Positions 1-33,833 of a stretch of DNA of 33,833 nucleotides are shown one piece after another; positions within the stretch are counted from its first letter, which is position 1, and the number at the start of each line of letters is the position of its first letter. The DNA lies in contig WTJY01000044.1 in the NCBI GenBank assembly GCA_011524645.1, positions 1 to 33,833 on the forward strand, written 5' to 3'. The notes below the pieces were generated by a model that was not told the DNA's origin, ran no database searches, and worked only from the letters and a program-made list of their open reading frames with translations. A program made the translations under genes and the position numbers. The DNA is from Anaerolineales bacterium. GTDB lineage: Bacteria; Chloroflexota; Anaerolineae; Promineifilales; Promineifilaceae.

Positions 1-18
1 GCAAAACCCCCTTTAATT

Positions 19-55
19 GCCCCGATTTTCGTGCCTCCGGCACGAAAATCGGGGC
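19..55. repeat. Long perfect hairpin
   Basis: A 17-bp perfect inverted repeat (19-35 against 39-55) has only a TCC loop, and the flanking AATT bases nearly extend it. It is followed by A/T-rich sequence but no clean T-run. It may be the terminator of a gene lying left of the window, or a dispersed palindromic repeat. Confidence 0.7.
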
Positions 56-187
56 AAATTGGATAACAAAGCATATGCTTGTGCGGAATTTTTAGTTATG
101 TTAACTTTTCTGACAGGTTGTTCGTGCACCCCAACCTTAAGAGGTATGAGGGTGTGTGGATTTTTTGTTGATAGGTTCTGCAATTCT

Positions 188-218
188 GCCCCCCAACGGC
201 CAAAGGCCACTGGGGGGC
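188..218. terminator. GC-rich hairpin followed by CTTTT (possible terminator)
   Basis: The arms GCCCCCC (188-194) and GGGGGGC (212-218) enclose an inner GGCC/GGCC pair around an AAA loop. TTTTAAAAAA follows on the + strand. The shape suits a rho-independent terminator for transcription entering from the left, but no upstream gene is visible. Confidence 0.45.
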
Positions 219-285
219 TTTTAAAAAAGGGTTTTTGCCTCAAATGGGGCAAAACAAAAGGGGTCAACACAAAATCCACGTCCCC

Positions 286-313
286 TTGACAAACAGTCTC
301 CTTGCTATATGAT
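286..313 (+). promoter_or_regulatory. Sigma70-like promoter, TTGACA-N16-TATGAT
   Basis: TTGACA at 286-291 is a perfect -35 box. TATGAT at 308-313 is a one-mismatch -10 box, 16 nt away. It points toward the DUF6916-like gene at 574, leaving a leader of about 250 nt, long enough for a regulatory RNA element or a missed tiny ORF. Confidence 0.55.
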
Positions 314-573
314 ATGCTCAAGTAAACAAACCCTTCTCTTCTGTTAAGTAGGTTTCGTCTGTGCAACAACTACAATCCAACCATTCTCGCCGTGCTCTTA
401 GCCATATGTACACTCAACTTGCTACACAATTTTTCCACCTATATCTGCGTGACAACTGTTGAAAAAAGAAGGATAAGTTCTACTGACCTTCCATTCGCTT
501 AGTAAAGGTCTACTTATTATTCCGGCCGTCATGGTCGCCATGTCTTACTCGCAATACATAACCTGAGGTGTTT

Positions 574-906
574 ATGTTAGATACGCTTACGATTGATTCA
601 TTTAAGCCTTTGTTGAATCAGCCATTCCAAATCCAAGTCAGTGAGGAGCAGACTGTTGAGATGGAGCTCGTTGATGTTTCCGGTTTGCCGACGGAGAAAC
701 GGCCGGTTTATGGCTTTCAAAAAGCGGCCGAAACAGGACAAAGAGAGTCTTTTGCCTTGGTGTTTTGTATGCCACCTGAAATTGAACGATTGGGCCAAGC
801 GATGTATTCCGTGTCACATGCGGAGCTTGGGGAGTTGGGGGCGATTTTTTTGGTAGCGATTACCCAAGACACGGCCGGTATTTATTACGAAGCGATTTTT
901 ACCTAA
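574..906 (+). CDS. DUF6916-like small protein next to tail-collar genes
   Basis: A 110-residue acidic soluble protein without signal peptide or membrane segment. It opens MLDTLTIDSFKPLL and ends in a short beta-rich stretch (YYEAIFT). I chose the ATG at 574 because TGAGG at 564-568 sits 5 nt upstream; a GTG two codons earlier overlaps that ribosome binding site. Length and pattern resemble the DUF6916 family, which I recall as recurrent neighbours of phage tail-collar domain genes, as here. The function is unknown; a chaperone or assembly partner for the collar proteins is inference only. A 393-nt structured gap separates it from the collar genes, so it may be transcribed separately. Confidence 0.72.
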   Translation: MLDTLTIDSFKPLLNQPFQIQVSEEQTVEMELVDVSGLPTEKRPVYGFQKAAETGQRESFALVFCMPPEIERLGQAMYSVSHAELGELGAIFLVAITQDTAGIYYEAIFT

Positions 907-1299
907 ATTATTCCATATGATGTGTCCGATGTAGGGTCTGTGGCGGCCGGGAAACAATTTTCCAGCATCGCAGAACGGTGTATCAACCGGCCGTCCTGCC
1001 CACAGGCTATTCAATTGGCAAAACTGTGGGCAGGATGGCTGGAATTTGGCCAAATTCTGACAGAAAAGTGATGTTCATGGCCAGCCACCCAGCCCCTACA
1101 CCTGTGTTAAATCATTAGATTGATATTTGCTGGACCAAATGGGCGCTTTGCCTAGCTTGTGCGGATGATGCGGGGAATATATTTTTTAATTTTGTGTCTA
1201 TCCATTTGTGTTTATTTAATCGAGCACAAATGATTTTATCGACTGGCGGTGGCATCATTGAGCCGAAAGCCGCCATGACTCTTTTACAGGAGATTTACT
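907..1299. other. Structured intergenic region
   Basis: No gene is seen in these 393 nt. A perfect 12-bp stem (994-1005 with 1024-1035, 18-nt loop) is followed by a perfect 16-bp palindrome (1042-1057). A further 7-bp pair (1036-1042 with 1081-1087) encloses that palindrome. No T-tract follows, so an intrinsic terminator is not clear. The right half is A/T-rich and probably holds the promoter for the collar genes, but no box is convincing. AGGAG lies just ahead of the ATG at 1300. Confidence 0.55.
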
Positions 1300-1827
1300 A
1301 TGTCAGAACCATTTCTTGGTGAAGTGAAAATGGTTGGTTTTAACTTCCCACCACGAGGGTGGGCGTTTTGCGATGGGCAGATTATGTCTATTGCTCAGAA
1401 CCAATCGTTGTATTCGATTTTAGGAACAATCTATGGTGGGGACGGCCGGACCACGTTCGCCTTGCCTGATTTGCGCGGCCGGACACCGATCCATGTTGGG
1501 GATGGTGGTGGATCGACGTTTCAAGAAGGGCAAAAAGGTGGAGCAGAGACGATCACCTTGACTACCGCGGAACTGCCTTCCCACAACCATACTTTTAATG
1601 TGTCTAGTTCCATCGGAGATACCGGGTTCGATGACAATATTGCCAATCAATATTATGCTGTAAGCGGGGACGGGGCTACGATGTATGGTGCGGCTACGAG
1701 TGGCGACCATTTAGCTGGTACCGCTTTAAGCTCGACTGGTGGATCGGCTGAACACAATAATATACAGCCCTATCTTGCAATTAACTTTTGCATCGCGCTA
1801 CAAGGGCTATTCCCATCACGGAACTAA
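1300..1827 (+). CDS. Tail-collar domain protein (MdpB-like), copy 1
   Basis: A 175-residue protein of the phage tail-collar family (PF07484), the family of 'microcystin-dependent protein' MdpB. The N-terminal half carries the hallmark pattern PRGWAFCDGQ, then SLYSILGTIYGGDGRTTFALPDLRGR. The middle is Gly/Ser/Thr-rich and variable with LPSHNHTF, and it ends INFCIALQGLFPSRN. No classical signal peptide is present. Family members occur in phage tails, phage-like secretion particles and as free-standing bacterial genes of unknown role. It is first of three tandem paralogues, each separated by exactly 12 nt carrying AGGAG, so one operon is very likely. No other tail genes are nearby. Confidence 0.92.
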   Translation: MSEPFLGEVKMVGFNFPPRGWAFCDGQIMSIAQNQSLYSILGTIYGGDGRTTFALPDLRGRTPIHVGDGGGSTFQEGQKGGAETITLTTAELPSHNHTFNVSSSIGDTGFDDNIANQYYAVSGDGATMYGAATSGDHLAGTALSSTGGSAEHNNIQPYLAINFCIALQGLFPSRN

Positions 1828-1839
1828 AGGAGAAATAAA

Positions 1840-2361
1840 ATGTCAGATCCATTTATTGGTGAAATTCGGATGTTTGCTGGTAACTTTGCCCCGAGAGGCT
1901 GGGCGTTTTGTGATGGCCAGCTATTGGCTGTCAGTCAAAACAATGCGCTGTTTTCATTATTTGGCACGACTTATGGAGGAGATGGTCGCACAACCTTTGG
2001 GTTGCCTGAGTTGCGCGGTCGTATTCCGATTCATGCAGGACAAGGGCCCGGGTTAAACAATTATAGGTTAGGGCAAAAGTCTGGGACTGAATTAGTGACC
2101 CTGACGCCCCAACAGATGCCTTCGCATACACATACATTTGGTGTGCGAAATGGTTTGGGGACGTCCGCTTCACCAGAAGGGCATACGTTGGCAGAATACG
2201 ATCCGACTGAGGATTTGTATACCTCTCGTACCCCTAACCAGACGGCCGCGTCTGGCACAATCGGGAACACAGGCGGGACGCAGCCTCATGGCAATATGAT
2301 GCCGTTTTTATGTGTGAATTTCATTGTTTCCCTTTTGGGTATCTATCCATCACGTCATTAA
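1840..2361 (+). CDS. Tail-collar domain protein (MdpB-like), copy 2
   Basis: A 173-residue paralogue of its two neighbours. The collar signature is conserved (PRGWAFCDGQ, then TTYGGDGRTTFGLPELRGR), followed by MPSHTHTFGVRNG and a divergent Gly/Thr-rich centre, ending FIVSLLGIYPSRH. The start ATG follows AGGAG directly after the stop of copy 1, consistent with translational coupling. The N-terminal scaffold is close to the other copies while the centre differs strongly. That is what one expects if the centre is the exposed or ligand-facing part, but that reading is inference. Confidence 0.92.
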   Translation: MSDPFIGEIRMFAGNFAPRGWAFCDGQLLAVSQNNALFSLFGTTYGGDGRTTFGLPELRGRIPIHAGQGPGLNNYRLGQKSGTELVTLTPQQMPSHTHTFGVRNGLGTSASPEGHTLAEYDPTEDLYTSRTPNQTAASGTIGNTGGTQPHGNMMPFLCVNFIVSLLGIYPSRH

Positions 2362-2373
2362 AGGAGAATTACT

Positions 2374-2871
2374 ATGTCAGAACCATTTATTGCAGAAATT
2401 CGCATTTTTGCTGGTAATTTTGCGCCACGAGGCTGGGCGTTTTGCGATGGGCAACTCTTACCCATTGCGCAAAATACCGCATTGTTCTCCCTAATTGGCA
2501 CGATCTATGGGGGGGACGGCCGGTCGACTACCGCGTTGCCCAATATGCAAGGGCGTGCGCCGATGCATTCTGGCAATGGTCCGGGATTGACCTCACGCCA
2601 GCTGGGCCAAAAAGGTGGTGTTGAATATATTACCCTCAACAGTCTACAAATTCCCGCACATAATCATTATTTGAACGCACATAATCGAGGCAATGCGGCG
2701 AATCCTACCGACGTATTTCCGGAAGATGGCCCTGGGCAAACGACTCATGATGCGACAGGTGCCGATATTGTCGGGAATACAGGTGGTAGCCAGCCTCATT
2801 TTAATATGCAGCCTTTCTTGACGATTAATTTTATTATTGCGCTCGTTGGTTTATACCCATCAAGAAATTAA
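2374..2871 (+). CDS. Tail-collar domain protein (MdpB-like), copy 3
   Basis: A 165-residue third paralogue and the last gene of the cassette. It has PRGWAFCDGQ, GTIYGGDGRSTTALPNMQGR and IPAHNHYLNAHN, and ends in FIIALVGLYPSRN. It opens MSEPFIAEIRIF, very like copies 1 and 2. The AGGAG ribosome binding site lies in a 12-nt spacer of the same length as between copies 1 and 2. A strong terminator begins about 36 nt downstream. Structural or surface function is presumed from the family; the substrate or partner is unknown. Confidence 0.92.
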   Translation: MSEPFIAEIRIFAGNFAPRGWAFCDGQLLPIAQNTALFSLIGTIYGGDGRSTTALPNMQGRAPMHSGNGPGLTSRQLGQKGGVEYITLNSLQIPAHNHYLNAHNRGNAANPTDVFPEDGPGQTTHDATGADIVGNTGGSQPHFNMQPFLTINFIIALVGLYPSRN

Positions 2872-2907
2872 TTTGTAGTAGCGGCATTCCGCTGGTGCAA
2901 GCGAATG

Positions 2908-2944
2908 AAAAAGGCCATGCGGAGAAATCTGCATGGCCTTTTTT
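2908..2944. terminator. Bidirectional rho-independent terminator
   Basis: A 13-bp stem (2908-2920 with 2931-2943) of AAAAAGGCCATGC and its complement encloses a 10-nt loop. A-rich and T-rich ends make it work in both directions. It separates the collar operon (+) from the convergent gene ending at 2974 (-). Confidence 0.9.
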
Positions 2945-2973
2945 GTGTATTATTTTTATGTTGCTGAGGTGTG

Positions 2974-3696
2974 TTAGTTTTGTTGGCCCCAAATGTGGCG
3001 GCGCACCCAGAGGGTTGCGGCCGATAAGGCGGCTGCGGCCGTGGCCCAAACAACGGTGAAGCGATTGGGTGCATCACTGTTTGCAGCCGTGCTTTGTAGG
3101 TCAACGGCCGTTGCGTCACCTATGAAATTGGCTGCAATTGCTTCATTAGGTGTGGGGTTATAGGCATAATTGACAACGTTGATCGATTCATTTTCGTTTG
3201 GTGCGCCACTCACCCCTGTGACATAGATCCAGCCATAATGTAGGTCAGCACCTAAGTTGAATCGCACGCCGATATAGCCGTCCATGCCTACGAAATTAGT
3301 GATATTTTGGTCCTCGCCGATATAGGCATAGCCATTAAAATAGTTTTGCCAATTGGTTTGCATGGGTCCGATTGTATCGCCAGCATCGAGCCGCTGAACA
3401 GAGTAGAGGGTTGTCCCAGGTGAATATCGTGTGCCCAAGAAACTAAGCCCGATATCACTCCCAGCTGTATTATCAGCCAATACGATAGAAGGAGTCCCTA
3501 AATCGAGGGTGATTTCAAATTCTGGGTCAGCACCACCATCATCAAAGTCGATTGCTACGGTGCCGGAGCTCGTTAGATTTGCTCCTGTAACTGGATTCAA
3601 TTGATCTAATGCATAGGTTGTGCCCGCTCCGGTTGCTGCAACGGCGGTCGCAGAGTATAAGGCGATTTTTTGTAACAATTTATCTTTGTTTTTCAT
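2974..3696 (-). CDS. Secreted protein with C-terminal hydrophobic/Arg sorting-like tail
   Basis: A 240-residue protein of unknown function. The N-terminus (MKNKDKLLQKIALYSATAVA, then ATGAGTTYA) is a signal peptide. The body is acidic and beta-rich, with DFDDGG near residue 50 and a YGWIYVTG strand near 165. The C-terminus has a polar linker, a hydrophobic helix (VVWATAAAALSAATLW) and a basic end (VRRHIW). This tripartite end resembles PEP-CTERM-type or other sortase/exosortase-style tails, but without a PEP motif. GGAGA precedes the ATG. It lies 75 nt downstream of the phosphodiesterase/TPR gene on the same strand and probably shares its operon. No sortase or exosortase gene is in the window. 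Confidence 0.8.
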   Translation of the reverse strand: MKNKDKLLQKIALYSATAVAATGAGTTYALDQLNPVTGANLTSSGTVAIDFDDGGADPEFEITLDLGTPSIVLADNTAGSDIGLSFLGTRYSPGTTLYSVQRLDAGDTIGPMQTNWQNYFNGYAYIGEDQNITNFVGMDGYIGVRFNLGADLHYGWIYVTGVSGAPNENESINVVNYAYNPTPNEAIAANFIGDATAVDLQSTAANSDAPNRFTVVWATAAAALSAATLWVRRHIWGQQN

Positions 3697-3771
3697 TTCT
3701 TCTCTCCAATGAGTTGACAGCTTTATAATGTTTTAAGTCGATTTTTTACATGATTCTGAGTAAATGGATCT

Positions 3772-5865
3772 TTACTGATGATCCATGACCGTCTCGTGTT
3801 CTGTTAAATCTGTATCAATCTGCTCTAATAGTTGCCGATAGATAGCGGCATCGTCCGGTCTTTGTAAGTAGGTCTCACAGAGATGGATGAGACGGTTATA
3901 TGCTTTTTTCATGGTGGGGGCTTGATAAACGGCGACTTCATACGCTTCGGCCGCGTGTTGATAGTCACCGATCTGGCGAAAGGCTTCGCCTAAGTAAAAG
4001 TGAAGTGCGGGGAATTTGTATCTTAGATCGATCCCTTCGATCGCATAGTAGATCACATCTTCAAAACGTTGTTTGGCCATATATACTCTGACCAAGCCAT
4101 GATGTGAACTGACATGATGCGGGTCGATTTCTAAGGCTTGTAGGAACGCTTTCTCTGCTTGATCATAATCGGGGATGGCGATATAGGCGCGGCCGATGTA
4201 GAAGTGAAAATCGGCCGTGCGCTGATCTAAATCCTCCCTGATGAGCTGATTGAGATGAGCCAAAGCTTCATCTATTTTATCTTCACCAAGCAGAATGAGC
4301 GCTTCGACTAAATCAAGGCGAACGAGGTCATGATTTCCTCTTGTTCTTATCAGTTCTAAAAGCCGCCGCGCTTCAACAAAATTACGTTTTGAGCGATGCA
4401 TGTCAAGGAGTTCTACCCCATAACGTGCTTCATGTGGATTCTGCTGGTAGAGCTTGTCGAGGATCCGCATCGCGTTTTCGTCATCATTTTTTGATTTGTA
4501 GACCTGTGCTAGCCAATACTCGCTTTCGGCAACGAGGCGTGCGGTTCTGTCGTTTTGATTTTCGCCTTCGACGTGATCGATATAGCCTAGCTCTTCCAAC
4601 TGTTTCATAACCGCATAATCCCCCCATGGATCATGCTGGGTCTCTGGGTCATATGTGTAGGTTTGATCGGCCGGGACCTCATCCCAAGAAGAGATATAGG
4701 TAGGGTCTGGATAATCTCTAAATGCGGTGACTAGCGGTTTTCCGTCCATATCGCGGCCGAGAGGCAAGCCATAATGCATTAAGATCGTTGGCGTAATGTC
4801 AAGTAGAGAAGCTGCATAAACCTTTTGACCTTGATTCACCTGAGGACCGACCATGCAGAAGATGCCATGATCGCGGTGTTCATAAGCTGGTCCCGCCGTA
4901 AATTTGGGAATCGATTTAAGACGCAAATGATCGGAGTGAAAGCCATGGTCCGAGATAAGCAACACTGTGGTGTCTGGGCCCGCTAATTCAAGCAAACGGC
5001 CGAGCATCATGTCGTGGAAGCGGTAGCCAGCGCGAACAACATAGTTGTATAGATCATATTGATCCTGAGGGATATGGTCCCGTTTCGGGGGATGGAACTT
5101 CATAAAGCCGTGACCGAAATGGTCAATGGCATCGTAATAGACCGCCATAAAATCCCATGGTTCATTTTCCATTGCCCAAGTAGCGGCCGCATGTACGCTT
5201 GACGCATCCGCAATTGTTTTGGCAACCCCATATAACCGATTAGGTTGACTTTGGTCGATTTCACGTGCGCGTGGCACAAAAGGCAGCAGATGTGCGCCGG
5301 TTAATTCAGTCGGATGCACCCGTAGCTCGGCCATTGTTGCTTCTAAGCGTTCTGGATAAACGCTTTGGGGGGCTAAGGGCCACGGCTTGATCCCTTTGGG
5401 GTCTGTGGCTTTGTGATAAAAGTTGGTAACCGATACCCCATTAACCGGCTCGGCCGGATGGCTGGGCCACCACCCGATCACATTGGTTTTCATCCCCTCT
5501 TGGTTGAGGATATTCCAGATCGTTTTTGTTTGACGGGAAGTACCTAGGACCGGCTGAACCCGTGTGCCGTCTTCGCTGGGTTGGGTGAAGCCGAGGATAC
5601 CATGTTTGTCGGCCGTTTTGCCGGTGGCTACGCTGGTCCACAGCATGGGAGATAGAGGCGGGGTCAGGGTGGCGATATTGCCGTGAACGCCGTTGGCCAT
5701 CATGCGCTGGAGATGGGGCATGTGCCCTTCGGCGATGAGTGGGTTGATCACTTTCCAGTCGGCCGCGTCCCAGCCGATAAGCAGGAATTTTTGTTTATTC
5801 TTTTTTCGGCTGAATGTCTGGCGTAGCTTTTGAAACATATTGCTCTTGTTGTTTTTGATGCTCAT
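3772..5865 (-). CDS. Type I phosphodiesterase/nucleotide pyrophosphatase family protein with TPR domain
   Basis: A 697-residue alkaline-phosphatase-superfamily enzyme (PF01663-like) followed by tetratricopeptide repeats. Metal-site signatures are visible: LLIGWDAADW (D33), the nucleophile region TPPLSPMLWTSVATGK (S72 or T77), DAIDHFGHG, LLISDHGFHSDH and EHRDHGIF. From about residue 430 the protein is helical with TPR patterns such as ADFHFYIGRAYIAIPDYDQA. No signal peptide or membrane segment is seen; the N-terminus is very basic. Such enzymes hydrolyse or transfer phosphodiester or phosphate groups on nucleotides, glycans or lipids; the substrate cannot be told. The start overlaps the upstream small gene by 71 nt (44 nt if the second Met at 5838 is used), implying translational coupling. 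Confidence 0.9.
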   Translation of the reverse strand: MSIKNNKSNMFQKLRQTFSRKKNKQKFLLIGWDAADWKVINPLIAEGHMPHLQRMMANGVHGNIATLTPPLSPMLWTSVATGKTADKHGILGFTQPSEDGTRVQPVLGTSRQTKTIWNILNQEGMKTNVIGWWPSHPAEPVNGVSVTNFYHKATDPKGIKPWPLAPQSVYPERLEATMAELRVHPTELTGAHLLPFVPRAREIDQSQPNRLYGVAKTIADASSVHAAATWAMENEPWDFMAVYYDAIDHFGHGFMKFHPPKRDHIPQDQYDLYNYVVRAGYRFHDMMLGRLLELAGPDTTVLLISDHGFHSDHLRLKSIPKFTAGPAYEHRDHGIFCMVGPQVNQGQKVYAASLLDITPTILMHYGLPLGRDMDGKPLVTAFRDYPDPTYISSWDEVPADQTYTYDPETQHDPWGDYAVMKQLEELGYIDHVEGENQNDRTARLVAESEYWLAQVYKSKNDDENAMRILDKLYQQNPHEARYGVELLDMHRSKRNFVEARRLLELIRTRGNHDLVRLDLVEALILLGEDKIDEALAHLNQLIREDLDQRTADFHFYIGRAYIAIPDYDQAEKAFLQALEIDPHHVSSHHGLVRVYMAKQRFEDVIYYAIEGIDLRYKFPALHFYLGEAFRQIGDYQHAAEAYEVAVYQAPTMKKAYNRLIHLCETYLQRPDDAAIYRQLLEQIDTDLTEHETVMDHQ

Positions 5866-6001
5866 CCCGCTTTTGACGCCATAGTTTTAAGCCTACAGCT
5901 CCCAAGGCCAAGAGGCCGAGAGAGCCTTCTGGTGGGATTTCATAGACGTCTCCGGGTTGTGGTTGGGTTGTATGAGTAGGTTGTGGTTTTTCTTGAGACA
6001 T
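5795..6001 (-). CDS. Small protein with PEP-CTERM-like PPEG/hydrophobic/basic segment
   Basis: About 68 residues from the ATG at 6001; two in-frame GTG codons at 6013 and 6010 would add four residues, and neither start has a clear ribosome binding site. A Pro/Gln/Thr-rich N-terminus leads into EIPPEGSLGLLALGAVGLKL and then WRQKRDE, followed by a charged Gln/Lys tail. The PPEGS-hydrophobic-basic order resembles a PEP-CTERM tripartite signal, but it is internal and not at the very end. The gene overlaps the phosphodiesterase gene by 71 nt. A small membrane anchor or partner for that enzyme is my inference. Confidence 0.7.
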   Translation of the reverse strand: MSQEKPQPTHTTQPQPGDVYEIPPEGSLGLLALGAVGLKLWRQKRDEHQKQQEQYVSKATPDIQPKKE

Positions 6002-6166
6002 AGGTGGCACCACGAGAATAGGATGTAATAAATATGTGAGTTAGAGCTATTTTATGTGCATTGCCTGATTGATATTGACCAGACTAGGACATTTGTAAAA
6101 CCCTTATCTGATATTGTACCCGCTTTGTGCGGAGAGAAGGTTCGGATTTGGTTAGAAAATAGGGGG

Positions 6167-6249
6167 AGAATCGGTTCTACGATTCTAGACCCCAAGGGTT
6201 TTGGATGCGAGCTATGTTAGCTCGGTTTCTACTGAAACCCTTCGGGTCT
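6167..6249. other. Nested inverted repeats downstream of the histidine kinase gene
   Basis: Three inverted repeats lie in 83 nt. The pairs are 6167-6173 with 6180-6186 (perfect, 7 bp), 6187-6201 with 6235-6249 (14 of 15 pair), and an inner 6209-6213 with 6219-6223. Read on the minus strand they follow the kinase stop at 6269, so they may end its transcript. A T-tract is weak. The rest of 6014-6268 shows nothing further. Confidence 0.5.
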
Positions 6250-6268
6250 TGTGTCGCACGATGTGGCT

Positions 6269-7549
6269 TTAGCTCAGCATAAGCTCTCGTGGCAAAATAA
6301 AGCTAAAGGTCGAGCCTTTCCCATTTTGGCTTTTGACCCAAATTTCCCCCCCCATTAGTTCACAGAACCGTTTGCAAATATAGAGCCCGATGCCGCCCCC
6401 TTCGTATTGGCGGGTCATCGATTCATCGACTTGGGTAAAGGGTTCAAAAATGCGCTGTAGCTGTTCTTCGTTCATGCCGATACCGGTGTCGGCGATTTCG
6501 AATAACAAGCTATCTTGATCTTGGCGATTTTGTGGGGAAATATTGATTGAAATTGTCCCTTCGACGGTAAATTTGGCGGCGTTGCTGAGTAGGTGTAGCA
6601 GGATTTTTCGTAACTTGCTTTCGTCAGAGGTCATACGGCCGGTGCGGCTGGCGACATGAACCATTAAGCTGTTTTTTTGCGCTTCCATGTCAGATTGTAT
6701 GGCGGCTTGGACATCTTTAACGAGGCTGTTGACATCGAATTCTGTGATGCGAAGTGACGCACGATCTTCTTCCATGGCGGCTAGATCGAGCAGTTGATTG
6801 ACCATGAAAAATAGCTTATTGCTAGCTTGTTTGATCTCATCGAGGTCATGGACCCAATCGGCATAACCGGAAGCCATAATGTCACGACGCAAAAGATCTG
6901 TGTACCCCATGATGGCGCTGAGCGGGGTCCTTAGTTCGTGGGTCATGTTGGCGAGAAAGGCGTTTTTGCTACGATACCCAGCCGCGAAGGGGTCGCTATG
7001 GGTTTGGATATTATTTTGTGAAGCTCCGGCGAGTTCCGCTTTAAGTGCTTCATTTTCCTTGATAAGACGGCGCATACGCTCAGCAACGGCCGTTTCTAAG
7101 ACATCTTTTGACAGTGCACCGAGCGGATCATCGAGCAAGCGACGAAGGACCAAAACGGCGCTGTGGGGATCATCGGTGGCTCCGTGGGTTGGCGCTTGAG
7201 AGATTTCGACGCGAATCGATTCTTCTCCGATTTGTAAACCATATTCACCGACTTGATGTTCTTGATGTTTGAGAACCAAATAAACAGGGTGTGCTTTTGG
7301 CTCAATAGGAACCCCATTTTGCGACAATGGGAGTAAGCTGAGTAGACCTGAACCAAGAATCTCATAGCGGGGTTGATCGATTAAATCTTCAAAGGCGCTA
7401 TTACACCATTGAATTTTTCCTCTCTCATTGGTCCACACCATCGCATCGGACGATAGCATTGTTGCAATTTCCATCCGGCCGAGGACCGCACGAAGTTTGT
7501 TGACCAACATCTCTTGTTTCATGGTGTCTGCTTGGGATTTTGTTGACAT
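6269..7549 (-). CDS. Soluble PAS-domain sensor histidine kinase
   Basis: A 426-residue cytoplasmic kinase. A PAS domain spans about residues 25-140 (AMVWTNERGKIQWCNSAFED), followed by a helical linker. HisKA has the phospho-accepting His at 204 in NMTHELRTPLSAIMGY, and a complete HATPase_c has the N-box LLHLLSNAAKF, G1 DTGIGM, F-box FEPFTQ and G2 GGGIGLYICK. No transmembrane segments, so it senses an internal signal. It lies 24 nt downstream of tlyA on the same strand and probably ends a three-gene operon. No cognate regulator is adjacent on this strand. The ribosome binding site is weak. Confidence 0.93.
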   Translation of the reverse strand: MSTKSQADTMKQEMLVNKLRAVLGRMEIATMLSSDAMVWTNERGKIQWCNSAFEDLIDQPRYEILGSGLLSLLPLSQNGVPIEPKAHPVYLVLKHQEHQVGEYGLQIGEESIRVEISQAPTHGATDDPHSAVLVLRRLLDDPLGALSKDVLETAVAERMRRLIKENEALKAELAGASQNNIQTHSDPFAAGYRSKNAFLANMTHELRTPLSAIMGYTDLLRRDIMASGYADWVHDLDEIKQASNKLFFMVNQLLDLAAMEEDRASLRITEFDVNSLVKDVQAAIQSDMEAQKNSLMVHVASRTGRMTSDESKLRKILLHLLSNAAKFTVEGTISINISPQNRQDQDSLLFEIADTGIGMNEEQLQRIFEPFTQVDESMTRQYEGGGIGLYICKRFCELMGGEIWVKSQNGKGSTFSFILPRELMLS

Positions 7550-7573
7550 AATCAGCTCAGTTTGAATATGGCG

Positions 7574-8377
7574 TTACACTGTTTCATCTGGTGCAACGGC
7601 GTCAATGAATTCTGCTAATGTTGATTGTTGTGCTTGGTCTGTACCGCTTTTTTGACCTAACCAAACTAAATATTCTATATTGCCATCCGCCCCCTGAATG
7701 GAGGATGTCGTTAACCCACGAATCCACCAATTTTGCTCACTGGCCCATGATAGCACATCCGTTAAAACATGGCGACGAACGGCCGGATCACGAATGACCC
7801 CCCCTTTTCCAACCGATTTTCGCCCCGCTTCGAATTGTGGCTTAATCAGGGCGACAACATCACTGTTGGGGGAAAGCCATTCTTGTACGGCCGGTAGAAT
7901 GAGTTTTAGCGAGATAAACGAGACATCGATACAAACAAATTGAACCGGCTCATCAAGGGAGTCTAGGTAACGGGCGTTGGTTCGTTCCATCACAATAACC
8001 CGTTCGTCCTGCCGAAGCTTCCAATCGAGTTGTCCATAACCGACATCGATCGCATAGACACGATTGGCGTCACGTTGTAGCAAGACATCGGTAAAGCCAC
8101 CGGTACAGGCACCTACATCGGCACAAATCCGGCCGGTGACCTCGATTTCAAATTGGTCGAGTGCCCCCGCGAGCTTATAGCCACCACGGCTAGAATAGGG
8201 CATGACATGGGCCAAGGTAATTTCATCATCAAACCCGACACGTGTGCCCGCTTTATCGACCACATGGCCGTTGACCTTGACTTCGCGAGCCATAATGAGT
8301 CCGCGTGCTTTTGACCGGTTGGGGACAAGCCCTCGTTCAACCAAAATGGTGTCGAGACGTTCTTTTGTTTTAGCCAT
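7574..8377 (-). CDS. tlyA: TlyA family rRNA 2'-O-methyltransferase / hemolysin-like
   Basis: A 267-residue TlyA-type protein. An N-terminal S4 RNA-binding domain (RLDTILVERGLVPNRSKARG, then LIMAREVKVNG) is followed by an FtsJ-like SAM-dependent methyltransferase. SAM motif CADVGACTGGFTDVLLQ is near residue 90, VYAIDVGYGQLDWKLR follows, and ALIKPQFEAGRKSVGKGGVI comes later. Characterised homologues 2'-O-methylate 16S/23S rRNA. Length is normal. GGGAGAAG lies about 10 nt upstream of the ATG, and the start overlaps the end of the upstream dehydratase/reductase gene by 8 nt, indicating coupling. Confidence 0.95.
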   Translation of the reverse strand: MAKTKERLDTILVERGLVPNRSKARGLIMAREVKVNGHVVDKAGTRVGFDDEITLAHVMPYSSRGGYKLAGALDQFEIEVTGRICADVGACTGGFTDVLLQRDANRVYAIDVGYGQLDWKLRQDERVIVMERTNARYLDSLDEPVQFVCIDVSFISLKLILPAVQEWLSPNSDVVALIKPQFEAGRKSVGKGGVIRDPAVRRHVLTDVLSWASEQNWWIRGLTTSSIQGADGNIEYLVWLGQKSGTDQAQQSTLAEFIDAVAPDETV

Positions 8378-9311
8378 GACGTAGTATCTTCTCCCATTCT
8401 TGCAAAACCGCTGTCAATGAATCGTATAAGCTGATTTTGGGTGTCCAGCCGGTATCTTGCTTGATCTTTGCTGGGGAACCGTAGAGCAACGGGGTGTCTG
8501 ACGGTCGCATCCGTTGCGGATCCTGTTCGATTCGGAGGTCGATTCCTGCAATGTCAGCCAGTGTGTCAAGAATAGTACGAATTGGGATCGGGTTCCCTGA
8601 ACAGATCAAATAGGTTTCCCCAGCACGGCCGTGGTCCGCCAAGCTCGCATAGGCGGCTACCATATCTCGCACATCGGTAAAATCTCGCTGGGCTTGTAGG
8701 CTCCCGACTTGAATACATGGGGGTTGTTGACCGAGTTTAATGGCCGCGATTTGGCTGGCGAAGTCGGGTACGACAAAGCCTAGGGCTTGTCGTGGGCCGA
8801 TATGATTAAACGGCCGTGCTTCGATAATGTCTAGCTTGTATCGTTGGTAATAAATATGAACAAGCTGGCTTGCGGCGATCTTGCTCACACCATAAGGATG
8901 ATACGCCTTGGGTTGGCAATCTTCTGTAATCGGCATCGCTTCTGGTGGTTGCTGGCCATAAATATCCCCACTCGTGACCACAATAATACGTGGGTTTAGT
9001 TTGTTTTCGATAACCGCTTCTATCAGATTAATGGTGCCGATCGCATTGATTTGTAGGGTTTTTGCAGGGGTTTTCCAAGAACGGCCGACATCCGCTTGCC
9101 CTGCTAAGTGATAGATGAGGTCCGGCTTGGCTTGGGCGATAGCTGTTTTTAGAGAAGCGGGGTCCGTTAAATCTCCCTTTATCGCGATAACCCCAGACGG
9201 AACATGAGGCGTCTTTCGCACCAAAACATAGATTTGAGTTCCCTGCGTTGCTATGTGATCGACTAAATGGGAACCAGCAAAGCCGGTTGCTCCTGTTACC
9301 AAAACGCGCAT
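8370..9311 (-). CDS. rmd: NAD-dependent SDR epimerase, GDP-6-deoxy-D-mannose reductase-like
   Basis: A 313-residue extended short-chain dehydrogenase. The Rossmann motif TGATGFAGSH is at residues 6-15. HLAGQADVGRSW, the catalytic Ser region VTSGDIYG, YGVSK (YxxxK) and ARPFNHIGPRQALGFVVPDF are all typical of the GDP-mannose dehydratase/RMD group. The probable reaction is reduction of GDP-4-keto-6-deoxymannose to GDP-rhamnose; a GDP-mannose 4,6-dehydratase-like role is the alternative. I start at the ATG at 9311, which begins MRVLVTGATG; the frame is open for 49 more codons with no family similarity. GGAGA lies upstream at a longish spacing. It heads an operon with tlyA and the kinase. Confidence 0.85.
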   Translation of the reverse strand: MRVLVTGATGFAGSHLVDHIATQGTQIYVLVRKTPHVPSGVIAIKGDLTDPASLKTAIAQAKPDLIYHLAGQADVGRSWKTPAKTLQINAIGTINLIEAVIENKLNPRIIVVTSGDIYGQQPPEAMPITEDCQPKAYHPYGVSKIAASQLVHIYYQRYKLDIIEARPFNHIGPRQALGFVVPDFASQIAAIKLGQQPPCIQVGSLQAQRDFTDVRDMVAAYASLADHGRAGETYLICSGNPIPIRTILDTLADIAGIDLRIEQDPQRMRPSDTPLLYGSPAKIKQDTGWTPKISLYDSLTAVLQEWEKILRHG

Positions 9312-9460
9312 ATGATTTTTGAGTCTCCAATCTTGTGCAATACCTTCGCCATTTTTAGATCGCTGTGACCAATAATTTGCCTTGAAGGTAAATTTGTTCC
9401 TTGAATTAAAAATATCTCGGGCCGACCGCTCAATGATTTTTAATTCGCGTCGGATCAAAA

Positions 9461-9542
9461 GCTCCCCTCTCCCGTTGGGAGAGGGGCTGAGGGAGAGGGG
9501 TAATTCACCTCCCCCAGCCCCTCCTCCTGATAGGAGGGGAGC
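9461..9542. repeat. Compound palindromic repeat (REP/MITE-like)
   Basis: A tight hairpin (9461-9473 with 9477-9487) sits within a larger imperfect palindrome whose outer arms GCTCCCCT and AGGGGAGC are at 9461-9468 and 9535-9542. Inner arms GGGGCTGAGGG and CCCCCAGCCCC also pair. It lies between divergent genes. The sequence style matches dispersed CCCCTCTCCC-type intergenic repeats. Confidence 0.65.
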
Positions 9543-9639
9543 AAATCCAATGAGTTGATTAATTTAGCGAAGGTATTGCTTGTGATATAGAAATTATAGT
9601 GGGGGAGTTAGGAGTTGGGTAGGGGATGGCAAATTATGG

Positions 9640-9668
9640 TTAACAAATGGGGAAAAGGGCAGTATAAT
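9640..9668 (+). promoter_or_regulatory. Promoter TTAACA-N17-TATAAT giving a near-leaderless mRNA
   Basis: TTAACA (9640-9645, one mismatch) and a perfect TATAAT (9663-9668) have ideal 17-nt spacing. The ATG of the next gene starts 8 nt after the -10 box, about where transcription should begin. No ribosome binding site fits between, so the message is probably leaderless. Confidence 0.75.
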
Positions 9669-9675
9669 TTCTTTT

Positions 9676-10839
9676 ATGAATAAACAATCTGCAACGGTGT
9701 ATTTGCGTGAAGTCGCACACGAATGGGGTCGTTGTCTTGGGGATGCTGTCACAGCTATTGTTGGGTACGGGAGTGTGTATGAGCCTCACTTTAACGCGAA
9801 TGAATCAGACCTAAATTTATTGATTTTACTGGCGGACAACTGTGATATAGAGGCGACTCGAACTGAAACGATAGCGTTATGGGACAAACATCAAGCGTGT
9901 TTGAAACGGTCGCCGCGCATGGTCCTTGAATCGGTCTGGGCCAAGCATTTAATGTTGAATCCGGTTCTATTAGAACATTTTCGTCACACGGGTCGGCTTT
10001 TATACGGCGGGGTCCGACAGCAAGATATTCAATTACGGATTTCAATGTCACGTAAACTGTATTGGTGGCGAGAAGCTTTCTTATGTTCACAGGCTTTGTT
10101 TCAGGTTGAAAAGCGAGATGATTTGATGCGGTTGTGGCGACAAGTCAAGAAGACGGCCGAACCGATGCCAGGTGAGCTGGTCGCTAGGTTGGGTGAGATT
10201 TGGCATGCTTTCGATTTTCCTACGCCACCACATTTGCAAGCCGCACCACAAGAAGTAGCCCCATATGGGATCCAAAATTTGATCGCTTTATACAGCTCTA
10301 TTGATGTATTGGTTGTGATTTTGGGCGGCGTAGAGGACCTATTGGCGACCGATTGGGCGGCCGTAGAGGAACAGATGCGAGAGCAAGGGTATAATTCTGC
10401 ACGAGTGGCTACACCGATTCAGTTCTACTCTATGTTATCGAGTTATGACACGCTAGATGTTCAGCTTTTGACATACGATTATGTGTGGGGCATTGATATT
10501 GTGGCCGAGATTAAGCCGAAGATCGCGAACAGTTGCTATGCAGCCGCTCGATTTGCCAGCGACTTGCAAGTGAACTATTTTGCCGACTGTTACTTTCCTC
10601 ACGCGATGTCTCCGGAACACAGTTCTCATCACATCCATGAATTGCAAAATAAACTATTGAATATTCGCTTACAAAACGAAATCTTGACCAGATTCGCATT
10701 AATAGACCCTTTTGTGGCGGAGAGTGGGGCTTTGCCCGACCGTGAAGTTGCGGATAGCTTGCGCATCCGTGCGATTTATGAGCGATTAGGGGAATGGGTT
10801 GATTATTATATTGATGTGGCGCACAAATATGGGGAATGA
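9676..10839 (+). CDS. Nucleotidyltransferase-like protein
   Basis: A 387-residue soluble protein. Residues about 20-60 hold IVGYGSVYEPHFNANESDLN, then LLILL, which fits the Pol-beta-type nucleotidyltransferase pattern GS(x)n-S-D-x-[DN]-x-L; the second acidic residue is Asn here, so catalysis is uncertain. The rest is helical, with many aromatic residues and no other domain I recognise. Members of this superfamily adenylylate or uridylylate antibiotics, proteins or RNA; the substrate is unknown. It has its own strong promoter without a leader. Its stop codon lies inside a 7-bp repeat tract that also supplies the next gene's start. Confidence 0.7.
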   Translation: MNKQSATVYLREVAHEWGRCLGDAVTAIVGYGSVYEPHFNANESDLNLLILLADNCDIEATRTETIALWDKHQACLKRSPRMVLESVWAKHLMLNPVLLEHFRHTGRLLYGGVRQQDIQLRISMSRKLYWWREAFLCSQALFQVEKRDDLMRLWRQVKKTAEPMPGELVARLGEIWHAFDFPTPPHLQAAPQEVAPYGIQNLIALYSSIDVLVVILGGVEDLLATDWAAVEEQMREQGYNSARVATPIQFYSMLSSYDTLDVQLLTYDYVWGIDIVAEIKPKIANSCYAAARFASDLQVNYFADCYFPHAMSPEHSSHHIHELQNKLLNIRLQNEILTRFALIDPFVAESGALPDREVADSLRIRAIYERLGEWVDYYIDVAHKYGE

Positions 10840-10865
10840 CGAGTGACGAATAACGAATGACGAAC
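10834..10865 (+). repeat. Heptanucleotide tandem repeat (GARTRAC) across a gene junction
   Basis: Four consecutive 7-mers read GAATGAC, GAGTGAC, GAATAAC, GAATGAC from 10834 to 10861, then a partial GAAC. The first unit contains the TGA stop of the nucleotidyltransferase-like gene and the last contains the ATG of the hydrolase gene. An inverse-orientation tract of the same family lies at 12916-12968. Confidence 0.85.
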
Positions 10866-11957
10866 AATTTGGGAATAATATGGCGTTGGGGATGGCGCTT
10901 ATCGGTTTTGTGTGTGCTGTTGTGGGCGATTCAGCCCGCGCCGGTTTTGATTACATTAGGCGCGCCACAAGTTGTTGAGACGGAAATGCCGATTTTGGGG
11001 GTGCATACACGACTAACTGATGAAGTTGAAGAATGGAAGATTCAGCGCACGCTAGAAATGGTGCGAGAAATGGGGGCGACCACGATTGTTGAGTTCTTCC
11101 CGTGGGCTTATTACCATTCGTCCGATGGTGGTTTTGCGTGGGAGCACCCAGATTTGGTTGTAAACCATGCGGAAGCGCAAGGGCTGACCGTAATCGCCCG
11201 TTTGGGGTTTACACCGGATTGGGCACGGCCGGAAGATACCCCGCTTAACTATATTGATGAAAGTGCGTATGACGATTTTGCGGTTTATGCGGCCGCTTTT
11301 GCCGAGCGGTATGCGGGGCAAGTCGATTATATTATCGTTTGGAATGAGCCTAATTTGAGCTTCGAGTGGGGGTATCGGGAAACCTCGGCGGCCGATTATG
11401 TTGCCTTACTTGAAACGGTTTATACGGCCGTCAAAGCGGTTAATCCTGATATGCAGGTGTTGGGTGGTGCGCTTGCACCGACATTAGAACCGAAAGGGTC
11501 CCCGTGGGGGACAAATGATTTAATTTATTTGAATGAAATGTATGAGGCGGGCGCGGCCGATTTTATGGATGGGCTTGCGGTACACACCTATGGGCTAAAG
11601 TTTCCGGCCGATGCAGAACCCAATCCCGATGTGGTTAATTACCGGCGGGTCGAACTAATCCGAGGGGTAATGTTAAGTTATGGCGATGAACAGCCGATTC
11701 ACATTACCGAGATGGGCTGGAACGATCACCCCCGCTGGACACGTGCGGTACGGCCGGGGCAGCGGATCGCGTATACAACCGAAGCGTTGCGCTACACAGC
11801 CGCTGAACTTCCTTATGTCGAAACGGCCGCGATCTGGATGTTTCGCACACCCGCCCCGACGAAAAGCTATATGGATTACTACACGCTGGTGACACCAGAG
11901 TTTATCCCCAAACCGATTTATGGGGCGTTGCAAGAGTTGAGTAGAGAGACAGAGTAG
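10857..11957 (+). CDS. Membrane-anchored or secreted clan-A glycoside hydrolase
   Basis: A 366-residue TIM-barrel hydrolase of the GH39/GH5-like clan A. An N-terminal hydrophobic segment (about residues 9-35) acts as signal peptide or anchor. The probable acid/base is E164 in IIVWNEPNLSFEW, and the probable nucleophile is E285 in IHITEMGW. VHTYGLKFP and AIWMFRTPAP are further barrel-end motifs. The substrate is a beta-linked polysaccharide of unknown type. The ATG at 10857 lies in a GARTRAC repeat, so the first four residues (MTNN) are repeat-derived and no ribosome binding site is visible. It is 8 nt from the binding-protein gene downstream, probably an operon. Confidence 0.85.
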   Translation: MTNNLGIIWRWGWRLSVLCVLLWAIQPAPVLITLGAPQVVETEMPILGVHTRLTDEVEEWKIQRTLEMVREMGATTIVEFFPWAYYHSSDGGFAWEHPDLVVNHAEAQGLTVIARLGFTPDWARPEDTPLNYIDESAYDDFAVYAAAFAERYAGQVDYIIVWNEPNLSFEWGYRETSAADYVALLETVYTAVKAVNPDMQVLGGALAPTLEPKGSPWGTNDLIYLNEMYEAGAADFMDGLAVHTYGLKFPADAEPNPDVVNYRRVELIRGVMLSYGDEQPIHITEMGWNDHPRWTRAVRPGQRIAYTTEALRYTAAELPYVETAAIWMFRTPAPTKSYMDYYTLVTPEFIPKPIYGALQELSRETE

Positions 11958-11965
11958 AGTGGCGT

Positions 11966-12823
11966 ATGTTCAAGTGGGATGATGGTTCGAAATTTGACGC
12001 TAGGGGCTGGGGGCTGGGGGCTAGGATATTTGCGTGTTTCCCCCTTCCACCTTCCACCTTGTTTTTTGCCTTTTCCCTTTTCCCTTTTGCCTTTTCCCTT
12101 GTCGCCTGTCAGGTGAATGGTGAAACATGGACCCGAGTTGAACAGAGCGGAGTTTTGCGGGTGGGGCTTGATCCGACTTACCCACCATTCGAGAATGGGG
12201 ATAGGGGGCAGTTGGTTGGGTTAGATGTTGATTTGGCTCGTGCGTTGGGGGAGCAGTTGGGGGTCGAGATCGAGTTTGTCTATTTCGGATATGATGGGCT
12301 GTATGATGCGTTGGGGACAGGACAGGTTGATGTTTTGTTGTCTGCGCTGGTGGTTGATGTGGGGAAGACGAAGGATTTCGCTTATGGAGAGCCTTATTTT
12401 AACGCGGGGCAGTTTTTGGTAGTGCGGTCAGATACGGCCGATACGGGGAGCTTGTCTGAGATGGAGGATTTAACCGGCCGGACGGCCGCTGTGGAAATCG
12501 GTTCAGAAGGGCATGTGCAGTTGATTGAATGGCAAAGACGTGTGCCTGACCTAGAGGTGATGACATTGCCGTCGGCTGATGATGCGTTGTGGGTGGTGTT
12601 GCAAGGGGAAGCGGATGTGGCGGTGGTTGATCAGGTGAGCGGCCGGTTGTATAGGCAGAATTTTCCCGATCTTGTTCTTGTAGGGGATCCGGTTACGGTG
12701 GAACCGTATGCGGCCGTTACACGTATTGGCGATGCCATCTTGTTAAAAAAGCTGGATGAGGCGTTGGCTTCATTAGGTGAATCGGGGGAATTGGCGCTGA
12801 TTCAAGCGCGATGGCTTGATTAA
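11966..12823 (+). CDS. Solute-binding lipoprotein, family 3 (amino-acid type)
   Basis: A 285-residue extracellular solute-binding protein (SBP_bac_3). After a lipobox FSLVAC (C48) the mature part begins with VLRVGLDPTYPPFENGDRGQ and LVGLDVDLARALG. GQVDVLLSALVVD, AYGEPYFNAGQFLVV and GEADVAVVDQVSG are typical of the family. It should bind amino acids or a related small ligand outside the membrane. No permease or ATPase gene is nearby, so it may serve a remote transporter or a sensor. The leader is odd: its 47 residues are largely encoded by three different 7-bp tandem repeats (12001-12102). The last 70 nt of the gene are duplicated just downstream. Confidence 0.88.
   Translation: MFKWDDGSKFDARGWGLGARIFACFPLPPSTLFFAFSLFPFAFSLVACQVNGETWTRVEQSGVLRVGLDPTYPPFENGDRGQLVGLDVDLARALGEQLGVEIEFVYFGYDGLYDALGTGQVDVLLSALVVDVGKTKDFAYGEPYFNAGQFLVVRSDTADTGSLSEMEDLTGRTAAVEIGSEGHVQLIEWQRRVPDLEVMTLPSADDALWVVLQGEADVAVVDQVSGRLYRQNFPDLVLVGDPVTVEPYAAVTRIGDAILLKKLDEALASLGESGELALIQARWLD
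12001..12102 (+). repeat. Three heptanucleotide tandem tracts inside a signal-peptide coding region
   Basis: Tract one (12001-12025) is TAGGGGC, TGGGGGC, TGGGGGC, TAGG. Tract two (12043-12060) is CCTTCCA twice plus CCTT. Tract three (12068-12102) is GCCTTTT, CCCTTTT, CCCTTTT, GCCTTTT, CCCTTGT. Tract three encodes residues 35-46, the hydrophobic core just before the lipobox Cys. Confidence 0.9.
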
Positions 12824-12898
12824 TTGTAGATGAGGCGTTGGCTTCATTAGGTGAATCGGGGGAATTGGCGCTGATTCAGGCGCAATGGCTTGATTAAT
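12755..12898 (+). repeat. 74-bp tandem duplication of a gene 3' end
   Basis: 12755-12824 recurs at 12829-12898 with only two substitutions. The offset is 74 bp. The first copy encodes the last residues and stop of the binding protein; the second lies beyond the stop and is out of use. Its near identity suggests a recent slippage or duplication. Confidence 0.92.
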
Positions 12899-12915
12899 CA
12901 TGTTGGTATGCTACT

Positions 12916-12968
12916 CGTTGTTCGTCACTCGTCGCTCGTCATTCTCTATTCGCTATGTCACTCGTCAC
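12916..12968 (-). repeat. Heptanucleotide tandem repeat, inverse orientation
   Basis: Units CGTTGTT, CGTCACT, CGTCGCT, CGTCATT, CTCTATT, CGCTATG run from 12916 to 12957, then TCACTCGTCAC. The complement is the GAGTGAC/GAATGAC family seen at 10834. It lies in the 242-nt gap before the gene at 13066, where I see nothing else firm. Confidence 0.8.
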
Positions 12969-13065
12969 ATGCTTTCAAATATGGTAAATTGTGCTTATTC
13001 TACTTAATGCACACATACATGATGGTACAGGCTATTTCAGACAACATCACAAAGGAGATCCATCC

Positions 13066-13608
13066 ATGTCCACAACTTTTGGCCCAGATGCACATGACAA
13101 TATTCAACAAGATTTAAATTGGCTCGAACAACTCGGTCGTAAAATTCCCGGATTTAAGGGGTATTTCGAAAAGCGTGATCGCCGTGAAGCGGACCAGCTT
13201 TTGCGTCAGACAATTGCGGCCCGTTTTGAGCAGGTTCGCTTGCAGTTTTCACAAGTACATGAAGCGGTTTCGGCCGATATTATTTTGGCGATCGATTTAG
13301 CGGAACCGCTCGGCCGGATCGATACCCAGATGATGGGGCTAATCGGCAAGATTAAAGATGCCCCCCAAGGGTATGCTGGCTTTTTTGATCCGGTCAAAGT
13401 TGATGTTGCGAAGCTAGAAGCGGTTTATCAATTTGATTACACTATGATGACCCATGGTGAAGAGATCGCTTCGGCCGTACAGCAATTGGTTGATGCGGCC
13501 AATGAAGGGGCAGAACTTAAACCGTTGATGCGGACTCTCGACAAAGAATTAAAAGAAGCCCATGCCGCTTTTGCCTCGCGTCAAGAAGTACTGACCGGCA
13601 TGGGATAG
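13066..13608 (+). CDS. Hypothetical helical cytoplasmic protein
   Basis: A 180-residue protein I do not recognise. The ATG at 13066 has AAAGGAG 8 nt upstream, and the frame upstream is not protein-like. There is no signal peptide or membrane segment. The sequence is almost entirely amphipathic helix: a basic patch near residue 30 (GYFEKRDRREADQLLRQT), a Gly-Phe turn near 105 (APQGYAGFFDPVK), and a coiled C-terminus (LMRTLDKELKEAHAAFASRQ). It lies 121 nt upstream of the SPFH-HTH gene. Partnership with that protein is inference from position. Confidence 0.8.
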   Translation: MSTTFGPDAHDNIQQDLNWLEQLGRKIPGFKGYFEKRDRREADQLLRQTIAARFEQVRLQFSQVHEAVSADIILAIDLAEPLGRIDTQMMGLIGKIKDAPQGYAGFFDPVKVDVAKLEAVYQFDYTMMTHGEEIASAVQQLVDAANEGAELKPLMRTLDKELKEAHAAFASRQEVLTGMG

Positions 13609-13729
13609 TCAAAAGACTCGAGACGAGTTTTGCGTAACGACTCCCTTGCGACCCAATTACAGTTTGCAAGGGTCATTCGTCATTTTATTTGTTTATAAAT
13701 CATATTAACTTATCTATAAGGAGACCCAA

Positions 13730-14776
13730 ATGAGTCGCATTTTGGATCGTGTAATGGTGGAGCGCTGGTTGCGGGATGAAGTGGTGCAAAAAGTCCCTCA
13801 AGGTGGTCCTGGAGATATCCGCCTTGGATCACAATGTATTGTGAATCCAGGTGAAGTTGCTGTATTTGTCCGTGGTGGGGAATCGCTAGGAACATTGGAT
13901 TCAGGGCGTCACACGCTGACGACCGCCAATTTGCCCTTGATTGATCGTGTGGTGAAGGGTGTTTTTGGGGGTAAAAGCGTCTTTACGGCCGATGTTTATT
14001 TCTTAAAAACGACCGATGTCACCATGAAATGGGGAACCGCCCAGCCGATTTTGGTTGAACATCCGAACCGTGGCCCCGGTGCTTCGGCGATGGTCGGGAA
14101 TGGAACGTATGTCATTAAAGTGAAAGATCCGTGGCGCTTTTTAAACGCAATGGATGCTTTCCGCGATAGTGTGCGTGCGCCTCAATTAAAAGAACGTCTT
14201 GACCCGCTGATGGGCGTGATGATGCAGGACAAAATGAGTGAATTGGCGATCGCTAAAAACTTGGGTCCGGCGCAGTTGCAATCTTTCTCAAAAGATTTGA
14301 ACGATTTGTTGGTTGGGTTGTTGCAACCGGAATTTGATGCGATTGGCGCATCTTTGGTCGATTTCAATATTCGGATCAACTTGCACCCCAATTCGCTCGA
14401 AGTTGTGACAAAAATGGGGTATGGCACCAGCTATACACAAATGCAACAAGCGGATGCGTTCCGTGCTGCGGCCGATAATCCCGGCGGCGGTGGTGAAGGG
14501 CTGGCTGGGTTGGGGATCGGTATGATGGGTGTGAGCGCGATGAATAATCAGCAACAGCCACAGCAGATGCAACAACCGGTTCAGCAACAACCAGCGGCCG
14601 CGAGTGGCGGTGGTGCGATGCCGGACGTGATGAACGTGACCCAAGCGGCCGAAGTGTTGCAAGTTGCGATTGAAGACGTCATCGAAGCGATCCAAGCGGG
14701 CGATTTAAAAGCACGCAAAATCGGCTCCCAATATCGCATCAGTAAAGCGAACATGGAAGCGTTTTTGAATGGATAG
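13730..14776 (+). CDS. SPFH/YdjI-like protein fused to an excisionase-type HTH domain
   Basis: A 348-residue protein. Residues about 1-240 form an SPFH-like (band 7, YdjI/virion-core-like) domain: GSQCIVNPGEVAVFVRGGES, then KTTDVTMKWGT and NGTYVIKVKDPWRF. A Gly/Met/Gln-rich linker follows (NNQQQPQQMQQPVQQQPAA). The last 50 residues are a MerR/excisionase-like helix-turn-helix (HTH_17): MNVTQAAEVLQVAIEDVIEA, then LKARKIGSQYRISKANMEAF. Relatives usually end in a zinc ribbon or short oligomerisation domain, so a DNA-binding-type tail is unusual. There is no signal peptide. ATAAGGAG precedes the ATG. SPFH proteins oligomerise at membranes or in stress foci; here the HTH may bind DNA or act as a recruitment module. 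Confidence 0.85.
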   Translation: MSRILDRVMVERWLRDEVVQKVPQGGPGDIRLGSQCIVNPGEVAVFVRGGESLGTLDSGRHTLTTANLPLIDRVVKGVFGGKSVFTADVYFLKTTDVTMKWGTAQPILVEHPNRGPGASAMVGNGTYVIKVKDPWRFLNAMDAFRDSVRAPQLKERLDPLMGVMMQDKMSELAIAKNLGPAQLQSFSKDLNDLLVGLLQPEFDAIGASLVDFNIRINLHPNSLEVVTKMGYGTSYTQMQQADAFRAAADNPGGGGEGLAGLGIGMMGVSAMNNQQQPQQMQQPVQQQPAAASGGGAMPDVMNVTQAAEVLQVAIEDVIEAIQAGDLKARKIGSQYRISKANMEAFLNG

Positions 14777-14785
14777 ATTGTAAAT

Positions 14786-14870
14786 ATGAAGTATGAAATG
14801 TGAAGTATGAAAAGACTCGCGCCGAATCTTGTGGTGCGTAGCATTTCATACTTCATACTTCCTCTTTCAT
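14786..14870. repeat. Heptanucleotide repeats forming a 15-bp inverted repeat
   Basis: GAAGTAT, GAAATGT, GAAGTAT (14788-14808) and their complement ATTTCAT, ACTTCAT, ACTTCCT, CTTTCAT (14843-14870) face each other. 14786-14800 and 14842-14856 are perfect 15-bp inverted arms around a 41-nt loop. The hairpin lies between the SPFH-HTH gene and the nuclease gene. Confidence 0.88.
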
Positions 14871-14891
14871 GCTTTGGTAGATAGAGTGCCT

Positions 14892-17438
14892 ATGAAGATG
14901 CGATTTGCATGGCTTGTTGGTTGTATTTTGTTGTTGTGGGGAGTTGTGCCGGCCGTTGCACAGGAATCTGATGGTCCATTTTTGATTAGTGAAGTGATGT
15001 TTAGCCCACGTGGGTTAGATGCGGATGAAGAGTGGATAGAGCTGGTTTATTTGGGGAGCGAACCGCTTGATTTGACCGGATATCGAATCGGTGATGAGGA
15101 AACGGCCGGTGGGGGAGAAGGCATCTATCTTTTTCCCGAAGGCTTTTTGATTCAGCCTAATTCCGTGATTGTGGTGGCGCAGTCGGCCGTTGCATTTGCG
15201 GATCGCTATGGCTTTGCACCTGACTTTGAATTGCGTGATACGGATAGCACCGTGCCGGATATGCGTCAATCTTTGTCTGATGCGGAAGGGGAGATTACCC
15301 TGTCGAATAGTGGCGATGAAGTTATTTTGCTCAGTTCGAATGGGACGATATTAGATGCGGTTAATTATGGGGATCGGGATCGCTTTTTCGCGCCAGCAGT
15401 CGATATAGACACGCTACAGACAGGGGAAAGCATTGTGCGCCAACCGACCACTTGTGACCGAGATTCGGCCGATGATTGGGCTATTGTGTCCAATCCGACA
15501 CCGGGACGGGCCGACTTAGCGGGATGTAGTGGGCCTGTTGCATCTGATACAACTTCGTCTTCAAATACATCTTCTATTTCACTTAATGATTTTGGGAATT
15601 ATCCTTCTATTGGTTCGATACAGGGGGATTGGAACTTTGGCTCGGCCGACGGGGAGCGGGTAACCACGATCGGTGTGGTGACCGCCCTATTCCAAGACAA
15701 CAATGCGGCTGGTGAAACATTTTTTAATGTCTTTATTCAGGACTATGGGGATGGAAATAGCCAAACCTCAGATGGGATTCCGATCTTTTTGGCCTTTTCC
15801 CGCCCTCAGGTTGAAGTGGGAGACGTGGTTCGTGTAAGTGGTGAGGTGGTTGAATACCATGAACTGACCGAATTTACTCAAGATGGTTTGGAAATCGAGC
15901 GGTTAGATAGCGACGCGCCGTTGCCAGAAGCGGTCGCATGGCCGGTGAACGGGTGTGCCGAAATCGATTGTGAAACAGTAGAGAGCATGCGTGTGGCGGT
16001 CGGTCCGGCCGTGGTCGTCGGGCCAAGCTTTGAAACAGCGAGCGGCTGTGGCTTTTCCGTCATGCCGGTTGCGGCCGGTGTTTATCGGATTATCCGCCAT
16101 TCTGATGACACCGATATCCGGCCGATTTTGCCGGTGTTGTCCCCCAACGACAACGCATGTGACGAACTTCCCGTACTCAAGGTTGGGGATGTCGTTGATG
16201 GTTTGGTCGGACCGCTGATTTACACTTTCGAGCAGTTTCGACTGGTGCCCGAATCCTTAGATACGCTAGAAATCACATCTGTGCCGTTGCCAACATTGCC
16301 AGCACCACCCGTTTTGCAAGCGGGTGAGATTAGCGTCATTTCATATAACGTCGAAAACTATTTTGATTTGTTCGATGATACAGGGAGTGATGCCGAGCCG
16401 AAACCATCGGCCGAACAGCTGGAGATTAAGCGGATCAAGTTGGCATCCGTGGTGCATGAAGTGGCGGGATGCCCCACGATGATCGCGATTCAAGAGGTCG
16501 AGAATGAAGGGCTGTTGCTGGAGTTGGCTGATGAAATTGCACCACTTTGTGGTTTTCTCTATCAAGTTAACCATTTAGAAAGTGATGATGGCCGTGGTAT
16601 TGATAATGCCTTACTCGTGAATCCCGATGTGGTCACGATTAATGATGTGTCGTTGGAGCAACTTTGTCAGGAAATCGATACCGGTATCGATCCTATGGCC
16701 TGTCCATCTGGTGAAGACCTGCTGTTTTCTCGGCCGCCGTTTCGGGTTGATGCCGAGGCTTATGGACGGCCGATCACCGTTTACGTCAACCACTTTAAAT
16801 CGAAGCGGGGTGATCCGGCCGAGACATTACAACGCCGGGTTGCACAAGCGGCTCATGTGGAATCGTTGGTTGCCGATCAACTGGCTGTGAACCCAGATGC
16901 TTTGGTCATAGTCTTGGGGGATCTAAATGATTATGCGGACTCGCCGCCGCTACAGGTTTTGACAGAATCGGGTGTGTTGACCAACGTGTTACGTGATCTG
17001 CCAGAAGAAACGCAGTACAGTTTTAATTTCAGTGGGGCGGCGCAGTTAATTGATGGGTTGCTGCTGTCACCGGCCGGTTTATCCGTATTGCAAGAGACAC
17101 AAATTTTTCATGTAAATGCTGATTTCCCAGAAGCGTGGAGTGAAGATTTTGGTGAATATCGGGTGTATCGAGCGGCCGATCATGATATTCCGATGGTGGT
17201 TTTGCAGGTGAGCGGGGAGGCTGATGTGGAATCGACCGGAGACTCTGCTGTGCAAATCGAGGCTGCCCCCACCGATTCGGCACAAGACCTAGAACTAGAA
17301 TCATACGCGACACCGGAAGAACCACTGGTTGATTTGTCGAACGCTCGCGAGGGGGGAAACAATACTTGGTTGGTCATTGTCTCATCAATGATCGCCTTGA
17401 TCGGCGCGGTTGCATCCCGTGTGTGGCGCAGATTGTAA
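14892..17438 (+). CDS. Secreted, membrane-anchored lamin-tail / endonuclease-exonuclease-phosphatase protein
   Basis: An 848-residue extracellular nuclease of ExeM/LTD-EEP type. Signal peptide MKMRFAWLVGCILLLWGVVP ends before AVAQE. A lamin-tail domain spans about 28-200 (LISEVMFSPRG, EEWIELVYLG, LTGYRIGDE), then a Ser/Thr linker and an OB-fold-like segment (about 230-450). The EEP catalytic domain spans about 478-775: ISVISYNVENYFD, AIQEVENEG, VNHFKSKRGD, VLGDLNDYADSP and AADHDIPMV hold the metal and catalytic Asn, Glu, Asp and His residues. The end (TWLVIVSSMIALIGAVASRV, then WRRL) is a C-terminal membrane anchor. I start at 14892 because it begins the signal peptide. It probably degrades extracellular DNA for phosphate or in biofilm. 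Confidence 0.92.
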   Translation: MKMRFAWLVGCILLLWGVVPAVAQESDGPFLISEVMFSPRGLDADEEWIELVYLGSEPLDLTGYRIGDEETAGGGEGIYLFPEGFLIQPNSVIVVAQSAVAFADRYGFAPDFELRDTDSTVPDMRQSLSDAEGEITLSNSGDEVILLSSNGTILDAVNYGDRDRFFAPAVDIDTLQTGESIVRQPTTCDRDSADDWAIVSNPTPGRADLAGCSGPVASDTTSSSNTSSISLNDFGNYPSIGSIQGDWNFGSADGERVTTIGVVTALFQDNNAAGETFFNVFIQDYGDGNSQTSDGIPIFLAFSRPQVEVGDVVRVSGEVVEYHELTEFTQDGLEIERLDSDAPLPEAVAWPVNGCAEIDCETVESMRVAVGPAVVVGPSFETASGCGFSVMPVAAGVYRIIRHSDDTDIRPILPVLSPNDNACDELPVLKVGDVVDGLVGPLIYTFEQFRLVPESLDTLEITSVPLPTLPAPPVLQAGEISVISYNVENYFDLFDDTGSDAEPKPSAEQLEIKRIKLASVVHEVAGCPTMIAIQEVENEGLLLELADEIAPLCGFLYQVNHLESDDGRGIDNALLVNPDVVTINDVSLEQLCQEIDTGIDPMACPSGEDLLFSRPPFRVDAEAYGRPITVYVNHFKSKRGDPAETLQRRVAQAAHVESLVADQLAVNPDALVIVLGDLNDYADSPPLQVLTESGVLTNVLRDLPEETQYSFNFSGAAQLIDGLLLSPAGLSVLQETQIFHVNADFPEAWSEDFGEYRVYRAADHDIPMVVLQVSGEADVESTGDSAVQIEAAPTDSAQDLELESYATPEEPLVDLSNAREGGNNTWLVIVSSMIALIGAVASRVWRRL

Positions 17439-17527
17439 TAGTTGGGTAACGATTTAAACAGAAAAAGCTTCTTTGATCTTGGTAAATCAAATCTATGTTG
17501 GACTTTTTCTTATAAAGATCATAAAAA

Positions 17528-17556
17528 TTGACACTGATTTTGATTATTGCTAAAAT
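17528..17556 (+). promoter_or_regulatory. Promoter TTGACA-N17-TAAAAT upstream of the Fe-S carrier gene
   Basis: A perfect -35 TTGACA (17528-17533), 17-nt spacer and TAAAAT (17551-17556). The leader to the ATG at 17624 is about 60 nt and contains an 18-mer that also occurs at 27793-27810. Confidence 0.82.
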
Positions 17557-17623
17557 GTCAAAACTTAATTCGACAGTGCCTATTTGTGGATTTTGTGCCA
17601 TAAATAGATAAATGGAGGCTCTA

Positions 17624-18037
17624 ATGCAGGTAGATGTATTGGAAACAACTGGGGTCATTAACGTGACCGACTCGGCCGGGGAAATGGTCAAAAATCTATT
17701 GATTTCTAAAAACGTGCCAGATTATGGCTTGCGTGTGTTTGTGTCTGGTGGTGGCTGCTCAGGCTTGCAATATGGCATGGCTCTCGAAGCGGAAGCACGG
17801 CCGTATGACCATGTAATCGCCAAGGAAGGGTATAAAATCTTTATCGACCCGACCAGTATGATGTACTTAAATGAAGCAACGATCGATTATCAAGATAGCA
17901 TTATGGGTGGTGGGTTCAAAATCGAAAACCCGAATGCGGCCGCGAGCTGTGGGTGTGGGACTTCTTTCAAACCCAAAGATGGGGCGGACGCGACCGCTGC
18001 GGCCGGTTGTGGCTCTTGTGCCAGTGCTAGCGCGTAA
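17624..18037 (+). CDS. A-type iron-sulfur cluster carrier (IscA/ErpA/HesB family)
   Basis: A 137-residue Fe-S carrier that accepts a cluster from the scaffold and passes it to apo-enzymes in the cytoplasm. The three family cysteines are present: VSGGGCSGLQYGM and then ASCGCGTSF. The start is ATG 17624 because GGAGG lies 5 nt before it; an ATG four codons upstream overlaps that site. After the family core there is a short extra tail, KPKDGADATAAAGCGSCASA, with two more cysteines. It has its own promoter and terminator, so it is monocistronic. The neighbouring radical SAM enzyme is a plausible but unproven client. Confidence 0.93.
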   Translation: MQVDVLETTGVINVTDSAGEMVKNLLISKNVPDYGLRVFVSGGGCSGLQYGMALEAEARPYDHVIAKEGYKIFIDPTSMMYLNEATIDYQDSIMGGGFKIENPNAAASCGCGTSFKPKDGADATAAAGCGSCASASA

Positions 18038-18097
18038 TAGGTTCGCTTAACCAAACTGAAAGATCGTCTCGTTAAAAAATTGAATTTAAACGAACCG

Positions 18098-18127
18098 AAA
18101 GGGGTGATTTATTCACCCCTTTTGTTT
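18098..18127 (+). terminator. Rho-independent terminator of the Fe-S carrier gene
   Basis: A 10-bp stem (18098-18107 with 18113-18122), loop TTTAT, followed by TTGTTT after the paired T residues. It lies 61 nt after the stop. Confidence 0.9.
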
Positions 18128-18215
18128 GTATAAGGGTAATAGGGGAGCAGAGATACAGGTTGTGTAAAATCGGCCGGATTGGGCTGACAATGCTGAAATT
18201 AAGTAGAGGAAAAAC

Positions 18216-19619
18216 ATGAAGTTTTGGCCAAGTTTTAATGCAAAACCGAAAAGTAAAATCTTGTGGCTCGACTTGGGCGACTTAGGGGATCTTGTAAACC
18301 CCGCTGGTCCACATGAGCAATGGCAAGATCATGGGTTGGGTCTGTTGCGGACCATCATGCACCAAAATGGGATCATGACCGATTTGGCATCGACCCGTGC
18401 AGTAACCTCATGGGAAGAGCTGGCAAAACAGATGAAAGGGTATGAAATGCTTCTGATGAATGTGCGAAGCTATACCTATCCTGTGGCGATTAAATCGGCA
18501 CAAATCTTTAAAGAATTGAACCCCAATAGCTGGGTGCTCACCGGTGGGATGCATGCTACCGTGGCGGCTGATGAAATGTTGTTGATTGAAGAATTTGACC
18601 GCATTTGCCAAGGCCCTGGGGAAAAAGTCATTTTAGATTTGGTGCGCGATCCGGCCGCTTATCCCCGTTTGGTGATGGGGGTTGGGGCGAAATCGATGGC
18701 GGAATGGCCCAAAATCGACCGAGAATTGTGGCCTAAACCGGCGAGCCGTAAATTACGCAAAGGGTTTAACTGGCCGATGGAGCCGGAATGTGGTTGGGGG
18801 CCGCCACCTGTTGCAACCATTATGACGAGCCGTGTTTGCCCTTGGCAGTGTGTGTTTTGCAACGAAAATTCTTATATCCCCAATATGGGACGGCCGTCAG
18901 TCGATTCCGTAATCGATGAACTCAATTTTTTGGATCGCAAATACGGAGTAGGCTCTGTCGTAATTCACGACTCGATGTTTTTCCAAAACCCGAGCTGGTT
19001 AGAAGAATGGATCGAGAAGTATCCCCGTAATGCGAACAAAGTATGGCCCTATTGGGCGGCCGGCCGTGCCGATACGGTGCGTCAATGGCCAGAACTATTT
19101 GAAGCGCTGATCAAAGAAACCAATTGGACCACCATCTCTATCGGCTTTGAATCGGGTAGCGATCCGATTTTGCGCCTGCTCAACAAAGAATGTACAGAAG
19201 AAGATAACTTCTTTGCGATCGATTTATTAAATCGGATCGCGGATGAGCAAAAAGCGGCTGGGAAACTGGTCCCTTATTTCTGGTCTAACATTATGTTGGG
19301 GATTCCCGGAGAAAAACCGGAAGATGCATTTAAAACGATGCGCATGCTCAAACGGATGCGTTACGTCTACCCTTCAATTTCATTTTATGCCCCCTACCCC
19401 GGCTCCGCCTTGGGGTATCAGCTCATCGCCGAAGGCAAGAGCCGTATGACCAAAGACAATTACCATCGTTTTCCCGATGATGAAAAAGTTATTGGTGTGG
19501 ATTATGGTTTTTATCGTGACTTGTTGGCGGGCAAATATGATGCTGAAATCAATTCGGGCCTAACCGATACTGAAAAACAACGTGATTCGGCCGGTATGGA
19601 CGCTTTGGCCAAAGCTTAA
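18216..19619 (+). CDS. Radical SAM protein with degenerate B12-binding-like N-terminus
   Basis: A 467-residue enzyme. Residues about 15-150 look like a cobalamin-binding Rossmann domain (MLLMNVRSYTYPVAIKSA, WVLTGGMHATV), but the DxHxxG signature is lacking. The radical SAM core follows, with the 4Fe-4S motif CPWQCVFC (CxxxCxxC) near residue 211, VVIHDSMFFQNPSW, SIGFESGSD and MLGIPGEKPEDAFKTMR. It is a BchE/HpnJ-like architecture; the substrate is unknown, with lipid or cofactor modification the common roles. An AGAGGA ribosome binding site is upstream. The small gene at 19675 may be co-transcribed. Confidence 0.9.
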   Translation: MKFWPSFNAKPKSKILWLDLGDLGDLVNPAGPHEQWQDHGLGLLRTIMHQNGIMTDLASTRAVTSWEELAKQMKGYEMLLMNVRSYTYPVAIKSAQIFKELNPNSWVLTGGMHATVAADEMLLIEEFDRICQGPGEKVILDLVRDPAAYPRLVMGVGAKSMAEWPKIDRELWPKPASRKLRKGFNWPMEPECGWGPPPVATIMTSRVCPWQCVFCNENSYIPNMGRPSVDSVIDELNFLDRKYGVGSVVIHDSMFFQNPSWLEEWIEKYPRNANKVWPYWAAGRADTVRQWPELFEALIKETNWTTISIGFESGSDPILRLLNKECTEEDNFFAIDLLNRIADEQKAAGKLVPYFWSNIMLGIPGEKPEDAFKTMRMLKRMRYVYPSISFYAPYPGSALGYQLIAEGKSRMTKDNYHRFPDDEKVIGVDYGFYRDLLAGKYDAEINSGLTDTEKQRDSAGMDALAKA

Positions 19620-19674
19620 TCGTAGCGTGTGATTCACTATGAATCATGGGCGACCAATCATCAATCCTTAAACT

Positions 19675-19881
19675 ATGAGCAGTTTTAGCAATCCACATTA
19701 CATGTACATCTTCGATATGAAGAATGGCAAGAAAAAGTTGGCGTACGGGACAAGCCCAGAAGATGCGCTCGATATTCTACGTATTCGCTTAAGCGAAGAA
19801 GAGATGTCGGAAATTTTGACAGAGCAGTTTAAGCGTATCTCACAGCGTAAATTGCATGAATATGTTGATAATCTGGGCTAG
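19675..19881 (+). CDS. Small hypothetical protein
   Basis: A 68-residue charged protein: MSSFSNPHYMYIFDMKNGKK, then LAYGTSPEDALDILRIRL and a helical acidic/basic end. No signal peptide or transmembrane segment, and not a family I know. It lies 55 nt after the radical SAM gene, in a gap with a GATTCA/TGAATC inverted repeat (19631-19645). No ribosome binding site is visible at the ATG. Codon use and composition look protein-like, so I keep it. Confidence 0.6.
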   Translation: MSSFSNPHYMYIFDMKNGKKKLAYGTSPEDALDILRIRLSEEEMSEILTEQFKRISQRKLHEYVDNLG

Positions 19882-19927
19882 AAGTCGGGTAATCGCGCTA
19901 CCTTAATTCAAATATAGAGGAGAATAC

Positions 19928-19969
19928 ATGACTCACATGAAAACTGTTGGATTTTCTGCAAGTATTTAG
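19928..19969 (+). CDS. Mini-ORF with strong ribosome binding site (possible leader peptide)
   Basis: ATAGAGGAG (19917-19923 region) precedes an ATG at 19928, followed by 13 codons reading MTHMKTVGFSASI and a stop. It lies 54 nt before the GAF kinase gene, which itself lacks a ribosome binding site. It could be a regulatory leader peptide, or the truncated start of a lost gene. Confidence 0.4.
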   Translation: MTHMKTVGFSASI

Positions 19970-20023
19970 TCGTATTATCGACTCGCAATCTATTAATCTA
20001 ATATCTCACACCAAAAATCTGAA

Positions 20024-21643
20024 ATGCCCAACGTGATGTCCATAGCTGACGAATCGATTTACCTCATCCATGCACTAAGGCCGATGGCCCGTGCGCTAAG
20101 TATGGTGGGTGATTTGGATGAGACATTGACCATGATTGTATGGAAAACAGCCGGTTTGATTTCGACCGATTCTTGCTCGATTTTCTTGCTAGACCCAGAT
20201 GGAATGACATTGCGTTTGCGAGCAACAACAGGGTTGAATGAGTCAGCTTTGGGGCGTGGGACACTGCGTATGGGGGAAGGAATGACCGGGCATGCTGCAT
20301 TGCATGGTAAACCGGTTTATTCTTCAGATGCGCATAAAGATCCGCTCTTTAAGCAACTACCTCATACGGATGAGAAAGAATATCAATCTTTGTTAGCTGT
20401 TCCTTTGGTGGTTAATGAAGTGAGCTTAGGGGCGATGAATGTACAGTCAATTGCCTCTCATCGTTATACGACTGAGGAAGTGGCATTACTTTCCCTGATT
20501 GCCGATCTCGCGGCCGGATCGATCTATAAAGCACGTTTGTATGATGTGCAAAAGCAGCAATTAGATGAACTACAAGCGGTTGTGCAGGTAAGTGAGGCGG
20601 TTACCTCTCCCCAATATCTCGATGATATTTTGAATGTTGTGACCGCAATGGTGGCGCAGGTATTGGGTGCGGCCGTTTGCTCCCTATTTTTACTCGATGA
20701 ATCTGGGGAATATTTAGAGTTGAAATCGGCGCAACGCTTGACATCCTATCAACCTCGGCCGCCCCACCATATCGGGAGCGGGGTGCTGGGGGGTGTGGTT
20801 CGTGACGGGCGGGCCGTTTACATTCCGGATGTACGTATTGATGAACGGTATTTAGGCCGTGAGTTGGCGGCCGAAGAAGGGCTTGTTTCCTTATTAGCTG
20901 AGCCACTGAGTGTCCGTGAAAAAGTGATCGGGGTATTGGCTTGTTACACAACGAAAGAAACCCGTTTTTCGGATAAACAACAGACCTTATTGGCGACATT
21001 AGCCAATCAGACCGCCTTGGCGATTGAAAATGCCCAGTTGATTACCAATGCGGCCGTGGTTCGTGAGATGCATCATCGGATTAAGAACAATTTGCAGACA
21101 GTCGCGATGCTCATGCAATTGCAGTTGGGCGAAGCACATAAGCTGAATACACGTGAAGTTTTAGAGACCAGCATCGCTCGGATACACAGTATCGCGACAG
21201 TACATGAAGTACTATCTGAACGAGGGTTTCGGTTAGTTGAAGTGCGGGATGTGTTAGAGCGGATTGTAGCGGCTGTGATGATCCGGCCGTCACAAGATAT
21301 TTCGATTTTGGTGCAAGGTGAACAAATGTCCTTGCCCAGCCGTGCAGCGACAGCCGTGGCGTTCGTGGTTAATGAGCTGGTACAAAACGCGATAGAACAT
21401 GGTTTTGCAGATCGTGATTCAGGCGAAGTCTCCGTGACGTTGAGCCACACACCACAATGGTTTTTGATTTCTGTGGCTGATAACGGCCGTGGACTCCCTG
21501 TGGAAATTGAGCCTAATTTAGGTTTAGAACTTGTCGAAACACTGGTGAAAGATGACTTAAATGGAGACCTGTCATTCGTGCGTCTTTCACAAGGAACCTC
21601 GATTGATTTTCGGATACCACGATCATTGGCGACCCCCATTTGA
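20024..21643 (+). CDS. GAF-GAF-HisKA_2 sensor histidine kinase
   Basis: A 539-residue cytoplasmic kinase. The first GAF spans about 28-180 (TDSCSIFLLDPDGMTLRLRA), the second about 195-340 (AAVCSLFLLDESGEYLELKS). The HisKA_2 (HWE-related) dimerisation domain begins at about 349 with EMHHRIKNNLQTVAMLMQLQ, the phospho-His being H350 or H351. The HATPase has VNELVQNAIEHGFA and VADNGRGLPVEIEPNLGLEL. No membrane helices, so it senses an internal small molecule or redox/gas signal. With the REC-ANTAR gene 110 nt downstream it forms a pair like EutW/EutV. The ATG at 20024 has no clear ribosome binding site; the second Met is at 20036. Confidence 0.93.
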   Translation: MPNVMSIADESIYLIHALRPMARALSMVGDLDETLTMIVWKTAGLISTDSCSIFLLDPDGMTLRLRATTGLNESALGRGTLRMGEGMTGHAALHGKPVYSSDAHKDPLFKQLPHTDEKEYQSLLAVPLVVNEVSLGAMNVQSIASHRYTTEEVALLSLIADLAAGSIYKARLYDVQKQQLDELQAVVQVSEAVTSPQYLDDILNVVTAMVAQVLGAAVCSLFLLDESGEYLELKSAQRLTSYQPRPPHHIGSGVLGGVVRDGRAVYIPDVRIDERYLGRELAAEEGLVSLLAEPLSVREKVIGVLACYTTKETRFSDKQQTLLATLANQTALAIENAQLITNAAVVREMHHRIKNNLQTVAMLMQLQLGEAHKLNTREVLETSIARIHSIATVHEVLSERGFRLVEVRDVLERIVAAVMIRPSQDISILVQGEQMSLPSRAATAVAFVVNELVQNAIEHGFADRDSGEVSVTLSHTPQWFLISVADNGRGLPVEIEPNLGLELVETLVKDDLNGDLSFVRLSQGTSIDFRIPRSLATPI

Positions 21644-21753
21644 TCGTTATACAGTTGAGAGTAGCTTCCCACCAAACAAAAATAATAATAGTTATTAAAG
21701 GGGATAGAACTCAGTTTACTCGGTTTCTATTTCTACTAAATTGAGAGATACAA

Positions 21754-22308
21754 ATGCGTGTTTTAATAGCTGATGATGAATCGATTATTCGTATGGGGCT
21801 TAAATCGATGTTGCAGGAGATGGGACATTTCGTTATTGCGGCCAGAAACGGCCGTGAGGCGGCCCAGATGGCGCGTAAGCAAAGGCCTGATTTAGCGATC
21901 TTGGATATTAATATGCCCCATATGGATGGCATTCGTGCCGCCAAAGAGTTGATTCAAATTCGGCCGATTCCAATTATTATGCTCACCGCATTTAGCACCG
22001 ATGATTTAATCGAAAAGGCGACAAATCTTCCAATCCAAGGTTATTTGGTTAAGCCGGTGAATCAGGGAAGCTTGCACGCCGCGATTCGAGTCGCACAAAA
22101 GAGGTTTCAAGACACAGTTGCCATACAGGCTGAGAGCGAAAAGCTAGCATTGGCTTTAGAAACTCGAAAAATCGTAGATCGAGCTAAAGGTAAACTGATG
22201 CTTGAAAAAGGACTGGATGAGGCAGCCGCTTACCGATTGTTGCAATTGCGGGCACGCGAATCTCGGAAATCACTTAAAGATGTGGCATCTTCACTACTGG
22301 CTGGCTAA
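21754..22308 (+). CDS. REC-ANTAR response regulator (RNA-binding antiterminator)
   Basis: A 184-residue response regulator of the AmiR/NasT/EutV type. The receiver has ADDES (acid pocket 7-9), the phospho-acceptor D51 in LAILDINMP, the Thr/Ala switch LTAFS and LVKPVN. A coiled linker leads to the C-terminal ANTAR domain (about 128-182): RKIVDRAKGKLMLEKGLDEA, then AYRLLQLRARESRKSLKDVA. ANTAR proteins bind paired hexaloop hairpins in nascent RNA and prevent termination. Its cognate kinase is the preceding gene. I did not find a clear paired A1/G4 hexaloop element in the window, so the target is unknown. Confidence 0.95.
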   Translation: MRVLIADDESIIRMGLKSMLQEMGHFVIAARNGREAAQMARKQRPDLAILDINMPHMDGIRAAKELIQIRPIPIIMLTAFSTDDLIEKATNLPIQGYLVKPVNQGSLHAAIRVAQKRFQDTVAIQAESEKLALALETRKIVDRAKGKLMLEKGLDEAAAYRLLQLRARESRKSLKDVASSLLAG

Positions 22309-22529
22309 TGTTTTCACTCGATTGTAACGATGTCGTCCATGCCTTGTATAACACAGTTGTCCAGAAACCAGCTATGGTTTCTTCCCCCGCTGAGCTGGAA
22401 ATGGTCAAGCTACTTGAGAACACATTTCGAGCGGTTAATATCGGATTAAACTCAAATCAATTTGAAAACAGTAGTTTTTCAAATTCAGGATCAAGGTCAA
22501 ACTTTGGCCATAGTCGTTTAATCACTTGA
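22308..22529 (+). pseudogene. Fragment of a nucleotide-sugar dehydrogenase (UDP-GlcNAc/ManNAc type) in a chimeric ORF
   Basis: The ORF starts in the ANTAR stop (TAATG). Residues about 11-48 (22338-22451) read ALYNTVVQKPAMVSS, then AELEMVKLLENTFRAVNIGL. That is the interdomain region of UDP-N-acetyl-glucosamine/mannosamine 6-dehydrogenases (VSSxxxAEMxKLLENTFRxVNIGLVNE). The catalytic Cys domain, the N-terminal Rossmann domain and all downstream parts are missing, and the ORF loses similarity after NIGLN. It is a remnant of a roughly 430-residue gene, consistent with polysaccharide genes nearby. Confidence 0.8.
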
Positions 22530-23175
22530 TCCGGATTCAAATTGATTTGATCAGTAAATTGCAAGCACTTTATCATGGGTCCTAGACGTTGCATTTTGAG
22601 AAGATGAATCACACATACATAAGGATCATTCCTCAGAAAACCTAGCGGTTTTGAGACATATTGCCCTGATCATCCTGAAGCAGAAAAAATCTACCCAAAT
22701 TGATATTAAGGCAATGCGACTGAAATGTAGACGGCCCGAGGCTTATTTGTTGAAAGTCCTGCAGAGCTAGGTGCGATTGCCCTACAGCGAGGGGCTTTTG
22801 CCCTTGATAGAATAGGCAGATTTTAATAAAATTAGGTTTGGTTTGATGTAAAGTAAGAAAAAGATGTTGTACATATGCAATTCTTCAAACCAAAATTAAA
22901 GTATTGACATTATAAATAACTCGGTCCAAGTAACTAGATTTTTGTATATGCTCCGCTTTTTGCACTTCCAGTGTGGGGCGCGGGGTGTTTTGAGAGGGTT
23001 AGGTCTGTTACTTTAAATCCGCCTCTACATCCCAGTAATTATCCTTGTTTATTTGCTTTATAAATTTTGATTAAGTGATGAATTATGCCCACACTGGGGG
23101 GGGATTAGAAACTAACGTGCAATGTTGTCTTGCTGGCCCGAATTAATTTGTGACAAATGGTAGGAGTAAAATTTA
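22530..23175. other. Decayed A/T-rich non-coding stretch
   Basis: No intact gene. The + strand has a stop-bounded 29-codon segment (22733-22825 area) reading TARGLFVESPAELGAIALQR and on to GRF; it looks protein-derived but I cannot assign it. A 10-bp inverted repeat (22968-22977 with 23088-23097) bounds 130 nt, possibly a small element. TTGACA at 22904 lacks a good -10 partner. Read-through from the regulators would cross all of this before the Wzz-like gene. Confidence 0.6.
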
Positions 23176-24387
23176 GTGAACTCTATTAATACAAATGACA
23201 TGTATTCTGATAACGATTTACGTGAATACGTGAACATTTTAATAAAATATTGGCGGTGGCTTCTGATTTTTCCGCTTGTTATTTCAATTGCCATGTTTGC
23301 GTTTCAGACAACTCAGCCATCAATCTATCAATCATCGGTCTTGCTTGCTATTACAAACCCGCTTGATACGAATATCGCAATCGATGGTGACATTCATGCT
23401 TATGGACAGCTAGCTTTAAGTGATGCATTGGTTACAACACTGCATAGCCGTTTTGCGGATCAATTGCCAGAAGAGATTGAAAATAGTATTCAACTTCGCA
23501 ACAACGTTCTCTCTCTTGATACCTCCACAAGTAGTGATCTTCTTGGATTGACTGTTACGACTTCCTCCCCACAATTAGCGGCTGATATCGCTAATTCATG
23601 GGCTCAAATATTGATTGAAAATGCGCGGCCTATTTATGGGACGCCTCGTGTTGAATCTATCGGGTATTTAGAGCTTCAATTAGAAGAAAATGAAATACTG
23701 TTAAAAAACGCTGAAAATGCGATCATTGAGTTTGAGTCGTCAAACAACAAGGTATTTTTAGAGAATGAGCTAAACACATTGATTCAGCAGCAAATAGATA
23801 CGTTGGATACACTTTCTAATGTAGAACGGCTTTCGAATAACATAAGTGCATTTCGTCAATATATTCTGTCCGGAGACCCAAATGAATCGGTGACGGCGCA
23901 AGACTTATTGACTATTATTGACTTGCAAAATCAAGTGTTTGAATCTATTTCTGCTCAGTATCAGATATCAGTTAACTTTGATTTTGATGGTGAACTAACC
24001 ATTGCCTCCGAGTTGGCTCAAAATTTGGATACTTGGTTGTCTATCTTGTCTGATCGCAGAGATCGGTTAAATTCATTGTTGGAAGAGACTAATCCTCAAA
24101 TATTAAACATACAAACAGACCTTCGTATTCTTGATAATCAATCGCAACGTTTTGAAGCCGAATTACAGCAAATTCAAGAAACGCGTAATAGTTTGCAATT
24201 ATCGCTTAATCAACAAATCATTTCTTCGCAAAGTATAGAGAATCAAGTTCGAGTAGTTGCTGAAGCGATTAGTGTCAATCAAGCCGTACCAAACAATACC
24301 CTTTCAACTGTGGTATTCACTTTTATGGTTACATTTATCCTCCTTGCCACTGGGGTTGTTTCATTTTATTGGCTACAGAATGAGTAA
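23176..24387 (+). CDS. Wzz/chain-length-determinant-like polysaccharide co-polymerase
   Basis: A 403-residue inner-membrane protein. TM1 (about 31-48, WLLIFPLVISIAMFAFQT) follows a short cytoplasmic N-terminus. A long Gln/Asn/Leu-rich periplasmic coiled coil spans about 160-360 (LELQLEENEILLKNAENAII), and TM2 is near the end (VVFTFMVTFILLATGVVSF). It has no BY-kinase domain. The family controls O-antigen or exopolysaccharide chain length or export. GTG at 23176 with TAGGAG 9 nt upstream is the chosen start; the in-frame Met at 23200 is less likely. Base composition is A/T-rich and it contains no CGGCCG, unlike the neighbouring genes. Confidence 0.88.
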   Translation: MNSINTNDMYSDNDLREYVNILIKYWRWLLIFPLVISIAMFAFQTTQPSIYQSSVLLAITNPLDTNIAIDGDIHAYGQLALSDALVTTLHSRFADQLPEEIENSIQLRNNVLSLDTSTSSDLLGLTVTTSSPQLAADIANSWAQILIENARPIYGTPRVESIGYLELQLEENEILLKNAENAIIEFESSNNKVFLENELNTLIQQQIDTLDTLSNVERLSNNISAFRQYILSGDPNESVTAQDLLTIIDLQNQVFESISAQYQISVNFDFDGELTIASELAQNLDTWLSILSDRRDRLNSLLEETNPQILNIQTDLRILDNQSQRFEAELQQIQETRNSLQLSLNQQIISSQSIENQVRVVAEAISVNQAVPNNTLSTVVFTFMVTFILLATGVVSFYWLQNE

Positions 24388-24514
24388 ACTCTCTTTCCGG
24401 TAGCTCGCGACCTGATTCAGATAAAATAAGTCTATCGTTGATAAGATATGACTGTCAATCAAGCTTGAAAAATAAGAGATTCACCAAAAATTCTGTTGTA
24501 CTGCAGTTGATGGT

Positions 24515-24566
24515 TGTGCCTTTAATCTACTTGCAGATTAAAGGCACAATTTACTTTTAAAGTAAA
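24515..24566 (+). terminator. Strong hairpin plus palindrome after the Wzz-like gene
   Basis: A perfect 14-bp stem (24515-24528 with 24535-24548), loop ACTTGC, is followed by TTTACTTTTAAAGTAAA, a second palindrome (24550-24566) with T-runs. It probably ends the Wzz transcript. The rest of the 342-nt gap 24388-24729 shows nothing firm; AGGTG lies 10 nt before the next ATG. Confidence 0.75.
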
Positions 24567-24729
24567 CATATACGATAAAGATACACACAAAAGCGGAAAT
24601 TCGATGATGCCCGTGTATGAAATAGATAGCAAGGGGTCAATTGTGCTTTGGTTTGTCAGTTTGGCGAACGAGAAACTTATAGATACCGTGCATTTTGATG
24701 ATGGTTATTGTTTTTAGGTGAAAACATAG

Positions 24730-25770
24730 ATGAGCATTCATTTTTCTACAATTTTGATTACAGGGGGGGCTGGATTTATCGGCTCTAATTTGGCATGGCG
24801 GTTATTGGGCGCGAAAAACAAAGTTGTTGTGTTTGATAATTTTAGTCGCGCAGGAACGCAAAAAAATGCAGCTTGGCTAACTACACATGAAAATCGAGAT
24901 GCATTGACAATTTTACGTGCTGATTTACGTGATGCGGTTGCGGTTCAAGATGCAATTGAGGGAGTTGATATAGTCTTTCATCTTGCCGGGCAAGTTGCTG
25001 TAACCACCTCGGTTCGAGATCCGCGAAACGATTTTATGGATAATGCATTGGGAACACTCAATGTACTTGAAGGGGTTCGTCTTGCTTCGACACAACCGAT
25101 ATTGATTTACTCCAGCACCAATAAAGTGTATGGCAAGATGGACGACATTCTTGTTGGAGAAGACGAGAATCGTTATTTTTACGAAGAGCTTAAACAAGGG
25201 GTTCCTGAAAGCTTTCCTTTAGATTTTCACTCTCCTTATGGCTGTTCCAAAGGAGCTGCCGATCAGTATGTACGTGATTACTCTCGTATTTATGGCATTA
25301 AAGGTGTTGTGTTCCGCCAAAGCTGTATTTATGGTTATCGGCAACTTGGGGTTGAAGATCAAGGATGGGTTGCTTGGTTTGCGATCGCAGCCACGCTGAA
25401 CCGGCCGATCACGATTTATGGCAATGGTAAACAGGTACGCGATATTCTTTTTATTGATGATCTTTTAGATGCGTATGAAGCGGCCGTGGAACAGATTGAT
25501 GTGACCCGAGGGAAGATTTATAATATCGGTGGTGGTCCCAAGAATACCATTAGTGTATGGCGTGAATTTAAGCCTCTGCTGGAAGCGAGCTTAGACAAAG
25601 AGATTCCCGTTTCTTATGATGATTGGCGGCCGGGTGATCAACATGTCTTTGTGAGTGATATTCGCCAAGCTGAGCTTGATTTCGGGTGGGCTCCCAAAGT
25701 GGGGGTAAAAGATGGCATTGCCCGCTTGTGTGAATGGGTTGTGGCGAATCAAGACCTATTTGAGTCTTGA
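24730..25770 (+). CDS. rfbE: CDP-paratose 2-epimerase-like NAD-dependent epimerase
   Basis: A 346-residue extended SDR. The Rossmann motif GGAGFIGSN is near residue 14. YSSTNKVYG near 137, SFPLDFHSPYGCSKGAADQY and VFRQSCIYGYRQLGVEDQGW strongly match the CDP-paratose/tyvelose 2-epimerase family, where Asn-Lys-Val-Tyr-Gly replaces the usual SAAVYG. The family interconverts CDP-paratose and CDP-tyvelose, dideoxy sugars of surface polysaccharide. No CDP-glucose dehydratase is nearby, so the exact substrate remains uncertain. It lies next to the Wzz-like gene on the same strand, supporting a surface-glycan role. Confidence 0.88.
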   Translation: MSIHFSTILITGGAGFIGSNLAWRLLGAKNKVVVFDNFSRAGTQKNAAWLTTHENRDALTILRADLRDAVAVQDAIEGVDIVFHLAGQVAVTTSVRDPRNDFMDNALGTLNVLEGVRLASTQPILIYSSTNKVYGKMDDILVGEDENRYFYEELKQGVPESFPLDFHSPYGCSKGAADQYVRDYSRIYGIKGVVFRQSCIYGYRQLGVEDQGWVAWFAIAATLNRPITIYGNGKQVRDILFIDDLLDAYEAAVEQIDVTRGKIYNIGGGPKNTISVWREFKPLLEASLDKEIPVSYDDWRPGDQHVFVSDIRQAELDFGWAPKVGVKDGIARLCEWVVANQDLFES

Positions 25771-25811
25771 TGAAAACCAAAACATAGATGGTTCAAAGCT
25801 GTTGACACCTG

Positions 25812-27506
25812 TTAGCCGGTTATGATCGGCTTAATCGGCTTGCTTGTGCGTGGGCTTTCTGTGTAAGCCGGTAGCGAAAACCAAAACCGACTGCCAGCAC
25901 CTTCTTCACTCTCGACCCCCACGTCTCCCCCCATTTTGCGTACGATACGCTCTACAATCGAGAGACCTAGCCCATGCCCATTCTTCCGTTTGCTACCGAG
26001 ATCTGCAAACGGTCGGAATAAAAGCTCCTGATCCTTTTTAGCGATGCCGGGACCTTGGTCCCGCACCCAGAAAACGATCATCTCTTTCGCTGGGTCAAAA
26101 TGGGCTCCTAAAGACAAAATTGGCGGCGTTCCCCCATATTTAAGCGCATTGGTCATGTAGTTATACCAAATTTCTTCGATCCACGGGCCATACCCTTTGG
26201 CGATGAGCCAGTGATCTGGCAGATCGATTTCCGCCTCGATTTCTTTGATCCACTCGGCCAACCGATCCTGTACCTCGCTCACGATAAAAGCCATATCGAT
26301 TTTTGTGTAGACCGCTTTCGCTTCCCGAACGGCCGATAAAAGCATTAAGGCATCGATTACACTCGCCATTTTACGGCCGTTGCGGGCGATAACTATTGAC
26401 GAATTGTGCACCGTATCGGGGGTGATATCTTCTGGCGACTCATGCGCGGTCATCACCAGATACTCCGCATAGCCGACAACACGGGTTAACATATTTTGTA
26501 AATCATGTGCGACCGTGTGCCCGAAGGCGTCTAGTTCCGCATTTCTTTCCTGCAAATCAAGTGTCTGGGTGCGTAGGGCTTTTACAAGCCGTGCATTTTC
26601 TAGAGCACTCGATGCGGTAGCCGCTAAGGTTTCAGCTAAAGACAAGTCGTCATTATCAAAAGCCCCAGATAATTTGTTGACAAACTCGACGACCCCAATG
26701 ACTTCACTACGCGCTCGTAGCGGGACCGCCATCAGAGATTGGGTCGTAAAATTGATTTGTGCATCGACATCACTTTGAAAGCGTTCATCAGTTGCCGCAC
26801 GATGTAAGATGGTGCTTTGGCCACGCTCTGCGACCCAACCGACCACCCCTTCCCCCCGCTTCTTGCGGATACCCATGAGTGGCGGTGGCCCTGTACGATG
26901 GATGACCGCTTGACAGACCACTTCTTGTTGTTGACTATCATTGACCCATAACCAAAGTGAACCCCCTTCGGCGTTGAGCAAATCAATTGCGGAACGCATT
27001 AGCTGCTCGATCACTTGACTGGGCTCCAAAATAGAAGAAAGTTTTGATGCGATTCCGTTGAGGGATTTTAAGGTATTGTTACGGGATTGCAGGGTGAAGA
27101 GCATGTCTAAACGCTCTTTTTCGATTTGCTGACGTCGTAACATATTGCGAACAACTAAGGGAAGTAGAGTCAGATAATCGTTTGATTCATTTTTGTTTAA
27201 ATAATCGTTGGCTCCATGACGTAATGCGGTGGCAGCTAATGTCTGATCATCGGCCGGTGTTAGAAAAAGAATCGCTGGTGGTGTGGGGGATTGCTGCGCA
27301 GCATCGACTAAATCGATGCTATTTTCATCTGGTAAGTCATGGGTGATAACGATAAGATCATAGGCATGTGTGGTAAACAACTGGGCCCCAGCACGGCCGG
27401 TTGCCGCGAGATCAATGGCATACTTAAAAGGCTTAAGCGTTTCTTTGAACGCATAAGCGATTGATTCATTGTGCTCAATGTAAAGAATACGGATCTTAGA
27501 TGACAT
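25812..27506 (-). CDS. Sensor histidine kinase with degenerate receiver and GAF domains
   Basis: A 564-residue soluble protein. The N-terminal receiver-like domain (1-125) is degenerate: the phospho-acceptor Asp is replaced by Thr 55 (LIVITHDLP), and the acid pocket reads IEHNE, though T and K near FLTPADD and LNKNE are kept. GAF spans about 165-300 (EGGSLWLWVNDSQQQEVVCQ). HisKA has H334 in HTVAHDLQNMLTRV, and HATPase_c has NYMTNALKYGG, VRDQGPGIAKKD and NGHGLGLSIVERI. It is convergent with the paratose epimerase, only 41 nt away. The output partner is not in the neighbourhood. Confidence 0.92.
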   Translation of the reverse strand: MSSKIRILYIEHNESIAYAFKETLKPFKYAIDLAATGRAGAQLFTTHAYDLIVITHDLPDENSIDLVDAAQQSPTPPAILFLTPADDQTLAATALRHGANDYLNKNESNDYLTLLPLVVRNMLRRQQIEKERLDMLFTLQSRNNTLKSLNGIASKLSSILEPSQVIEQLMRSAIDLLNAEGGSLWLWVNDSQQQEVVCQAVIHRTGPPPLMGIRKKRGEGVVGWVAERGQSTILHRAATDERFQSDVDAQINFTTQSLMAVPLRARSEVIGVVEFVNKLSGAFDNDDLSLAETLAATASSALENARLVKALRTQTLDLQERNAELDAFGHTVAHDLQNMLTRVVGYAEYLVMTAHESPEDITPDTVHNSSIVIARNGRKMASVIDALMLLSAVREAKAVYTKIDMAFIVSEVQDRLAEWIKEIEAEIDLPDHWLIAKGYGPWIEEIWYNYMTNALKYGGTPPILSLGAHFDPAKEMIVFWVRDQGPGIAKKDQELLFRPFADLGSKRKNGHGLGLSIVERIVRKMGGDVGVESEEGAGSRFWFSLPAYTESPRTSKPIKPIITG

Positions 27507-27564
27507 AAACAGAAAGTCTTTTCTTGGCTATTGATCAGCGTGTATGAAGAAATGATTATGGGAC

Positions 27565-28560
27565 TTACCACCACGCTTTGAAAGTAATGATTGTACTCCC
27601 TAAGGGATCACTCTCGCCATCTTGATAGGCGAATGCTTCAATTTGAACGTCTTGCCCTGGGGTTAAGGTGAGACCGCTTAAATCAACAATCGCTTGGCTT
27701 GTACCGTTTTGAGCTGTTTTGGCTGTCAATGTTTGTTCAATCGAGTCCCCCTGATGGCTAATAACAAGTTTGATGTCTAAACCATCGACTGGGCCTATTT
27801 GTGGATTTTGGACCAACAAATAAACAATTTGTTCCTCTCCAGAATAGAGAATCGGTGCGTGTACAGCCGCCGTAATGTCAACTGACTCGATTTGCGTAAT
27901 TGTCCCCTTTGGAATCAACGCTTGGGGGCCCGCTTCATAAACCGTATACAAATAATGGGCACGGCCGATAAAGCCAACACGGACCTGTTGTCCCGTAGGC
28001 GCTTCCGGATGCCATTCCAAACGGACATTTTCAAAATACTGGACCCGTAAATCCCCCTCATTTAGCTGTTCTGAAATCGGTAGTCCAAAGACATTTAAAC
28101 CATCACTTTGACGGTAAAAATCGAGGAAAGCCCCTTGGACACAAGGCGCAACTTGGCCGAAACACTCGACTTCCCCATTGGGAACTGTGGCGACCTGCGG
28201 TAAATCTAATCCTTCATACGCCCATTCGCCAAGAGCGGCTATGGTGATCGTTTCAGTTGTTGGATTGTAATCGAGACGGCCGCCATTGAAATACTGGACA
28301 TTGATTTCTGCACCGTTTTCATCGATTAGTTGCAATAGGGCACTATAGGGCTCACCAAAGAGTTCATCTAGATTATTCACTTGATAATAGCTCTGTAAAA
28401 CTTCATCTACACAGATATCAATACAAGCTGTGTCTGGTTGTTCTGTTTGTTGGCAAGCTACCACGATTAGCATGATCCACAGGAGAGATGCGATCGATAA
28501 AATAACAGATTTGCCCTTGGCTTGGGTTTGTTGTCGTGTTCTTAGTTCCAAATGTGACAT
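27565..28560 (-). CDS. Lipoprotein with YFxxxRxEWHP repeats and Ig-like C-terminus
   Basis: A 331-residue lipoprotein. The N-terminal signal ends in MLIVVAC (C36), although it is preceded by an unusually long 17-residue polar stretch. Two related motifs, QYFNGGRLDYNP (about 90) and QYFENVRLEWHP (about 180), each follow segments like FGLPISEQ; this repeat type is common in Chloroflexota surface proteins. The last 110 residues look like a beta-sandwich (YLLVQNPQIGPVDGLDIKLV). It presumably sits on the outer face; ligand unknown. It ends 59 nt upstream of the kinase start on the same strand, so co-transcription is possible. Confidence 0.85.
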   Translation of the reverse strand: MSHLELRTRQQTQAKGKSVILSIASLLWIMLIVVACQQTEQPDTACIDICVDEVLQSYYQVNNLDELFGEPYSALLQLIDENGAEINVQYFNGGRLDYNPTTETITIAALGEWAYEGLDLPQVATVPNGEVECFGQVAPCVQGAFLDFYRQSDGLNVFGLPISEQLNEGDLRVQYFENVRLEWHPEAPTGQQVRVGFIGRAHYLYTVYEAGPQALIPKGTITQIESVDITAAVHAPILYSGEEQIVYLLVQNPQIGPVDGLDIKLVISHQGDSIEQTLTAKTAQNGTSQAIVDLSGLTLTPGQDVQIEAFAYQDGESDPLGSTIITFKAWW

Positions 28561-28632
28561 TCTGAGTACTTTGCCACCGATTCAACGAGAGCGTTTCCAG
28601 ACTACATAACGTGCTATCAGGAATGGCGGTCA

Positions 28633-29580
28633 CTAATAAGCTTTGTCTTCAAGTGCTTCATGTTCTTCACGAAGACGTAAATAACTATCATACCGTTCTG
28701 TGGCGACACGGCCGTTTTCGACGGCCGCTAGAACCGCACAGCCCGGTTCGTGTAAATGAGTACAATCACTAAACTGACAGAGAGAGACCAGTGGGGCGAT
28801 TTCTCTAAAATATCCATCGATTTCATCCGGTTCGACATCATATAGTGCCCAACCACGAATACCTGGGGTATCTGCAATATACCCACCTTGACTACTTTCA
28901 AGTTTAAACAACTCAGCAAAGCGGGTCGTATGCATCCCTTTTGTGGTTGCTTGACTGACCGCACCTGTTTTTAAGCCAAGCCCGGGCTGAATCGCATTGA
29001 GCAAACTAGATTTACCCACACCAGACGAGCCTGCGAAAACTGAGACACGGCCGTCTAACTGCGCTTTTAGTTTGTCAATTCCCCAGCCTTTTTCCGCACT
29101 AACTGTCACTAGAGGATAGCCTATATCTGCATAGACCTTGAACTCTTCTTCGGCCGTGCCAGATTCGGCTAAGTCGATTTTGTTGACACAAATCACGGCA
29201 GGAACCTTTTGTTGCTCGGCAACAGCAAGCAATCGATCTAGCTTTCGCAGATGGGTTTTCGGTTTGCGGAGTGAAAAGACAAAGATGACTTGATCTACAT
29301 TGGCGACTAATACCTGCTGGCGATCTGTCTGCAATTGACGATTATGAGCCGACGGCCGTACACGAGAAAGGGAATTGCGGCGCTCGGCAACCGATTCGAC
29401 TAAGCCTTCATTCGTTGCGTGTTGGGTAAAATGAACCCAATCGCCTACTGCGACAATGTCAGTCGCTTTTTTTTTCCGCTTTAAACGCCCCGGCAAACGG
29501 CATATAACTTGCTGACCGGAATTAGTTTGTACCGTATAAAACCCACTGATCGCCTTAATAACCAATCCTTCTTTTGCCAA
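28633..29580 (-). CDS. rsgA: Ribosome small-subunit-dependent GTPase RsgA
   Basis: A 315-residue circularly permuted GTPase acting in late 30S maturation. An N-terminal OB fold (about 1-75) is followed by the permuted G domain: G4 VNKID near 145, G1 GSSGVGKSSLLNAI near 190, then G3 DTPGIRGW. The zinc motif SDCTHLHEPGCAV follows. Length is normal. The start is a TTG at 29580; an upstream ATG is closed at once by TAA, and the protein begins AKEGLVIKAISGFYTV as expected for the family. AAGGTGG lies 11 nt before the TTG. TATGAT is 5 nt upstream, so an alternative is a nearly leaderless message. Confidence 0.96.
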   Translation of the reverse strand: MAKEGLVIKAISGFYTVQTNSGQQVICRLPGRLKRKKKATDIVAVGDWVHFTQHATNEGLVESVAERRNSLSRVRPSAHNRQLQTDRQQVLVANVDQVIFVFSLRKPKTHLRKLDRLLAVAEQQKVPAVICVNKIDLAESGTAEEEFKVYADIGYPLVTVSAEKGWGIDKLKAQLDGRVSVFAGSSGVGKSSLLNAIQPGLGLKTGAVSQATTKGMHTTRFAELFKLESSQGGYIADTPGIRGWALYDVEPDEIDGYFREIAPLVSLCQFSDCTHLHEPGCAVLAAVENGRVATERYDSYLRLREEHEALEDKAY

Positions 29581-29888
29581 ATTAAATCATACCACCTTCG
29601 TTCGTAATGTTTGTACCCTAGCGCGTACGAACTTAAATCTAAAAATCCATAAATTTAAGGGCACTCAGATCATAGTACTTAACCCGTATAAAGTATTCCT
29701 TCTATATAGTATAGCGCAAAAACGGGCAAACACATGCTCAACCTCGCCTCGCGTTTATCAGCTTAGGACTGATTATCTACAAATTAAGCTGTTCGATTCT
29801 AGAGTTTAAGTTACAAGACTCCCATTATTATGCCTCTTAAGCTCTGTTTTGTGACAAATTCCGCACTGGGGTGACGATTGAGTATGTT
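29581..29888. other. Non-coding gap before the broken oxidoreductase
   Basis: No intact gene in these 308 nt. The right part (29820-29888) continues past the last recognisable residue of the oxidoreductase remnant without further similarity. I see no clear terminator or other element. Confidence 0.5.
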
Positions 29889-30038
29889 CTATTGGTCACC
29901 GAATTTGTCGGCCGATTCTTATGAGCGTGAGCCGACTGCAATCAGCTCGGCATCGGGTACGTCTTGTAAACCGGTCGCTAAACGATGGGCGATGTTACCG
30001 GTCGTTAAAATTCCCCAACGAAATGTTTCTACTGTCAT
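29889..30038 (-). pseudogene. N-terminal remnant of a Gfo/Idh/MocA-family oxidoreductase
   Basis: The minus strand from ATG 30038 reads MTVETFRWGILTTGNIAHRL, then ATGLQDVPDAELIAVGSRS, the NAD-binding start of Gfo/Idh/MocA oxidoreductases (GILGTGNIAxxF...AVxSRSxExAxxFG). A TAA at 29919-29921 interrupts the motif; ESADKFGDQ continues in the same frame to a TAG at 29889. A CAA-to-TAA change would explain the first stop. The other roughly 300 residues are gone. A weak ribosome binding site (GAAGAG) survives, so transcription may persist. Confidence 0.82.
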
Positions 30039-30094
30039 ACAAATCTCTTCATTAATGTGTAATTGCGTAAAATGTGGGCCAATTGAGTTGCAAA

Positions 30095-30925
30095 TTATTC
30101 AGCAGTGACTCGAATTCGGCCGTCTTCAACCGCGATATTTTCAATGTTGAGTGGGTTTCCATTGTTCCCATATAGAACCAGCTCAGACAAAGCGCGATTC
30201 CCTTCTATTTCTAGTTCTGAGATCATATCCCCAATCGGGCCATCGGGTGGGGTGCTAAACACCATGCCACCGATATCAACCCCGATGACTTTAAATCGGG
30301 CATTATTGCCGTCGATCCCCAGAATAACCGCGATTTGCTGACTGCCTAAACCGAGATTGGCTTGACCGCTCACTATGACCGCGTTCGGTTTAAGATCGAT
30401 AGAGACGTTTTGCACTTGATTGGTCACTTCTGGCGGGGCCTCCGGCCAAACGGTTGACTGGAAAACCTCATTGATACTGGTTTCATCATATTCAAAATAA
30501 TAAACTTCGTTCCCTTCGGTTGTGATGCCTGCGGCCGCCTGATCCACCCCCATCGCGTTGAGATCTACCGTTTCTTGCTGTCCATCTAACTGAACCGTCA
30601 CTTGATCTAATTCTTGTACGACCACGGCCGGTGTGGGGGCCACGGCTACGCTGCCACCACTCGTTGTATTGCTACTCGCGATCTCTGAATTCGCCCCGAC
30701 CCCTTCGGTAATAACCAACTCGCCACCGTTATTGTCCAAGACTTCAATTGTGAGACCTCCATCGCTTAACTGCCCTAAAACATCTTCCGTTTGTTGCCCG
30801 TCGCCAAAACCGGCAAATGCGACCATGATACGTGGCACAAAGTATGCCCCGACACAAGCGAAGATGACACACATTGCGCCTACACCGATGAACCCTAAAA
30901 TAATATTTCTTCTACGCTTTCCCAT
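30095..30925 (-). CDS. Membrane-anchored extracytoplasmic protein of unknown function
   Basis: A 276-residue protein. Positive N-terminus MGKRRRN is followed by a transmembrane helix (about 8-36, ILGFIGVGAMCVIFACVGAY), then a Gly/Ser/Asn-rich acidic region with Pro-Thr linker (about 60-105). The C-terminal domain is beta-rich (SIDLKPNAVIVSGQANLG, ALSELVLYGNNGNPLNIENI) and reminiscent of lipid-binding barrel-like folds such as DUF2993, but I cannot assign it. GAGG lies 8 nt upstream of the ATG. The oxidoreductase remnant directly downstream may share its transcript. Confidence 0.8.
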   Translation of the reverse strand: MGKRRRNIILGFIGVGAMCVIFACVGAYFVPRIMVAFAGFGDGQQTEDVLGQLSDGGLTIEVLDNNGGELVITEGVGANSEIASSNTTSGGSVAVAPTPAVVVQELDQVTVQLDGQQETVDLNAMGVDQAAAGITTEGNEVYYFEYDETSINEVFQSTVWPEAPPEVTNQVQNVSIDLKPNAVIVSGQANLGLGSQQIAVILGIDGNNARFKVIGVDIGGMVFSTPPDGPIGDMISELEIEGNRALSELVLYGNNGNPLNIENIAVEDGRIRVTAE

Positions 30926-30965
30926 TTGATAACCTCAATAATATGATGTTTGATAACTGACTTAG

Positions 30966-30971
30966 ATTATA
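30966..30971 (-). promoter_or_regulatory. Candidate -10 box (TATAAT) for the gene at 30925
   Basis: TATAAT on the minus strand lies about 40 nt upstream of the start, compatible with a short leader. No good -35 is found at 16-18 nt. Confidence 0.35.
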
Positions 30972-31095
30972 ATGCCTCATCAAAATAGCTTTGCTTGCTA
31001 AACGATTTTCTTAGAATAGGGTGATGCGCGAGGCTGATCGAGCACGTCACGCCGAAATTGAATCCTACTTCTTACATCTTATTTCATATTTTTGC

Positions 31096-31101
31096 TAAAA
31101 T
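31096..31101 (+). promoter_or_regulatory. -10 box TAAAAT giving a near-leaderless fmt mRNA
   Basis: TAAAAT ends 6 nt before the fmt ATG at 31108, the same geometry as at 9663-9676. There is no ribosome binding site. The -35 is poor (CTTACA at 31071-31076, 19-nt spacer), so confidence is limited. Confidence 0.45.
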
Positions 31102-31107
31102 CCCATC

Positions 31108-32037
31108 ATGATCAAAATCGTATTTATGGGAACCCCTGATTTTGCGGTTCCGTCCCTAGAAGCTTTAATCCCGACCGGCAATGTGGTTGGGGTGGTAACC
31201 CAACCGGACCGGCCGGCCGGTCGAGGCAATAAGCTACGCCAGCCCCCTGTTAAAGTGGCGGCACTCAATGCCGACTTGCCGGTCTATCAGCCGGAATCGT
31301 TGCGCTCGCGTGACGCGGCCGCTCCGATTGCGGCTTGGCAACCCGATTTGATCGTGGTAGCCGCTTTTGGCCAGATATTGCGTCGTCATTTGTTAGAGTT
31401 GCCCCGTTTGGGCTGTGTCAATGTCCATGCATCCCTTTTGCCACGTTGGCGCGGTGCATCACCCATTCAGCACGCGATTCTTGCGGGGGATGCGGAAACA
31501 GGGGTCACGCTCATGCAAATGGATCGTGGGCTTGATACCGGTGACATGCTGGTCAAAGAATCATTGATGATCGCCACCGATGAAACGGCCGCGACGCTAC
31601 ATGATCGGCTCGCTGCGCTGGGCGGAGAGATGATGACTCGCTATTTGCCCGATTTGCTCAACGGCCGACTCTCGCCGACACCGCAGAGCGATGATGAAGC
31701 CAACTATGCCCCGCTCATTAGCAAAACGGACGGCCGTTTAGATTGGTCAGAAGCGGCGGTTGCGCTAGATCGTCGCCTGCGTGCGATGTCTCCGTGGCCG
31801 GGGGCGACCACCACATGGCAAGGCAAGCCGGTGAAGATTCTATCCGCTGTGCCATTGGCTGACGTTCCGCCCCAAGGGAAGATCGGCGAGGTTGTGAATT
31901 GGCAGGGGAACACGGCTGTACAAACGGGTCAAGGGGTATTCCAGCTTGATCATGTACAGCTTGCTGGTAAAAAAGCGACCCAGATCGCCGACTTTGTGCG
32001 CGGGCGTCCCCAATTTATCGGCGCAATTCTCGAATAG
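31108..32037 (+). CDS. fmt: Methionyl-tRNA formyltransferase
   Basis: A 309-residue enzyme that formylates Met-tRNA(fMet) from 10-formyl-tetrahydrofolate. FMGTPDFAVPSLEALI is the N-terminus, then QPDRPAGRGNKLRQPPVK. The catalytic region CVNVHASLLPRWRGASPIQ holds Asn and His, and MDRGLDTGDML holds the catalytic Asp. The C-terminal tRNA-binding domain has LRAMSPWPGATTTW. Length is normal. It overlaps no neighbour and is followed after 8 nt by panE, whose ribosome binding site overlaps the fmt stop (TAGGAA), so they form an operon. Confidence 0.97.
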   Translation: MIKIVFMGTPDFAVPSLEALIPTGNVVGVVTQPDRPAGRGNKLRQPPVKVAALNADLPVYQPESLRSRDAAAPIAAWQPDLIVVAAFGQILRRHLLELPRLGCVNVHASLLPRWRGASPIQHAILAGDAETGVTLMQMDRGLDTGDMLVKESLMIATDETAATLHDRLAALGGEMMTRYLPDLLNGRLSPTPQSDDEANYAPLISKTDGRLDWSEAAVALDRRLRAMSPWPGATTTWQGKPVKILSAVPLADVPPQGKIGEVVNWQGNTAVQTGQGVFQLDHVQLAGKKATQIADFVRGRPQFIGAILE

Positions 32038-32045
32038 GAACAACT

Positions 32046-33131
32046 ATGAATATTTTAATTTTCGGTTCTGGTGCGGTCGGCCGTTATCTCACAGCTCATT
32101 TGGCCCAAGTTGCTGATCATACGGTGTTGATTTCTCGCTCAAATACAACACAGCTTCACGAAACCGGCATTTCTGTGAGCAAAAACAACGGGAAAGAGAT
32201 AGTCCGTGCCCAGCCATTTGTCGTCCCCTCGTTGCGTAAAGCTCTGATCAAAGCGGACGAATTAGGGCAACCTTTCGACTACATTCTGCTGACCACCAAG
32301 TCGTATGATTTGCCCGATGTGATCGATCATCTTGTCGCTTACACACCACAGCCACCGCCCTTGATTACCATGCAAAACGGGATCGATATCGAACAGCTTT
32401 TGACTCAGCAGTTTGGGAAAGAAAAGGTAATTGCCGGCTCTTTGACTGTGCCGGTTAGCTATGATCATCAGTTAAACATTGTTGAAGAACGGCCGGATCG
32501 GGGGATTGTGTTTGCCAGCCCTGCTGGAACCAATAATCATAAACCTGTGGCGAACCTGTTTAGCTCGGCCGGTTTAAATGTGACCACGGCCGCTAACCAT
32601 CGTTCGCTTAAATGGTCAAAGGCATTGACCAATATGATCGGCAATGCGACATCGGCGATTGTGAACCGGCAGCCTGGAGTGCTCTACAAATACAAGCCGA
32701 TCTTCCAGCTAGAGATGAAAATGCTTGAAGAAGCGCTGGCTGTCATGAAAAAACAGCATATTCCGATTACCGATTTGCCTGGCACGTCGGTAAAGCGCTT
32801 GGCGTTCGGTGTTCGCTGGCTGCCTCGTAACTGGTTCCAATCGATTCTTACCAAGCGGGTCGCCAAAGGGCGTGGGGATAAAATGCCTTCTTTCCAAATC
32901 GATTTGGCTGCTGGGAAAGAAAAAAATGAGGTTTTGTACCACAATGGGGCGGTCTATCGGATCGGCCAAGAGGTGGGTGTTCCAACCCCTGTTAATGCGG
33001 CCTTAAACGATATTTTGTTGGGAATCGCTCGCGGCGAACGGGATTGGGACCAGTATTCGGGCAAGCCGAAGCGGTTGTTGGCGACCGTAAGAAAACATAT
33101 ACAACAGCAAAAAACGCAAGCGAAATCTTAA
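32046..33131 (+). CDS. panE: Ketopantoate reductase (2-dehydropantoate 2-reductase) family
   Basis: A 361-residue NADPH-dependent reductase in pantothenate/CoA synthesis. The N-terminal Rossmann motif is MNILIFGSGAVGRYLTAHLA. ILLTTKSYDL near 85 and MQNGIDIEQLL near 115 are family motifs, and SLKWSKALTNMIGNATSAI carries the conserved Lys and Asn of the active-site helix. The C-terminal helical domain has FQIDLAAGKEKNEV, NGAVYRIGQEVGVPTPVNAA. It is somewhat longer than typical PanE (about 300), so a paralogue with another 2-keto acid substrate is possible. Short spacing puts it in an operon with fmt. Confidence 0.88.
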   Translation: MNILIFGSGAVGRYLTAHLAQVADHTVLISRSNTTQLHETGISVSKNNGKEIVRAQPFVVPSLRKALIKADELGQPFDYILLTTKSYDLPDVIDHLVAYTPQPPPLITMQNGIDIEQLLTQQFGKEKVIAGSLTVPVSYDHQLNIVEERPDRGIVFASPAGTNNHKPVANLFSSAGLNVTTAANHRSLKWSKALTNMIGNATSAIVNRQPGVLYKYKPIFQLEMKMLEEALAVMKKQHIPITDLPGTSVKRLAFGVRWLPRNWFQSILTKRVAKGRGDKMPSFQIDLAAGKEKNEVLYHNGAVYRIGQEVGVPTPVNAALNDILLGIARGERDWDQYSGKPKRLLATVRKHIQQQKTQAKS

Positions 33132-33146
33132 ACCGCGCCATTTTTA

Positions 33147-33175
33147 TTTACATTTGGTTCCGATTTAGCTATATT
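33147..33175 (+). promoter_or_regulatory. Promoter TTTACA-N17-TATATT of the DtxR-family gene
   Basis: TTTACA (33147-33152), 17-nt spacer, TATATT (33170-33175). The start codon lies 42 nt downstream. Confidence 0.6.
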
Positions 33176-33216
33176 TAAAACGAAGATTATCATAAAAACG
33201 ACTAGGTAAACCAGCC

Positions 33217-33833
33217 ATGCCCCTTAGTTCTACCATGCGGGAATACCTCGCAGAAATTTATAGACTCCAAGAAGATTCCGACACGGTGAGTACCACCAGT
33301 TTAGCGGACCGATTAGATGTTTCACCTCCCGCTATTCCACGTATGCTCAAGCGGCTACGTAGTGCCGGATTGGTCGACCATATTCCTTATCAAGGGGTTA
33401 AGTTGACGGAGCTCGGCCGTATAGAGGCGCTGAAAGAGCTACGCCGCCACCGTTTGCTTGAAGTTTTCTTAGTTGATGTGATGGGATTTACGTGGGATGA
33501 AGCGCATGAACATTCCCATGATTTAGGGGCCGGTTTAAATGATGAAGTGGCTGAACGCATGGCGGAAATGACCGGTAATCCGAGCCGTTGCCCCCACGGA
33601 GAGCCGATTCCTGACATGACCGGTGTTTTACCGACCGTGACCGATACCTGTATTATGAATTTAAGTGTTGGGAAAAAAGGGGTTGTTAGCCGTGTACGTA
33701 CCCATGATCCAGAGAAACTGCAATATTTCGCATCGTTGAAAGTTGTGCCACAGCAGCCATTTGAAATTCTCGGCCGTGCCCCTTTTAATGGGCCGATGCG
33801 TCTAAAAATCAACCGAGATGAAGTGGTGTTGGG
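33217..33833 (+). CDS. DtxR/MntR-family metal-dependent regulator (partial, runs off the window)
   Basis: An open frame from ATG 33217 to the window edge gives 205 residues without a stop. The N-terminal winged HTH has MREYLAEIYRLQEDSD, then TTSLADRLDVSPPAIPRMLK. The dimerisation/metal domain has RRHRLLEVFLVDVMGFTWDE, AHEHSHDL and CPHGEPIPD. The C-terminal part from about 148 is FeoA/SH3-like (VGKKGVVSRVRTHDPEKLQY). DtxR proteins repress iron or manganese uptake genes when metal-bound. The ATG has no strong ribosome binding site. The end is missing because of the window edge only. Confidence 0.93.
   Translation, partial: MPLSSTMREYLAEIYRLQEDSDTVSTTSLADRLDVSPPAIPRMLKRLRSAGLVDHIPYQGVKLTELGRIEALKELRRHRLLEVFLVDVMGFTWDEAHEHSHDLGAGLNDEVAERMAEMTGNPSRCPHGEPIPDMTGVLPTVTDTCIMNLSVGKKGVVSRVRTHDPEKLQYFASLKVVPQQPFEILGRAPFNGPMRLKINRDEVVL

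Follow-up and report, generated by a model that had tools for sequence, protein, structure and literature searches.

The window analysed here, that is, the whole stretch of 33,833 nucleotides, is contig C66 of its source genome (G000; 5.8 Mb in 534 contigs), and the genes surrounding the features of interest are ordinary: one for a solute-binding protein (SBP_bac_3, Pfam), one for an SPFH/Band 7 protein with a C-terminal HTH and, also nearby, one for an exo/endonuclease-phosphatase with a lamin-tail domain. Among named loci, the best protein matches were those to Chloroflexaceae and other Chloroflexi, at 57-65% identity only, and the genome is therefore likely, rather than certain, to be a Chloroflexota MAG. 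A comparison of the window with itself at lags from 2 to 21, with Tandem Repeats Finder (TRF) run alongside, revealed seven tracts at lag 7 (score 8 or more), all within 10.83-14.87 kb and listed at the same places by TRF, and none at this score in the other 30 kb; in 100 dinucleotide shuffles, such tracts numbered 0.63 on average over the whole window and 0.10 within the 4-kb region. The lag-7 scan bounded three of the tracts slightly more narrowly than the coordinates listed below, at 10837-10864, 12922-12940 and 14785-14811. Lag 7 stood alone among the basic periods, with no tract of period 4-6 or 8-13 in the window at score 12, and the matches at periods 14 and 21 represented harmonics of the period-7 tracts. 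The features are the following.

10834..10864, + strand: GARTRAC tract, 4.4 copies, purine-rich on + (TRF, lag-7, ORFs)
11999..12022, + strand: GGGGGCT tract, 3.4 copies, within the 5' part of the solute-binding-protein ORF (TRF, lag-7)
12038..12060, + strand: CCTTCCA tract, 3.3 copies, pyrimidine-rich (TRF, lag-7)
12064..12110, + strand: CCCTTTT/GCCTTTT tract, 5-6 copies (TRF, lag-7)
12913..12941, + strand: inverse pyrimidine-rich GTCRYTC (GTCAYTC-type) tract, 3' of the solute-binding-protein gene (TRF, lag-7)
13671..13686, + strand: GTCATTC/GTCATTT pair, two units (below the TRF and lag-7 thresholds; alone not above chance)
14782..14811, + strand: GAAGTAT purine-rich 5' hairpin arm, between the SPFH gene and the next gene (TRF, lag-7, fold)
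14812..14844, + strand: hairpin loop/inner stem (RNA fold)
14845..14861, + strand: TTCATAC pyrimidine-rich 3' hairpin arm, inverse of GAAGTAT (TRF, lag-7, fold)

The same period is in excess elsewhere in the genome, about 750 kb of which were scanned at lag 7. The pattern GAATGACGAATGAC, with up to two mismatches allowed, matched the genome 214 times against 21 times for a reversed-pattern control. Contigs chosen for such matches (543 kb) carried 72 period-7 tracts vs. 11 or fewer of any other basic period and 0 period-7 tracts in Markov-shuffled copies, while 170 kb of unselected contigs carried 12; there, no period among 4-6 and 8-13 had more than 4 tracts and period 15 had 8, period 7 being the commonest tandem period among those tested. 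With these figures, and with seven tracts against about 0.1 in the shuffled region, chance or base composition is a negligible explanation. There are at least eight distinct unit words in the genome (among those seen are GARTGAC, GAAGTAT, AGAGAGT/AGAGTAA, AAAAGGG, GATTTTA, GATTAGT, AATGGTA, GGCTGAA and GGGGGCT).

The first-pass annotation of this DNA had reported at least six strict 7-bp tracts in 4 kb, with differing units at one period, and both observations stand, the former with seven tracts and the latter extended to many words within one genome; the GTCATTC/GTCATTT pair that it placed near 13673 has two units only and falls under the threshold. Both of the checks by which it proposed that its reading could fail were carried out, and the reading survived each of them. 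Its description of the tracts as a cluster holds within the window (seven tracts in 4 kb, none in the other 30 kb) but loses its force genome-wide. That is, the number of loci per 4-kb bin of the G000 contigs is nearly Poisson-distributed (mean 0.46, variance 0.53, maximum 3), and the window's region, with 3-4 loci, is therefore a mild cluster; we rejected the view that it represents a special hotspot.

The tracts are mainly intergenic: 69 of the 85 that could be placed in G000 (about 81%) lie outside called genes, even though genes, as called by a simple purpose-made caller rather than a curated annotation, cover 85% of the DNA. Most lie between co-directional genes, and the gaps between divergent genes hold fewer than their share, with 8, 1, 8 and 2 tracts in the four genomes counted. 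Neither at the starts nor at the ends of genes did single tracts favor one strand, which speaks against a role in sense RNA, and a sense-strand RNA signal was accordingly rejected. Where tracts touch genes, they supply parts of them. Several genes end within GARTGAC tracts (e.g., ...VTNDE*), and the tract at 10834 gives the upstream ORF its stop codon (TGA, 10837-10839) and the next ORF its ATG (10857). In the window, the leader of the solute-binding protein (ORF 11966-12823) is encoded by the tracts at 12.00-12.11 kb, with the 12064-12110 tract encoding the hydrophobic core and lipobox approach (FFAFSLFPFAFSLVAC) of what reads as a lipoprotein signal peptide and the lipobox SLVAC at its end. 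The same protein in G001 and G002 takes its leader from a heptad hairpin of their own, with different words (ISRKYEVRSPKWRTCYFILITSFFLLFSGC in G001), the orthologue in G003 has an ordinary, non-heptad leader (MSKISQWVSLLILGMLFAVGLSGC), and two genes of G020 have hydrophobic N-termini encoded by heptads. Judging from these translations, for which the start codons of the heptad-encoded leaders are inferred, two separate lineages appear to have a heptad-encoded lipoprotein signal peptide in the same gene.

The order solute-binding protein, unnamed gene, SPFH protein is kept across the genus. The closest relatives in the comparison are other species, at about 80% identity, and what it reads is therefore presence or absence. 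None of the window's tracts was found at the matching junctions of G001-G005 and G011, as far as each junction could be read. In G001 and G002, the solute-binding-protein junction is instead occupied by another heptad hairpin (AAGTAGAAAGTATGAAGTRAGAAGT ... ACTTCATACTTATTACTTCTTTCTTCC), which is 96% identical between them, with flanks at 82-84%, and between the next two genes G002 has about 100 extra bp with TTAGCTA-type inverted arms that G001 does not have. In another genus, a 20-copy GAATGAC array of G007 is missing at the matching place in G071, G072 and G076. At orthologous junctions the tracts are thus missing or replaced, and their turnover between species is therefore fast; variation among relatives, to which the earlier annotation had pointed as worth checking, extends down to presence or absence between species.

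The words themselves follow the same patchy distribution. Of the 52 genomes of the family, 19 have GARTGAC arrays, three have GRTATGA arrays (108 in G014) and five have RAAAAGG arrays, with G000 dominant. The dominant word (GARTGAC, GGTATGA or AAAAGG) varies by species, and other species of the same genus are without it. Within genera, GARTGAC has 54 matches in G000 and none in G001-G004, and it is present in G020 and G064 and absent from G058 and G021, respectively. Beyond the family, the exact 21-base GARTRAC pattern occurs, among the matches listed, in Verrucomicrobia, Cyanobacteria, Bacteroidetes, Planctomycetes, Nitrospirae, Acidobacteria and others. Period 7 also dominates in G020, Chloroflexaceae Prado088 and Calothrix, and Prado088 (54 period-7 tracts in 124 kb) and Calothrix NIES-22 (68 in 200 kb) are richer than G000. 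A GATTTTR unit is common to Calothrix, Richelia and Prado088, with GATTTTA tracts in G000, while the other words differ, and within single arrays of Prado088 and Calothrix the word switches with the 7-base step retained.

Many tracts are arms of hairpins, an architecture absent from the first-pass annotation. A complementary partner within 200 bp was found for 28% of the tracts in G000, 67% in G020, 24% in Calothrix and 11% in Prado088, vs. about 2% expected from random stretches of the same genomes. Counted by arms, the purine-rich arm came first in 24 cases in G000, 18 in G020, 6 each in G042, G014 and G071, 1 in G007 and 2 in G076, and the pyrimidine arm never came first in these seven Chloroflexota genomes; this count can include both arms of a hairpin, and it treats as separate the members of a family, which are not independent. 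Calothrix showed no bias by purine content (7 to 7). When hairpins were searched for separately, the result was 9 purine-first to 1 reverse in G000 and 21 to 0 in G020. In the window, the hairpin at 14780-14870 folds as RNA at -34.1 kcal/mol (z -7.6 vs. shuffles), and the CCTTCCA tract is, by inspection, partly complementary to the GGGGGCT tract in 7-nt register, with a weak fold only (z +1.8).

Such hairpins might be small non-autonomous mobile elements (MITE, REPIN or SDR-like) with inverted heptamer ends, copied by a transposase. The hairpins of G020 fit this description in that they are about 130-190 bp long, with inverted heptad arms and interiors that are alike (mean local score 16.6 vs. 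8.3 shuffled); the empty orthologous sites fit as well. The hairpin loops of G000, however, show no mutual resemblance (6.3 vs. 5.7 shuffled), so that sequence shared beyond the arms, as in MITEs or REPINs, is a property of the G020 family only. That is, the hairpins of G020 look like a dispersed family and those of G000 do not, and since the G020 elements share their interior, at least this family spreads by copying and not only by slippage. Further, the majority of the G000 tracts have no inverted partner, and many unrelated words at one period would not be expected from one element family. A search for Y1 transposases returned three weak matches in G000 and none in G076, which is rich in GARTGAC heptads; a Y1 transposase therefore appears not to be required, and its role as the cause is not supported. 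Overall, we consider mobile elements an unlikely explanation of the tracts as a whole.

A functional RNA or DNA signal, i.e., terminator, processing or translation-coupling hairpins between tandem genes, or protein-binding repeats, could account for the purine-first arms, as in a bidirectional terminator, and a similar tendency is seen in hairpins that contain no heptads (33 to 15). The high stability of the window's hairpin and the 96% identity of the G001/G002 hairpin between less similar flanks also point in this direction. Against it stand the unbiased single tracts and the same-genus orthologues that keep the genes without the tracts; in addition, no strict intrinsic terminator (GC-rich hairpin followed by a T run) was called at the tracts in 10500-15300, and an Rfam scan returned nothing at them. 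No role in gene regulation could be identified for the heptamers of Xanthomonas and Nostoc either (PMC4692102). Hence, we regard this explanation as improbable.

What any explanation has to cover is the period and its genome-wide excess, the intergenic location, the pairing and polarity, the species turnover and the local recruitment into ORFs, all of which are observed. We favor the hypothesis that the tracts are long simple sequence repeats of the STRR/LSSR kind, which were probably born by slippage and settled at junctions, some of them as hairpin stems. Under this hypothesis, replication slippage would give rise to tandem heptamers and then lengthen or shorten them, and point mutation followed by more slippage would alter the word while the 7-nt step stays. 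Tracts would be retained only where an indel of 7 nt is nearly harmless, that is, at junctions other than divergent promoter regions and at the ends of genes, and at the latter heptads would turn into stop codons, start codons or signal peptides. Part of the tracts would arise in or as hairpin stems, with complementary words in both arms and the purine-rich one first. Slippage is the most likely motor, and the length of the polymerase contact may be the reason for seven, as has been proposed for a contact of about 7 nt (PMC4679880, citing Mrazek 2007; PMC4692102). Slippage alone, on the other hand, does not account for 7 over 5, 6 or 8, nor for the pairing and polarity of the hairpins. A transferable, dedicated activity with a built-in 7-nt step (e.g., polymerase or template switching on hairpins) that writes heptad-armed hairpins into junctions is conceivable, if doubtful; the word would then be set by the species and the step and purine-first polarity by the machinery, and the products would repeatedly become signal peptides because purines followed by pyrimidines translate into a charged segment followed by a hydrophobic one. 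Expansion of repeats after loss of mismatch repair would suit the patchy distribution between sister species, but mutS1 is above the cut-off in the heptad-rich G000, G007, G020, G071 and G076 and its loss is therefore not the cause, 7-nt loops being usually beyond MutS repair in any case; we consider this very improbable. G-quadruplexes were rejected as a common principle, most words being unable to form one.

The preference for exactly seven bases in genomes with longer simple repeats has been a puzzle since it was first noted. The family studied here offers species-by-species change of the word at a constant step of seven, together with empty sites in sister species, and is thus suited to close-strain and comparative genetics. 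Heptads that serve as start or stop codons or encode lipoprotein signal peptides also represent a route by which repeats feed into proteins.

Our literature search returned no paper joining heptanucleotide tandem repeats with Chloroflexi, but similar features are known from other phyla, and heptanucleotides make up the largest class of such long repeats in the majority of the genomes that have been surveyed (PMC4679880, with reference to Mrazek 2007; PMC4692102). The TAACTGA direct repeats of Beggiatoaceae are likewise intergenic heptamers with a patchy distribution across phyla, but they comprise a single word, lie mostly just upstream of start codons and have almost no inverted copies (PMC4679880). 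MITEs, REPINs and small dispersed repeats share the short, palindromic, dispersed units and, for the G020 family, a common interior, as opposed to the unrelated loops and many unpaired tracts of G000. In the P6b stem of the Nostoc tRNA-Leu(UAA) intron, the arms are complementary heptamers of one of two words, and the word class is swapped with the structure kept (PMC4476775), although P6b is one intron locus and the Chloroflexota tracts occupy many intergenic loci. The closest likeness is to the STRR/LSSR of filamentous cyanobacteria (Calothrix, Nostoc) and of Xanthomonas, such as GGGGA(C/T)T in Nostoc and GGGAATC in Xanthomonas, which have the same 7-nt period, degenerate units and many loci per genome, are intergenic and near ORF ends, are rare between divergent genes and include foldable inverted copies (PMC4692102). 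The tracts described here likewise comprise 7-nt tandem copies far above chance genome-wide and are mainly intergenic; they differ in belonging to another phylum, in having many words per genome, most of which are not G-quadruplex formers, and, relative to Calothrix, in hairpins that almost always have the purine arm first. The resemblance to cyanobacterial STRR heptamers that the first-pass annotation had pointed out is borne out by direct comparison, including the tract density of Calothrix NIES-22 and the GATTTTR unit common to both groups. A common mechanism may underlie the heptamers of Chloroflexota and Cyanobacteria, and, as far as can be read from sequence, the Chloroflexota tracts appear to be the same kind of feature as that long known from cyanobacteria.

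The heptad hairpin (two arms of complementary heptamers) common to G001 and G002, both same-genus relatives of the source genome, is 96% identical between the copy at 9269-9378 of L239, a locus cut out of G001, and its counterpart in L242, cut out of G002, whereas the flanks are 82-84% identical; the high identity relative to the flanks may reflect constraint or recent exchange. In four relatives (G017, G056, G057 and G075), the reversed control pattern, i.e., the GARTGAC-type word read backwards (CAGTRAG-type), was itself abundant, which suggests that further heptamer words are present there. Array counts in short-read assemblies are probably too low, since several contigs of G076 (C20, C22, C30, C46, C71, C141 and C157) start at, or at most ~110 bases from, heptamer arrays and such assemblies thus probably break at them.

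Non-heptad dispersed repeats also occur on contigs of the source genome (e.g., the 14-mers CAATACCTTCGCCA and CGTGGGAATGACAA), at 10-25 places within 750 kb. In the window, the solute-binding-protein gene has a 74-bp tandem duplication (12755-12898; 97% matches) of its 3' end, stop codon included, close beside the heptad tract at 12913. Three successive ORFs (1300-2871; 165-175 aa each) look like paralogues, based on their common N-terminal start (MSEPFxxEIRxFAGNFAPRGWAFCDGQ), and presumably resemble phage tail-collar type proteins.
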